Below are positions 1 to 51,420 of a stretch of DNA of 51,420 nucleotides, piece after piece. The stretch lies in assembly GCA_030698405.1 (NCBI GenBank), contig JAUYMU010000066.1:1-51420 (forward strand), written 5' to 3'. Source of the stretch: Bacteroidota bacterium. Its GTDB lineage: Bacteria; Bacteroidota; Bacteroidia; Bacteroidales; Prolixibacteraceae. The notes under the pieces are model-generated. The model did no database searches, was not told where the DNA came from, and saw nothing but the letters and a program-made list of their open reading frames with translations. A program made the translations under genes and the position numbers. Position 1 is the stretch's first letter. Every line of letters begins with the position of its first letter.

Positions 1-164
1 TCGCCCAATAAATGCTGCCGGTTTTGGGCTTCGACAAGCCCTTCAACAGGGCCATCCAATAGCTCATCGTCAGCAGGCAATGGAGGTGTTATTTTTTCGC
101 AGGAGGACAATAAGACCAGCCCACATAATAAAAAACCGATAGCAGTGAAGTAAGGCTTTGCCAT
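1..164 (-). CDS. Lipoprotein, N-terminal part only (cut by window edge)
   Basis: The reverse strand opens with ATG at 164 and stays open to the window edge, giving about 54 residues. Residues 1-22 form a lipoprotein signal: a short basic start, a hydrophobic run and the lipobox LSSC. The mature part starts CEKITPPLP and continues with an acidic stretch containing ELLDGPVEGL. I recall similar N-termini in exported di-haem peroxidase/oxidoreductase (DUF1111-like) proteins of Bacteroidota, but no haem motif lies inside the window, so that identity is only a guess. It is divergent from the DUF6660-like/TonB pair. Confidence 0.6.
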   Translation of the reverse strand, partial: MAKPYFTAIGFLLCGLVLLSSCEKITPPLPADDELLDGPVEGLVEAQNRQHLLG

Positions 165-296
165 TGTTTAAATAGTTTTCAATACAAAATATACAGTCCA
201 AACAATATGGCAGAATGGTTTGTTCACTTTGTTCATCATGTAATAATCGGGTGGGTTAAACCTTTGTCCTGAACGGCTTCGCTCATCATAAATGAT

Positions 297-304
297 TATC
301 TTTG
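297..304 (+). promoter_or_regulatory. Bacteroidota -7 element (TATCTTTG)
   Basis: TATCTTTG matches the TAnnTTTG -7 consensus and lies 76 bp before the first gene of the DUF6660-like/TonB pair. No good -33 TTG was found at the expected distance. This is the only promoter-like match in the 165-379 gap. Confidence 0.45.
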
Positions 305-379
305 CAGCACTAAACTAATATCAGGATCAACTGTTCAATTTAACAGAATTGGCTGAATAGTTCCCATTTAGAAAAGGTT

Positions 380-697
380 ATGAGATTCTTCTGTTTCACA
401 TTGGTTGTACTTACCTTGTTGCTTTCGTCTTCGCCATGCTGTGCAGGCGATGAATGTTGCAATGAAACTAGTGCAGCATGTTCAGAAAATACTGAGGACA
501 AGCATCATTCAGAAAGCCCTACAAATAGCTGTTCCCCGTTTATGGTTTGCGGCTCGTGTACTGGTTTTATGGTCATTGCAGTTAATCCTGATTTGAATTC
601 TGAAGCCGTAATGACTGAGGATATGAAGATAACCTACATTCAGGAATACCTCGATTATTACTACCTGAAATTTTGGCAACCGCCAAAGATAAGTTAA
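380..697 (+). CDS. Small exported Cys/His-rich protein, DUF6660-like
   Basis: A 105-residue protein with a clear signal peptide (residues 1-22, ending around SSSPCCA). The mature part has paired cysteines (DECCNE, NSCSPFMVCGSC), a KHH motif and the C-terminal ending FWQPPKIS. Small proteins with this design (signal peptide, Cys/His middle, QPP-K/R tail) are the DUF6660 type found just upstream of TonB receptors in Bacteroidota, often in copper or zinc loci. It lies 83 bp before the receptor, same strand, so they are probably co-transcribed. Metal capture or sensing is inferred from composition and context. The call rests on the motif pattern and gene order. Confidence 0.65.
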   Translation: MRFFCFTLVVLTLLLSSSPCCAGDECCNETSAACSENTEDKHHSESPTNSCSPFMVCGSCTGFMVIAVNPDLNSEAVMTEDMKITYIQEYLDYYYLKFWQPPKIS

Positions 698-780
698 TGA
701 ACCTATGTAATTTATATGGATTTGTGTTGTTTGATTCCAGACGACATGATGTTTCAATTCATTAACTTAAATTATTAAAA

Positions 781-2952
781 ATGAAATCATTGATACTGCC
801 AGTATTTGCATTATTTTTTGCATTTCAAAGTCTGGCGCAAAATACGTTTACAACTGTAGTCCGGGATAGCGAAACGAAGGAGCCATTGACCGGAGTGACT
901 GTTTTGGTTCGGGGAACTGCTAATGGTACTGCCACCGATCATAATGGGTTTGCCCGAATCACCAATATTCCGGATGGCAAATGTGTGTTCCTGATCCGGA
1001 TGATTGGCTATGAAGAACATGAGGAAGACTTTATCTTTACGTTTTCACAACAGGACACCGTTAAAATCTTTCTTTCGGCCAGTGACGAAGAAGTGGACGA
1101 AGTAATCATTACCGCGACACGGTCGAGCCGGACCATTGAAAATACCCCCACAAGGCTGGAAGCCATTTCAGGAGAAGAACTTGAAGAAAAGGGGAACATG
1201 AAACCCGGCGATATCCGGATGATGCTCAACGAAAGTACGGGTATTCAGACCCAGCAAACATCGGCCACATCCTACAATTCAAGTATCCGAATTCAGGGAC
1301 TTGATGGAAAATATACCCAGATCTTGCGCGATGGTTTTCCGTTGTATTCAGGATTTTCAGGAGGATTGGGACTTTTGCAGGTCGTACCGCTCGATCTGAA
1401 ACAGGTGGAAGTAATCAAAGGTGCATCATCAACACTTTACGGTGGCGGTGCGATTGCTGGTCTGGTCAATCTTGTTTCGAGAATGCCCAAAGAAGAACGT
1501 GAACTGAACTTTTTACTGAATGGAACTTCGGCTGTCGGATTGGACATCAGCGGGTTTTATGCTCAGAAATTCGAGAAAACCGGTTCTACGGTTTTTGCTT
1601 CCTACAATTCCGGGAATCCTTACGATCCGGCAGATATTGGTTTTACGGCGATCCCCAGATACCGACGGGTAACGCTAAATCCCAGATTGTATGTTTACGC
1701 CAGTCCGAAGACAACTATAAATTTAGGATTTAACAGCACCATTGAGAATCGTAATGGTGGAGATATGCAATACATTGACGGAAAGGGCGATGACATTCAT
1801 TCTTATTTCGAAAAGAATCAAACCAACCGCTTCAGTACCCAGTTTGGTGTTGACCATCAGATGACCGACAGTGTTGTTTTCAGGCTAAAAAATAGCTTCA
1901 GCTATTACGACCGGAAAATAGAAATACCTGACTTTGCGTTTTCAGGAATACAGTTTTCATCATTCACTGAAGCCACCTATGCGATTAAACGAAAAAATCA
2001 TGAATGGATTACGGGGCTGAATTTATGGACCGAGCGTTTCACTCAGGATAAAACAAATACGGCCAGTGTGGTTGATTACAACCATACCACTATCGGCGCT
2101 TTTGTGCAAAACTCGTGGACCGCTTCTGATTTGTTTTCCCTTGAAACCGGTGTCCGTGGCGATTATCAGAATGAATACGGATTCTTTTTGCTTCCCAGGT
2201 TAGCTGCTCTTTTCAAGTTTAATTCAAGTCTTTCGGCGAGACTTGGTGGCGGTCTTGGCTACAAAACGCCGACTGTTTTTACCGAAGATGCAGAGCGTCT
2301 CCAATTCAGAAATGTGTTGCCTGTTGATCCGAAAAACATTAAAGCCGAACAGTCAATTGGTGGAAACCTCGATCTCAATTACCGTACATCAATTACTCCT
2401 GAAATGTCATTTAGCCTGAACATACTTTTTTTCTACACCCGAATTCTCAAACCGCTGGTTCTAACTCCGGTCGAAAATGGGTTTTATGAATTTCTTCAAC
2501 CCGATGGATTTATTGATACAAAAGGAGTTGAAGTTAATGCAAAGTTGACTTACAGCGATTTCAAGCTTTTTGTTGGATATACGCTGGCCGATGTAAACCA
2601 ACAGATGAATGGAGTTTTAACTGCATTCCCGTTGGTTGCCAAACATCGGCTAAACAACGTTTTGATGTACGAGCTCGACGAGAAACTAAAAGTTGGACTG
2701 GAAGCCTACTATTACAGCAAACAAAAACTGAATGATGGTGGCACCGGTCAGGCCTATTGGATTTGCGGGCTGATGGCTGAAAGACTTTGGGAACGGTTTT
2801 CGGTTTTCGTCAATTTCGAGAACCTCTTTGATACCCGGCAAACCAAATTTGGCAGTATTTATACTGGACCGGTTTCCAATCCGGTTTTTAAGGATATTTA
2901 TGCCCCGGTTGATGGATTTGTGGTAAATGGTGGAATTAAATTGCGACTGTAA
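781..2952 (+). CDS. TonB-dependent outer-membrane receptor
   Basis: A 723-residue outer-membrane receptor. Residues 1-19 are a signal peptide, about 22-105 a CarboxypepD_reg-like domain (SETKEPLTGVTVLVRGT), about 118-225 the plug (VEVIKGASSTLYGGGAIAGLVNLVS is the conserved end of the plug, positions near 211-235), and the rest a 22-strand barrel ending in hydrophobic LRL. The length is typical for a receptor without a SusD partner, and no SusD gene is present. The preceding DUF6660-like protein suggests a metal or metallophore substrate rather than a glycan. A bidirectional-looking terminator follows directly. Confidence 0.9.
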   Translation: MKSLILPVFALFFAFQSLAQNTFTTVVRDSETKEPLTGVTVLVRGTANGTATDHNGFARITNIPDGKCVFLIRMIGYEEHEEDFIFTFSQQDTVKIFLSASDEEVDEVIITATRSSRTIENTPTRLEAISGEELEEKGNMKPGDIRMMLNESTGIQTQQTSATSYNSSIRIQGLDGKYTQILRDGFPLYSGFSGGLGLLQVVPLDLKQVEVIKGASSTLYGGGAIAGLVNLVSRMPKEERELNFLLNGTSAVGLDISGFYAQKFEKTGSTVFASYNSGNPYDPADIGFTAIPRYRRVTLNPRLYVYASPKTTINLGFNSTIENRNGGDMQYIDGKGDDIHSYFEKNQTNRFSTQFGVDHQMTDSVVFRLKNSFSYYDRKIEIPDFAFSGIQFSSFTEATYAIKRKNHEWITGLNLWTERFTQDKTNTASVVDYNHTTIGAFVQNSWTASDLFSLETGVRGDYQNEYGFFLLPRLAALFKFNSSLSARLGGGLGYKTPTVFTEDAERLQFRNVLPVDPKNIKAEQSIGGNLDLNYRTSITPEMSFSLNILFFYTRILKPLVLTPVENGFYEFLQPDGFIDTKGVEVNAKLTYSDFKLFVGYTLADVNQQMNGVLTAFPLVAKHRLNNVLMYELDEKLKVGLEAYYYSKQKLNDGGTGQAYWICGLMAERLWERFSVFVNFENLFDTRQTKFGSIYTGPVSNPVFKDIYAPVDGFVVNGGIKLRL

Positions 2953-2962
2953 TTGAATGAGT

Positions 2963-3019
2963 AAAACCATACTGCTTGTCATCGATTCAGATCGAAAAAG
3001 GCAAGCGGTATGGTTTTTT
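2963..3019. terminator. Hairpin terminator between convergent genes
   Basis: Arms 2963-2978 and 3002-3017 pair over 16 bp with one G-T pair. The left arm starts AAAACC and the right arm ends GGTTTT with further T, so it can serve both the receptor gene from the left and the DUF302-ended operon from the right. Confidence 0.8.
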
Positions 3020-3044
3020 AATGATTTAAAATGCTGATTGGACC

Positions 3045-3464
3045 TTATTTTCCGGCCGCCAGTTCGTCCATCATTTGGCAGAATGTTTTAAACAGATTTG
3101 ATGCCTGATTATACAATTCTTCATTCGATTTAACCGCTTCCAGCATCATTTCCATGTTCATTGTTGAAAGAACCGTTTTGTCGCCAGCTTCATACACCGA
3201 TAAGGTACAGGGCATGAATGTTGAAAACTCAGGATTCGTTGTGAGCATCATCGATGCTGTTTTTGCCTGACAAATGTTGTAGATGAATACCTTCCGTTGA
3301 ATTGGAAAGCCTTTCGATTCAACTATTTCGTGGTAGTTGTATGTTTGCAGCAAGGCCAGACTATATTTATTACATGCAGCTTCAACCTGACCCGCAATTT
3401 GTTCGGTAGTCAGGTTACTTCCTGTTTGGTGCATGACCATTTCTATCATTTCATTGTTTTGCAT
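3045..3464 (-). CDS. DUF302-domain protein
   Basis: A 139-residue cytoplasmic protein without signal peptide. It has the DUF302 fold signature: an N-terminal helix-strand unit, a central KVFIYNICQAKTASMML stretch and the MPCTLSVYE segment near residues 85-93, where DUF302 proteins have a conserved P-C/R-strand. DUF302 proteins often sit with rhodanese, DsrE and TusA-type genes. This one is the last gene of the leftward sulfur-trafficking operon, 12 bp after the cytoplasmic DsrE gene and just before the terminator. Its exact biochemical role is unknown; a role in sulfane-sulfur handling is inferred from context. Confidence 0.75.
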   Translation of the reverse strand: MQNNEMIEMVMHQTGSNLTTEQIAGQVEAACNKYSLALLQTYNYHEIVESKGFPIQRKVFIYNICQAKTASMMLTTNPEFSTFMPCTLSVYEAGDKTVLSTMNMEMMLEAVKSNEELYNQASNLFKTFCQMMDELAAGK

Positions 3465-3476
3465 GATTTTCTATTT

Positions 3477-3797
3477 TTAAAACGTTACTGTCTTATCCGC
3501 CCAAACCACCAATTCCACGCAATCAACCATTGTCGAAATGGGGCAGGCTTCGGTGCTATCCAGTTGACGTGATTTCAGGCAAGTTCCACAGGCCAAAATA
3601 TCGCCACCAATTTCAACGAACTTCTTCAATTGCTCGTCAACATTGTACTTTTCGTGGGTCAAACCTTCACATTCAACGGCTTCGCCCATTAAAAATAGTT
3701 TCACTTCGTGTCCTGTTTTTTTTGCTGTTACGGCAAAGCGAAAAGCGTTCCATGCTTTTTCAAACTCTTTGGTCTCCAAAATAATTCCGATTTTCAT
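3477..3797 (-). CDS. Cytoplasmic DsrE-family protein
   Basis: A 106-residue protein starting MKIGIILE. The frame is open further upstream but that part falls in the intergenic palindrome, so ATG at 3797 is chosen. It has the DsrE/F fold: alternating strands and helices, VKLFLMGEAVE in the middle and the cysteine motif GGDILACGTCLKSR near residues 75-88. DsrE proteins carry sulfane sulfur as a persulfide between a donor such as a cysteine desulfurase and acceptors. No signal peptide is present, so it acts in the cytoplasm. It is a paralogue of the exported DsrE protein next door and shares its CGTCLxSR motif. Confidence 0.8.
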   Translation of the reverse strand: MKIGIILETKEFEKAWNAFRFAVTAKKTGHEVKLFLMGEAVECEGLTHEKYNVDEQLKKFVEIGGDILACGTCLKSRQLDSTEACPISTMVDCVELVVWADKTVTF

Positions 3798-3810
3798 ATG
3801 TTTATTTTTG

Positions 3811-3873
3811 AACCACATAGGCACATAGGGCACATAGTTATTTTTTCTATGTGAACTATGTGTCTATGTGGTT
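3811..3873. repeat. Large imperfect palindrome between the two DsrE genes
   Basis: Arms 3811-3837 and 3847-3873 are built from the unit CACATAG and its complement CTATGTG, flanked by AACCACATAG and CTATGTGGTT. As RNA it would form a long hairpin within the operon. Intergenic palindromes of this unit recur in many Bacteroidota genomes as I remember them, so it is more likely a dispersed REP-like element than a gene-specific site. It could still uncouple expression of the distal genes. Confidence 0.75.
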
Positions 3874-3883
3874 ATTGTTTTTT

Positions 3884-4297
3884 TTAGAAAGTTAATATGA
3901 TTTTGTTTTTCCGGATCAGTGCATACAGATCGGCCAACGAAGAGTACTTGCATACCTCTGGTTCATCATTTTTACGGCTTTGCAGGCAGGTTCCGCAGCC
4001 CAGAATATTGCCGCCATTCTCTAAAAACTTGTCGACTTGCTCTTTCATGTCTTTATCTGTTTTTACCATACTATCCAGTTCGACACCTTTTCCGAGCAAA
4101 AATATGCTTACGGTATCACCCTGATTTTTAGAGTAGTTTGCCAAACGCATAGCATTCCAAACTGTTTCGGTATCGTTCGAATAAATGACCATTCCAATAG
4201 TGGTAGGTTGCTCTTTTGGCTCTTTGGACGATTTTGCATAAATACTACTGGTAAATACTACTGTCAGGATTACCAGAAAGACAAAATGTTTCTTCAT
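3884..4297 (-). CDS. Exported DsrE-family protein
   Basis: A 137-residue protein with a signal peptide (residues 1-21, ending SSIYA) followed by a DsrE/F domain. The cysteine motif is GGNILGCGTCLQSR, nearly identical in layout to the cytoplasmic paralogue, and IGMVIYSNDTETVWNAMRLA matches the paralogue's first strand-helix unit. It would hold or relay sulfane sulfur in the periplasm. It lies 19 bp after the cysteine desulfurase gene in the same operon. The duplication into a cytoplasmic and an exported form is noteworthy. Confidence 0.8.
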   Translation of the reverse strand: MKKHFVFLVILTVVFTSSIYAKSSKEPKEQPTTIGMVIYSNDTETVWNAMRLANYSKNQGDTVSIFLLGKGVELDSMVKTDKDMKEQVDKFLENGGNILGCGTCLQSRKNDEPEVCKYSSLADLYALIRKNKIILTF

Positions 4298-4316
4298 AGA
4301 TTGTTGATTTAGATTA

Positions 4317-5456
4317 TTATGTGAGTTTTTTTATAGCATTGACAAGCACTTCGACGGCAAAATCTATTTCTTCCTCCGTCGTATGTTTTCCGGTTGAAAT
4401 CCGAACTGTTGCAGCGGCAGTCCTGAAATCGATGTTCATTGCCTGAAGCACAGAAGAAATGGTTGTTTCTCCGGAATGGCAGGCAGAACCGGTTGAAATC
4501 AAAACATCGTTGCTGATGAAAGAAGCCAAGGCGTGTGCACTGATATTTTCGAAAGCCACACTTAGCGTATTGGGCAGGCAATTTTCCAGATTACCGTTTA
4601 CATGAACTTGATTGCCGAGTCGCGAAACCAAGCCATTGAGCAGCCTGTCGCGTGAAACCTGCATGTTGTGCTGATTTTGTTTGAAATCGCGCAGAGCCAC
4701 TTCGCAGGCTTTCCCAAGTCCGACGGTATGAATGACATTCTCCGTTCCTGGGCGGATACCTTTTTCCTGTCCGGCGCCATGTATCAGATTTTCGATTGGC
4801 GTTCCCTTTCGGATGTACAACGCGCCGATACCTTTGGGCGCATACAGTTTATGTCCGGCGATTGTAAGCAGGTCAACCACCAGTTTATCGACATCCGTTT
4901 CAATTTTTCCGACCGACTGAGACGCGTCGGTATGAAAAGCAATTTCATTCTGCCGGGCAATTGCCCCGATTTCCTGAATTGGCTGAATCGTCCCAACTTC
5001 GTTGTTGGCGTGCATGATGGTAATCAAAACCGTATCTTTTCTAATCGCGTTTTTTACGTCTATTGGGTCAATCCGTCCATATTGATCGACCGGAAGATAA
5101 GTAATCTCAAAACCTTGTGAAGCCAGGTATTTGCAAACCTCAGTTACTGCGGGATGTTCGATTTCCGAAGTAATAATATGCCGCCCTTTAGTACTATTTG
5201 CCCAGGCAATTCCTTTAATGGCCAGGTTGTTCGATTCGGTGGCACAACTGGTAAAGAAGATTTCTTCCGGTTGGCAATTGATCAATTGGGCAACCTGAAT
5301 CCGTGCTTTTTCAACGGCTTCTTTATTGCTTCGTCCGATTGAGTAGGAGCTGGACGGATTCCCGTAGAACGTTTCAATATACGGGATCATTTCTTTCGCA
5401 ACCTCCGGATCAATCGGGGTGGTGGCGTTATAGTCGAGGTAAATAGGATGTTTCAT
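4317..5456 (-). CDS. Cysteine desulfurase, NifS/IscS family
   Basis: A 379-residue PLP enzyme that takes sulfur from cysteine as an enzyme-bound persulfide and releases alanine. Seen: the start YLDYNATTP, the cofactor-region motif ATESNN, His101 in SEIEHPAV, the PLP-binding Lys203 in AGHKLYAPKG, and the catalytic Cys326 in STGSACHSG. The length fits class I desulfurases. The gene starts 1 nt after the ArsR-rhodanese stop, so the two are co-translated or nearly so. No IscU, SufE or SufBCD gene is nearby, so this copy probably feeds the rhodanese/DsrE proteins rather than a housekeeping Fe-S system. That role is inferred from gene order. Confidence 0.93.
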   Translation of the reverse strand: MKHPIYLDYNATTPIDPEVAKEMIPYIETFYGNPSSSYSIGRSNKEAVEKARIQVAQLINCQPEEIFFTSCATESNNLAIKGIAWANSTKGRHIITSEIEHPAVTEVCKYLASQGFEITYLPVDQYGRIDPIDVKNAIRKDTVLITIMHANNEVGTIQPIQEIGAIARQNEIAFHTDASQSVGKIETDVDKLVVDLLTIAGHKLYAPKGIGALYIRKGTPIENLIHGAGQEKGIRPGTENVIHTVGLGKACEVALRDFKQNQHNMQVSRDRLLNGLVSRLGNQVHVNGNLENCLPNTLSVAFENISAHALASFISNDVLISTGSACHSGETTISSVLQAMNIDFRTAAATVRISTGKHTTEEEIDFAVEVLVNAIKKLT

Positions 5457-5457
5457 T

Positions 5458-6114
5458 TTAATTGGATTCCAATTGTTTCATTTTCCACTCCGGATAACCT
5501 TCGTCCAACCTGCGGACCTGGTAGCCTTGTTCTTTCAGAAGTTTCACGGCTTCATCGGCCAGCACGCAAAATGGTCCACGACAGTAAGCAATAATCTCCA
5601 TTTCTTTGGCAATGTCTTTCAGATTAGCCATGAGTTCGTTCATGGGGATTGAAATAGCCCCGGTGATGTGCCCGAATTCGTATTCAACCGATGGGCGAAC
5701 ATCCAGCAGCAATATATTTTTAGCTTCAATCATTTGTTCCAGTTCACCAAGACTGACAGCATTCTGCGCATTATTGTCTTCCCGTTGACGGTTTATTATT
5801 TTTTCCAGCTCAGCTATTTCCTGCGATGCATACCTTATTACGTGCTGATATACAGACAAAAAGTCGTCGTTAACCAAAGAATAAAACATGTATTGTTTTT
5901 CCTTCCGGGCTTTTACAATGTTGTTGTTTTTTAAAACCTGAAGGTGCTGGGAGGCATTGGCAATTGTAAGATTGGTAGTTTGTACAATTCCTTCCACGCT
6001 TTTTTCGCCTTGTGAGAGCATTTCAATGATTTCCAAACGGGATGGATTCGAGATGGCTTTTAGCATTTTAGCCAAACCATCATACATGGCATCTTTAAAT
6101 TCGCGTCCTTTCAT
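5458..6114 (-). CDS. ArsR-family regulator fused to a rhodanese domain
   Basis: The 218-residue product has an ArsR winged helix (about residues 10-90: LKAISNPSRLEIIEML, then recognition helix NASQHLQVLK), a helical linker (90-125) and a rhodanese domain (125-215) with active loop AYCRGPFC (Cys178, Cys183). The frame is open up to 6144, but a good promoter occupies 6142-6171, so ATG at 6114 is the likely start. The ArsR part has no cysteine, so it cannot use the two-Cys switch of BigR/SqrR. If the protein senses sulfane sulfur, the rhodanese cysteines must do it. It is the first gene of its operon and should repress it through the operator at 6155-6196. Confidence 0.88.
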   Translation of the reverse strand: MKGREFKDAMYDGLAKMLKAISNPSRLEIIEMLSQGEKSVEGIVQTTNLTIANASQHLQVLKNNNIVKARKEKQYMFYSLVNDDFLSVYQHVIRYASQEIAELEKIINRQREDNNAQNAVSLGELEQMIEAKNILLLDVRPSVEYEFGHITGAISIPMNELMANLKDIAKEMEIIAYCRGPFCVLADEAVKLLKEQGYQVRRLDEGYPEWKMKQLESN

Positions 6115-6141
6115 TTTTTTAGCAGTGTTAAAATGATTGGG

Positions 6142-6171
6142 CAAATATATAAAAGTTATTCAAGCATTCAA
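6142..6171 (-). promoter_or_regulatory. Promoter of the ArsR-rhodanese operon
   Basis: On the reverse strand TTG (6171-6169), a 19-nt spacer and TATATTTG (6149-6142) match the Bacteroidota promoter TTG-N19-TAnnTTTG exactly. Transcription would start near 6135, which rules out the upstream in-frame ATG at 6144. Confidence 0.75.
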
Positions 6172-6196
6172 TAATGTTATTGAATACTTGAATAAC
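6155..6196. promoter_or_regulatory. 42-bp palindromic operator, probable ArsR-rhodanese site
   Basis: Two 21-bp arms starting GTTATTCAAG and ending CTTGAATAAC match at 19 of 21 positions with no gap between them. The inner part repeats ATTCAATAA/TTATTGAAT, so it may hold two dimer sites. It covers the -33 element of the leftward promoter, the classic position for ArsR repression. Confidence 0.75.
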
Positions 6197-6246
6197 AATT
6201 TGGCAAGACAATCATACAAGTTTAAATTAGGTTCTTGTACACAGAT

Positions 6247-6277
6247 AATCAGCTAATTGTGAATAAATCAGCTGATT
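6247..6277. promoter_or_regulatory. Paired 12-bp sites AATCAGCTAATT / AATCAGCTGATT
   Basis: The second copy (6266-6277) is a perfect palindrome and the first (6247-6258) differs at one base. They start 19 bp apart, roughly two helical turns, upstream of the chemotaxis operon. They look like a tandem operator; the factor is unknown. Confidence 0.45.
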
Positions 6278-6349
6278 GTTTATTTAAATTTCAAAATATG
6301 TTTTGTTTTAGTAAATTCGCCTGAATTTGTTTTTTACAATTACTTGCAA

Positions 6350-6673
6350 ATGGAAAAATTAAAGTTTCTTGCTTTGGCTGATAAGCATGGAAAGATTGAA
6401 CGGATAGATTTGGGAGGACTGATTGTTTTGGAAACTGCATTTCAGCTTAAAAATGAGCTTGTTGCAATTGAAAATAATTTATGCGACAATGTGAAAATTA
6501 CTATTTTTGAGCTGGAAGAACTGGATCTTGCAGGTGTACAACTGTTGGTTGCATTTGTCCGAAAAATGGATCAGATGAAGATAAACTATCAGTTCAACTG
6601 GAATATTGAAGAGGAGCAAAAGGCTCTCTTTACAAATGTAGGGCTTGGAGTGGAATTATTTATCAATAATTAA
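6350..6673 (+). CDS. STAS-domain protein
   Basis: A 107-residue protein with an anti-sigma-antagonist/STAS fold: LGGLIVLETAFQLKNEL (strand-helix), then ITIFELEELDLAGVQLLVAFVRKM, where the D-L-A-G-V-Q-L-L segment is the STAS loop that usually carries the phospho-accepting Ser/Thr. Here that position is Ala (DLAG instead of DSSG/DTAG), so regulation by phosphorylation is doubtful. ATG at 6350 is preferred over an in-frame TTG two codons earlier. It is the first gene of the chemotaxis operon, one base before cheY. MCP-linked STAS proteins are common in such clusters, where they may act in array assembly or signal output. Confidence 0.7.
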   Translation: MEKLKFLALADKHGKIERIDLGGLIVLETAFQLKNELVAIENNLCDNVKITIFELEELDLAGVQLLVAFVRKMDQMKINYQFNWNIEEEQKALFTNVGLGVELFINN

Positions 6674-6674
6674 T

Positions 6675-7040
6675 ATGTTGAAGCAGATATTAATAGCAGA
6701 CGATTCGGAAAGTATCAGGGAAGTGCTGGCATTCAGCCTCACAAATGCAGGATTTCAGGTTTTGGTAGCAATTGATGGTGCAGATGCCTTGCGTTTTTTT
6801 GACGGACGGACAATTGACTTGTTGCTGACCGATTTCCATATGCCGAATATGAATGGTCTCGAACTGATTGGAAAAGTCAGGGAATTGGAGCAATACAAAT
6901 ACATTCCGATTTTGGTTCTGACTACCGAAAACCAAAAAAGCTTCATCCAAAATGCAAAAGATGCTGGTGCAACCGGTTGGCTGCTAAAGCCGTTTAATAC
7001 AGAAAAACTAATACAGACATTACGAAAAGTGATTCGCTGA
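6675..7040 (+). CDS. cheY: CheY-like response regulator
   Basis: A 121-residue single receiver domain. Acidic pocket ADDSES (Asp9, Asp10), phospho-acceptor Asp53 in LTDFHMPNMNG, conserved Thr in VLTTENQ and Lys in LLKPFN. ATG at 6675 is chosen because the longer frame runs into the STAS gene. Its stop overlaps the start of cheA (TGATG), so the two are translationally coupled. It should be phosphorylated by CheA. With no flagellar genes in view, the output may be gliding motility or another process. Confidence 0.9.
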   Translation: MLKQILIADDSESIREVLAFSLTNAGFQVLVAIDGADALRFFDGRTIDLLLTDFHMPNMNGLELIGKVRELEQYKYIPILVLTTENQKSFIQNAKDAGATGWLLKPFNTEKLIQTLRKVIR

Positions 7041-9106
7041 TGATTTTATTTCAGGAAAGATTTAAAGAGGAAGTCAAGGAGTATTTCGAGCGGTTGGAGA
7101 CGGGATTACTTCTTCTGGAGCAGGATACTGAGAATTTTCAGGCCATCGATGAAATTTTTCGGATCATGCATTCCATGAAAGGCAGTGGTGGCATGTTTGG
7201 ATTCGATCTGCTGAGCGATGTGACTCATGATCTTGAATCGCTGTACGATATTTTCAGGACGAAAAAAATGCCCATTAATTCGGAGGTAATCAGTTTTACG
7301 CTGAATGCGATTGATGGCTTGCACCATTTGCTAATTCAGGAACCCACAGAAGAGCATCATTTGATGGCACAAAAGATGAAAGCCGAAACGCAGCTCCTGA
7401 TTGGCAAACTGATTCCGTCCGCAGAAAAAATGAATGAAAATGATCGTCAGGATAATAGGACAACAGATTTAAAAGTCACCACCGACAATCAAACCACCTA
7501 TTTTATATCCTTTAAACCTGATGAAAATATTTTTGAAAATGGCACCAACCCGCTTTACCTGATTGACGAGTTAAACGCGTTGGGCGAATGTAACATTCAG
7601 ACTTTTTTTGATTTTCTGCCTGAGCTGTCGAAAATTAATCCCGCAAAATGCTATACTTCGTGGGAAATGTTTGTTGCAACTGCTGAAGAATTAGATACTT
7701 TACACGATGTATTCATTTTCGTCGGCGAAAAAGCCCGGATTGAAATCGAAAAGGTATCAGCCGGAAATATGATTCACAATGAATCCATTCTGGCCGGTTT
7801 CCTGAATTCGAGGCTTAACAAGGAAACCTGGACTGCGACGGAACAGCCAACTGTTGAAGAAAATATTGAAGATGAAATTTCTACGAATGAAGAAATCCCG
7901 GAATCATCAATTGAAATAAATCAAGCAGTAAAGGGTTTGAAAATAAATTCGTTGCCCACTGCCACCGTTGATTCCATCAGGGTCGATTCACAGAAGATTG
8001 ACCAATACATGAATTTGGTGAGCGAGCTGATTACCGCACAGTCGCGGCTTGAGTTGGTGTCGTCAGAAATTCACCATTCCGATCTTGAAATTGTTACTGA
8101 AACACTCGACAAAATCGGGCGGCAATTGCGCGAAAATGCCTTTGAAATGAGTTTAATTCCCCTCCAAAGCATTGCAGTGAGGTTTAAACGATTGATTCAC
8201 GATTTATCGAAAACACTCGAAAAAAAGGTAGAGTTGGTAACCGAAGGTTTGGAAACAGAACTTGATAAAAACATCATCGAAAAACTGGTTGAACCTTTGT
8301 TGCATATCATCCGCAATTCGCTCGATCATGGAATAGAAAGCACGGCGGAACGGATTGCAAAATCGAAAAATGCTGTTGGGACAATTACTATCAAAGCTTC
8401 CACCGTTGGCAGTTATGTTCAGATCGAAATTTCGGACGATGGAGCCGGACTGAATCCAAAAAAAATACGTGATAAGGCAATATCGAAAGGATTAATTTCT
8501 GAACAGGATATACTTACTGAGAATGAAATAATTAACCTGGTATTTGAGCCGGGGTTTTCAACTTCTGAATTGGTAACCGATGTTTCGGGCAGGGGAGTGG
8601 GATTGGATGTTGTAAGGCGTAAAGTGCAGGAAATGAGGGGAACGATAAAAATCACCTCGGAATCCGACCGGTTTACCATGTTTATTTTGAAACTTCCGCT
8701 TTCTCTTTCCATCATTGACGGTTTGCTGACCCGAGTGGGCGGATATTATTATGTGATTCCATCTTCAGGAATAAAAAAAATATACGATGTTAACCAACAA
8801 CTGTTGAAAAATGAATTCAGACAGGTTGTGGAGCTGGAAGGCAATCAGATTCCATACATGAATATGCATCAGGAATTTGAGCAGGAATCAGATTTGCCCG
8901 AAAATCAGATTGTTGTAACTGTATCGTTTGATAATCAGGTTTTTGGGCTGGTCGTTGATGAAGTTATCCGCGAATATCAGGCAGTAATCAAGCCCTTGGG
9001 AAAATTATTAAATGCACAGGACATATTTTCAGGAGCCAGTATTTTGGGAAACGGTCAATTGGCGCTGGTACTTGATACAAACAAGATTATTCAAAAATAT
9101 TCATAA
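7040..9106 (+). CDS. cheA: Chemotaxis histidine kinase CheA
   Basis: A 688-residue kinase. Domains in order: HPt (1-105, phospho-accepting His44 in IMHSMKGSGG), a variable middle region (120-310), dimerisation helices (about 320-385, starting RVDSQKIDQYMNL), HATPase (about 390-545; N box IIRNSLDHGIE, G boxes SDDGAGLNP and SGRGVGLDVV) and a CheW-like domain (550-685). All catalytic motifs are present. It forms the core signalling complex with CheW and the MCP encoded downstream, passing phosphate to CheY and CheB. Confidence 0.95.
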   Translation: MILFQERFKEEVKEYFERLETGLLLLEQDTENFQAIDEIFRIMHSMKGSGGMFGFDLLSDVTHDLESLYDIFRTKKMPINSEVISFTLNAIDGLHHLLIQEPTEEHHLMAQKMKAETQLLIGKLIPSAEKMNENDRQDNRTTDLKVTTDNQTTYFISFKPDENIFENGTNPLYLIDELNALGECNIQTFFDFLPELSKINPAKCYTSWEMFVATAEELDTLHDVFIFVGEKARIEIEKVSAGNMIHNESILAGFLNSRLNKETWTATEQPTVEENIEDEISTNEEIPESSIEINQAVKGLKINSLPTATVDSIRVDSQKIDQYMNLVSELITAQSRLELVSSEIHHSDLEIVTETLDKIGRQLRENAFEMSLIPLQSIAVRFKRLIHDLSKTLEKKVELVTEGLETELDKNIIEKLVEPLLHIIRNSLDHGIESTAERIAKSKNAVGTITIKASTVGSYVQIEISDDGAGLNPKKIRDKAISKGLISEQDILTENEIINLVFEPGFSTSELVTDVSGRGVGLDVVRRKVQEMRGTIKITSESDRFTMFILKLPLSLSIIDGLLTRVGGYYYVIPSSGIKKIYDVNQQLLKNEFRQVVELEGNQIPYMNMHQEFEQESDLPENQIVVTVSFDNQVFGLVVDEVIREYQAVIKPLGKLLNAQDIFSGASILGNGQLALVLDTNKIIQKYS

Positions 9107-9109
9107 ACG

Positions 9110-9592
9110 ATGGCTGCAGAAATAATTTACGGACTAAATTCCTATTTTACCTTTAGGATTGGCAGCGAACTTTTTGCTGTTAACATCGGTAATGTGACCA
9201 AAATACTGGTATTACAGGATACGACCAAAGTACCCAACTCACCACGGTATTTTAAAGGGATTATCAATCATTTCGGAAGTGTTTTGCCTGTTTTCGACGG
9301 GCGGCTGAAATTTGGTTTTCCTGAAGCAAAACCTACAAAAAATACTTGCATTCTGGTAATGGTCGTTGAAATTGAAGGACACCCGGTCAATACGGGCGTT
9401 ATTGTGGATTCGGTTGAAAAAGTGCTGATTTTTGAACCTGAACAAATTAAACCGGCGCCTACAATCGGGAAAGGTTTTAACAACGAATATATTTTCGGAA
9501 TTGCTACGTTTCAATCTGAATTTGTGATCATTCTGAACATTGATAAAATATTTTCGGAGGAAGAGATTAATTTAATTATTGCTGTTGAATAA
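9110..9592 (+). CDS. cheW: Chemotaxis coupling protein CheW
   Basis: A 160-residue CheW domain: YFTFRIGSELFAVNIGNV at the start, the conserved YFKGIINHFGSVLPVFDGRLKFG segment spread over residues about 45-67, and a VIVDSVEKVL strand near 105. It bridges CheA and the chemoreceptor. The gene starts 3 nt after the cheA stop. Confidence 0.92.
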   Translation: MAAEIIYGLNSYFTFRIGSELFAVNIGNVTKILVLQDTTKVPNSPRYFKGIINHFGSVLPVFDGRLKFGFPEAKPTKNTCILVMVVEIEGHPVNTGVIVDSVEKVLIFEPEQIKPAPTIGKGFNNEYIFGIATFQSEFVIILNIDKIFSEEEINLIIAVE

Positions 9593-9607
9593 AAACTACT
9601 TAAATAT

Positions 9608-11320
9608 ATGACTATGAGATTTGTTGACATGAAAATACGTACAAAACTGATGGGAGCCTTTGGTATCCTGATTTTTATCGGTTTTATTTTAGTTGTGTAT
9701 TCTGTTGCCACCTTGTTGTTTTTCAAGAAGGATATAAGGTCGTTTACCGACGAATTTCTTCCCCAACTCGAACTTTCTTCCAACATAAGTATCCACACAC
9801 AAATGGTTGCTTTTAATATGGAAGGTTTTTTTCTGACAGGTAAACCGGAGTATTACAAATCGGCCAAAGTTGAATTGGAAGCCCTGAAGAAAGATATTGG
9901 GGATGGCGAACAGTTGCTTCTGGAAGCTTCAAGTCTCCCGAAGTTGGAGCAGAAGCTGAGCGAAGCCAGAATTCAGATTCCTCAATATGAACAGAATATG
10001 CTTCTTTCGTACAAAATAAACCAGGATATTTCAGCTTTAAACCAAAAAATTGAAAAGGTATCGGATAAAAAAACAGTAATTGCTGAGCTTGAAGCCAGAA
10101 ATGCAAAATTTCAGGAACTAAGAAAAGCGAATGCTGCAATTTCAGAAAAATTAATTCAAAATTCGAATACGCTGCGAAAATCTGCCGTTGCCTACACAAC
10201 CGAAATAGCAACAAACTTTAACAAAACAATTGCGGCTTCTATTCTTAGCAAATTAATCCTTGCCACAATTTCTTTGTTTTTTGCAATTTATATTGGTTTT
10301 TATATCTCAAGGCTTATCACAGTGCCACTTTTAAAAGGCATCGAATTTGCCCGGAAAATGGCCAAAGGCGATTTGACTGCTGAAATTGATGTCAACCAAA
10401 AAGACGAAATAGGACTGCTTGCATACAATCTGCAAATGATGGGAACCCGTATCAGGGACGTGATCAGCTATGTTTCTTCAACTGCCGATAACCTTGCATC
10501 GGCAAGTCTCGAATTGAGTTCAACTTCGCAGTTTGTTTCGCAGGGTGCTTCTGAACAGGCATCGGCTGCCGAGGAGGTTTCGGCTGCTATTGAAGAAATG
10601 GCTGCCAACATTCAGCAAAACAAGGAAAATGCAAAACAGACAGAACACATTGCAGCAAAGGCTGAAACTGATATTCTCACAGGGAGCGAAAAAGTTACAA
10701 GAACAGTGACTGCAATGCGCGATATTGCCGACAGAATTTCAATTATTGGCGATATTGCATTTCAAACAAATATTCTTGCCCTCAATGCCGCCGTTGAAGC
10801 AGCACGGGCAGGTGAACACGGGCGCGGTTTTGGGGTGGTGGCTTCTGAAGTTGGCAAGCTGGCCGAACGCAGCAAACTTGCTGCTACCGAAATTGACAAG
10901 CTTACCAAGTCAAGTGTTTTCAATGCCGAAGAAGCCGGAAAAATAATGAATGAAATAGTTCCCGATATTCAGAAAACATCGCGGCTTATTCATGAAATTG
11001 CAGCGGCCAATCTGGAGCAAAGTTCGGGCGCCGATCAGATAAATATGGCCATCCAGCAATTGAACATGGTAACACAGCAAAATGCGGCCACGTCAGAAGA
11101 ACTGTCAACCAATGCCGTTGAATTGTCGGCTCAGGCAGAACAACTTAAGGAAACCATTTCATTCTTTAATATAGGTAATTCAGAAGGTGAAACTTTTCCG
11201 AAACAAAAACCTGTAAAACCTCAGCCGCCGAAACGAAATGTTATTCCTGAAAATAAAAAAAAGGTGGTAATCGATCTTGATCTTCCGGATAGTTCGGACG
11301 ATGAATTTGAACGCTTCTAA
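9608..11320 (+). CDS. Methyl-accepting chemotaxis protein
   Basis: A 570-residue transmembrane chemoreceptor. TM1 spans about residues 13-38, a short helical periplasmic domain (four-helix-bundle type) about 40-210, TM2 about 213-233, HAMP about 234-290, and a cytoplasmic coiled-coil signalling domain 300-530. Its hairpin tip has the near-universal [18 protein letters not shown] (around 397-414). Tandem Glu/Gln-rich stretches ([17 protein letters not shown]) are likely methylation sites for CheR/CheB. The C-terminus is a flexible Lys/Pro-rich tail ending in acidic [10 protein letters not shown]; it does not end in the NWETF pentapeptide. The ligand cannot be inferred. Confidence 0.92.
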
Positions 11321-11329
11321 ACTTTAAAG

Positions 11330-12181
11330 GTGAAATCGGAAATTATTCAGATATCGGATGACTTGTTCCTGAAACTGGGGAAAATGCTCACGGAAAGGTA
11401 TGGGATAAAAATGTCCATCGAGAAGAAGATCATGTTTCAGAGTCGGTTACAAAAACGCTTGCGCGAACTGAATATGATTTCATTCGATGAATATGCCATC
11501 AGATTATTGGATTCAAATCTAGGAACGGAAGAATTTTCGGTTTTGGCCGATTTTATTTCTACCAACAAAACAGAATTTTTCAGGGAAAGTGCGCATTTCG
11601 ATTTTCTGACAGATATAGTACTTCCTCAATTTCAGAAACAAATGCCGAATTACAGAATTTCGCAAATGAAGATCTGGAGTGCGGGCTGTTCAAGCGGTCA
11701 GGAGGCATATTCAGTGGCAATCACAATCGAAGAATTCATTCGCACTTCAGGCTGTAATTTGAGCTATTTTATTACTGCAACCGATATTTCGACCCGGATG
11801 CTTAAAGCGGCCAAAGAAGCCATTTATCCGATGGAACAGGTTGATGAAATTTCAATGGAGTTGAAACGAAAATATTTTCTGAAAAGCAAAAGTTCAAATG
11901 ATCAAAAAGTTCGGCTTGTTAAAGAAATTCGCAATAAGGTTCGGTTCGGCTACTTAAATTTAATGGACGATTTGTATGAGCTTAAAGATGATTTCAATGT
12001 TGTTTTTCTGCGGAATACATTGATTTATTTTGAACAGGCAGTGCAAATTGAAATATTGACAAAAGTGCTGGACAGGTTGGTTGACGGTGGGTTCCTATTT
12101 ATTGGGCATTCCGAATCGCTTATTAATATGAACCTGCCAATCAGGTCGATTGCCCCGAGTGTATATGTTAAAAAAATATAA
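11330..12181 (+). CDS. cheR: Chemotaxis protein methyltransferase CheR
   Basis: A 283-residue SAM-dependent methyltransferase acting on MCP glutamates. N-terminal helical CheR_N domain (about 10-75), then the catalytic domain with SAM motif WSAGCSSGQEAYSVAI (about 115-130), ITATDIS and the terminal strand VFLRNTLIYFE and FIGHSESL. The start is GTG at 11330, 9 nt after the MCP stop; no ATG lies nearby in frame. Confidence 0.93.
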   Translation: MKSEIIQISDDLFLKLGKMLTERYGIKMSIEKKIMFQSRLQKRLRELNMISFDEYAIRLLDSNLGTEEFSVLADFISTNKTEFFRESAHFDFLTDIVLPQFQKQMPNYRISQMKIWSAGCSSGQEAYSVAITIEEFIRTSGCNLSYFITATDISTRMLKAAKEAIYPMEQVDEISMELKRKYFLKSKSSNDQKVRLVKEIRNKVRFGYLNLMDDLYELKDDFNVVFLRNTLIYFEQAVQIEILTKVLDRLVDGGFLFIGHSESLINMNLPIRSIAPSVYVKKI

Positions 12182-12185
12182 GTCT

Positions 12186-13073
12186 ATGAGTTATTCCGGA
12201 AATAAAAGTGAAAATGAGATGGAAAATTGCCGAAAGCAGCTTTCACAACTTCAATCTGAAAATGATGAATTACTCAGGAATCTTCATAAAGTCAACGAAA
12301 AACTTCGGGATTCAGAGCGATTCAAAGGTCATTTTATCAGCAATATTACCAATGAAATCGTCAACCCGTTTGCAAGTGTTCTTGCTTTGGCCGGAAACAT
12401 TCAGCAACTGAACGAAGGTCAAATGGGCACCGCCCACCGTATGGCTGAACTAATTTTCGACGAAGCTTTTCACCTCGATTTTCAGTTGAAAAATATTTTT
12501 GCGGCTGCTGGCAACGAAGCTGGTATGGATGAAATTAAATTGTCAAGTTTCAGTATAAAGGATTTAAGCGACCACCTGAACCAATATTTCAGCAAGCAGT
12601 TGAAGAAAAAGAGAATCAGGCTGTTGATAAGTTTTATAAATGAATCAGAACCAGACGAATCGCTCATGTTTTTATCAGACAGGGAAAAACTGGATTTGAT
12701 ACTTAAAAACCTGATCAGCAATTCAATAAAATTCAGTCACGACGATTCAACCATTGAGATTGTGTTCATTTTTAGTAACAGGATTCTATCGGTGGAGGTT
12801 TCTGATCATGGGAAAGGCATCGTGCCTGATAACCAGAAGATTATATTTGATCGTTTCAAACAATTGGATGAAAAGATCAATTCCATAAATACAGGTCATG
12901 GGCTGGGTTTATCAATCGTTTTGGCTTATGCCAATTTGTTGGGCGGAACAGTGAACATCAATGATAATTTTGACGGAGGCATAAGGATAACTGTTTCTAT
13001 TCCTGAAAGCGCCGAAACAAATGACTGGGATGATCTGGAAGGGTTTATTCTTGATTCGGAAACGAGCTACTAA
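12186..13073 (+). CDS. Histidine-kinase-like protein with Asn in place of the phospho-acceptor His
   Basis: A 296-residue cytoplasmic protein: coiled coil (about 10-47), HisKA-like helices (about 48-115) and HATPase_c (about 155-285). The ATP site looks intact: N box LILKNLISNSIKFS, G1 SDHGKGI, F box region FDRFKQL, G2 GHGLGLSIV. In the HisKA X-region the usual S-H-E-[IL]-R-x-P reads T-N-E-I-V-N-P, putting Asn56 where the phosphorylated His should be. It could be a phosphatase, an ATP-binding scaffold or a decayed kinase. ATG at 12186 is chosen because the longer frame overlaps cheR. It sits between cheR and cheD, its stop overlapping the cheD start. Confidence 0.82.
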   Translation: MSYSGNKSENEMENCRKQLSQLQSENDELLRNLHKVNEKLRDSERFKGHFISNITNEIVNPFASVLALAGNIQQLNEGQMGTAHRMAELIFDEAFHLDFQLKNIFAAAGNEAGMDEIKLSSFSIKDLSDHLNQYFSKQLKKKRIRLLISFINESEPDESLMFLSDREKLDLILKNLISNSIKFSHDDSTIEIVFIFSNRILSVEVSDHGKGIVPDNQKIIFDRFKQLDEKINSINTGHGLGLSIVLAYANLLGGTVNINDNFDGGIRITVSIPESAETNDWDDLEGFILDSETSY

Positions 13074-13561
13074 TGAGCAACGTCCGTCAAATGAAACATT
13101 TTCTTCATCCTTCAACGATATGGATAAGCAAAGAGCCGCAATGGGTAACAACCATTCTCGGTTCGTGTGTATCGGTATGTTTGTTCGACAAGAAAAAATG
13201 CATTGGCGGGATCAATCATTTTATGCTTCCCTATTGGAATGGCGAAGGACTGGAATCACCGAGATACGGAAATGTGGCAATTGCCCAATTATTACAAAAA
13301 ATGCTTGACTTTGGCGTAAAAAAAGAAGACATTGTATGTAAAATTTTTGGCGGGGCTGAATTACTTACTGAACAAGTATCCGTTTTTAATGTTGGGCGTA
13401 GAAATATCGAATTGGCACATAAGTTTATTTCAGAATTGGGGATTCCGGTGACCAGTTCGAGTACAGGTGGAAAACTGGGTCGGAAAATTCATTTTAATAC
13501 CGGAACCGGTGAGGTGCTGCAAAAGTACCTGGTTAAAAACAATCAAAATGAAGCCAAATGA
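13073..13561 (+). CDS. cheD: Chemoreceptor glutamine deamidase CheD
   Basis: A 162-residue CheD: the catalytic Cys32 lies in LGSCVSVCLFD and His49 in GGINHFMLP, followed by RYGNVAIAQLL and a KIFGGAELL strand. CheD deamidates specific Gln residues on MCPs and can bind CheC or CheY; no CheC gene is in the window. It overlaps the cheB start by four bases (ATGA). Confidence 0.92.
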   Translation: MSNVRQMKHFLHPSTIWISKEPQWVTTILGSCVSVCLFDKKKCIGGINHFMLPYWNGEGLESPRYGNVAIAQLLQKMLDFGVKKEDIVCKIFGGAELLTEQVSVFNVGRRNIELAHKFISELGIPVTSSSTGGKLGRKIHFNTGTGEVLQKYLVKNNQNEAK

Positions 13562-14619
13562 GCAGGAAGATTAAAGTTTTGGTGGTAGATGATTCGGCTA
13601 CAATGCGAATAACATTGACACAGATTTTGAATCAGGATCCGGAGATTGATGTAATCTCAAGTGCGTCTGATCCGTATGATGCAGTAAAGAAAATTGCTGA
13701 AAACCTTCCTGATGTAATTACCCTTGATATTGAAATGCCCCGCATGGACGGGCTGACTTTTCTCTCGAAATTAATGAAACAGCATCCAATTCCGGTGGTC
13801 GTTATTTCATCCAACGCAGGCGAAGGTTCAGAAAAAGGAATTCGCGCACTTAAACTTGGTGCCCGCGAGATAATTACCAAACCTAAACTTTCTACTCCGG
13901 AACAAATGGAGGAATACAGTATTCGGATTACAGATGCAGTAAAGGCAGCGTCGATGACTGAAAGTGTCAGGCTAAAACCCGCAAGGGAAATTTTGGCAGA
14001 TTCCGTCCAGTCGAAAGTTAATCCGGCTGCATTTACCCCTGTTTCCAATCTGCATTCCGATAAATTTATTTTAATTGGCGCTTCTACCGGAGGAACCGAG
14101 GTTATATCGAAAATTCTGAAAAATATCAGAACCGATTTGCCTGGAATTATGATCGTTCAGCACATGCCCGGAGAATTTACCGGAGCCTTCGCCAAGCGAT
14201 TAAATCAGGAGTGCAAACTCAATGTGAAGGAAGCAGAACAGGGCGATATCGTGCAACAGGGCAGCGTATATATTGCAAATGGGTTCAATCATTTACTTTT
14301 GGTAAAAGAGAATGGGCAGCACAAATGCAAGCTGGAGATGGGACCATTGGTCAACAGACACCGTCCTTCGGTTGAAGTTTTGTTTCATTCGGCAATCAAT
14401 TTTCCGGCAAAAAATATTGTTGCCATAATACTCACAGGAATGGGTTCGGATGGTGCAAAAGGTTTGCTCGAACTGCATGATGCCGGGGCTATGACCATTG
14501 CCCAGGATGAAAAATCGGCAGTCATTTTTGGAATGCCAAAAGAAGCGATCATGCTAAATGCCGCAAAAAAGATACTAAATCCGGAAGAAATAATTAACTG
14601 GTTAAATACAGCTTTTTAG
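13558..14619 (+). CDS. cheB: Chemotaxis methylesterase CheB
   Basis: A 353-residue protein-glutamate methylesterase with an N-terminal receiver domain (acidic pair in VVDDSA, phospho-acceptor Asp57 in TLDIEMPRMDG) and a C-terminal esterase domain with the triad Ser176 (GASTGGTE), His202 (VQHMPGEFT) and Asp298 (GMGSDGAKG). It removes methyl groups added by CheR to the MCP and is activated by CheA. Confidence 0.95.
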   Translation: MSRKIKVLVVDDSATMRITLTQILNQDPEIDVISSASDPYDAVKKIAENLPDVITLDIEMPRMDGLTFLSKLMKQHPIPVVVISSNAGEGSEKGIRALKLGAREIITKPKLSTPEQMEEYSIRITDAVKAASMTESVRLKPAREILADSVQSKVNPAAFTPVSNLHSDKFILIGASTGGTEVISKILKNIRTDLPGIMIVQHMPGEFTGAFAKRLNQECKLNVKEAEQGDIVQQGSVYIANGFNHLLLVKENGQHKCKLEMGPLVNRHRPSVEVLFHSAINFPAKNIVAIILTGMGSDGAKGLLELHDAGAMTIAQDEKSAVIFGMPKEAIMLNAAKKILNPEEIINWLNTAF

Positions 14620-14622
14620 GTT

Positions 14623-16206
14623 ATGAAAGAAAATACACAACCTTCAAAAATACTGATTGTTGACGATGTTCAACTGAACCTTGACCTGATGAAGGATATA
14701 TTATCAGATCAGGGTTATTTGATTGCTACCGCGATAAATGGCAAATCTGCCATAGCAAAAGCAAAAGCGCATAAATTCGATTTGATTTTACTTGATATTG
14801 TTTTGCCTGATATTGATGGATTTGAAGTTTGTTCTCACCTTAAAGCCAATCCTCAAACGCATGATATTCCCATAATTTTCTTAACCGCAAAAAAAGAAAA
14901 AGACATTATCACCAAAGGATTTCAGCTCGGTGCAGTCGATTATATTCCAAAACCGTTCAGTAAAGAAGAACTTCTGGCAAGGGTAAACTTGCATCTTACC
15001 CTTCGCAAAACACAGGATGAGCTCATCCATTCAAAAGAATTGGCCGAAGCGGCTGCGAAAGCAAAAGCAATTTTTCTGGCCAACATGTCGCACGAAATCC
15101 GCACTCCAATGAACGGAATTGTTGGCATGGTAGATATATTGAAAAGAACCAACCTCACCAAAGAACAGCTTGAATATTTGGATATTATAGAAATATCCGG
15201 CGCCAATCTGTTGATAATTATTAACGATGTTCTTGATTTTTCAAAAATTGAAGCCGGGCAGATCACGTTCGAAAGTATCCGCTTCAATTTGAGCAATGAA
15301 GTGGGCGAAGTCATTAAATTGCTCCGATACAAAGCCGATCAAAAAGGATTGGAATTCAGCTATTTGCTGGCTCCTGAAGTTCCTGAAATGTTGGTTGGTG
15401 ATCCGCTGCGTTTAAAGCAGGTATTAATCAATCTGTGCAATAATTCAATCAAATTTACCACAGCCGGATATGTGAAGATCAATGTCGAAACGATCCTGAT
15501 CAATGAAGATAAAGTTTTCCTGAAATTTGAAGTTCAGGATACCGGAATTGGGATTTCACCTGAAAATCAATCTAAATTGTTTAAATCATTCTCACAGGCC
15601 GAAGTATCAACAACCCGAAAATTCGGAGGAACCGGCCTTGGACTTGCCATTTCAAAAAACCTGGTTCAACTCATGAATGGAAATATTGGAATAAAAAGCG
15701 AGGAAGGAAACGGAGCTGTTTTTTATTTTGATTGTGAATTTGGCATATCGAAGCAAAGTATAATTGTTCCTGATGAGAAGAAATTAAATCCATCAAAAAT
15801 AAGTGTTAAAAAACTTAAAATTCTTTTGGCAGAAGACAATGTTATTAACCAAAAAGTCGCTACCTTAAATCTGGTGAAAATGGGTCACTGTGTAAGTGTG
15901 GCGACTGATGGATTTCAGACTGTCGAAATGTTTAAAAATGAGGCATTTGATGCAATATTGATGGACATTCAAATGCCCGGAATGGATGGAGTGGAGGCAA
16001 CAACAATCATTCGTGAATGGGAAGAAAACAACAATGTTGTGAACCGGATTCCAATTATTGCGATGACGGCCAATACACTTCAAAGCGATAAAGCGATTTT
16101 TATGTCGGTAGGAATGGATGATTATTTAGGAAAACCTTTTAATAATGATGATTTAGTTCGTGTGATTGAACGTATTAACCAACAATTGGAGTTTAGAAAT
16201 ATTTAA
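14623..16206 (+). CDS. Hybrid sensor kinase: receiver, HisKA, HATPase, receiver
   Basis: A 527-residue soluble hybrid kinase. Receiver 1 (about 8-122, Asp58 in LLDIVLPDIDG), HisKA with intact phospho-acceptor His157 in FLANMSHEIRTPMNG, HATPase_c (about 260-380; N box NLCNNSIKFT, G2 GGTGLGLAI) and receiver 2 (about 398-520, Asp448 in LMDIQMPGMDG). No transmembrane or PAS sensor domain is present, so input probably comes by phosphotransfer to receiver 1. In this operon the CheA/CheY system is the obvious source. That link is inference. Confidence 0.92.
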   Translation: MKENTQPSKILIVDDVQLNLDLMKDILSDQGYLIATAINGKSAIAKAKAHKFDLILLDIVLPDIDGFEVCSHLKANPQTHDIPIIFLTAKKEKDIITKGFQLGAVDYIPKPFSKEELLARVNLHLTLRKTQDELIHSKELAEAAAKAKAIFLANMSHEIRTPMNGIVGMVDILKRTNLTKEQLEYLDIIEISGANLLIIINDVLDFSKIEAGQITFESIRFNLSNEVGEVIKLLRYKADQKGLEFSYLLAPEVPEMLVGDPLRLKQVLINLCNNSIKFTTAGYVKINVETILINEDKVFLKFEVQDTGIGISPENQSKLFKSFSQAEVSTTRKFGGTGLGLAISKNLVQLMNGNIGIKSEEGNGAVFYFDCEFGISKQSIIVPDEKKLNPSKISVKKLKILLAEDNVINQKVATLNLVKMGHCVSVATDGFQTVEMFKNEAFDAILMDIQMPGMDGVEATTIIREWEENNNVVNRIPIIAMTANTLQSDKAIFMSVGMDDYLGKPFNNDDLVRVIERINQQLEFRNI

Positions 16207-16232
16207 AAAATAACCAAATTCAAACTAACCAA

Positions 16233-16637
16233 ATGGATTATAATGACAACAGTTATTTGTGGGAAGGGAAAACAGTTTTGATCGTTGAAGACAACGAAAC
16301 AAGTAATATCTATTTTGAAGCCGCCCTCCGGAAAACAAAATCTCAACTCATATGGGCGAAAAATGGCCTTGAAGCAGTTGAAATTGTTAGAAATAACCAC
16401 ATCGATTTGGTTTTAATGGACATTAATATGCCTAAAATGGATGGAATTGAAGCCACCCGGATTATTAAAACCGAATTCCCATCTATCATTGTTGTTGTTC
16501 AAACTGCGTTTATCCTTTCAGGTGAAGAAAAGTTATGTATGGAAGCCGGATGCGATGAATTTATCACAAAGCCTATTCGGCTGAAGTACCTTCTCGATAC
16601 CATTAATCATTACCTGGCCGCAGTTAAAGAGAAATAA
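16233..16637 (+). CDS. Single-domain response regulator
   Basis: A 134-residue receiver domain with acidic pocket VEDNET, phospho-acceptor Asp63 in LMDINMPKMDG, and conserved Lys in ITKPIR. It closely resembles receiver 2 of the preceding hybrid kinase, suggesting it serves that kinase. It is the last gene of the chemotaxis operon. Its 3' end overlaps the 3' end of the convergent gene by 28 bp. Confidence 0.88.
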   Translation: MDYNDNSYLWEGKTVLIVEDNETSNIYFEAALRKTKSQLIWAKNGLEAVEIVRNNHIDLVLMDINMPKMDGIEATRIIKTEFPSIIVVVQTAFILSGEEKLCMEAGCDEFITKPIRLKYLLDTINHYLAAVKEK

Positions 16638-17836
16638 GCGCCAAATTGTGTCTCTGCATCAGGCTCAACCAATGAAAGAAAACCGGAACTTAGTTTGCCA
16701 TTGCTGATTTTTATTGGATGTTCCAGGATCATATTATCAGCGAATCTTTTAAATTCGCCGCGGGAACCATAATAAAGAACAAATTTTCCTGAAGTGTTAT
16801 CATGAATTTTCTTTTCAATTTGGGTTGTCAGAATTCCCATATTCATCCTGCTGTTTATTTCTATGCAAGGCTGAATTTTCAATCCTTCCTTAGTTCTGTA
16901 AATCATTGCGTCGATACCTAAAAAACCACGGTGCAGTTTCGCAAATACCGAATCTTTCAGGGCTTTTTTTAGCAACAAGGCTGTTGTCCCGATTTTTGTT
17001 TTCATTTCCAAATTTATTCCTGAAATGCCGGATCTTTCTGTTTCTGGATGAATAAAAGTGCATTGATACTGCCCATTCGTATTGGTTTCGAAAACGGAAT
17101 ACCCCAAATATTCAGGTTCATCGTTACTTATTTTAAATTGAAACGAGAAATCCATCACTTTTTCCAGATATGGCTCAGCAATCAGGTATTTCTGTTGATT
17201 AAAAATACCCGAAATCCATTGCCGGTTCGAGGTGTTGAGTGTTTGTTTTCTAATGATCTGGATGCCACGCCCGGAGCTGCTCATGGGCGCTTTCAGTACA
17301 AGCGGAAACTGATTATTTAAAAGTTCTTCAATTCCTTCAATTGTAGTGACTTTGGTTCCAATCAATTCCCGTTCAACGAAAAACTCAATGGGGTTTTGTT
17401 CCAGAAAGTCTGCCAGAAAAAGAAGGGACGTAATTCTTTCAAACAGCGTTTTGTGCCCTTCCTTCCAGCTAAAAACCGGACTTTCACGAAATTCGGGTGA
17501 GCATTTTTCTTTCAGATCTTTGAGGTAAAAGTGGGCAGCCGGACTCCAGCCCCACGGCAAAATTGAGCCAATAGTTTCTGCTTTTCCTGAAATTAATTCT
17601 TTCAATGGACAGAATTCAGGCATTTCAAATCCGGCATCAGTCATTTTCAGTATAAATTCTTTGGATGGTATCTTTTCAGTTAGTACAAAATCGCCTGAAG
17701 TACCGAAAACAAAGGGTAAAACCGAACAATCCTGCTCAAATTCGCGCAGCAGGCGGGGCGGCATATAACTGAAAGAGCCATTGGCAACTGCTAATTCACA
17801 GGTGGGATTGAAATAGAAAACATCAGAATTGGGCAT
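16610..17836 (-). CDS. Conserved protein of unknown function, ATP-grasp-like
   Basis: A 408-residue soluble protein. I do not recognise a named family. It starts MPNSDVFYFNPTCELAVANG. The middle has an ATP-grasp-like pattern: FPLVLKAPMSSSGRGIQII (strand plus Gly-rich loop, about 180-198), IAEPYLEKVMDFSFQF, and an acidic/basic end-site GFLGIDAMIYR...PCIEINSRMNMG. The E-x-N-x-R metal motif fits carboxylate-amine ligase-type ATP-grasp enzymes. The substrate is unknown. ATG at 17836 is preferred over 17860 because a -7 element covers 17858-17865. It is convergent with the chemotaxis operon. Confidence 0.7.
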   Translation of the reverse strand: MPNSDVFYFNPTCELAVANGSFSYMPPRLLREFEQDCSVLPFVFGTSGDFVLTEKIPSKEFILKMTDAGFEMPEFCPLKELISGKAETIGSILPWGWSPAAHFYLKDLKEKCSPEFRESPVFSWKEGHKTLFERITSLLFLADFLEQNPIEFFVERELIGTKVTTIEGIEELLNNQFPLVLKAPMSSSGRGIQIIRKQTLNTSNRQWISGIFNQQKYLIAEPYLEKVMDFSFQFKISNDEPEYLGYSVFETNTNGQYQCTFIHPETERSGISGINLEMKTKIGTTALLLKKALKDSVFAKLHRGFLGIDAMIYRTKEGLKIQPCIEINSRMNMGILTTQIEKKIHDNTSGKFVLYYGSRGEFKRFADNMILEHPIKISNGKLSSGFLSLVEPDAETQFGAYFSLTAAR

Positions 17837-17857
17837 ATATAAAACCTGGATGAACTG

Positions 17858-17865
17858 CAAATATA
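17858..17865 (-). promoter_or_regulatory. Bacteroidota -7 element (TATATTTG) for the ATP-grasp-like gene
   Basis: On the reverse strand TATATTTG fits TAnnTTTG 22 bp before the chosen ATG. No -33 TTG was seen at the usual spacing. Confidence 0.5.
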
Positions 17866-17918
17866 AAACCCATCGATGTACTTTTTAATGATTTAACGAA
17901 AAATAAACACTATTTGGT

Positions 17919-17948
17919 TTTGATTTGTGGATTTTGAAGTTACATTTG
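17919..17948 (+). promoter_or_regulatory. Promoter of the sulfite-reduction operon
   Basis: TTTG (17919-17922), an 18-nt spacer and TACATTTG (17941-17948) match the Bacteroidota promoter pattern. A start near 17955 gives a leader of about 210 nt before the first structural gene, all of it taken up by the attenuator elements listed below. Confidence 0.75.
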
Positions 17949-17986
17949 CAGAGTCAAAATAATAACAGACCGTAAAGTATTTTTCT

Positions 17987-18088
17987 ATGTGTAATTTTTC
18001 ATCTGAAATAGTAAAATTGAATTCTACCGGCAACATGTATATGTGTATGTGGTTAAATTCTCAATTTCAGAAGATAGAAAATTTGTAG
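17987..18088 (+). CDS. Putative 33-residue leader peptide with a Met-Tyr-Met-Cys-Met-Trp run
   Basis: An ATG-started frame of 33 codons lies about 30 nt after the predicted transcript start. It begins MCNFSSEIV and carries MYMCMW at codons 17-22, with the second Cys codon at 18044-18046; it ends at TAG 18086-18088. Cys and Met are the end products of the pathway encoded downstream. The codons lie just before an RNA segment able to prevent the terminator, as in trp or his leaders. The peptide itself probably has no function beyond being translated. It has no Shine-Dalgarno sequence, which is normal in this phylum. Ribosome stalling is inferred. Confidence 0.6.
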   Translation: MCNFSSEIVKLNSTGNMYMCMWLNSQFQKIENL

Positions 18089-18125
18089 GTAGATTTTACC
18101 ATGATATTTATAAGCTCTTCTGGAA
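18065..18125 (+). promoter_or_regulatory. Predicted antiterminator pairing in the sulfite-operon leader
   Basis: TTTCAGAAGA (18065-18074), inside the last codons of the leader peptide frame, can pair with TCTTCTGGAA (18116-18125) over 10 bp with one G-U pair. The latter is most of the 5' arm of the terminator, so the two structures exclude each other. A ribosome paused at the Cys codon 18044-18046 would leave the 18065 arm free; one at the stop codon would cover or disturb it. Confidence 0.6.
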
Positions 18126-18143
18126 CCCGGAAGGGCTTTTTTT
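18112..18143 (+). terminator. Intrinsic terminator in the leader of the sulfite-reduction operon
   Basis: AAGCTCTTCTGG (18112-18123), a three-base loop and CCGGAAGGGCTT (18127-18138) form a 12-bp stem with two G-U pairs; the last stem bases begin a run of seven T (18137-18143). It lies between the promoter and the first structural gene, 21 bp before its ATG, so it can only act as an attenuator, not as an end-of-operon terminator. No gene ends upstream on this strand. Confidence 0.85.
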
Positions 18144-18164
18144 ATAACTATAAGTAAACAACAA

Positions 18165-18395
18165 ATGGCAGAGAAATCATACAGGAGCATTGCAAAATCG
18201 GTATCATGGCGCACGATCGGAACACTTGATACCATTCTGATTTCGATGCTGATTACCGGGAAACTCGACTTGGCTCTTGCAATCGGAGGAGTGGAAGTAT
18301 TTACCAAAATGATACTTTATTATTTTCACGAAAGAACCTGGAACAGAATAAAATTCGGGCGCATCAAAAATACAGGAAGTGATTATCAGATTTAA
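18165..18395 (+). CDS. DUF2061 membrane protein
   Basis: A 76-residue protein matching the DUF2061 pattern: KSVSWRTIGTLDTILISMLITG (first hydrophobic segment about 14-32), a second segment about 35-52, and the conserved end YYFHERTWNRIKFGR. DUF2061 proteins are small two-helix inner-membrane proteins often encoded with sulfate-assimilation genes. A role in anion or sulfur-compound handling is suspected but unproven. It is the first gene behind the attenuator. Confidence 0.88.
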   Translation: MAEKSYRSIAKSVSWRTIGTLDTILISMLITGKLDLALAIGGVEVFTKMILYYFHERTWNRIKFGRIKNTGSDYQI

Positions 18396-18410
18396 ATAAT
18401 AAATGCTGAA

Positions 18411-18917
18411 ATGAAAAACTATTTACCCATTTCAATTGATATTTCGGATGAAAAAATACTGATTATTGGTGGCGGACAAAGCGCATTAAAGAAAATCAGG
18501 ATTTTACAACGTTTTGGCGCCAACCTCGAAGTTGTGGCAGAAAACATCATTGATGAGATCCTGTCAAGCGGGATCAACTGCTACGAAAAAAGCTACGAAA
18601 AGAGTGACCTGCAAGGCTACCTGATGCTTTATTCGTGTACCAACAATGAAGAACTCGACCGCCAGATTGCCATTGACGGACGGGAAGCAGGTGTTCTGGT
18701 TAACATTCACGATAAACCTTCGCTTTGCCAGTTTGTTTCACCAGCTATCTACAAAGATGGAAATATCAATGTTGCGGTAAGTTCAAATGCGCAGGATGTT
18801 TATGAATCCATCCGTCTGCGCAATCTGATTCAGGAATTCCTGGAAAAGGAAAAGGAGAAGAAAGGCACAGATGCAGACACAGGCAAAAAGAAAGATGAAG
18901 ATGAAGGTGCTGCATAA
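18411..18917 (+). CDS. Precorrin-2 dehydrogenase / sirohydrochlorin ferrochelatase
   Basis: A 168-residue Met8/CysG-N-type protein. It has an NAD-binding start LIIGGGQSALKKIRIL (about 16-31), the YSCTNNEELDRQIA segment, and LVNIHDKPSLCQFVSPAIYKDGNINVAVSS in the region around 100-130 that forms the bifunctional active site. It oxidises precorrin-2 and inserts iron to make sirohaem for the sulfite reductase encoded two genes on. It is shorter than Met8 because the C-terminal helical part is reduced to a Lys/Glu-rich tail, so full chelatase activity is less certain. Confidence 0.88.
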   Translation: MKNYLPISIDISDEKILIIGGGQSALKKIRILQRFGANLEVVAENIIDEILSSGINCYEKSYEKSDLQGYLMLYSCTNNEELDRQIAIDGREAGVLVNIHDKPSLCQFVSPAIYKDGNINVAVSSNAQDVYESIRLRNLIQEFLEKEKEKKGTDADTGKKKDEDEGAA

Positions 18918-18973
18918 GCATTCAGTCAGGCATGACTTTAAACTTTAAACTTTAGACTTTAAACTCAATAAAT

Positions 18974-20749
18974 ATGACCATACAATTAAGTCCATTAAAT
19001 GATCAACAGTTAGGCGCTTTGTCGAGCCTTTCTGCCGGATTGAACCGGGAACAATTACTCTGGATAAACGGCTATTTTCAGGGATTGCTGGCATCATCCT
19101 CCGGTAATCATCCCGTCAATGCTGCAGTTCAGGCAAAAAGCAATAAAAAACTGACAATATTATACGGCACTCACACCGGACGAAGCAAAACCATTGCAGG
19201 AAAACTGTCTGAAAACCTCGCCAGCAATGGCGTTGAAGTAAATTCCATTGCACTTGATGAGTATAAAACACGGCAGCTTGCTTCAGAAACCAATGTGGTT
19301 TTCATCGTCAGCACACATGGAGAGGGCGAACCTCCGGCAATGGCCGAAGATTTTCACGCGTTCATTACCGGAAAACGCTCCCCAAAATTGCCCGGACTAA
19401 ACTTTGCAGTGGTTGCTTTGGGAGATAAAAGTTACAAACTATTTTGCAAAACCGGTATCGATATCGACCTTTCGCTTACCCATGCAGGAGCACAAGCCAT
19501 ACTGCCAATTTTGAAACTTGATGTCGATTTTGAAGACGATGTTGATCGCTGGATCAACCAGTTCGCCAGTGTTTTTGCTGAAACTGAAGCAAGTTCAAAT
19601 GTGTTTGAAAGTGTCAGTACTACTGCTAAAGTGCAGGAATACACCCGAAGAAATCCTTTTCAGGCAACTGTACTCGATAAGGTAAAAATTACCGGACGTG
19701 ATTCGGACAAGGAAGTCTATCATGTTGAGTTATCGCTTGAAGGCTCCGGAATAACTTATGAACCGGGCGATTCGGTCGGAATTTTGGCCAGTAATCCGCC
19801 AGCCTCGGTTGATGGGATTTTGAAATTCAAAGGATTCGATGGTTCAGAAACAGTGACAATTAAGGAGGGTGAATTTTCAATTCAGGAGGCACTGTTAAAT
19901 TATCTGGAAATTACCGTTTTAACCCGCGATGTCATTCAGCAATACTTTGAGAAAACAGCGGATCCAAAGCTTCGGGAAGTAATTGAAAGTGAAGAAAAAT
20001 TAGACCAATATTTATACGGTCACGATGTTTTGGACTTGTTGGAGGAATTTCCGGCAGATCTGACTGCGCAGGAATTGGTTCAGGTTCTACGTAGTTTTCC
20101 TGCCCGATTGTATTCCATTTCATCGAGCCAACTGGCAGTAGGCGAAGAAGTTCACATTACCGTTTCGAGGGTTCGCTATTCAAGAAATGGAAGGGAACGT
20201 TCCGGCGCATGTTCTACATATTTGGCCGATCAAATTGAACCCGATTCGTTTGTTTCCGTATTTATTGAGAAAAACCCGGCATTTAAACTACCTGAAAGTG
20301 GAGAAACTCCGGTTATTTTGGTGGGCGCGGGTACAGGAGTAGCGCCATATCGTGCATTTTTGCAGCAACGCGAAGCCAATAACCAGAAAGGAAAAACCTG
20401 GTTGTTCTTTGGAGAACGACGGTTCAGTTCTGATTTTTTATACCAGATTGAATGGCAGAAATTGATCAAAGACGGTTATCTGGAAAAAATTGACGTGGCC
20501 TTTTCGCGCGATCAGGAGCAAAAAATTTATGTGCAGCACCGACTAATTGAAAAGCAAAAGGAAATCTATGAATGGCTGAACAAAGGTGCAAGTATTTATC
20601 TTTGCGGAGATATGAAACAGATGGCCCGCGATGTTCAGAAAGCATTGCTGCAAATTTTCGAAACACAAGGCGGAATGAGCGAAGAAAAAGCGCTGGAATT
20701 TCTGAAAAAATTGAAAAAGGAAAAACGGTTTCAAACGGATGTATATTAA
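18974..20749 (+). CDS. cysJ: Assimilatory sulfite reductase, flavoprotein subunit
   Basis: A 591-residue diflavin reductase. Flavodoxin domain about 56-195 (FMN loop YGTHTGRSKTIAG, then VSTHGEGEPP), FAD-binding and connecting domain about 215-430 (RLYSISSS at the isoalloxazine site), and NAD(P)H domain about 440-591 (VGAGTGVAPYRAF, FFGERR, YLCGDMKQMA). It moves electrons from NADPH through FAD and FMN to the haemoprotein subunit. The length and domain order are standard for CysJ. It is 10 bp upstream of cysI. Confidence 0.95.
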   Translation: MTIQLSPLNDQQLGALSSLSAGLNREQLLWINGYFQGLLASSSGNHPVNAAVQAKSNKKLTILYGTHTGRSKTIAGKLSENLASNGVEVNSIALDEYKTRQLASETNVVFIVSTHGEGEPPAMAEDFHAFITGKRSPKLPGLNFAVVALGDKSYKLFCKTGIDIDLSLTHAGAQAILPILKLDVDFEDDVDRWINQFASVFAETEASSNVFESVSTTAKVQEYTRRNPFQATVLDKVKITGRDSDKEVYHVELSLEGSGITYEPGDSVGILASNPPASVDGILKFKGFDGSETVTIKEGEFSIQEALLNYLEITVLTRDVIQQYFEKTADPKLREVIESEEKLDQYLYGHDVLDLLEEFPADLTAQELVQVLRSFPARLYSISSSQLAVGEEVHITVSRVRYSRNGRERSGACSTYLADQIEPDSFVSVFIEKNPAFKLPESGETPVILVGAGTGVAPYRAFLQQREANNQKGKTWLFFGERRFSSDFLYQIEWQKLIKDGYLEKIDVAFSRDQEQKIYVQHRLIEKQKEIYEWLNKGASIYLCGDMKQMARDVQKALLQIFETQGGMSEEKALEFLKKLKKEKRFQTDVY

Positions 20750-20759
20750 ACCCAATACA

Positions 20760-22460
20760 ATGAGCGATACAATCAATTGGAGTGAATTGTCAGAACTGGA
20801 AAAGATTAAATACGATAGCAACTATTTGCGGGGCACGCTGGTAGAAAGCCTGGCCGACCCGATAACGGGTTCAATTGCTTTTGCCGACACACAAATATCA
20901 AAGTTTCACGGAATGTACCAGCAATTCGACCGTGATCTGGAGAAAGAACGCAAACGCCAAAAGCTGGAACCTGCGTATTCGTTTCTTATTCGTGTCAGGA
21001 TTCCGGGTGGGGTAGTGAGCCCGTCGCAATGGTTGAAAATGGATTCAATTTCGGAACAATATGCCAACCATACGCTGAAACTGACTACCCGTCAGACGTT
21101 TCAACTGCATGGGGTAATTAAATCCAACCTGAAGAAAACCATTCAGGCGATGAATGATAGTTTGATGGATACCATTGCTGCCTGCGGCGATGTTAACCGA
21201 AATGTGATGTGCCATCCGAACCCGGCAGAATCGCCTTTGCACGCTGAAATGTGCGATACAGCCCGCAGAATCAGCGAACATTTGCTGCCATCAACTTCTG
21301 CCTACCACGAAATCTGGCTCGACAAAAAATTGATTGCGGATAGCAAAAAGGATGTTGAACCAATTTATGGCGACCGGTATCTTCCGCGTAAATTTAAAAT
21401 CGCTGTAGTACTTCCGCCTTACAACGACAGCGATGTGTTTTCGCAGGATTTGGGTTTTATTGCCATTGTTGAAAATGGTAAAATTGTTGGTTACAATGTG
21501 ACTGTTGGTGGAGGATTGGGTTCAACTTTCGGCATTCCTGAAGCCTATCCGCGATTGGCCGATGTAATTGGATTTTGCCTTCCGGAACAGGTGCTTGAAG
21601 TGTCGGAAAAAGTGTTGCTCGTTCAGAAGGACAACGGAAACAGGCAAAACCGCAAGCTTTCCAGAATGAAATATACCGTCGACAAACATGGCCTCGACTG
21701 GTTCAAAAAGGAAGTGGAGAAATACCTTGGGTATGAATTTCAGGAAGCAAAACCATACGTTTTTACCCGCAATGGCGACCGGCTTGGCTGGAAAAAAGGC
21801 ACAGATTCGAAATGGAATTTGACTCTTTTTATCGAAGGAGGACGCGTTGCCGACAAAGGGGATTACAAAATGAAATCTGCTTTGCGCGAGGTGGCTCAAA
21901 CAATTGCCGGTCAATTTATCCTGACGGGAAACCAGAACGTGATTATCGCAAATGTGACTTCCGAAGAGAAGAAGAAAATAAGCCTGATTTTAAAAGAAAA
22001 CGGTGTTTTACCCGGTGAAATTTCGGGCCTTCGTCAAAATTCTATTGCTTGTGTCGCACTGAATACCTGCGGTTTGGCTTTTGCCGAAGCTGAAAGGTAT
22101 CTGCCATCGCTGATTACCAAAATCGAAACAATTCTCGATCAGCATGGATTGTTTAAAGAAGAAATTGTGATCAGGATGACCGGTTGCCCGAATGGTTGCG
22201 GAAGGCCGTATCTGGCTGAAATTGGCTTTGTCGGTAAATCGGAAGGTCACTACAACCTCTATTTGGGCGGAAATTTTATTGGAACCCGACTGAATACCTT
22301 GTACAAGGAGACACTTACAGAAGACGAAATCCTGGCCGAATTGCAGCCCATCATTGCCGATTACGCCGCAAACCGGACTGAAGGTGAAAAGCTGGGTGAT
22401 TTTGTGATTCGCAAACAATACGTGAAAGCAACATTGAAAGGCTCAGATTTTAGGCATTAA
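20760..22460 (+). CDS. cysI: Assimilatory sulfite reductase, sirohaem subunit
   Basis: A 566-residue haemoprotein that reduces sulfite to sulfide with six electrons. The Fe4S4-sirohaem cysteines are Cys431 and Cys437 (CVALNTC) and Cys476 and Cys480 (CPNGC). Two nitrite/sulfite reductase ferredoxin-like halves are visible (LKLTTRQTFQLHGV near 107; IEGGRVADKG near 363). ATG at 20760 is chosen over an upstream in-frame ATG that lies inside cysJ. Confidence 0.95.
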   Translation: MSDTINWSELSELEKIKYDSNYLRGTLVESLADPITGSIAFADTQISKFHGMYQQFDRDLEKERKRQKLEPAYSFLIRVRIPGGVVSPSQWLKMDSISEQYANHTLKLTTRQTFQLHGVIKSNLKKTIQAMNDSLMDTIAACGDVNRNVMCHPNPAESPLHAEMCDTARRISEHLLPSTSAYHEIWLDKKLIADSKKDVEPIYGDRYLPRKFKIAVVLPPYNDSDVFSQDLGFIAIVENGKIVGYNVTVGGGLGSTFGIPEAYPRLADVIGFCLPEQVLEVSEKVLLVQKDNGNRQNRKLSRMKYTVDKHGLDWFKKEVEKYLGYEFQEAKPYVFTRNGDRLGWKKGTDSKWNLTLFIEGGRVADKGDYKMKSALREVAQTIAGQFILTGNQNVIIANVTSEEKKKISLILKENGVLPGEISGLRQNSIACVALNTCGLAFAEAERYLPSLITKIETILDQHGLFKEEIVIRMTGCPNGCGRPYLAEIGFVGKSEGHYNLYLGGNFIGTRLNTLYKETLTEDEILAELQPIIADYAANRTEGEKLGDFVIRKQYVKATLKGSDFRH

Positions 22461-22503
22461 TCACCTCAATTGTTAAAGAGCAAAAATACTTTGAACTCAA
22501 AAA

Positions 22504-23325
22504 ATGGAGATAAAAAATAAATCAATATCAATTCTTGGATGCGGATGGCTCGGAGTGCCGCTTGCAAAACATTTTCTGGAAATAGGTTTTTCTGTGAAAG
22601 GTTCGGTTACTTCTGAAGAAAAGTTCGGATTATTAAGAGATGCAGGAATTTTGCCTTTCCGCTTGGTTTTGTCTGATACAGAAGTCATTCTGGATGATCC
22701 GGATTTTTTCAAGTGCGATGTATTGGTCATTTCCATTCCTCCACGCCGAATTGAAGGGATTGAGCAGGTTTTTCCGTCGCAGATCAGACGTTTGATCCCA
22801 TTTATCCTGAAGGCTGGAATTCAGAAAGTTATTTTCATTTCATCAACCTCCGTTTATCCCGACCAAAACCAACTTGCCCGTGAAAATGAAATTTTGGTTC
22901 CTGACAAAGCGAGTGGGCGGGCATTGGTCGAAGCAGAGAATTTATTGAGAGAACAATCCGGATTTAAAACCACCATCATTCGGTTTGGCGGCTTAATTGG
23001 CGCCGATCGCAATCCTGCACGTTTTCTCCTGAAATCGACTCAGCCAATAGCCAACGCGCCGGTTAACCTGATTCATCAGGACGATTGTATTGGAGTAATT
23101 TCAGCAATTATTAAGCAGGAACTTTGGGGCGAAACACTGAATGCCTGTTGCCCTGAACATCCGATGAAAAAAGACTTCTACGAAAAAGCAGCCATTCAAT
23201 CCGGTATAGCAGTTCCGGTTATTTCCGATGAACTTGCAGCCTTTAAAACCATCGACAGCAGTAAACTTATCCGGTTGCTCAATTATCAGTTTATCTACTC
23301 AAGTCCGATGGATTATCTGGACTAA
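22504..23325 (+). CDS. NAD(P)-binding epimerase-like protein (YeeZ-type)
   Basis: A 273-residue Rossmann protein of the atypical extended SDR type. N-terminal SISILGCGWLGVPLAKHF gives the G-x-G-x-x-G nucleotide loop; LVISIPPRR and VIFISSTSVYPD follow, and ENLLREQ lacks the usual Y-x3-K spacing, as in YeeZ/YbjT-like members. It lies between cysI and the SUMT gene in the operon. Its substrate is unknown; a link to sirohaem or sulfur metabolism is suggested only by location. Confidence 0.72.
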   Translation: MEIKNKSISILGCGWLGVPLAKHFLEIGFSVKGSVTSEEKFGLLRDAGILPFRLVLSDTEVILDDPDFFKCDVLVISIPPRRIEGIEQVFPSQIRRLIPFILKAGIQKVIFISSTSVYPDQNQLARENEILVPDKASGRALVEAENLLREQSGFKTTIIRFGGLIGADRNPARFLLKSTQPIANAPVNLIHQDDCIGVISAIIKQELWGETLNACCPEHPMKKDFYEKAAIQSGIAVPVISDELAAFKTIDSSKLIRLLNYQFIYSSPMDYLD

Positions 23326-23389
23326 ATGATTATAACATAAAAAGGATACCTGCATGTTTACCATGACTAATGTTCAATGCTTTTTTTCG

Positions 23390-23406
23390 CCCCTCCTTCG
23401 GAGGGG
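23390..23406. repeat. CCCCTCC hairpin of dispersed-repeat type
   Basis: CCCCTCC (23390-23396) and GGAGGGG (23400-23406) form a perfect 7-bp stem with a 3-base loop, followed by two copies of GGGGGAGGCT (with T/A variation after) before the SUMT ATG. Elements of this kind are common between Bacteroidota genes, so this is more likely a REP-like insertion than a regulator. It breaks the otherwise tight spacing of the operon. Confidence 0.6.
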
Positions 23407-23439
23407 TTGGGGGAGGCTTTTAGATTGGGGGAGGCTATT

Positions 23440-24165
23440 ATGATTTCCATAGTTGGCGCGGGTCCCGGCGATCCTGAATTACTGACGGTAAAGGCGTTGA
23501 AACGCATTCAGGAAGCCGATTGCATTTTACACGATGCATTGGTGAGCGACGAAATTTTGAACCTTTCAAGGCCTGAAGCTCAACGGATTTATGTCGGCAA
23601 ATTGTATCAGGATGGACAGGATCAGACCGATCGTCAGGAATGGATCAATCAGCTAATTATTGAATTGGCCGAAAAAGGACAAAAAGTGGTTCGCCTGAAA
23701 TCAGGAGATCCGATGATTTTTGGGCGCGGAGCCGAAGAAATCCGGTTTTGTATTGAAAATAACCTTGACTACGAAGTAATTCCCGGAGTAACCTCCGCGC
23801 TTGGCGCTGCTTCTTTGTATGGAATTCCACTTACCGAACGTGGCAAAAACAGCATGGTGCTTTTTGGTACCGGCCATTATTGCGAAGGCGATTTCTGCGA
23901 TCTCGAAACATTCGTCTCTGTCCTGAATTCAGGTTCCCCGGTTGTTTTTTTTATGGGATTGAATAAACTTGTAAAACTGGCAAACCGTCTTATGGACTAT
24001 GCCGTTTCTCCCGAAATAAAAGTTCAGATACTAAGTAAAGTGTCTCAACCCGATGCCTGTACTTTTGAAGGTACGCTCGGAAACATTGAACAGCTGATGG
24101 CCAGTGAAAAACCGCCCATGCCAGCATTGGTGATAATTGGCAAAAATGCGGAAAGGCTTAGGTAA
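23440..24165 (+). CDS. cobA: Uroporphyrinogen-III C-methyltransferase
   Basis: A 241-residue SUMT that methylates uroporphyrinogen III twice, giving precorrin-2 for sirohaem. Motifs: VGAGPGDPELLTVKA at the start, YVGK, GDPMIFGRG (about 91-99), PGVTSALGAASLYGIPLTERG. The start is ATG 23440: the frame is open for 21 more codons, but these come from the repeat element and are unlike any SUMT. With the precorrin-2 dehydrogenase and CysIJ it completes sirohaem supply in one operon. Confidence 0.92.
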   Translation: MISIVGAGPGDPELLTVKALKRIQEADCILHDALVSDEILNLSRPEAQRIYVGKLYQDGQDQTDRQEWINQLIIELAEKGQKVVRLKSGDPMIFGRGAEEIRFCIENNLDYEVIPGVTSALGAASLYGIPLTERGKNSMVLFGTGHYCEGDFCDLETFVSVLNSGSPVVFFMGLNKLVKLANRLMDYAVSPEIKVQILSKVSQPDACTFEGTLGNIEQLMASEKPPMPALVIIGKNAERLR

Positions 24166-24253
24166 GGGTGTACTACAAAATTTCCTAAATTGATATTTCA
24201 GTTAATCAGTTATCAATGTTTTTTAAAATCCTGAAGGGATTTAATGTTAATAG

Positions 24254-24416
24254 CCCCGGATGGAATCCGGGGTAAATAATGATAAACAACAACAACCCTG
24301 CAAAGGGTTGAATATCAAAGGCGAATAAATTCAACCCTTTACAGGGTTGCAAAATCTATCTTTCCCGTACCCCTGAGTTTCACTCAGGTCTATTCATATT
24401 CAACCACTTTGTGGTT
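24254..24416. repeat. Cluster of four hairpins (dispersed intergenic repeat)
   Basis: In the 24166-24462 gap between convergent genes there are four successive hairpins: CCCCGGAT/ATCCGGGG (24254-24272), a long one with arms CAACCCT...ATTC and complement (24293-24349), CCTGAGT/ACTCAGG (24372-24388) and AACCAC/GTGGTT (24402-24416). Such composite elements occur many times in Bacteroidota genomes as far as I recall. They may also stop transcription from both sides. Nothing coding is seen in the gap. Confidence 0.65.
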
Positions 24417-24462
24417 ATTTTGTCATAAAGGGAATTCTGTCGCACACCCTCAGGTAGGGTAT

Positions 24463-26730
24463 CTAAATTTTTACCACCTTTTGAGTTGAAGTTCCCTTTT
24501 CAGAAGAAATAATTACCGAATAAATTCCCGGAACAAAATGGGCAATGTTGAATGAACAGCTTTCAGTAATGCATGATTCAAGGCAAACATTACCATCCAT
24601 TGTCACAATTTTTAGATTTAAATCCTGAATCCCGCTGAATTCAATATTTAGTAAGCCCTTGTTCGGATTTGGGAAAATCTGAATGTCAGGAAAATTGCTG
24701 TTCAATTCGAATTCTCCGGCATTTGCGGTATATTTATCAGGATCGGTTTCAGGAACAATTCCCGTATTTCCGCCGGCGCATTTGCCAATGGCATCAATAA
24801 AAGCAGTTCCATCTTTTTCCCCGTTGCAATCGTAACTGAGATCAACAAATTTTGAAAGCAATCGAATGTAATTAATCTGATAGCCGCAACTGTTTTCTGT
24901 TACTTCCCACGAATTCAGTGGCCAGCTGGTATTAAAATCTTTGTACGATTTCTGTAGCGGCTGATTTTTCGGAGGTGCAATCGATTCGGAAGTACAAATA
25001 CCGTTGTTCGCTGACGATCCGCAACCTCCTGGGCAACATCCGTCCCAGTTATACGAAGGATTTGGTCCACCGGTAAGAAATCCCGGAGCTGGTCCGTAGG
25101 TCGATTTTCCAACCCGGTCCCATTTTGCACTTTTGTCGGTGAACCAGCTGTGGTAAAACTCGTTTACGCCGTTCTCAGCGCCATACCTGTACATGTTCGA
25201 AAGGTAAACTATGTTCAACGGATTCACTCCATGCATATAATTTATATAGCCCTGAGCCGCGTCTTTGGCAGTTGTATTTTTTGTTGGGTCGAGTTCGAAT
25301 GCAATCAAATTGTAAAACATGTTCCCCTGCGTACTTTTTACTGAGTTGCTTCCCCATGTATAGTCTTTAATGTGAGCCATATACGGATCTTTTTTTGTAG
25401 TAAATGAAGGCATGTTTTCCGTTCCGTTCAGCATGGCATTTTTATAGGTAGTTTTAATCTTGTCAACGACTGATGAAGTTGCTCCTGAAATGGTAGTGTA
25501 ATATAGCAAAGTTTCCTGATTATCGGGTTCAAAAGGATATGCGAAGTTCCAGGTAATCAGGTGAGCTTGTGTGTAGTTTGCATCAAAAAAAGTCCGGTAA
25601 ACGGCATTTCCGGTCACATCAAATAAAAAGCAGGCTGCTTCCAGTTTGGCCATCAGGCGGCTATAGTCGTCAACTTCCTGCTTTCCGGCACCGATTCCAA
25701 GAGAACCATATGCAGCATCGTTATTTTGAAACAATACCTTTGGATTTGCTTCTGCCCAATTCCACGCCTGGACAGCCCGTTTCTGAAGAGTATCGGCATA
25801 AACTTCCATTCCGATACTGCGGTAAACCTTGGCGGCTATCGCAAGAGCAGCCGAGGTATTTAGTGTTGCCGAAGTACTTGCCGGACCGTAAAGACTTTGG
25901 CCGGTAGCTTTCGATGGCGGACTGGCATGCGATTCACTTACAATACTCAAAACGCTTCCATTTTTAAGCTGCAAGCGAAGCAAATGATCAATTCCCCATT
26001 TGGCTTCGTCCAGTAGATCCGGAATTTTGTTTCCTGACTCCGGAATGTTGTAATTATCGCCCCATGCTTCGGGTCTTTCCAGATAAGCCTTCATCATTTC
26101 AACAACATAATTGGCAGTCCAGTTTGTGTATTTGTTGTAATCACCGGCATCGTACCAGCCACCACTTACATCGCGTTCGGTCGCAGCATTGGTTTTGTCA
26201 TTGTAAATCCGGCAGTTTTTATCTTGCAAATTGCCAATATGACTGGCTCCATCCGCCCAGGCCTTTCCGGCAAAAGCAGCGTCTTTCGGAAATCCAACAC
26301 GCTGGTAATAAAAAGTACGCACTGCGTGTTTAAGCACTTCGTTGTATATGGCTGGCGAAATCCTGAATTTGTAGGACGTTTTCTGGTTGTCAACATCCAG
26401 CACATAGTAATCGCCAAAGGCTGTAACTGCTGAAAAATCGAAATGCCAGACTTTATCACCCGACGAAGCATCTGTTGCGCCACTTTTCCAGACTACCGGT
26501 TTTCCTGTCAGCACTGATTTCCCGGTTTCAGTATTTATTACCGAATAATTGGCTCCGGGGGTGAAGGTTTCAGTATTGTCAAAACCAACCTGCGGACTTT
26601 TTATCACTGCTATTTTGCTTGAATTCGGCAAATATCCGAATTGATCGACGATGATGAATTTGCTGACCGACTGTGAAAAGGCTGTCGTCGATAACAGAAT
26701 GAAGGCAAAGATGGAGGTGAGTTTAAGCAT
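24463..26730 (-). CDS. Glycoside hydrolase family 9 (endoglucanase-type) with T9SS signal
   Basis: A 755-residue secreted enzyme. Signal peptide 1-19; N-terminal Ig-like CelD_N domain about 22-122 (VDQFGYLP is its hallmark); (alpha/alpha)6 GH9 catalytic domain about 130-635 with the nucleophile-side motif WYDAGDYNKY (Asp194, Asp197) and the C-terminal acid region NSWEVTEN (Glu609/Glu612). A type IX secretion C-terminal domain covers about 680-755 (IFPNPNKG, then a beta-sandwich ending KVVKI). It should cut beta-1,4-glucans outside the cell or at its surface. It is not in a polysaccharide-utilisation locus; no SusCD pair is nearby. Confidence 0.92.
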   Translation of the reverse strand: MLKLTSIFAFILLSTTAFSQSVSKFIIVDQFGYLPNSSKIAVIKSPQVGFDNTETFTPGANYSVINTETGKSVLTGKPVVWKSGATDASSGDKVWHFDFSAVTAFGDYYVLDVDNQKTSYKFRISPAIYNEVLKHAVRTFYYQRVGFPKDAAFAGKAWADGASHIGNLQDKNCRIYNDKTNAATERDVSGGWYDAGDYNKYTNWTANYVVEMMKAYLERPEAWGDNYNIPESGNKIPDLLDEAKWGIDHLLRLQLKNGSVLSIVSESHASPPSKATGQSLYGPASTSATLNTSAALAIAAKVYRSIGMEVYADTLQKRAVQAWNWAEANPKVLFQNNDAAYGSLGIGAGKQEVDDYSRLMAKLEAACFLFDVTGNAVYRTFFDANYTQAHLITWNFAYPFEPDNQETLLYYTTISGATSSVVDKIKTTYKNAMLNGTENMPSFTTKKDPYMAHIKDYTWGSNSVKSTQGNMFYNLIAFELDPTKNTTAKDAAQGYINYMHGVNPLNIVYLSNMYRYGAENGVNEFYHSWFTDKSAKWDRVGKSTYGPAPGFLTGGPNPSYNWDGCCPGGCGSSANNGICTSESIAPPKNQPLQKSYKDFNTSWPLNSWEVTENSCGYQINYIRLLSKFVDLSYDCNGEKDGTAFIDAIGKCAGGNTGIVPETDPDKYTANAGEFELNSNFPDIQIFPNPNKGLLNIEFSGIQDLNLKIVTMDGNVCLESCITESCSFNIAHFVPGIYSVIISSEKGTSTQKVVKI

Positions 26731-26756
26731 GGTGTTTTATTCTATAAATTTCACCA

Positions 26757-26764
26757 CAAAAATA
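26757..26764 (-). promoter_or_regulatory. Bacteroidota -7 element (TATTTTTG) for the GH9 gene
   Basis: The reverse strand has TATTTTTG, matching TAnnTTTG, 27 bp before the GH9 start codon. No convincing -33 element was found. Confidence 0.4.
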
Positions 26765-27043
26765 CTACTTCACAAACCTTTGGAATATAACAAATAAAAC
26801 AAGAGTATGATAAATCAGTTTAAGCTTGAAAATAGCAATCTGAAGAAATGATTGGTTCAGACAGAATATTTATGTCAACAAGTCAGTAGAAATGTAATTA
26901 TCCGGAAATTATTTCCGTATATCAACTCATTACCAGTCAATTTGTCTTGCAGGGTAGAGCAATCCTGAAACTTGTTTCTTTGGCAAACCATTTGATCGCC
27001 TCAAATCCTTATCTTTATTCAGAAAACAATTAAAACAGAAAAT
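26765..27043. other. Intergenic region between divergent GH9 and clpB, with one palindrome
   Basis: The only clear structure is a perfect 15-bp palindrome CGGAAATTATTTCCG at 26903-26917. TATCTTTA at 27010-27017 is a near match to the -7 consensus for clpB. The CIRCE element (TTAGCACTC and inverse) is absent. No coding frame with family resemblance was seen. Confidence 0.4.
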
Positions 27044-29632
27044 ATGAACTTCAATAATTTCACCATCAAGTCGCAGGAAGCTGTTCAATATGCTTTTACT
27101 GTAGCTCAGGGCAACAATCAGCAAGCCATTGAAACAGGTCACATTTTAAAAGGGCTTTTTCATGAAGCCGAGAATGTAGTTGGTTTTTTGCTGAAAAAGC
27201 TGGGCGCGAACCCGGTGGTTATTCAGCAGGCACTGGATCGCATTGTCGAATCGTATCCAAAGGTTACCGGTGGTGAACCTTATTTATCGTCGGATGCCAA
27301 CCGGGCAATGCAGAAATCCATTGCCATCATGCAGAAAATGAACGATCAGTTTGTTTCGGTTGAGCATATCCTGATGGGACTTTTGGAAACCGGCGATACC
27401 ATCAGCCGGATGCTGAAAGATGCAGGAGTGGCCGGAAAAGATCTCGAAATGGCGGTCAAAGAACTTCGGAAAGGCGCCAAAGTTGATAGTCAGAGCGCCG
27501 AAGATAAATTTGATTCACTCAACCGTTTTGCAGTCAATCTGAATCAACGGGCCCGCGACGGAAAGCTAGATCCTGTGATTGGCCGCGATGACGAAATCCG
27601 GAGAATACTTCAAATTTTATCACGCCGGACCAAGAACAATCCAATTTTAATTGGCGAGCCGGGAACCGGAAAAACAGCCATTGCCGAAGGTTTGGCGCAA
27701 CGAATTGTGCGTGGCGATGTGCCTGAAAACCTGAAATCGAAACAACTTTTTTCGCTCGACATGGGCGCCCTGATTGCAGGTGCAAAGTACAAAGGCGAGT
27801 TTGAAGAACGGTTGAAAGCGGTTGTAAATGAGGTGATCGCGGCAGATGGCGAAATTGTTCTTTTTATCGACGAAATACATACACTGGTTGGAGCCGGAAA
27901 AACCGAGGGCGCGATGGATGCCGCCAATATACTGAAACCTGCTTTGGCGCGTGGTGAACTGCGTGCCATCGGCGCAACCACTTTAAATGAATACCAGAAA
28001 TATTTCGAAAAAGACAAGGCTTTGGAACGCCGTTTCCAGATTGTGAATGTGGACGAACCTGATACTTTGAGCGCCATTGCGATTTTGCGCGGACTGAAGG
28101 AAAGGTATGAAAATCACCACAAAGTGCGGATTAAAGATGAAGCGATCATTGCTTCGGTTGAATTGTCGCAACGATATATTACAGAAAGGTTTTTGCCAGA
28201 CAAAGCCATCGACCTGATGGACGAAGCAGCGGCCCGACTGCGCCTCGAAATGGATTCAGTACCCCAAGAACTGGACGAAATTGACCGGAAAATTATGCAA
28301 CTGGAGATTGAGCGGGAAGCCATAAAACGCGAGAAAGATGAGAAAAAGCTTTCCATCCTGAACGAGGATATTGCCAATCTGAAACAGGAACAATCGAAAT
28401 TCAGGGCTCAATGGCAGTTGGAAAAATCGCTGATAGATGGAATTCAGCAGAATAAACTGGAAATTGAATCACTGAAACTGGAGGCTGAACAGGCCGAACG
28501 TGCCGGTGATTTCGGGCGTGTTGCCGAAATCAGGTATGGCAAAATTCAGGAAGCCGAAAAAGAAATTGGCAGGCTAAAAGCAGAGCTAAACAGCCGTTCT
28601 GCTGAACATCTGATAAAGGAAGAAGTAGATGCCGAAGATATTTCGGAAATCGTTTCGCGGTGGACGGGCATTCCGGTTTCCAGAATGTTGCAGAGCGAAC
28701 GTGAAAAATTACTTCACCTTGAAGACGAATTGCATCACCGTGTCGTTGGACAATACGAGGCGATTCATGCGGTGGCTGACGCGGTAAGGCGGAGTAGGGC
28801 AGGGCTTCAGGATGAAAAACGCCCGATTGGTTCGTTTATCTTTTTAGGCTCAACGGGTGTTGGAAAAACCGAGCTGGCAAAGGCTTTGGCTGAATTTCTG
28901 TTCGATGATGAGAACATGCTGACCCGCATTGATATGTCGGAATACCAGGAAAAATTTTCGGTGACACGACTAATCGGTTCGCCACCCGGATACATTGGTT
29001 ACGACGAAGGTGGCCAATTGACTGAAGCAGTTCGCCGGAAACCGTATTCTGTAGTGCTGTTTGACGAAATCGAAAAAGCGCATCCCGATGTTTTTAATGT
29101 GTTGCTTCAGGTGTTGGACGATGGACGGTTAACCGATAACAAAGGACGGGTTGCCAATTTCAAGAATACAATTATCATCATGACATCAAATATCGGTTCT
29201 CATTTGATTCAGGATAGGTTCGAAGAAATGAACGAGCGAAATCATGCGGAAATTGAAGAGCAAACCCGCACCGATTTATTTGATTTGCTCCGGAGAACCA
29301 TTTCGCCCGAATTCCTGAACCGCATTGACGAAGTGATCATGTTTACACCGCTGACCCGGAAAGATGTGCGCAACATTGTAAAATTGCAGTTTAACCTTAT
29401 CATGAAACGTATTCCTGATAACAAATTTACCATCGACATTTCGGAAGAAGCCATCGACTGGCTGGCCGCGGTTGGATATGACATTGCTCATGGCGCAAGG
29501 CCGGTAAAGCGAATGCTGCAAAAATATGTGCTGAACGATTTGTCGCGTGAAATTCTGGCCGGAAATATGGATGGCCGAAGTAAGGTGATAATCGGAGTTG
29601 AGAACGATGAAATTGTGTTCAGGTATGAATAG
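27044..29632 (+). CDS. clpB: ClpB disaggregase
   Basis: An 862-residue AAA+ chaperone. Clp N domain (1-145), AAA1 with Walker [10 protein letters not shown] (about 204) and Walker B LFIDEIH, the middle coiled-coil domain (about 405-520, the feature separating ClpB from ClpA/ClpC), and AAA2 with GSTGVGKTE (about 602) and [11 protein letters not shown], then the ClpB_D2-small domain. It resolves aggregated proteins with DnaK after heat stress. The length is standard and no part is missing. It appears to be a single-gene unit. Confidence 0.96.
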
Positions 29633-29695
29633 CAATTTATTTATTGGCTATAGCATTGAATCTAAAAAACTTTACTTGTAGCCGTAAAAAATACA

Positions 29696-31048
29696 ATGAA
29701 AAACCTAAACCGACGTGATTTTATTAAAATTTCAGGAACTGCAACTGCCTCTGTAATTGTAGTACCAACTATTATTTCAGCCTGTGTCCGGGGAAAGAGC
29801 GGACATGCAGCTCCTTCTGACCGGATCAATCTGGCAATTATTGGCTCCGGTAATCAGGCAATGAATGACATCAACGATTTTATAATAGACAAACGGGTAC
29901 AAATTACCTCTGTATGCGATGTAAATAAACGAAGTACCGGATACTGGGATGGCAGAATAGGAGGCAGGGAGGTCGGCATAAATCTGGTAAATGGCATTTA
30001 CTCCAAAATGTCAGGAAAAAAATACACGGGCTGCAAGGGATTCGAAGATTTCAGGGAAGTGATTGATCGGAAAGATATTGATGCAGTAGAAGTTGTGCTG
30101 CCCGATCATTGGCATTCTATTCCGGTACTGATGGCTGCAAAAGCGGGGAAAGACATCTATTGTCAGAAGCCGCTCGCGTTAACCATTCCTGAAGGTCGTG
30201 CAATGTCCAATGCCGTGAAAAAGTATGGAGTCATTTTTCAGACTGGCAGCCAGCAGCGCTCCGATGAAAATTTCAGGAGGGTTTGTGAACTGGTAAGAAA
30301 TGGCCGCATAGGACAGTTGCAAACTGTTGAGTGCGGTTTACCGGGCGGAACTCCCGACTTTGGAAAAACTGGTCACCTTACCAATACAATTCCGGTTCCG
30401 GAGGGTTTCGATTATAACAGGTGGCTCGGACCAGCGCCCGATGCGCCTTATTGCCCGGCACGTACTCATGTTAACTTTCGTTGGGTACTCGATTATTCAG
30501 GCGGACAGGTTACTGATTGGGGCGGACATCACCCCGACATTGCGCAGTGGGGAATGGGAACCGAACTTACCGGTCCGGTAAAAATTCAAAATGCAAAAGC
30601 CGTTTGGGCACAACACCCGGTTTGGAATACAGCCACTGAATTCTATTTCGAATGCCTCTATGCCAATGGAGTAAAGCTCATTATTTCGAATAAGGTTAAA
30701 GGCGGTGTAACTTTTCACGGAACTGATGGATGGGCCTGGGCAAATCGCGGAACACATCAGGTTTTTCCTGAAAATCTGAAAGATACGGTGATCTCTCCAT
30801 CCGAAATTAATCTGTATAAAAGTGAAAACCATTTCAGAAACTTTATTGACTGTGTGATGTCACGTGAAGAAACCATTGCGCCGGCCGAAATTGGACATCG
30901 ATCAATTACCATGTCTCATTTGGGCAATATAGCTATGAAACTTCAACAAGACCTCGATTGGGATCCAAAGGCTGAACAATTCTCATCTGTGCGGATACTG
31001 AAACTGTATGTTTTGCCGTCACCCTTTACACGCAATACTATTTTCTGA
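29696..31048 (+). pseudogene. Gfo/Idh/MocA oxidoreductase, 3' end lost
   Basis: A 450-codon frame. Residues 1-30 are a Tat-like signal (NRRDFIKISG, then a hydrophobic stretch and a Cys); 42-170 form the NAD-binding domain (LAIIGSGNQAM; EVVLPDHWHS; YCQKPLALT) and the rest the C-terminal domain with GGQVTDWGGHHPDIAQWGMG. Family similarity stops after DWDPKAEQF (near 30980). The last 21 codons are the reverse complement of a CIA30-like gene, not family sequence. Members normally end with about 20-30 more residues (xDxEANxxLxRPxRxPW). Most of the enzyme is intact, so it may still work. It belongs to the secreted sugar-oxidoreductase type of Bacteroidota. Confidence 0.8.
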
Positions 31049-31266
31049 AAATTCCCGGTTACAGGTTCTTTAACCAATGCCCTCACCGAAGCAAATCCAC
31101 CATTGTTTTCGAGTGAAATATTGCCCCAAAAGTCAGCAGTCTGGTCTGTATTAATTTTGAAAAGGCCTTCGGATAATTCGCCCATCACTCCATCGTTGAT
31201 GATTTGCCAGTTAAGGCGATTTTCAGGAGCGAAATTTTCAAGTATTATTTCGTTCATTGTCAGCAT
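30979..31266 (-). pseudogene. CIA30-family protein, N-terminal fragment
   Basis: The first about 95 codons of a complex-I intermediate-associated protein 30-like gene: NRLNWQIINDGVMGELSEGLFKI, then NISLENNGGFASVRAL and LRVKGDGKTYSFSIRTDEN (each split across known family blocks). After the last block the frame runs into the reverse complement of the Gfo/Idh gene and ends 12 codons later. Full family members have about 160-180 residues, so nearly half is missing. Start could be ATG 31266 or 31257. Confidence 0.78.
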
Positions 31267-31344
31267 GTTGTTCTGTTTGTTTTGAATTGTTGTTTCACAT
31301 TCTTTTAAAAATTACGATGGATGAAAAGTTTATAATTTCATATT

Positions 31345-31402
31345 GTTTCAATTATAACAGAAGCAAATGTTATTTTTGACTACAGTTTCAATTATAACAG
31401 AA
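31345..31402 (+). promoter_or_regulatory. Two 18-bp direct repeats around a -7 element, upstream of GH78
   Basis: GTTTCAATTATAACAGAA occurs at 31345-31362 and 31385-31402, identical and 40 bp apart. TATTTTTG (31371-31378), a match to the -7 consensus, lies between them. The region is shared by the divergent CIA30 fragment and the GH78 gene. It looks like a two-site operator; the factor is unknown. Confidence 0.55.
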
Positions 31403-31474
31403 ATAATTATGAATGAGGTCTATATCAAACGGCCAGTATATATTGATCAGACAAAACCATAAACCACGATACCA

Positions 31475-34222
31475 ATGACAACCAAACAACTTTTCATTTT
31501 GATTATTCTTTCCATTCTCCCCGGCTATGTTGCTTTAGCGAAAATTAACCCCGAGAAACTTAGCTGCGAGTACCTGCAAAATCCTTCGGTGGTTGATGTT
31601 GTTCAGCCGCGACTGGCATGGGTAAATATTGCCGGAAAAGGCGACCGCGGACAAACACAAACCGCCTGGCAAATCAGGGTGGCGACTTCAGAAAAAAAGC
31701 TGAAAGAAGCTGATTTGTGGGATAGCCAGAACGTCATCAGCGAACAAAGTAACCGGATTGTGTATTCAGGTAAACCGTTACAGTCGAGGATGGAATGCTG
31801 GTGGCAGGTGCGTGTTTGGGACAAAAACGGGAAAGTCTCCGACTGGAGCGAACCGGCTTTCTGGCGAATGGGAATAATGAATCCTGCGGAATGGACAGCC
31901 AAATGGATTGGCGCTCCATGGCAGGGTGAAGAAGCGCTTCCCAAACCATCAAATCCGGGAGCCCCGCTTCCTGAGAAATTGCCGCCTCCGGCACCCATGT
32001 TCAGGAAAGAATTCAGGCTTGATAAAAAAGTTGAAAAAGCGGTAGCCTTTGTAACAGGACTCGGGTATTTTGAATTATACTTGAACGGTGAAAAAGTGGG
32101 TGACGATGTGTTGATCCCCAACCAGACAAACTATGCCAAACGACCGGGATTAATCAACGAAGGTATTCCGCTGGAAGACAATTTCAGGGAATACAAAGTC
32201 ATGTACCTTGCGTATGACATTAAAGACCAATTGAAAAGGGGACAGAATGCCCTGAGCGGAATGCTTGGAAACGGTTTTTACAATCCGGCAAAATACTGGA
32301 CTGCCGGTTACGGAACGCCTCGTTTTCTGCTTCAAATTTACATTACATATGAAGATGGATCAGAAGAAATAATTGTCAGCGATGAAAGCTGGAAAGCCGC
32401 GCAAAGCCCGATCCTGATGGACATGGTTTATTATGGTGAGCATTACGATGCGCGGAAAGAACAAGATGGCTGGAACGAGCCCGATTTTGACGATTCAGCA
32501 TGGCAGCCTGTCGCGATTCGTAAGGCTCCCGAAGGTAAACTGGTCGCCCACACAGCTCATCCCGATAAGGTGATGGAGCAACTTGAACCCGTAAAAATTA
32601 AAAAACTGGCCAATGGAAATTATCATGTCGATTTTGGTGTTGAAGTCTCAGGTTGGATTCGGTTGGATCGGGTAAAAGGAAATGAAGGACATAAAATTGA
32701 GATCAAATACCTTTGCAACACATATTCGGGCGACAATTCCTATATTTTCAAGGGTGATGGGCGGGAATCGTATGCTGCCCGTTTCAACTGGTTCATTTTT
32801 AGCGCTGTCGAAATCGTTAACTGGCCGGGCGAGCTCAAAGCCGATCATATTATTGCCGAAGTGGTTCATACTTATGTGGAAGAATCTGCCACGTTCGAAA
32901 CCTCGAACCAACTTTTTAACGACATCAACAAAATATGGCGCAGAAGCCAGACCGACAACATGCACGGCGGCATTGCCAGCGATTGTCCGCACCGCGAACG
33001 CTCTGCCTACACCGGCGATGGACAGGTGGCCTGCGTAACGGTGATGCACAACTACGATGCACAGAATTTCTACCAAAAATGGATTCAGGATATTTTGGGC
33101 GCACAGGATTTGAAAACCGGGTATGTTCCAAATGGCGCACCCTGGCAGCCGGGATGCGGTGGCGGTGTGGCATGGGGAGCAGCTATCTGCATCATGCCCT
33201 GGGAATTTTATCTGCATTACGGAGCAAAAGACATGCTTGAAGATAATTTCGAAGGAATGAAGGAATACGTCCGGTATATGCAGACCTGGGTTGACAAAGA
33301 CGGAATCATGTTTTCGAAGCGGGTTGGAAAAGACGGCAAAGTGCTCAAATGGTTCAACCTGGGCGATTGGGTTACTCCCGGTGCTTTGCCACCGGATGAA
33401 ATGGTTCACACGTTTTACTTCTGGCGATGTGCCGACATCACGGCTCAGGCAGCCAGGGCGCTGGGCAACGTTGACGATGCGAAACAATATGCTGATCTGG
33501 CAGAACAAACCCGAAGTGCTTTCTGGAAAAAATTCTACAATGAGAAAAAAGGTAGCTACGGAAAAGCCGGCGGAAATATATTTGCCCTGCGAATGGGTGT
33601 GCCAGACAAACAGTACGAACATGTGATTGAGTCTTTGAAAGCCGACATCAAAGCAAATAAAGGGCATTTGGATACCGGCATTTTTGGTACCCAGTTCTTT
33701 TTTGAAGTGCTATCGGAAAATGGGATGCACGATTTGGCGTATGAGGCCCTGAACAAACGTGAAGAACCCGGTTTTGGCCACTGGCTCAAACTGGGCTCGA
33801 CCACTACCCGCGAGCAATGGAGCGAGGAAGGTTCGCACAACCACCCCATGTTTGGCGGCGGACTGGTTTGGTTTTACCGCAAACTCGCCGGAATGAATGC
33901 CGATCCGGATCAGCCGGGCTACAAACACATTATTTTCCGTCCGCAACCGGTGGATGAGGTAACGTTTGCGAAATATTTCAACCAGACACCTTTTGGCAAA
34001 GCCGGTATTCACTGGAAAAATGAAGATCAGCAATTTGACATGACGGTTACTGTTCCTGTTGGAAGCGAAGCCACGGTATATGTCCCTGTGATGAAAGAGA
34101 AAAATGTAACAGAAAAAGGGCGTTCAATCGATGAATCGGAAGAAATTGAATTTATCAAAGAGGAAGACGGTTATCAGGTATTTAAAGTTAAAAGTGGAAA
34201 ATATGAATTTTTGTCGGAATAA
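31475..34222 (+). CDS. Glycoside hydrolase family 78 (alpha-L-rhamnosidase)
   Basis: A 915-residue exported enzyme. Signal peptide 1-22; N-terminal fibronectin-like/Bac_rhamnosid_N domains (about 25-330; PRLAWV, WWQVRVWDKNGKVSDWSE, AKWIGAPW), a rhamnosidase concanavalin-like domain (about 340-470), the (alpha/alpha)6 catalytic domain (about 475-820) with SDCPHRERSAYTGDGQ (about 502-517), and a C-terminal beta-sandwich (about 825-915). It releases L-rhamnose from plant or algal glycans, probably in the periplasm because there is no T9SS domain or lipobox. The Gfo/Idh and CIA30-type genes beside it may once have been a sugar-catabolic group. Confidence 0.92.
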   Translation: MTTKQLFILIILSILPGYVALAKINPEKLSCEYLQNPSVVDVVQPRLAWVNIAGKGDRGQTQTAWQIRVATSEKKLKEADLWDSQNVISEQSNRIVYSGKPLQSRMECWWQVRVWDKNGKVSDWSEPAFWRMGIMNPAEWTAKWIGAPWQGEEALPKPSNPGAPLPEKLPPPAPMFRKEFRLDKKVEKAVAFVTGLGYFELYLNGEKVGDDVLIPNQTNYAKRPGLINEGIPLEDNFREYKVMYLAYDIKDQLKRGQNALSGMLGNGFYNPAKYWTAGYGTPRFLLQIYITYEDGSEEIIVSDESWKAAQSPILMDMVYYGEHYDARKEQDGWNEPDFDDSAWQPVAIRKAPEGKLVAHTAHPDKVMEQLEPVKIKKLANGNYHVDFGVEVSGWIRLDRVKGNEGHKIEIKYLCNTYSGDNSYIFKGDGRESYAARFNWFIFSAVEIVNWPGELKADHIIAEVVHTYVEESATFETSNQLFNDINKIWRRSQTDNMHGGIASDCPHRERSAYTGDGQVACVTVMHNYDAQNFYQKWIQDILGAQDLKTGYVPNGAPWQPGCGGGVAWGAAICIMPWEFYLHYGAKDMLEDNFEGMKEYVRYMQTWVDKDGIMFSKRVGKDGKVLKWFNLGDWVTPGALPPDEMVHTFYFWRCADITAQAARALGNVDDAKQYADLAEQTRSAFWKKFYNEKKGSYGKAGGNIFALRMGVPDKQYEHVIESLKADIKANKGHLDTGIFGTQFFFEVLSENGMHDLAYEALNKREEPGFGHWLKLGSTTTREQWSEEGSHNHPMFGGGLVWFYRKLAGMNADPDQPGYKHIIFRPQPVDEVTFAKYFNQTPFGKAGIHWKNEDQQFDMTVTVPVGSEATVYVPVMKEKNVTEKGRSIDESEEIEFIKEEDGYQVFKVKSGKYEFLSE

Positions 34223-34229
34223 AAATTCA

Positions 34230-35723
34230 TTACTGACAATGAATAAACCTGATCACCAAATCCCTTGTGGCTTCCGGGTTTCCTTCCAGTTCGCTGCTTA
34301 GGTTTTTATCCTGAAAAGCGGCAAGCGCGTCAATTGTATGGTCGATCAACCGTTTTGGGAAGATGCCGTTGTTCTCAAATATTTCCCGTTTCGATTTTAG
34401 GCGTTCTGCTGATTCGACACAGGAAGCCGGCAATTGCTGCAATTGTTGTTTGGGAATATTCCTGAAAATATTTCCTTCTACGTAAAGCTGATCGGCAAGT
34501 TCAAGCGCATTGGGCATTTGGATTCCATAAAGGGAGGCAACGATCAAACCGGCCAGAATCAGGTGGATGTTGGCGCTTCCATCCGGAACGCGGAATTCGA
34601 AAGTTTGCCGGCTATCACCATTTTTGGACGATACTTTCACATCAGGATTTGCCATGGCAGCCATGTTCTGTTTGCCTGTCCAACCCAGCGGAACACGCAC
34701 CAATGCTGATCGGTTGCGATCGCCCCAGCAGATTCGGGTTGGCGCTTCCTGATTTGGTACCAGTCGCAGGTAGGAGGTTGGTATGGTGTTTCCAAAAGCG
34801 GTCAGTGCATCGGCAGTGTCGAGTATTCCGGCAATCATTTGTCGCGCGGTGGGCGAAAGTTTCCCATTTTCAAGCACAATGTTTTTCCCGTCTTTTTCAA
34901 CCAGCATGTGAAAATGCAGGCCGCTGCCGGCTTTTCCAACCGTGATTTTTGGCGCGAAACTGATTTCCACTTTTCGTGTTTCGGCCAGCATTCGTAAAAT
35001 CCATTTGGCAATAATAAGTTGGTCGGCAGCAGATTCAGGATCGGTGGGCAAAAATTCAATTTCGTGCTGTTCAAAAGCTTCGTCGCCCAATGAAAAGTTT
35101 CCCACTTCAGAATGCCCGTATTTGATTTTTCCGCCGCAGGCAGCAATCAGCTTAATTGCTTCCTTGCGCATTCCCTCGAATTTGGCAAATGGTTCCGATT
35201 CGTGGTAGCCTTTCTGATCGGTTGCCGGAAACAGCCCATCGTGTTTGCTGTTCACGTAATATTCCAGTTCGCCCATCATTTTCATGTCCATTCCGGTTGT
35301 ATTGCGGAAATGCGTGATGGCTTTTTTTAGCACATATTCAGGCGAAAGCTCCAACTGATTGCCTTCGAAATCGAAAAAGGAACAAAGGATTTCGAGCGAT
35401 GGTTCCACCTGAAAAGGATTGATAAAAGCAGTGCGATAGCGGGGTACAACATATAAATCGGAGCTGCCTGTTTCCATAAACTGGAACAGGCTCGAACCAT
35501 CGGCACGCTCGCCAAAAGTGAGAATGTTTTCCAGATGGTCGTGTCCGGTGATTACAAAATTGAGCGTTTTTAAACGTCCATCGCCGGCTACATACCTGAA
35601 ATTAAGCTGATGAATCTGGTTGCCTTCTATGTATTTGATCAGGTCTTCGCGGGTAAATTGTTCGGCTGGTTTTTGAAGATAACGAACCAGCGGATTGGGA
35701 TTGAACGAGAATTGACTTTCCAT
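34230..35723 (-). CDS. Glutamine-synthetase-family ligase
   Basis: A 497-residue protein with the GS beta-grasp N-domain (about 25-115; NFRYVAGDGRLKTLNF) and the catalytic barrel: MGELEYYV (metal-site Glu), HEIEFLPTD, GSGLHFHMLVEKDGKN (His for ATP/Glu site), and NRSALVRVP near the Arg sites, then FEFRVPDGSANIHL. The D-G-S-S-L-F segment replaces the usual FDGSS. The divergence from housekeeping GlnA suggests a GS-like ligase making another gamma-glutamyl amide, although true glutamine synthesis cannot be excluded. It is convergent with GH78 with only 7 bp between stops. A partial promoter match (TAAGTTCG) lies at 35768-35775 on the reverse strand. Confidence 0.82.
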   Translation of the reverse strand: MESQFSFNPNPLVRYLQKPAEQFTREDLIKYIEGNQIHQLNFRYVAGDGRLKTLNFVITGHDHLENILTFGERADGSSLFQFMETGSSDLYVVPRYRTAFINPFQVEPSLEILCSFFDFEGNQLELSPEYVLKKAITHFRNTTGMDMKMMGELEYYVNSKHDGLFPATDQKGYHESEPFAKFEGMRKEAIKLIAACGGKIKYGHSEVGNFSLGDEAFEQHEIEFLPTDPESAADQLIIAKWILRMLAETRKVEISFAPKITVGKAGSGLHFHMLVEKDGKNIVLENGKLSPTARQMIAGILDTADALTAFGNTIPTSYLRLVPNQEAPTRICWGDRNRSALVRVPLGWTGKQNMAAMANPDVKVSSKNGDSRQTFEFRVPDGSANIHLILAGLIVASLYGIQMPNALELADQLYVEGNIFRNIPKQQLQQLPASCVESAERLKSKREIFENNGIFPKRLIDHTIDALAAFQDKNLSSELEGNPEATRDLVIRFIHCQ

Positions 35724-35939
35724 AATGGTTGATTTTTTTTTTGAAAAATAGCTTCTTTCGAAGGCATCGAACTTAAGTCTTTAGATACTTGCAAATGCTG
35801 AGGAACGTCATTCATTTTATATTGCCGGGAGTGTTGGTTTATTTTGCATGATTGAACAATTTGAAAATTTATATCTGAACAATTTTCGTATATTTAATCA
35901 TAAATTGGCTTCACAATTAAACTCTCTCAATTGGTTTTT

Positions 35940-36653
35940 ATGAATGATATTTCAGATAAAACTGAGTGGCTTCTGTTAACTTCTGCAATCGCGGTTGCTA
36001 CGGTTGGATTTTTAAGTTATTACTATCTGTCAACTTCAGGAAAAGTTATAAGTCTGCTAAAAACAGAAACGGGAAAACCAATTTATGTTTTATATCAACG
36101 CCTTTCGGGAGTTGTCATTTTTGGATTTTTGCCGTTGGCTGTTATTCTTATTTCAGGGACAAAAAAACTCAGTGATTTTGGTGTTGTCCGGCCAGATTCA
36201 GAATCTTATTTCTGGGTAATGATACTTTCATTGGTCATTGTTCCAGTAAGTTATTTTAATTCACGAACAGAAGAGAATCTGAAAATGTACCCGCAAATCC
36301 GAGAAAAAGAATGGTCAATCGGAATGTTGATAATGAGTGCATTGAGTTGGATTGCCTATCTTTTAGCCTATGAATTTCTTTTCCGTGGATTCCTCTTTTT
36401 TGCAGCGCTACCTGTTTTAGGACTGTTTTTCGCGATCGTTTTAAATACAATCATTTATGCATTGGTTCATCTTCACAAAGGTTTTAAAGAAATTATAGGA
36501 TCGGTGCCTTTGGGAATTTTGCTTTGTTATCTAACTTACCTATCAGGCACTATTTGGGTTGCTGTTTTTACGCACATAATTTTGGCATTAACAAGTGAAT
36601 GGTTTTCACTTTGGGCACATCCAAACATGGTTGTTAAAACAAACCGGCTATGA
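35940..36653 (+). CDS. CPBP-family intramembrane protease-like protein
   Basis: A 237-residue multi-pass membrane protein (about 6-7 hydrophobic segments). It has the CPBP/Abi signature in reduced form: YEFLFRGFLFF (motif 1, normally EExxxR; the first Glu is Tyr here), TIIYALVHLHKGFKE (motif 2 with His) and FTHIILAL (motif 3, H). One of the two motif-1 glutamates is missing, so proteolysis is uncertain. ATG 35940 is used rather than an in-frame TTG three codons earlier. Its stop overlaps the start of the following epimerase (ATGA), so the pair is coupled. Confidence 0.75.
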   Translation: MNDISDKTEWLLLTSAIAVATVGFLSYYYLSTSGKVISLLKTETGKPIYVLYQRLSGVVIFGFLPLAVILISGTKKLSDFGVVRPDSESYFWVMILSLVIVPVSYFNSRTEENLKMYPQIREKEWSIGMLIMSALSWIAYLLAYEFLFRGFLFFAALPVLGLFFAIVLNTIIYALVHLHKGFKEIIGSVPLGILLCYLTYLSGTIWVAVFTHIILALTSEWFSLWAHPNMVVKTNRL

Positions 36654-37630
36654 AAATATTTGTAAGTGGTGCAACGGGTTTTATCGGAAGCCGACTGGCC
36701 TTGCGACTGGCCAACGATGGTCATGAGGTTCACGCGCTCTATCGGTACGAACACAAAACTGCGATCATTCAACATCCGAATATTACATTGTTCAAGGGAG
36801 ACATTTTGGATTTTGATAGCCTGATAAAGCCTGTTGAAGGTTGTTCGCAGATTTATCATACTGCTGCTTTTGCCTGTGTTTGGGACAAAGATCCTTCGTT
36901 GATTTACCGGCAAAATATTGAAGGAACAATGAATGTTGTGAGGGCGGGCATAATTTCAGGAGTTGAGAAGATTGTATGCACATCGACAGCCGGAGTGCTT
37001 GGTCCATCCCGCCCAGGCGAAATGGTTGATGAAAATACTCCGCGACCGCTAAAATATTTCATCGATTATGAAAGTTCAAAAATGATGATGGAAACAATTC
37101 TGAAAACACTTTCAATAACTGGTCCTGAGATTGTAATCGTAAATCCAAGTCGGGTTTATGGTCCTGGTATTTTAAGTGAAAGTAATGGTATAACTCGTAT
37201 TATTCAGAATTATATACTTGGAAAATGGAGAATAATTCCGGGCAATGGGAAAAGTATTGGGAATTATGTCTATGTTGAGGATGTTGTGACCGGCCATATT
37301 CAGGCAATGGAAAAAGGAAAATCAGAAGAAAGGTATGTGTTGGGTGGGACAAATATGACCTTCAATGAATTATTCGGCGTATTGGCAGAATTAACAGGAA
37401 AGCGTTATTTTATGATTCATTTCCCGTTGCCATTAATGAAACTGATTTCAGGAATTATGCTGCTAATTGCCCGAATTTCGGGAAGAGCGCCACTTATCAT
37501 TCCGGCTTTGGTTCGAAAATACAATCATAACTGGAATTTATCGAGTGCAAAAGCTGAGAAGGAGCTTGATTACAAACCTGTGGATTTTAAAACCGGTGCA
37601 GGTATGACGATTAACTGGTTAAAAAAATAA
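36650..37630 (+). CDS. NAD-dependent epimerase/dehydratase (extended SDR)
   Basis: A 326-residue Rossmann enzyme. FVSGATGFIGSRLALRL is the nucleotide loop, DILD and YHTAAF follow, and the active-site Tyr/Lys are in DYESSKMMME with STAGVLG upstream. The profile is closest to dihydroflavonol-4-reductase-like sterol/polyketide reductases rather than sugar-nucleotide epimerases. It lies in a three-gene unit with the CPBP protein and an SDR, suggesting a lipid or secondary-metabolite modification; the substrate is unknown. Confidence 0.85.
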   Translation: MKIFVSGATGFIGSRLALRLANDGHEVHALYRYEHKTAIIQHPNITLFKGDILDFDSLIKPVEGCSQIYHTAAFACVWDKDPSLIYRQNIEGTMNVVRAGIISGVEKIVCTSTAGVLGPSRPGEMVDENTPRPLKYFIDYESSKMMMETILKTLSITGPEIVIVNPSRVYGPGILSESNGITRIIQNYILGKWRIIPGNGKSIGNYVYVEDVVTGHIQAMEKGKSEERYVLGGTNMTFNELFGVLAELTGKRYFMIHFPLPLMKLISGIMLLIARISGRAPLIIPALVRKYNHNWNLSSAKAEKELDYKPVDFKTGAGMTINWLKK

Positions 37631-37638
37631 ATTAAAAT

Positions 37639-38442
37639 ATGAAACGAACAGTTTATACACTGATTACTGGAGCCAGTTCGGGTATTGGCAAATCAATCGC
37701 ATGGTATTGCGGAAGCCTTGGGATGAATCTGGTTCTGGTTTCGCTTCCTGGTGAAGGTTTGGAAAAGGTTGCCTGTGAAATTGCCGAGAAGCACCAGGTA
37801 AAGACCGCGTTTTTTGAAACGGATTTATCACAGCTTGATTCACCGAAAGCCGTATTTGATTGGTCTCAACTTAAACAATTTGATGTGAATATTCTAATAA
37901 ATAATGCCGGTGTGGCCGGAGCTTCAGTTTTCGAGACGTCGGATATCAAATACATTGATGACCGCATTTTGTTGAATATTAGAGCTCTCGTTATGCTGTC
38001 GAGGTTTTATCTGCCCGTTTTGCGAACCCATGAAAAGTCATATATCCTGAATGTGGGTAGCCTTGCAGCCTTTTGGGCAATTCCCTATAAGAGCTTATAT
38101 TCGTCAAGCAAAGCATTTGTGTTGTATTTCAGCAAATCCATACGCAGCGAATTGAAAGGAACCGGAGTGAGTGTATCCGTATTGTGCCCAAACGGAGTGA
38201 GAACAAATGGATCAACCAATACGAGAATAAATTCTCACGGAAAAATCGGACGGTTAACTGAGATAAGTGCCGATGAAGTTGCAAGGATTGGAATAAATGG
38301 AATGCTTAAGCAAAAAATCGTAATCATACCTGGAAAAGTTAATTGGATTTTTCTGTTTTTGAGAAGAATTTTACCACCATCAATACAACAAAAACTACTT
38401 GCCAGAGAGTTTACCAAAGAGGTTCTGGCCACTCGAAATTAA
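37639..38442 (+). CDS. Short-chain dehydrogenase/reductase
   Basis: A 267-residue classical SDR. Cofactor loop TGASSGIGKSIAW, NNAGVAG, catalytic Ser in LNVGSLAAF and Tyr/Lys in YSSSKAFVL. The C-terminal hydrophobic stretch (WIFLFLRRILPP) suggests membrane association, as in DltE/YqjQ or 17-beta-HSD-like members. It is 8 bp after the epimerase, the last gene of the unit. Confidence 0.88.
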   Translation: MKRTVYTLITGASSGIGKSIAWYCGSLGMNLVLVSLPGEGLEKVACEIAEKHQVKTAFFETDLSQLDSPKAVFDWSQLKQFDVNILINNAGVAGASVFETSDIKYIDDRILLNIRALVMLSRFYLPVLRTHEKSYILNVGSLAAFWAIPYKSLYSSSKAFVLYFSKSIRSELKGTGVSVSVLCPNGVRTNGSTNTRINSHGKIGRLTEISADEVARIGINGMLKQKIVIIPGKVNWIFLFLRRILPPSIQQKLLAREFTKEVLATRN

Positions 38443-38476
38443 AAGAATAATTTTCCTGAATTATTGCAATTATCCA

Positions 38477-38509
38477 TAAAAAAAAGCCACTCTGTTCGAA
38501 TGGCTCTTT
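38477..38509. terminator. Terminator between convergent units
   Basis: AGCCA (38485-38489) and TGGCT (38501-38505) pair around an 11-base loop that itself contains TTCGAA. On the reverse strand the stem is followed by eight or more T, so it ends the leftward rhodanese operon; on the forward strand the T run is short. Confidence 0.65.
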
Positions 38510-38514
38510 GCATA

Positions 38515-38562
38515 TTAGCAACCACCGGCTGCTTCTTTTTTCTTTTTGGTTTTTCAATAAGG
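38515..38562 (-). pseudogene. Fossil C-terminal tail of the rhodanese gene
   Basis: Directly after the rhodanese stop TAA, in the same frame, come CCT TAT, a second stop TGA, and then codons for KTKKKKEAAGGC followed by TAA at 38515-38517. The other rhodanese of the operon (41483-41992) ends in the similar PAGGC. The simplest reading is that the gene once encoded a Lys-rich tail ending GGC and lost it through stop mutations. Confidence 0.5.
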
Positions 38563-39414
38563 TTACTTTTCCATTTTGTTTGAAGGCGTTGCAGCCCACT
38601 CATTTAACCCTCCATCATAAAGTTTCACATTCGGATATCCTAATATTGATTTTAATGCAAAATATCCTTTTGAAGCTCTTGTTCCTGAACTGCAAATAAC
38701 ATAAATAGTTTTGTCACTGGTAGCTCCTACGTCATTAAACATTTTTTGCAGATCAGTTTTCGATTTGTAGACACTTTTAGCATCAAGCAATGTGGTGTGG
38801 TCAACATTTACTGATCCGGGAATTCGTCCTTTTCCTTTAGGGTCTTTCCCGTTAAACAATGCTGCTTCATGAAAATCGACCAGCGCAATTTTCGAATTTC
38901 CAACCGCTGCCTGTACATCTTTCATCGATGCAAAAATTGAATTGTTTACTGAAGTTGAAAATGTTTCGGGTTTAACAATCGTTGGATTTTTAGTTACCGG
39001 TTTTCTTGCAGCTTTCCAGGCAATTAATCCTCCATCGAGAATTTTTACATTTGGGACGCCCATGTATTTGAGTATCCAGTAAACCCTTCCTGCGTATTTC
39101 CCAGTCCCTTCATCATATACAACGATGGTTTTCTTTTCACTAACTCCTTTTGCGCTCATTGCTTTTGCAATTTCTTCAGGTGAGATAAGTAAACCTTCAA
39201 CTGCACCGACTTTTTTCTCTAAACTTGTATATGGAACATTAACAGCATCGGTAATGTGCACTTTGGCATATTCGGTTTCCACTTCGGCTGAGATTACTAC
39301 AAAACTTGGATCTTTTAATTTGGCACTCAAATCGGCAACAGAAATTAAGTCTTGCGCAATGCCAGCCATTGCCAGACTTAAAAGAGTAATAAATGAGAAT
39401 ATTAGTTTTTTCAT
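38563..39414 (-). CDS. Exported tandem-rhodanese sulfurtransferase
   Basis: A 283-residue periplasmic protein: signal peptide 1-20 (AGIAQ), an N-terminal rhodanese domain (about 22-135) whose active-site loop has Asp101 in VVYDEGTG instead of Cys, and a C-terminal catalytic domain (about 165-280) with Cys241 in VICSSGTRAS. That is the usual layout of thiosulfate/3-mercaptopyruvate sulfurtransferases. It would move sulfane sulfur from thiosulfate or similar donors to an acceptor. It is the last gene of the leftward operon led by the octahaem cytochrome. Confidence 0.9.
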   Translation of the reverse strand: MKKLIFSFITLLSLAMAGIAQDLISVADLSAKLKDPSFVVISAEVETEYAKVHITDAVNVPYTSLEKKVGAVEGLLISPEEIAKAMSAKGVSEKKTIVVYDEGTGKYAGRVYWILKYMGVPNVKILDGGLIAWKAARKPVTKNPTIVKPETFSTSVNNSIFASMKDVQAAVGNSKIALVDFHEAALFNGKDPKGKGRIPGSVNVDHTTLLDAKSVYKSKTDLQKMFNDVGATSDKTIYVICSSGTRASKGYFALKSILGYPNVKLYDGGLNEWAATPSNKMEK

Positions 39415-39433
39415 AATAAGCTATTTTATAAAT

Positions 39434-40444
39434 TTAGAATTTAACCTGTACCTGAATGGCAAGTTCGTCGTTTTTTACTTCGACGGGTGAATCGCCACGG
39501 TACATGTAATTTACTTGCAGACGGGTCCAATCGTTAAAGAAGTAATTGACGCCGAAAGTCATGTTGCTCTCTTTGTATTTTGATGTATTACCTGAATCGA
39601 AAAAGTCGTACCTGAAAACAGGTTCAAGATTCCATTTCGACAGGTACGACATGGTAACGTAACCTCCACTTCGTTTTTCGCCCAGTTCAATAAGGTTTCC
39701 GCTACAGCCGCCGCCGAGGTCGCGGTTGTAATCGCCCTGATCTGAAATATATTCGCCAAGCAAGGTAAATCCGGCGTATTTGGCCTGTAATTCGGCACCA
39801 ATTGAGGTCCTGCTATCAACATTGTTCACATATGAAGGGAATCCGTAACGAAAGCTTCCTCCAATTTTCAGGAAATCCAGTGGTTTAATGACTACCCGAC
39901 CAACAACATCTTTTTTGTTATTGTTGTCGAACTTGCCCAATCCGCTTCCATTCATGAATCCAAGCTGGTAAGTGAAAAAAGTTGAGTCGGTTCCGCCCAT
40001 CAGAACAACGCCTAAATCGCGGAATGGCGCTACCATTTGTAAGGTAGCTGTTGAGCGATAAATGGTTGTAAGACCACTACAGGCAGTATTGGTTTCAAGA
40101 CCAAACGGAGTTTTAAACGAGCCCATTGAAATTTTCGACCAGGAAAACCTGTCGTAAGTAATAAATGCGTCGAGAAGATATGGGTTAGGGGAAATAAACG
40201 GGCTGAATTCGGCTACCATATAGTAAGAGAAATCGTAAGGTATCTTGCCCATTACTCCAAGGCGTGAACGTTCGAACGAGAATCCGTTTTTACCAGGATC
40301 AGTGTAATGCGATTCGTATTGAGCCTGAAGAAAACCGAATACTTTTAGTCCTTCATCTGAAGGAGCCCCGCCGCAACCTTGAGCTGCAACTTTTGTTGCT
40401 GTCAGGGCAAATAGCAACATAACAACGATAAATAAGTATTTCAT
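39434..40444 (-). CDS. Phosphate-selective-porin-like outer-membrane protein
   Basis: A 336-residue beta-barrel of the OprO/OprP type: signal peptide 1-21, GLKVFGFLQAQYES at the first strand, FERSRLGVMGKIPYDFSYYMVAEF and GSFKTPFGLETN, ending in a terminal beta-strand with Phe (IQVQVKF). In its operon it most likely admits the sulfur oxyanion used by the octahaem cytochrome and rhodaneses; anion selectivity is typical for the family, substrate is inferred. The mature N-terminus CGGAPSDEG is Cys-containing but has no lipobox spacing. Confidence 0.85.
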   Translation of the reverse strand: MKYLFIVVMLLFALTATKVAAQGCGGAPSDEGLKVFGFLQAQYESHYTDPGKNGFSFERSRLGVMGKIPYDFSYYMVAEFSPFISPNPYLLDAFITYDRFSWSKISMGSFKTPFGLETNTACSGLTTIYRSTATLQMVAPFRDLGVVLMGGTDSTFFTYQLGFMNGSGLGKFDNNNKKDVVGRVVIKPLDFLKIGGSFRYGFPSYVNNVDSRTSIGAELQAKYAGFTLLGEYISDQGDYNRDLGGGCSGNLIELGEKRSGGYVTMSYLSKWNLEPVFRYDFFDSGNTSKYKESNMTFGVNYFFNDWTRLQVNYMYRGDSPVEVKNDELAIQVQVKF

Positions 40445-40471
40445 AATCGGTATGAAAGTTTGATTTGTAAA

Positions 40472-41431
40472 TTAATTACCGGTAACTATAGGCAAACTTT
40501 TCGACATGCTAGCTTTCCATTGATTGACCGATGTTCCCCAGGCTGAACTAGCATTGTTTAATTTGTTCATACCAAACATGAGGCTTTTTGCATTATAGCC
40601 AATAACGCGCAGATAAGCTGAAATTGCAGCTGACGTTTGTCCAGTGTAACAGTAGGTTATCACTTCTTTAGATGAGTCAAGGAATTTAACCTGAGCTTCA
40701 CCTACTAAAAGCGGATTGATCCGGTAAGCTCCTTTTATGTGACCAAAAGCAGCATAATCTGTTTCATTGAAATAATTATTAATGAAGTATTTGGTTGGAT
40801 CGGTCAATACATCGGTTGTAGTAACAGTTTTAAATCCTTCAGAAAGTACCTGTGCAACTCTGGCTTTAAGGATATTGGCAGGGACAATATCGGTACTGGA
40901 AATTGTTGGGCTCGCGAAGCTTAGATTAGCTGGAGCTGCATCGGTTGTCCAAATAGCATTTCCGACAGCAACACTTCCAATGTTCGATGTCCAGACATCT
41001 AATTTAGTGTTCCACGAGCTCATTCCCCATTTTAAGGCAACGGCATCGGCATATCCCGACAGACGGAGCAAAGCAACGGCATGGGTAGCTGTTTGTCCGG
41101 TTTTGCAAACTACCAAAATTGGTTTTGTTGCTTTGGCCGCTTCAGTCAAAATGTTAGCGAGGTCAACCCGACGAGCATCAGTAATATGACCAGAAGCAAA
41201 CTCATCGGCAGTTCGGATATCGATCACATATTTTGCACTGACATTTCCATCGGCTGGAGCAGACATCACAAAATTGGCAATAATAGTATTGATGTCCAGG
41301 TTTTGGGTAACCAAATAATCGGTTAATGCTTTCTGTGCATCAAATGTTTCTTCGTTTTCTTTTTTACAACTGCTTAAAAAGAAAGCAGGAAGAATCACTA
41401 AAATAATCAGGAGTTTAAATAGCTTTTTCAT
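40472..41431 (-). CDS. Rhodanese lipoprotein with two active-type domains
   Basis: A 319-residue lipoprotein (lipobox LSSC, Cys22) with two rhodanese domains. Both keep a cysteine loop: Cys109 in VVCKTGQTA and Cys261 in TYCYTGQTS. Both carry the G-Q-T variant rather than R-x-G-x-R. The protein is anchored in the outer or inner membrane facing the periplasm. It lies between the porin and the single-domain rhodanese lipoprotein, so sulfur relay between incoming substrate and the redox enzyme is likely. That is inference from order. Confidence 0.85.
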   Translation of the reverse strand: MKKLFKLLIILVILPAFFLSSCKKENEETFDAQKALTDYLVTQNLDINTIIANFVMSAPADGNVSAKYVIDIRTADEFASGHITDARRVDLANILTEAAKATKPILVVCKTGQTATHAVALLRLSGYADAVALKWGMSSWNTKLDVWTSNIGSVAVGNAIWTTDAAPANLSFASPTISSTDIVPANILKARVAQVLSEGFKTVTTTDVLTDPTKYFINNYFNETDYAAFGHIKGAYRINPLLVGEAQVKFLDSSKEVITYCYTGQTSAAISAYLRVIGYNAKSLMFGMNKLNNASSAWGTSVNQWKASMSKSLPIVTGN

Positions 41432-41482
41432 TGAATTGTTTGTTTTTATTTATTGGTTAAAAATGAATTGTCTCGTTTGTAA

Positions 41483-41992
41483 TTAACATCCCCCGGCAGG
41501 TTTTGGGGTATCGTGCCCTCCACTCATTTTTTCGAGGTTTTTCTCAAAAATATCGGGGAAAGTCAATTCCCACTGCTTCCAACCTTCTTTTAAGGTTAAA
41601 ACATTGGTATATCCCAATTGCTGAAGTGTTTGGGCTGCCAATATTCCACGTTTGCCTTTCTGGTCGTACACAATAATTTTTTCACTGGGTAATGGCATGT
41701 AAATACCAACACTTTCCCAGAAAATAGAATCAGCAATTTTGAATTCAAGACTTCCTCGTGGTATATTTACTGATCCGGGAATGTATCCGGGATAATGTTC
41801 GTCAGCCTGGCGCACATCAATCAACGTATATACTTCTTCTCCACCCATCAATCCTTTTAGCTCTTCAGAGGTAATTATTTTGACTTGTTTTTCTGCTTTA
41901 TTCACCATTTCATCAACATTGGCGAACTTCTCGGATTTGTTACATGCTGCAATAATGATTGCAATTGCGAATGCGAATACTATTTTTTTCAT
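41483..41992 (-). CDS. Rhodanese-like lipoprotein without active-site Cys
   Basis: A 169-residue lipoprotein (lipobox IAAC, Cys17). The rhodanese fold is clear (LIDVRQADEHYPGYIPGSVNIP), but the active loop reads IIVYDQKGKRG with Asp110 at the Cys position, so it cannot form the usual persulfide there. The C-terminus ends KPAGGC, offering a mobile cysteine that could replace it. ATG at 41992 is chosen since the longer frame overlaps the cytochrome b gene and this start gives a clean lipoprotein signal. Confidence 0.85.
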   Translation of the reverse strand: MKKIVFAFAIAIIIAACNKSEKFANVDEMVNKAEKQVKIITSEELKGLMGGEEVYTLIDVRQADEHYPGYIPGSVNIPRGSLEFKIADSIFWESVGIYMPLPSEKIIVYDQKGKRGILAAQTLQQLGYTNVLTLKEGWKQWELTFPDIFEKNLEKMSGGHDTPKPAGGC

Positions 41993-42020
41993 TGTCGTGT
42001 CTTTTTTATGCTGATTGTTA

Positions 42021-42629
42021 TTATGTGCTTTCTTTGGTAATTGGCTCATCTTCGTATCCCGAAATCATGGCTTTAACATTCGTTGTGATTCGATGCCCGG
42101 TTGATGTCATATAAACATGAACAATAAGGAAGGCTATAAACAGGAAAGCTCCGAGCGTGTGTGTGATTACTGCAATCCATAAACCGCTTGCATCGATTGG
42201 ATTTTCAGGATAATGATAATACATATAAAGTAAACCGGTGATTGTTTGTACCGGGAAAATCAGGATTAATAAACCCAGATAAATGATTCGTTGTAATGGG
42301 TTTAGTTTGTTGGTCGCTGTTTTTTGTGTTGGATGTGGCGCGTTTTGAAAAATCCCTATGGCGTAATAGTTGATTTGTTCTTTAAGCTTATTCCTGGTTG
42401 GTATGAAATTTTGATATTGACCTGTAACAAACAGCCAAAAGATGGTGATAAATCCGAGTATGATAAACGTAATGGCTGCAGCATTGTGCAATCTTACCGC
42501 ATGTTCGAAACCAAACATCTCATAATTACCATGTATTTCGAAACCGGTAAGGGTAAGTAAAATAACCACTGCCATCTGACTCCAGTGCCAAAAGCGCTCA
42601 AACCTTGAAAATATTTTTATTTTTCTCAT
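42021..42629 (-). CDS. Di-haem cytochrome b (thiosulfate reductase/hydrogenase type)
   Basis: A 202-residue inner-membrane protein with four or five hydrophobic helices. It begins RFERFWHWSQ (His12-type haem ligand region), has EHAVRLHNAAA and ITHTLGAFLFIAFLIVHVYM with paired His, the pattern of Ni/Fe-hydrogenase and thiosulfate-reductase cytochrome b subunits. It exchanges electrons between menaquinone and the octahaem cytochrome encoded 11 bp upstream. The stop codon is close to the next lipoprotein gene (28 bp). Confidence 0.88.
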   Translation of the reverse strand: MRKIKIFSRFERFWHWSQMAVVILLTLTGFEIHGNYEMFGFEHAVRLHNAAAITFIILGFITIFWLFVTGQYQNFIPTRNKLKEQINYYAIGIFQNAPHPTQKTATNKLNPLQRIIYLGLLILIFPVQTITGLLYMYYHYPENPIDASGLWIAVITHTLGAFLFIAFLIVHVYMTSTGHRITTNVKAMISGYEDEPITKEST

Positions 42630-42640
42630 TTTGCTTTGAT

Positions 42641-44242
42641 TTACAAATTGTTTTTACGGGCTAATATTCGCAGGATGGAGTGGATAAGAACCCCCAGAAT
42701 TGAAATGATAATGATAGCAAAGCCGGAATAATCGGCTGCTTTCGCGTAATCACGGCCTGGAAGATAAAATCCCGAAAGTTTGGCCAGTCTGCCTTCATCG
42801 CTGCGGGTGTGGCAATCAATGCATTTCAGTGTTTGTTCTTTAGGCGAAACCTGATGGTTTATTGGCCAGTACGCTTCGGTTTGAACGAAGTCAAACTTGC
42901 CGCTGTATTCACGTTCTGTATATTGCATGCCTAGATAAATAGCAGTATCCCAGCGTAAATCTTCCCAAAAAGCACCTTCGCCTTTCTTATTTGCGAATAC
43001 TTTTACATTCACCAATTGTTTTGAAATGGTATCGTAAGGCTGTTTTCCACGGTGAATCTTAATGGGCCATATTTTCGATTCCTTATCTTCATAACTACCC
43101 ATTAAGGTATTAATCTTAACTGGTATTGTTTTGATGGTGTCTTCATACAGGTAGTGATCGGCAGTTCCGTTAAACCATGCGTAGTCTGGTTTTACATTGT
43201 CGTTCCATACAAAATGTCCTTTTATTGAAATGTAGCTGTATTTGTGTTGGTTATCGTATTCTGTGATCGGATTACCGTTTGCATCACGTTTCCCGGCAAC
43301 GGACCAATCCCAATACATAACTGTTGGATTTACCTTAGCGTAAATTGGTATGTGACAGGTTTGACACGCAACTTTAATATTGTGCATATCAAGTACTTTG
43401 TCGTTATGTGGAGCACTTGTGTGACATTGCTCGCAGGTAGAACGGTTGGTGTTTTCGGAAGAAACGCTGTAAGCCCGTCCTTTAATGTTATGGTTTTCGG
43501 TAAGGTGACAATCGTTACAGGCCATATCTTTTCCGTCTTTGGCCATGTGAACATCAACAGAACGGGAGCAATTCAGCATGGCTTCTTCCAGATCGCCATG
43601 TTTAACATTGTTTCCACCCCCACCATGAAAGTGACATACGCCACAATTTTCTTTTTTAGGTTTTCCTACGTTTTGTGATACATAATTATAGTCGGGCACC
43701 GGGAATTCGGCAGAAGCATTTTCAGCAGTAGCTGGCATCCCGGCACTGTTTTTTCGTTTTTTATAGGTGTTGGTATTGTCGTGGCAAACTAAACAGTCGA
43801 TGTTATTCGGATCACTAAAATCAAAAGATTTATCCTGCCAGCCATATCCAATATGGCAACGCATACATGATCCATTATTGCCATCTGCAGCCATACAGAA
43901 ATTATTGAGCAGATTTTTTTTACCGATGTTAACTTTTCCACGGCCATTTGGTAGGTTGGTTTCTCTTTCCCATTTCCAATGAGCCGAAGCCATTAATTCA
44001 TCATCGCGCTTATTGTGGCATGAGAGGCAGGCTGCCGTTACATCTTGTGGTCGTTTAAATTCTTGTTTCAGGATTTCAAATTCAGAGTGGTCAACTTTTT
44101 TACCCATTTCGGCTCTTACCTGATATTCCATTTTAATTGGTGTTCCCTTTCTTAGCCCGAAATGTACGGTAAGGAAAATTACAAGGGCAGGAAGTACTAG
44201 TACTACCAGAAATGTAGTTAGTTTTTGAGCAGTTTTATTCAT
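42641..44242 (-). CDS. Membrane-anchored octahaem cytochrome c, tetrathionate-reductase-like (OTR)
   Basis: A 533-residue multihaem protein with eight CxxCH motifs: Cys72, 126, 150, 200, 242, 270, 293 and one near 473 (KCIDCH). It has an N-terminal membrane anchor (about 11-28) and a C-terminal one (about 508-528), facing the periplasm. Spacing and the long haem-free block between haems 7 and 8 match octahaem tetrathionate reductase-type cytochromes; known members act on tetrathionate, nitrite or hydroxylamine. The Shewanella enzyme is soluble, whereas this one is anchored and paired with a cytochrome b. The rhodaneses and porin behind it favour a sulfur oxyanion substrate; direction (reduction or oxidation) cannot be read from sequence. 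Confidence 0.85.
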   Translation of the reverse strand: MNKTAQKLTTFLVVLVLPALVIFLTVHFGLRKGTPIKMEYQVRAEMGKKVDHSEFEILKQEFKRPQDVTAACLSCHNKRDDELMASAHWKWERETNLPNGRGKVNIGKKNLLNNFCMAADGNNGSCMRCHIGYGWQDKSFDFSDPNNIDCLVCHDNTNTYKKRKNSAGMPATAENASAEFPVPDYNYVSQNVGKPKKENCGVCHFHGGGGNNVKHGDLEEAMLNCSRSVDVHMAKDGKDMACNDCHLTENHNIKGRAYSVSSENTNRSTCEQCHTSAPHNDKVLDMHNIKVACQTCHIPIYAKVNPTVMYWDWSVAGKRDANGNPITEYDNQHKYSYISIKGHFVWNDNVKPDYAWFNGTADHYLYEDTIKTIPVKINTLMGSYEDKESKIWPIKIHRGKQPYDTISKQLVNVKVFANKKGEGAFWEDLRWDTAIYLGMQYTEREYSGKFDFVQTEAYWPINHQVSPKEQTLKCIDCHTRSDEGRLAKLSGFYLPGRDYAKAADYSGFAIIIISILGVLIHSILRILARKNNL

Positions 44243-44350
44243 GTTTTAGTTAATTAATAACGTTGCTAAAATATGGCTATCTCTTCTTGCAATGCTATTT
44301 TGAATCAACAACTAAACGGTAGATTTTAGTTCTGTCCAACACAGAAATCC

Positions 44351-44364
44351 TTGACGTAAATCAA
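44351..44364. promoter_or_regulatory. FNR/CRP-type box TTGACgtaaATCAA
   Basis: One mismatch from the FNR consensus TTGAT-N4-ATCAA. It lies between the divergent octahaem-cytochrome operon and the Crp/Fnr gene, 58 bp before the latter's ATG. A separate inverted repeat AACTAAA-N8-TTTAGTT is at 44310-44331. The site probably binds the neighbouring Crp/Fnr protein. Confidence 0.65.
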
Positions 44365-44421
44365 AGTTTTATTTGTTTCTTTGTAAAAATGGGTATTCTA
44401 ACTAACTAATCAATTATACAA

Positions 44422-45126
44422 ATGACATCTGGAATGGAAGTGGTACAGCATAGTTGTGCAATTGGTAAAAAATCAGGTTCATGTATTGATCTTCTAACTA
44501 AACAAGAGCGGGATTTGGTTCATTCTAAAGCCGCAGAAGTAAATTACAGGAAAGGTGAGATTATTTGTAAGCAGGGAGGTCTGGCGAATCAAATCATGAT
44601 TGTTCGCGAAGGACTGGTTAAGATTTATATGGAAACCAATAGCGGACAAGATCTGGTCCTGCAAATTATGCCATCAATGAATATCATTGGCTTATCAGCT
44701 CTGTTTGGTGGAAATTCAGTTTATCAATTCTCTGCCCGAACTTACCTTGATACCAAAGTTCAGGTAATTGAAATCAGTGTAGTGAAACAACTAATCAGGT
44801 CGAATCCCGAATTTGCACTTCATATTGTTGGGATGTTGGCTGAATACAATACCATTATAAGTGGACGTTTTTTTTGTCTCACGCACAAGCAGACTTATGG
44901 CCGCTTTTCTGATGTTATACTTTGCCTTGCCAATCGGATTTATAAAGATAAAACATTTCCTCTTCAGCTATCGCGCAAAGAACTTGCTGAAATCGCAGGA
45001 ATGTCGATTGAAAGTGTTGCCCGGATACTTACCCGTTTTAAAGAGGAAAAACTCATTGAAATTGATAATAAGCAAATCCGCATTCTCGATTATGAAAGGA
45101 TGTGTGAGATAAGCTTTAAAGGTTGA
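44422..45126 (+). CDS. Crp/Fnr-family transcription regulator
   Basis: A 234-residue regulator with a cyclic-nucleotide-binding-like sensor domain (about 30-150; RKGEIICKQGG, IMIVREGLVKIY, NIIGLSALFGG) and a C-terminal HTH (about 165-225) with LSRKELAEIAGMSIESVARILTRFKEE, where E-x2-x-R of the recognition helix agrees with TTGAT-type sites. Cysteines occur at 12 and 21 near the N-terminus and at later positions, so an Fe-S cluster like Fnr's is possible, though spacing differs. It is divergent from the octahaem-cytochrome operon and probably controls it in response to oxygen, NO or redox state. Confidence 0.88.
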   Translation: MTSGMEVVQHSCAIGKKSGSCIDLLTKQERDLVHSKAAEVNYRKGEIICKQGGLANQIMIVREGLVKIYMETNSGQDLVLQIMPSMNIIGLSALFGGNSVYQFSARTYLDTKVQVIEISVVKQLIRSNPEFALHIVGMLAEYNTIISGRFFCLTHKQTYGRFSDVILCLANRIYKDKTFPLQLSRKELAEIAGMSIESVARILTRFKEEKLIEIDNKQIRILDYERMCEISFKG

Positions 45127-45222
45127 TCAATCAACAATTTCTTCGTACGGACTGCCTTCTGCCGGTTTTTCAGGATTCATAATGGTTTCGACCCAATAGT
45201 TTAAGCCATCCTGAAGTACGTA
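45127..45222 (-). pseudogene. Rhodanese, C-terminal remnant
   Basis: About 31 codons ending at TGA 45127-45129: YVLQDGLNYWVETIMNP followed by EKPAEGSP and EEIVD. This is the last helix and tail of a Bacteroidota rhodanese (GGLNxWxExIMNP). Nothing upstream in the frame continues the domain; it abuts the YeeE fragment at about 45222-45230. Only a relic. Confidence 0.65.
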
Positions 45223-45229
45223 ATTCAAT

Positions 45230-45387
45230 CAGCACGGTAGTGTCGTAACCGAAAACATTCCGGCAAGTCGCCGGCTGGATGAGAATCCGTTGATTTCGAG
45301 CACGAACCCAAATGCGATGCCAATAATGAAGGCAAAAAATAGATTTGTTTCGGGTAATATTATTTCGTTTACTGCAAAAGATCCCAT
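45230..45387 (-). pseudogene. YeeE/YedE-family transporter, N-terminal remnant
   Basis: From ATG 45387 about 52 codons match the start of a YeeE/YedE (TsuA-type, thiosulfate-uptake) protein: LPETNLFFAFIIGIAFGFVLE, given in two parts (LPETNLFFAF, IIGIAFGFVLE), then INGFSSSRRLAGMF. One base is missing after that Phe codon; restoring it gives FGYDTTVL. The gene then stops, joined to the rhodanese remnant. A short AGATTGAAAA-rich low-complexity tract lies at 45395-45436. Confidence 0.72.
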
Positions 45388-45448
45388 AGAGTGAAAAGAT
45401 TGAAAAAAGAGATTGAAAAGATTATAGAGATTGAATTAACTTGATCTA

Positions 45449-45642
45449 ATTTTCAAAGTTATGACCGCAGGAACCGTGGGTGAAAAGAGCCGTACATTCA
45501 GCCCATGTTCAGCTTTTATTTTCTGAAGTTTTTCAGCCACCACGTCCATCGCTTCGTCCCAGCTTGCTTTGCGGAAAGTTTGTTTTCCGTCGGCTCCTGT
45601 TACTCGAATCAGCGGAGTTTTTAAGCGGTCTTCATGTGTTGT
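45449..45642 (-). pseudogene. Molybdopterin oxidoreductase (PhsA/PsrA-like), internal remnant
   Basis: About 64 codons of a molybdoenzyme catalytic subunit: EDRLKTPLIRV, FRKASWDEAMDVVAEKL, QKIKAEHG, then after a one-base frameshift ALFTHGSCGHNFEN. This is the segment following the N-terminal Fe-S region in thiosulfate/polysulfide reductase-type enzymes. No start codon region, no cofactor-binding remainder. Same strand as the YeeE and rhodanese remnants. Confidence 0.72.
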
Positions 45643-45666
45643 AGAAGCGTGATTTGTAATTTATTG

Positions 45667-45702
45667 AATTAGAGCTTAGAACGCAAAATACGTTCTCTAA
45701 TT
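45667..45702 (-). terminator. Putative hairpin after the 218-residue membrane protein gene
   Basis: AATTAGAG...GAACG and CGTTC...TCTAATT pair with a small bulge, 34 bp past the stop of the leftward gene. It lacks a strong T run, so the terminator role is tentative. Confidence 0.4.
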
Positions 45703-45735
45703 TATATTGTTTATAAATTGGATGGGTTTCTAAAT

Positions 45736-46392
45736 CTATTTCGCCAATAAAAATCCTCCCACGAAACCGACTGGTAGAGTAATATACCATTTCTCCAGGA
45801 TTGATTTTTTACGGGTGACTGTGATGCTGGTTCCGGTAAGGATAGTGGCATTCGGATCGGCCAGTGAAAAGTTTACAATGGTTCCTTTTGGGCGCTGTTC
45901 GGTTACGATGTTGATCCCTGTTTTGTATTTGTAGTCAAAATCAAGATTCTTGTTTTCGATGGAACCTTTCAGGCTTAAAAAGTTATTTGACCAATCGAAT
46001 TTTGCGATTTTGATTGTATCGGTATTGGTAATTATCATTGTATCACGAATAATTGTTGATCCTTTTCCGAGTGATTCAATCTGAGCTTTTTGTGCACTGA
46101 TAATATTCCGGTATTTTATTCCCTGGTTTCTTAATTCTTTCGTTGTAAGTTCGAGTGTTTCGAGTGACTCTTTCAGGTTGCGTTTGTCAATTTCCACAGA
46201 AGCGATTTTAAAGGTTAATTGCCCCGATTTCGATTTATGCACCGAAACTGAATCGTTCAAGGTTGCCAGTTCAACATTGGCAAGTTGTACCTGATCTTTC
46301 AGTTTGCGTATTGAAAAGAATTGAACCAGGATTATCAGGATAATTATTGCTATGCCGATAATAATTGCGATTTTCTGAATGGTTGGTTTCAT
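45736..46392 (-). CDS. Membrane protein with coiled coil, unknown function
   Basis: A 218-residue protein I do not recognise. It has an N-terminal hydrophobic helix (about 7-27), a coiled coil (about 28-110, heptads such as LKDQVQLANVELATLNDSV), a beta-rich part (about 115-195) including STIIRDTMIITNTDTIKI, and a C-terminal hydrophobic stretch (WYITLPVGFVGGFLLAK). The layout recalls DUF6549-like proteins of Bacteroidota phages and mobile elements, which is a weak resemblance. No phage gene is adjacent. Confidence 0.6.
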   Translation of the reverse strand: MKPTIQKIAIIIGIAIIILIILVQFFSIRKLKDQVQLANVELATLNDSVSVHKSKSGQLTFKIASVEIDKRNLKESLETLELTTKELRNQGIKYRNIISAQKAQIESLGKGSTIIRDTMIITNTDTIKIAKFDWSNNFLSLKGSIENKNLDFDYKYKTGINIVTEQRPKGTIVNFSLADPNATILTGTSITVTRKKSILEKWYITLPVGFVGGFLLAK

Positions 46393-46795
46393 GTTGCTTA
46401 TTTTAGAAGGTTTGAAAATTTGAAGTCATCCTGTGTATTATTACATGCGCATACTAAGATAATTAATATGAGTGAAATAACCTTTCTTTTATTTGTAGTT
46501 TTTCGAACTGTTTTAATCACAAATAATTAAAATTGATATTCAAGGAAATTCGGGGTGAACTGACACTTGATTACATTGAATTGATATGTTCCGGATTTCT
46601 CCCTGTTTCAGGCATCTTTTTCGAATTTCTGTATTCTTTGTTAAAAAAATACCGAAAACGCTTGTGAATGATGGCAATTTGTTCAAAAAACAGATTTTTT
46701 TTATTTCGAATCTGTCGTTTAATAAGTATTTAATCTTTCCTATTTAAACCGAATAAGTTATTTTTACCGCCATTATTAATCAAGAATTATTATTT
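46393..46795. other. Divergent intergenic region without recognisable gene
   Basis: AT-rich. I see an inverted repeat ACAGATT/AATCTGT (46690-46696 and 46709-46715) and a near -7 match TATTTTTA at 46759-46766 that could serve the rightward 601-codon gene. No RNA gene or coding frame with family resemblance was found. Confidence 0.35.
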
Positions 46796-48601
46796 ATGAG
46801 TTTCAATAATAACCCGCACACTTTTCATATCCCTGTTATGGGCCTGGGATATTCCATTGATTCACCGATTAAAGTAGCTCATTATGGCATTTCCTCTGTG
46901 ATTTCGCTGGTCGATGACATTTCGATGGAAAAAATGAGGGAGTTTTACTGCAAAAAATTCAACTTGCCATTTCAATCAATCCCATCAAAAACAGAAGATC
47001 ACCGCGCCAAACGCATTACAGCTTATCTGAATACTGTTCAGGAAATTGTTGTAAAGAAGTTTGAAGATCTGAAAAACTCTGTTTCGCATACCGAGGAGGA
47101 ATTGGATAAATACATCAAAATGTTGCCCGATTTTTCTGATCTGAAACTGAAATTCAATCAGATGATCAATACTGGTCAGATGAAGCAAAAACTTTCGGAT
47201 TGGCTGAGTGAAAATTTGGTAGCAGGCGAGATAGATGTAAACATCATGTCGAAACTTGACCGCGATGCTTATGCCGGTGATGAGAAATTACCTTCAATTT
47301 TCAGTGATGCCCAATCGGCACTTCGTGGATTTGCATTGAGCGATTTAAGTTCGTCATTGGTGCTTTCTGCCGGAATGAACCCGCGTCTGTACAGTTATCT
47401 GGAAGAGTTCGAAGACTTTTATCCGAACGCTGCAATGGAACTGAAGAAAAAGGTAATTCTGAAAGTTAGCGATTATCGTTCAGCAATCATTCAGGGACGT
47501 TTTCTGGCAAAGAAAGGAATTTGGGTTTCAGAATACCGCGTAGAATCGGGACTTAACTGCGGTGGTCATGCTTTTGCAACCGACGGTTTTTTACTGGGGC
47601 CGGTTCTTGAAGAGTTCAGGAACAGCAAAGAACAATTAATTGAAGCTGTTCATGAAATTTATGTAAAGGCGCTTGCCGACAAGGGAAAACCTGTTCCGGA
47701 GAAACCTTTACTAGTGAAAATTACCGCTCAGGGTGGAGTTGGTTCAAATACCGAACATCAGTTTTTACTTGAATATTACAATTTGGATTCGATAGGGTGG
47801 GGAACCCCGTTTTTACTCGTGCCGGAAGCTACCACAGTTGATGAAGAAACATTGGAAGTGCTGTGCAAAGCTAAAGAGGAAGATCTCTACATGAGCGATG
47901 TCTCTCCGTTGGGCGTTATTTTTAACAATGTACGCGGTAATGGTATGGACCTGAAAAAGGAAGCGCAAAATAAAGCTGGCAAATATGGTTTCCCATGTAC
48001 GAAAAAATATCTGGCACTGAATCCTGTTCCTGAAAAACAAACTATTTGCACTGCGTCAAAAGAATATCAACGCGATAAAATTCAGGAGCTTAAAGAGCAG
48101 AACCTCAATGAAATGGAGTTCGAAAAGCAGCTCAGTAAAATAACAGATAAAGCTTGTTTATGTAACGGACTTACGGCTTCGACCCTGATGGCAAACGATT
48201 TGGATGTTAAAATGGAAGGCACTGCAGTTAGTATTTGTCCCGGACCAAACCTGGCCTATTTTTCGAGCCTATATTCGCTTAAAAGAATGGTTGATCATAT
48301 TTATGGACGTACCAATGTGATGGAACGTACCGACCGTCCTAATTTTTTCGTGAAAGAAATATATATGTACATCGAATATCTGGGCGGAAAGCTGGAGGAA
48401 ACTGTTAAACCGATTACTGACAAGCAAAAGAAATACTTTGTCACCTTTTACGACAATATGGAAAAAGGGGTTGAATACTATAAACAACTTTTCCTGAATT
48501 ATAAAACTCAGTTGGACGATTCGACTTCGAAGAATAATTTGATGCAGGATCTGGAAAATATGAAGATGGAACTTTTAAAGTTGAAAGCCAAAATAGTATA
48601 A
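46796..48601 (+). CDS. Conserved 601-residue protein of unknown function, possible FMN-type barrel
   Basis: I do not recognise a named family. The first about 120 residues look like a barrel start (IPVMGLGYSIDSPIKVAHYG, then ISSVISLVDD). A middle block has LNCGGHAFATDGFLLG, LLVKITAQGGVGSNTEHQFLL and GWGTPFLLVPEATTVD, reminiscent of FMN-binding TIM barrels (glutamate-synthase or nitronate-monooxygenase type: substrate strand, G-G-V-G loop). Near 430-450 cysteines cluster (QTICTAS; KACLCNGLT), perhaps a metal or Fe-S site. The end is a coiled coil (MKMELLKLKAKIV). It has no signal peptide. It is a single-gene unit with its own terminator. FMN binding is a guess. Confidence 0.7.
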   Translation: MSFNNNPHTFHIPVMGLGYSIDSPIKVAHYGISSVISLVDDISMEKMREFYCKKFNLPFQSIPSKTEDHRAKRITAYLNTVQEIVVKKFEDLKNSVSHTEEELDKYIKMLPDFSDLKLKFNQMINTGQMKQKLSDWLSENLVAGEIDVNIMSKLDRDAYAGDEKLPSIFSDAQSALRGFALSDLSSSLVLSAGMNPRLYSYLEEFEDFYPNAAMELKKKVILKVSDYRSAIIQGRFLAKKGIWVSEYRVESGLNCGGHAFATDGFLLGPVLEEFRNSKEQLIEAVHEIYVKALADKGKPVPEKPLLVKITAQGGVGSNTEHQFLLEYYNLDSIGWGTPFLLVPEATTVDEETLEVLCKAKEEDLYMSDVSPLGVIFNNVRGNGMDLKKEAQNKAGKYGFPCTKKYLALNPVPEKQTICTASKEYQRDKIQELKEQNLNEMEFEKQLSKITDKACLCNGLTASTLMANDLDVKMEGTAVSICPGPNLAYFSSLYSLKRMVDHIYGRTNVMERTDRPNFFVKEIYMYIEYLGGKLEETVKPITDKQKKYFVTFYDNMEKGVEYYKQLFLNYKTQLDDSTSKNNLMQDLENMKMELLKLKAKIV

Positions 48602-48658
48602 CCAGGGAAGTTTTATATCCAAAATTTGAATTTTGGGTACACTAAATTAATCATTGGA

Positions 48659-48698
48659 GCAGTCAATTCTTTACAAAAAGGAATTGACTGCTTTTTTT
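48659..48698 (+). terminator. Strong intrinsic terminator after the 601-residue protein gene
   Basis: GCAGTCAATTC (48659-48669) and GAATTGACTGC (48681-48691) form a perfect 11-bp stem followed by seven T. A smaller hairpin CCAAAATT/ATTTTGG precedes it at about 48619-48637. Confidence 0.9.
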
Positions 48699-48763
48699 AT
48701 AGTTGCTGATTCTGTTAGTCTTCAAGAGAAATTCATTTCAATTTATAAGTTCAAATATATAGT

Positions 48764-48781
48764 ATGTAATACATATTACAT
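48764..48781. promoter_or_regulatory. PadR-type operator ATGT-N10-ACAT
   Basis: An 18-bp palindrome, ATGTAATACATATTACAT, with 8-bp arms around a CA centre. It has the ATGT...ACAT ends typical for PadR-family operators and sits 61 bp before the micro-ORF and PadR-like gene. Confidence 0.6.
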
Positions 48782-48841
48782 TGCATTAGATGGTATGATA
48801 TTTAAGAATGTACTATATAGATTGTAACGAAAGCGAAAATC

Positions 48842-48934
48842 ATGCGTCATAGAATTAGAAAATCGTTCAGAAACAGAAAACATCGTAAAAAACAGAAACA
48901 AACAACCCAAATATTTAAGGAGGCAGCGTCATGA
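48842..48934 (+). CDS. Very basic 30-residue micro-ORF coupled to the PadR-like gene
   Basis: ATG 48842 opens a 30-codon frame (start MRHRIRKSFRNRKHRKKQKQ, then TTQIFKEAAS) ending at TGA 48932-48934, which overlaps the ATG of the next gene as ATGA. About half of the residues are Arg, Lys or His. Its last codons contain AAGGAGG, the ribosome-binding site of the following gene. The tight coupling and biased composition suggest a real peptide, perhaps RNA-binding or a translational coupler. It could also be an upstream control frame or chance. No homologue is known to me. Confidence 0.5.
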   Translation: MRHRIRKSFRNRKHRKKQKQTTQIFKEAAS

Positions 48935-49209
48935 AAACAGAAAATAAAAAAGTTCAGGTTAGGAAAAGGGCACTCGAATATTGTATCCTTGTACAACTCG
49001 ATAATAAACCTTTTCACGTTGGTGAGATTGTTAGGTTGGTGAAAGAATCAAAGGTGATAATAGAGGAAAAAATACTCAATCCTCATTTCCCGCGCTTAAA
49101 AAACGAAGATAAATTGTATCGCAGATTGGATGATTCCAATACTCAATCGGCTGACAGTAAAGTTCATTTGTTATGGTTGTGGACTGGCTTTTTAAATACC
49201 GATCATTAA
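48931..49209 (+). CDS. Divergent, short PadR-like regulator
   Basis: A 92-residue protein aligning with PadR regulators of Bacteroidota: VRKRALEYCILVQL (family: MRKGVLEYCIL), VGEIVRLVKESKVIIEEKIL (family: E-I-x-x-L-K-x-A-x-L-I-V-V-E-G-T-L) and FPRLKNEDKLYRRLDDSNTQ (family: LTRLKNxGLLxYRWEES). The wing is altered and the C-terminal dimerisation helix is replaced by KVHLLWLWTGFLNTDH, so it may be degenerate. It has a strong Shine-Dalgarno AAGGAGG 7 nt before ATG, unusual for the phylum, and lies behind a PadR-type operator. Confidence 0.65.
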   Translation: MKTENKKVQVRKRALEYCILVQLDNKPFHVGEIVRLVKESKVIIEEKILNPHFPRLKNEDKLYRRLDDSNTQSADSKVHLLWLWTGFLNTDH

Positions 49210-49261
49210 TAGTTATTGAGAATTTAGGGAATCCGGCGCGACATTGAGAAAAGATGGTTCT

Positions 49262-49291
49262 GAAATAGTTCGAAACCCTTACGATTGGTAA
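49262..49291 (-). repeat. Decayed terminal CRISPR repeat
   Basis: This 30-mer matches the array repeat at 16 of 30 positions, including nine in a row (CGATTGGTA, 49282-49290). It is followed by a 36-nt gap (49292-49327), the usual spacer length, before the first perfect repeat. It marks the trailer (oldest) end of the array. Confidence 0.65.
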
Positions 49292-49327
49292 CCCGGTGCT
49301 CTTCATCGAATGACATTCGGATTTACC

Positions 49328-51420
49328 GTTTCAATTCCAGTATGGTGCGATTGGTAGAAGATTAGATTTTTACATTAAGCAAGCTGAACGCAAGTTTCAA
49401 TTCCAGTATGGTGCGATTGGTAGGCGATTGGGTTAAACCATACCTGAAAAGTTTTTACAAGTTTCAATTCCAGTATGGTGCGATTGGTAGAACGTCCGCT
49501 TAAAGTTTTTGGGATTCTTTCCTAAAGTTTCAATTCCAGTATGGTGCGATTGGTAGTTCAATACTCTTGTATCTTTCAAGAGATTTTAATGCGTTTCAAT
49601 TCCAGTATGGTGCGATTGGTAGTCTGCTTTGCCGAACCAAAACTGCTCAGGCCATTCGTTTCAATTCCAGTATGGTGCGATTGGTAGTACTTCTGTTGTC
49701 GCTGATAACTCAAAGTTGTCAAAGTTTCAATTCCAGTATGGTGCGATTGGTAGCCGTTAGTTCCGGGAGTGCCCGGCGCGCCATCAAGTTTCAATTCCAG
49801 TATGGTGCGATTGGTAGTCCGCAGGATAGGAGCATATCCACCACTTCCTGCGTTTCAATTCCAGTATGGTGCGATTGGTAGTTTATCAACCCAAAATCCG
49901 GCATTGCTCAAACGCAGTTTCAATTCCAGTATGGTGCGATTGGTAGCCTGATATCAGATCCTTTTAATTGCCGGATTTCATTGTTTCAATTCCAGTATGG
50001 TGCGATTGGTAGCAGGATCAGGAACCATTACCTTGAGGGATACGGCGGTTTCAATTCCAGTATGGTGCGATTGGTAGACTGCTGGCTGCTGAATTGGCAT
50101 ACCTGCAAACAAGTTTCAATTCCAGTATGGTGCGATTGGTAGGAAACGGTTACGAACTACGGCGCCTTATTGTTACGTTTCAATTCCAGTATGGTGCGAT
50201 TGGTAGAACAGAACTGCAACCCGCCATTGAAGCCCTCACAAGTTTCAATTCCAGTATGGTGCGATTGGTAGTGACGAAACCGGCATCCGTGCCGCCATAA
50301 AGCTTGGCAGTTTCAATTCCAGTATGGTGCGATTGGTAGAGCAGCTCCGGCAACACCGGCAGCAGCAGTAACATGTTTCAATTCCAGTATGGTGCGATTG
50401 GTAGAAGGATCTGTACGGATACGATTACGGAGAAGCCGAAGTTTCAATTCCAGTATGGTGCGATTGGTAGTATTGCCGCTTTAATCAATGCATTCGTGTC
50501 CTCTGTGTTTCAATTCCAGTATGGTGCGATTGGTAGTTCGGGGGGTCTGGTGGTAATTTGATAGAGACAAATGTTTCAATTCCAGTATGGTGCGATTGGT
50601 AGTTATTTGCGCATTGAATAGCGACTGAAAAACACAAAAGTTTCAATTCCAGTATGGTGCGATTGGTAGTTCAGCCAGTAAGTTGTATGGGCTTGCTTCC
50701 AAAGTGTTTCAATTCCAGTATGGTGCGATTGGTAGACATTTTCACATAATACTTGATAAATTTATACCAGTTTCAATTCCAGTATGGTGCGATTGGTAGA
50801 TATTTCATTAGATCAATTTAACGAGCCACAAAAGTTTCAATTCCAGTATGGTGCGATTGGTAGTCAATCCCCAACCGATTGAGCCATACATAGCCATGTT
50901 TCAATTCCAGTATGGTGCGATTGGTAGGAAAAAATGTACTACGAATACCGGCAGGAAACCGTGTTTCAATTCCAGTATGGTGCGATTGGTAGTGAAACTC
51001 CCATTTTTATTGACACTGTTGAACTTATGTTTCAATTCCAGTATGGTGCGATTGGTAGCTCGATAATTAAAAGGTTTGGATATGATTTTACACGTTTCAA
51101 TTCCAGTATGGTGCGATTGGTAGAGAGATTTAAGAACTGATTCATTCGAGATTATCACGTTTCAATTCCAGTATGGTGCGATTGGTAGAAATTCTGCATT
51201 CTTCGAATTTTAAATGAAATTTTAGTTTCAATTCCAGTATGGTGCGATTGGTAGGGGCTGTTGCAAATACTTTAACAGCCGTACCGGCGTTTCAATTCCA
51301 GTATGGTGCGATTGGTAGCAATGTCCGGCGGGGTTCATAAGATTTACCTGCCTGTGTTTCAATTCCAGTATGGTGCGATTGGTAGTATTACCGGATATAT
51401 TAGATAAGTTGCATTCATGA
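49328..51420 (-). CRISPR. CRISPR array, 32 identical 30-bp repeats, open at the right edge
   Basis: Repeats start GTTTCAATTC, continue CAGTATGGTG and end CGATTGGTAG; all 32 copies from 49328-49357 to 51356-51385 read identically. The 31 complete spacers are 34-38 nt, all different; the last 35 nt of the window are another spacer, whole or nearly so. Read on the reverse strand each repeat ends ATTGAAAC, the 8-nt 5' handle left by Cas6 in many type I-B and type III systems. With the decayed repeat on the left, this places the leader and probably the cas genes to the right of the window. No cas gene is in view, so the type is undetermined. Apparent short coding frames inside the array are repeat artefacts. 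Confidence 0.98.

Follow-up and report, generated by a model that had tools for sequence, protein, structure and literature searches.

The window analysed here, positions 1 to 51,420 of contig JAUYMU010000066.1 (assembly GCA_030698405.1, 51,420 nucleotides, Bacteroidota, Prolixibacteraceae), carries an operon for sulfite reductase and sirohaem synthesis, preceded by a short open frame and an intrinsic terminator. This raises the question of how transcription past the terminator is controlled. An earlier, sequence-only reading had proposed a ribosome-mediated attenuator for sulfite reduction, governed by Cys (or Met) codons in a leader peptide. The comparative data indicate that the operon is very probably controlled by a trp-type ribosome-mediated transcription attenuator, set by charged tRNA-Cys and probably tRNA-Met. 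The genes concerned are as follows.

18165..18395, + strand: DUF2061 membrane protein, first structural gene (PF09834, E 1.4e-22)
18411..18917, + strand: sirohaem synthase N-terminal domain protein, precorrin-2 dehydrogenase type (TIGR01470, 94.3 bits, cut-off 62.3)
18974..20749, + strand: cysJ, sulfite reductase flavoprotein (TIGR01931, 718.9 bits, cut-off 668.15)
20739..22460 (start approximate), + strand: cysI, sulfite reductase haemoprotein (TIGR02041, 807.7 bits, cut-off 756.55)
22504..23325, + strand: NAD-binding epimerase-like gene (PF01370, 21.3 bits, cut-off 20.9)
23434..24165, + strand: uroporphyrinogen-III C-methyltransferase, sirohaem pathway (TIGR01469, 239.5 bits, cut-off 185)

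The epimerase-like gene is probably co-transcribed with the operon. For the methyltransferase, the mechanical frame start (23377) is probably too early and 23434 is the likely start; a GC-rich hairpin (23392-23416) lies between this start and the epimerase-like gene.

Upstream of the DUF2061 gene the following leader elements were recognized.

17919..17948, + strand: promoter-like sequence, presumably of the Bacteroidota type (TTTG at 17919-17922, 18 nt, TACATTTG at 17941-17948)
17987..18088, + strand: leader frame MCNFSSEIVKLNSTGNMYMCMWLNSQFQKIENL with stop, 33 codons (ATG 17987, TAG 18086-18088), predicted to be translated
18002..18009, + strand: segment 1, TCTGAAAT, partner in the predicted fold ATTTCAGA (18064-18071)
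18035..18052, + strand: control codons ATG TAT ATG TGT ATG TGG (MYMCMW, codons M17-W22)
18065..18074, + strand: segment 2, TTTCAGAAGA, 5' half of the putative antiterminator, within the frame, covarying with segment 3
18116..18125, + strand: segment 3, TCTTCTGGAA, 3' half of the putative antiterminator, mostly identical with the 5' arm of the terminator
18112..18143, + strand: intrinsic terminator, 12-bp stem (18112-18138) and seven T (18137-18143)

The promoter, the 33-codon frame, MYMCMW, segment 2 and the terminator with its seven T had all been placed correctly by the sequence-only reading; the distance from the second Cys codon (18044-18046) to position 18065, given there as 19 nt, is 18 nt. 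The assignment of 17919-17948 to the Bacteroidota promoter type follows a consensus that we take to apply here, and the pattern TTTG-N17..21-TAnnTTTG was found upstream of 26 of the 62 SiR-class leaders with sufficient upstream sequence (0.15 expected from shuffles). With the extra helix between 18002-18009 and 18064-18071, the region could adopt a layout of helices 1:2 plus 3:4, or else 2:3.

Taken by itself, the window gave mostly marginal values. The terminator hairpin folds with a z of -4.2, and it has the most pairs of the eight terminators found in the region, where 7.9 were expected from shuffles. The 2:3 pairing taken alone reached p 0.047 against synonymous-codon shuffles, at least two Cys occur by chance in about 4% of 33-codon frames (p 0.04), and the 1:2 duplex was not above synonymous-codon shuffles (p 0.37). 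No stretch of eight residues in the window frame contains more than one Cys, Trp or Tyr standing at positions that are Cys in relatives; judged by its sequence, this leader is a poor copy of the switch. Since the window statistics are marginal alone, the elements are judged real because they are conserved: Cys core, antiterminator segment and terminator were found again in the majority of the relatives examined. None of the 4227 Rfam families matched the window at the gathering score; seven matches at E<=5 in 17900-18200, Phe_leader included, were all under it. Neither Pfam (E<=1) nor NCBIfam (cut-off) gave a match to the leader peptides scanned.

DUF2061 is present in 68 of 140 Prolixibacteraceae genomes, and the upstream sequence was examined at 73 DUF2061 places (30 loci of this search with the window among them, three from named records and 40 others), a few of which are duplicates. 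One place, L149, has the leader of the window itself in another genome. At 57 of the 73 places a frame with at least two Cys is followed by a terminator. Among the other 16 places, L003 has the same leader with one Cys. At L112, L113, L118, L126, L133 and L134, DUF2061 lies behind other genes whose operon start carries the leader (L218, L230, L219, L216 and L217 and, for L126, a match upstream in G062 to R1, a covariance model of the leader). DUF2061 is also situated behind other genes at L129 and L141-L143, while no leader precedes L145-L147 and L150, which represent a distant second copy, and at L148 the gene is matched in part. The leader is present in all six named Prolixibacteraceae records (L031, L032, L033, L034, L035 and L037); the name of the family is taken from these records, which have loci in common with it. 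The rule used for calling leaders, a Cys/Met-rich short frame at most 100 nt before a terminator, missed L033, which was seen by eye. Applied as a control to 80 cysI loci, the rule returned 14 places, namely five named-Prolixibacteraceae leaders and nine in other bacteria. Two of these nine are L089, where 10 bp can pair 40 nt ahead of the stop, and L069, which lies before a cysJ-like gene and pairs over 6 bp.

R1 matched 106 of the 140 family genomes at E<=0.1; among the matches listed, 72 places in 71 genomes reached E<=1.2e-8, many of them being sequences from which the model was built. Reading of 40 R1 places (L232 repeats L139, and L233 repeats L229) showed that the leader is absent at two in the window's own genome, L214 and L215. 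The final set comprised 92 distinct leaders: 64 SiR, nine OsmC, seven CysK, four carbonic anhydrase/OsmC, four MetYX, two DUF4395 and two CysDN. It is not a blind sample, most non-SiR classes having come from R1 matches. The frame chosen was in each case the most Cys/Met-rich near the terminator, and pairing played no part in the choice. A terminator in 92 of 92 leaders is no evidence, because the scan required one.

Leaders built alike, some of them with different hairpin sequences, also stand before OsmC-type genes, cysK alone, cysDN, DUF4395, carbonic anhydrase and metY genes. The OsmC-type genes are followed by cysK or by Cys/Met-metabolism genes, carbonic anhydrase is accompanied by a second OsmC-type gene, and metY by a metX-like gene. 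One example per class was checked by Pfam or NCBIfam; the metX-like protein, truncated at the end of the locus, stayed below the cut-off. The genes downstream of the leaders are mostly genes of sulfur assimilation. The proposal of an attenuator for sulfite reduction is supported for the cysJI/sirohaem operon, and the reach of the device is wider, since several sulfur operons in the family carry it.

For two leaders still included in the counts of 92, genes of the class under which they are filed were not found downstream (L202, MetYX; L224, carbonic anhydrase/OsmC). L202 is a Met/Cys-rich orphan leader (about 201-314) with a terminator, with no forward frame of at least 60 aa in the next 2 kb; the only long frame downstream runs in the reverse direction. 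At L224 (3798-3917, - strand) a group II intron domain lies just after the Cys leader, which the intron may have separated from its operon.

The predicted leader peptides are strongly enriched in the two sulfur amino acids. After the start codon, Cys makes up 12.5% and Met 16.6% of residues in the 92 leaders, compared to 1.0% and 2.3% in the window genes. At least one Cys is present in 91 of 92, the exception being a Met-run leader. In the SiR class, the M-C-M-C core columns hold Met in 60/64 and 63/64 leaders and Cys in 55/64 and 63/64, and at least three Cys fall within eight residues in 55 of the 64. The order of the core run is variable (MMMCCC, CCMCC, MCMCMC, CCCC). The leader frames, whose translation is predicted, thus contain control codons for the amino acid that is the product. 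Outside the core, differences were distributed 34/28/38% over the codon positions, and single-change codons were synonymous in 209 cases and not in 520. This test is weak, so no conserved peptide is claimed there. Cys was encoded by TGT 294 times and by TGC 58 times in the 92 leaders, versus 26 and 40 in the window genes (Fisher p 8e-13, genomes mixed); genus g1 alone (17 leaders) had 42 TGT and 15 TGC. The bias may reflect a preference for the slower, wobble-read codon, or RNA composition.

Pairing between the tail of the frame and the 5' arm of the terminator (2:3) is found in most of these leaders. At least eight contiguous pairs occur in 85 of 92, whereas shuffled tails lead one to expect about 5.5; the seven with fewer are L019, L026, L139, L228, L207, L222 and L212. 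In L139 the Cys run lies at the stop codon and there is no clear segment 2. The mean 2:3 duplex of the SiR class has -13.5 kcal/mol compared to -7.7 kcal/mol for synonymous-codon shuffles, and p<=0.05 against such shuffles was reached individually by 26 of 64 SiR leaders and by 45 of 92 over all classes. The 1:2 duplex beat these shuffles (p<=0.05) in 45 of 64 SiR-class leaders. Counted from the control codons, segment 1 is 25-35 nt further upstream, so that a ribosome stalled on these codons would not cover it. When tails and arms were combined across classes (up to 15 per class), the arms of the own class were best in five of seven. For CysDN tails the own arms tied with MetYX arms, and for MetYX tails the own arms came second (-12.3 versus -12.7 kcal/mol with CysDN arms).

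Covariation was followed in alignment A2, which holds 62 of the 64 SiR leaders (60 distinct); left out were L139, with no clear segment 2, and L225, which has a different hairpin core. In the 60 distinct rows, 96.4% of the cells of the terminator (3:4) and 97.2% of those of 2:3 can pair, compared to 38-65% when the partners are slid by one to three columns. Cells changed on both sides numbered 44 for 3:4 (shuffle mean 15.5) and 37 for 2:3 (14.9), and for both helices the cell counts and the covariation score were above all 500 shuffles, although the rows are related and these shuffle counts are therefore no probabilities. Column pair 11-67 alternates between G-C (30) or G-U (8) and A-U (17), and column pair 4-74 between G-C or G-U (40) and U-G or U-A (17). 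Counted as pairs changed on both sides, neither helix was above its shuffles (3:4, five versus 3.9, 114/500; 2:3, three versus 2.5, 208/500), so the covariation signal rests on few positions. As the sequence-only reading had anticipated, relatives keep a short frame with Cys near its end together with covarying antiterminator/terminator pairs; the opposite outcome, a frame and Cys codons left unconserved while the hairpin varies, was looked for and did not occur.

The spacing between control codons and segment 2 is consistent with a ribosome acting as the switch. Measured from the first base of the last control Cys codon, segment 2 follows after a median of 15-17 nt in every Cys class (SiR range 3-23); the median is 12 nt in MetYX, and the window itself has 21 nt. 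Given the size of the ribosome footprint, a spacing of 15-17 nt roughly matches the distance at which segment 2 just escapes a ribosome whose A site holds the last Cys codon. From the end of segment 2 to the stop codon the class medians are 0-15 nt (range -3 to 29), with 11 in SiR, where a ribosome at the stop would cover segment 2 in part, and 15 in OsmC, where it would hardly cover it. In the window, a ribosome positioned at the stop would extend back as far as about 18068-18071, over four to seven of the ten bases of segment 2.

On these predicted structures the control would work as follows. When Cys (or Met) is short, the ribosome would stall in the core with its front edge before segment 2; the free segment 2 would pair with segment 3 as it emerges, the terminator would be blocked and the operon transcribed. 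When Cys and Met are sufficient, the ribosome would move on to the stop codon, its rear lying over roughly half of segment 2, the terminator would form and transcription would end near 18143. If the frame is not translated at all, 1:2 and 3:4 would form and transcription would end too. Helix 1:2 may in addition serve as a pause hairpin, by which the polymerase would stay abreast of the ribosome, or as a lock hairpin. The piece 18060-18130, before the 3' arm of the terminator is made, folds with 2:3 (-13 kcal/mol, z -0.98), and 18057-18143 favours the terminator (-20.4 kcal/mol); the choice between antiterminator and terminator would thus be kinetic, as in trp.

In a close variant of this explanation the mechanism is the same, the Met codons are passive and tRNA-Cys alone counts. 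It overlaps with the main explanation and deserves serious weight, if somewhat less than even: Cys is the common element of the leaders, the Cys runs of L203 and L210, which precede cysK, contain no Met, and the Cys-rich frames of other families are Cys runs with little Met. Yet the core Met columns are conserved like those of Cys (63/64, 60/64), Met-run leaders exist before metY, and sulfide feeds both cysteine and methionine. The wording "Cys or Met" in the sequence-only reading was therefore apt. A ribosome stalled by its own nascent Cys/Met-rich peptide, which would bind copper, another metal or a thiol-redox signal as ligand, with no shortage of charged tRNA involved, seems improbable. 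Alternating M-C residues do resemble metal ligands. A nascent-protein copper sensor is also reported in the available text of PMC9973294; however, the genes downstream are mostly for sulfur assimilation and not for metal handling, the run order is free, as codons rather than a binding site would give, and Met runs accompany a methionine gene.

Attenuation by way of translation or Rho, in place of the intrinsic terminator, is similarly improbable for the leaders considered here. Cys-rich frames without a strong terminator do occur in other families (L289, L307, L308, L312, L339 and L341), and mycobacterial cys leaders are described without conserved hairpins in the accessible part of PMC1262725, but in Prolixibacteraceae the terminator arms covary mutually and with the antiterminator. 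Least credible, to the point of being nearly negligible, is an ordinary intergenic terminator next to a chance open frame. The Cys count expected by chance in about 4% of 33-codon frames, and terminator-like sites in the region that are no commoner than in shuffles, would allow it for the window alone, whereas the frame, the core and both helices are conserved. Moreover, the upstream gene (16610-17860, - strand) points away, so that there is no transcript of that gene to terminate here. The attenuator set by charged tRNA-Cys, and probably by tRNA-Met, is thus the preferred reading.

The trp, his and leu attenuators of enterobacteria have helices 1:2, 2:3 and 3:4, a leader peptide rich in the product and a terminator before the first gene. 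The window shares with them the competing helices, as predicted, the leader peptide and the position of the terminator. It differs in the amino acid that would be sensed and in the place of the control codons, which E. coli trp has within segment 1 and the window between segments 1 and 2.

Cys codons in such a role are also known from other phyla. For uORFC-8-2, before cysS in Rhodobacterales, ribosome-mediated attenuation by charged tRNA-Cys has been predicted, and according to the available text of PMC8632094 the gene is preceded by a short frame, in which Cys codons are conserved, and by a terminator stem with its U run, as in the window. In contrast to the layout found here, its tandem Cys codons, usually at positions 14-15, lie inside the first stem; it controls cysteinyl-tRNA synthetase, cysS being the only gene named in that text, and it belongs to another phylum. 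The polycysteine leaders of mycobacteria likewise are short frames with a Cys run before cys genes (accessible part of PMC1262725), and the title of Canestrari 2020, cited in the available text of PMC13236596, speaks of cysteine-responsive attenuators. They differ in acting by translation attenuation, as PMC13236596 has it in that text, and in having a Cys run near the stop codon and no conserved hairpins as far as PMC1262725 is accessible, whereas the type in the window has a conserved terminator and a core about a dozen codons before the stop. Within the phylum, the passages available of PMC9723704 point strongly to attenuation by leader peptides at amino-acid operons of Flavobacterium psychrophilum; Cys/Met operons and sulfite reductase are not named in these passages.

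Among the papers listed in a literature search, with subscription papers and supplements outside its reach, there was no Cys or Met attenuator for Bacteroidota. The sequence-only reading likewise knew of no described Cys attenuator of this architecture there; attenuation by Cys codons and a terminator has, however, been predicted elsewhere (PMC8632094, available text). Cys-codon attenuators are thus known from other groups. What is new, as far as we have seen, is their presence in this phylum and before these operons, the core that mixes Cys and Met, and the extent of the set within the family.

Met-run leaders were found before metY in three genomes (L366, L367 and L368), each with two attenuators in series. 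In the example MKTMMMHMIAMMMLGQS followed by MYFKYSVENSMSMMMAMFMMMWMRYYCAEC, each frame has its own terminator. The metY gene is present in 127 of 140 family genomes; in the best 30 matching loci, three have Met-run leaders and three others Cys-run frames lacking a terminator, the metY query having been taken from one of the three Met-run genomes. L378, L383 and L395, also in the family, have frames with CCC or CCCC runs and an end of the RMC type; a Cys/Met-metabolism gene follows, with no terminator in front of it.

In its own genome the leader of the window is the only copy found. R1 gave one strong match there (E 1.9e-14), the next being at E 0.023, and 13 matches up to E 10; the other 12 had no Cys leader pairing with a terminator. 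The CCPC frame of L152 is followed after 78 nt by a terminator, but no pairing between the two was found. No Cys leader with a terminator was found before six PALP, two OsmC and seven PF01053 genes of this genome. The two-Cys frames at those genes (L331, L332, L335 and L336) were taken for chance; a terminator just before one cysK (L236) was set aside as well, as it follows the upstream frame and has no Cys frame.

Searches beyond the family were made in the order and the phylum. R1 matched 31 of 393 order-level genomes at E<=0.01; 30 loci were retained, and by the rule none of the 29 besides the window had a Cys-run leader pairing with a terminator. The pattern ATGTGYATGTGYTGY occurred in 33 of 393 genomes, with the reversed pattern, used as control, matching in about 20 genomes too; the 30 of 33 places inspected held one leader with a terminator (L283, same family) and, in another family, L289, a Cys-rich frame without a strong terminator before a Cys/Met-metabolism gene. 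DUF2061 was present in 36 of 393 order-level genomes. The 29 new loci inspected contained no Cys leader with a terminator and, by the rule, four Cys-rich frames, of which L307, L308 and L312 were kept (two other families, with matches in one of three f38 genomes and in two of three f65 genomes) and L323 was dismissed. At phylum level DUF2061 was found in 32 of 385 genomes, and among 29 new loci inspected, L339 and L341 (another class; two of three f135 genomes matched) have frames ending in Cys runs before DUF2061, followed by a gene that by eye is cysH-like. These Cys-rich frames, which have no strong terminator after them, may work by translation or Rho. In the genomes sampled, thinly so elsewhere, the terminator type was seen only in Prolixibacteraceae.

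A broader interpretation, which we put forward tentatively and hold to be rather less than an even bet, is that Prolixibacteraceae, and more loosely other Bacteroidota, control much of their sulfur regulon by means of small sensors that are translated. The hairpins would share one logic, differ in part of their sequence from operon to operon, and stand before cysJI/sirohaem, cysDN, cysK, OsmC-type and metY genes, with alternating M-C cores reading Cys and Met and with two serial Met-run attenuators for methionine genes. If this is true, transcription would be tightly linked to translation in Bacteroidota, where Shine-Dalgarno sequences play hardly any part. The window offers a specific control circuit for sulfite assimilation that is open to experiment, in a phylum for which the literature search listed none. 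The leader would be a compact natural reporter, both for the question of whether one leader can read cysteine and methionine together and for the ribosome-polymerase coupling in Bacteroidota that attenuation of this type requires. The occurrence of one logic with different hairpin sequences before different sulfur operons makes it a good case for studying the spread or the repeated origin of attenuators.

On the other side of the leader, the divergent gene (16610-17860, - strand) had no Pfam match at E<=0.001 and appears by eye to be of the ATP-grasp type. Beyond it, 9608-16637 contains what by eye is a chemotaxis/two-component block (receptor, CheR-, CheD- and CheB-like proteins and hybrid kinases).
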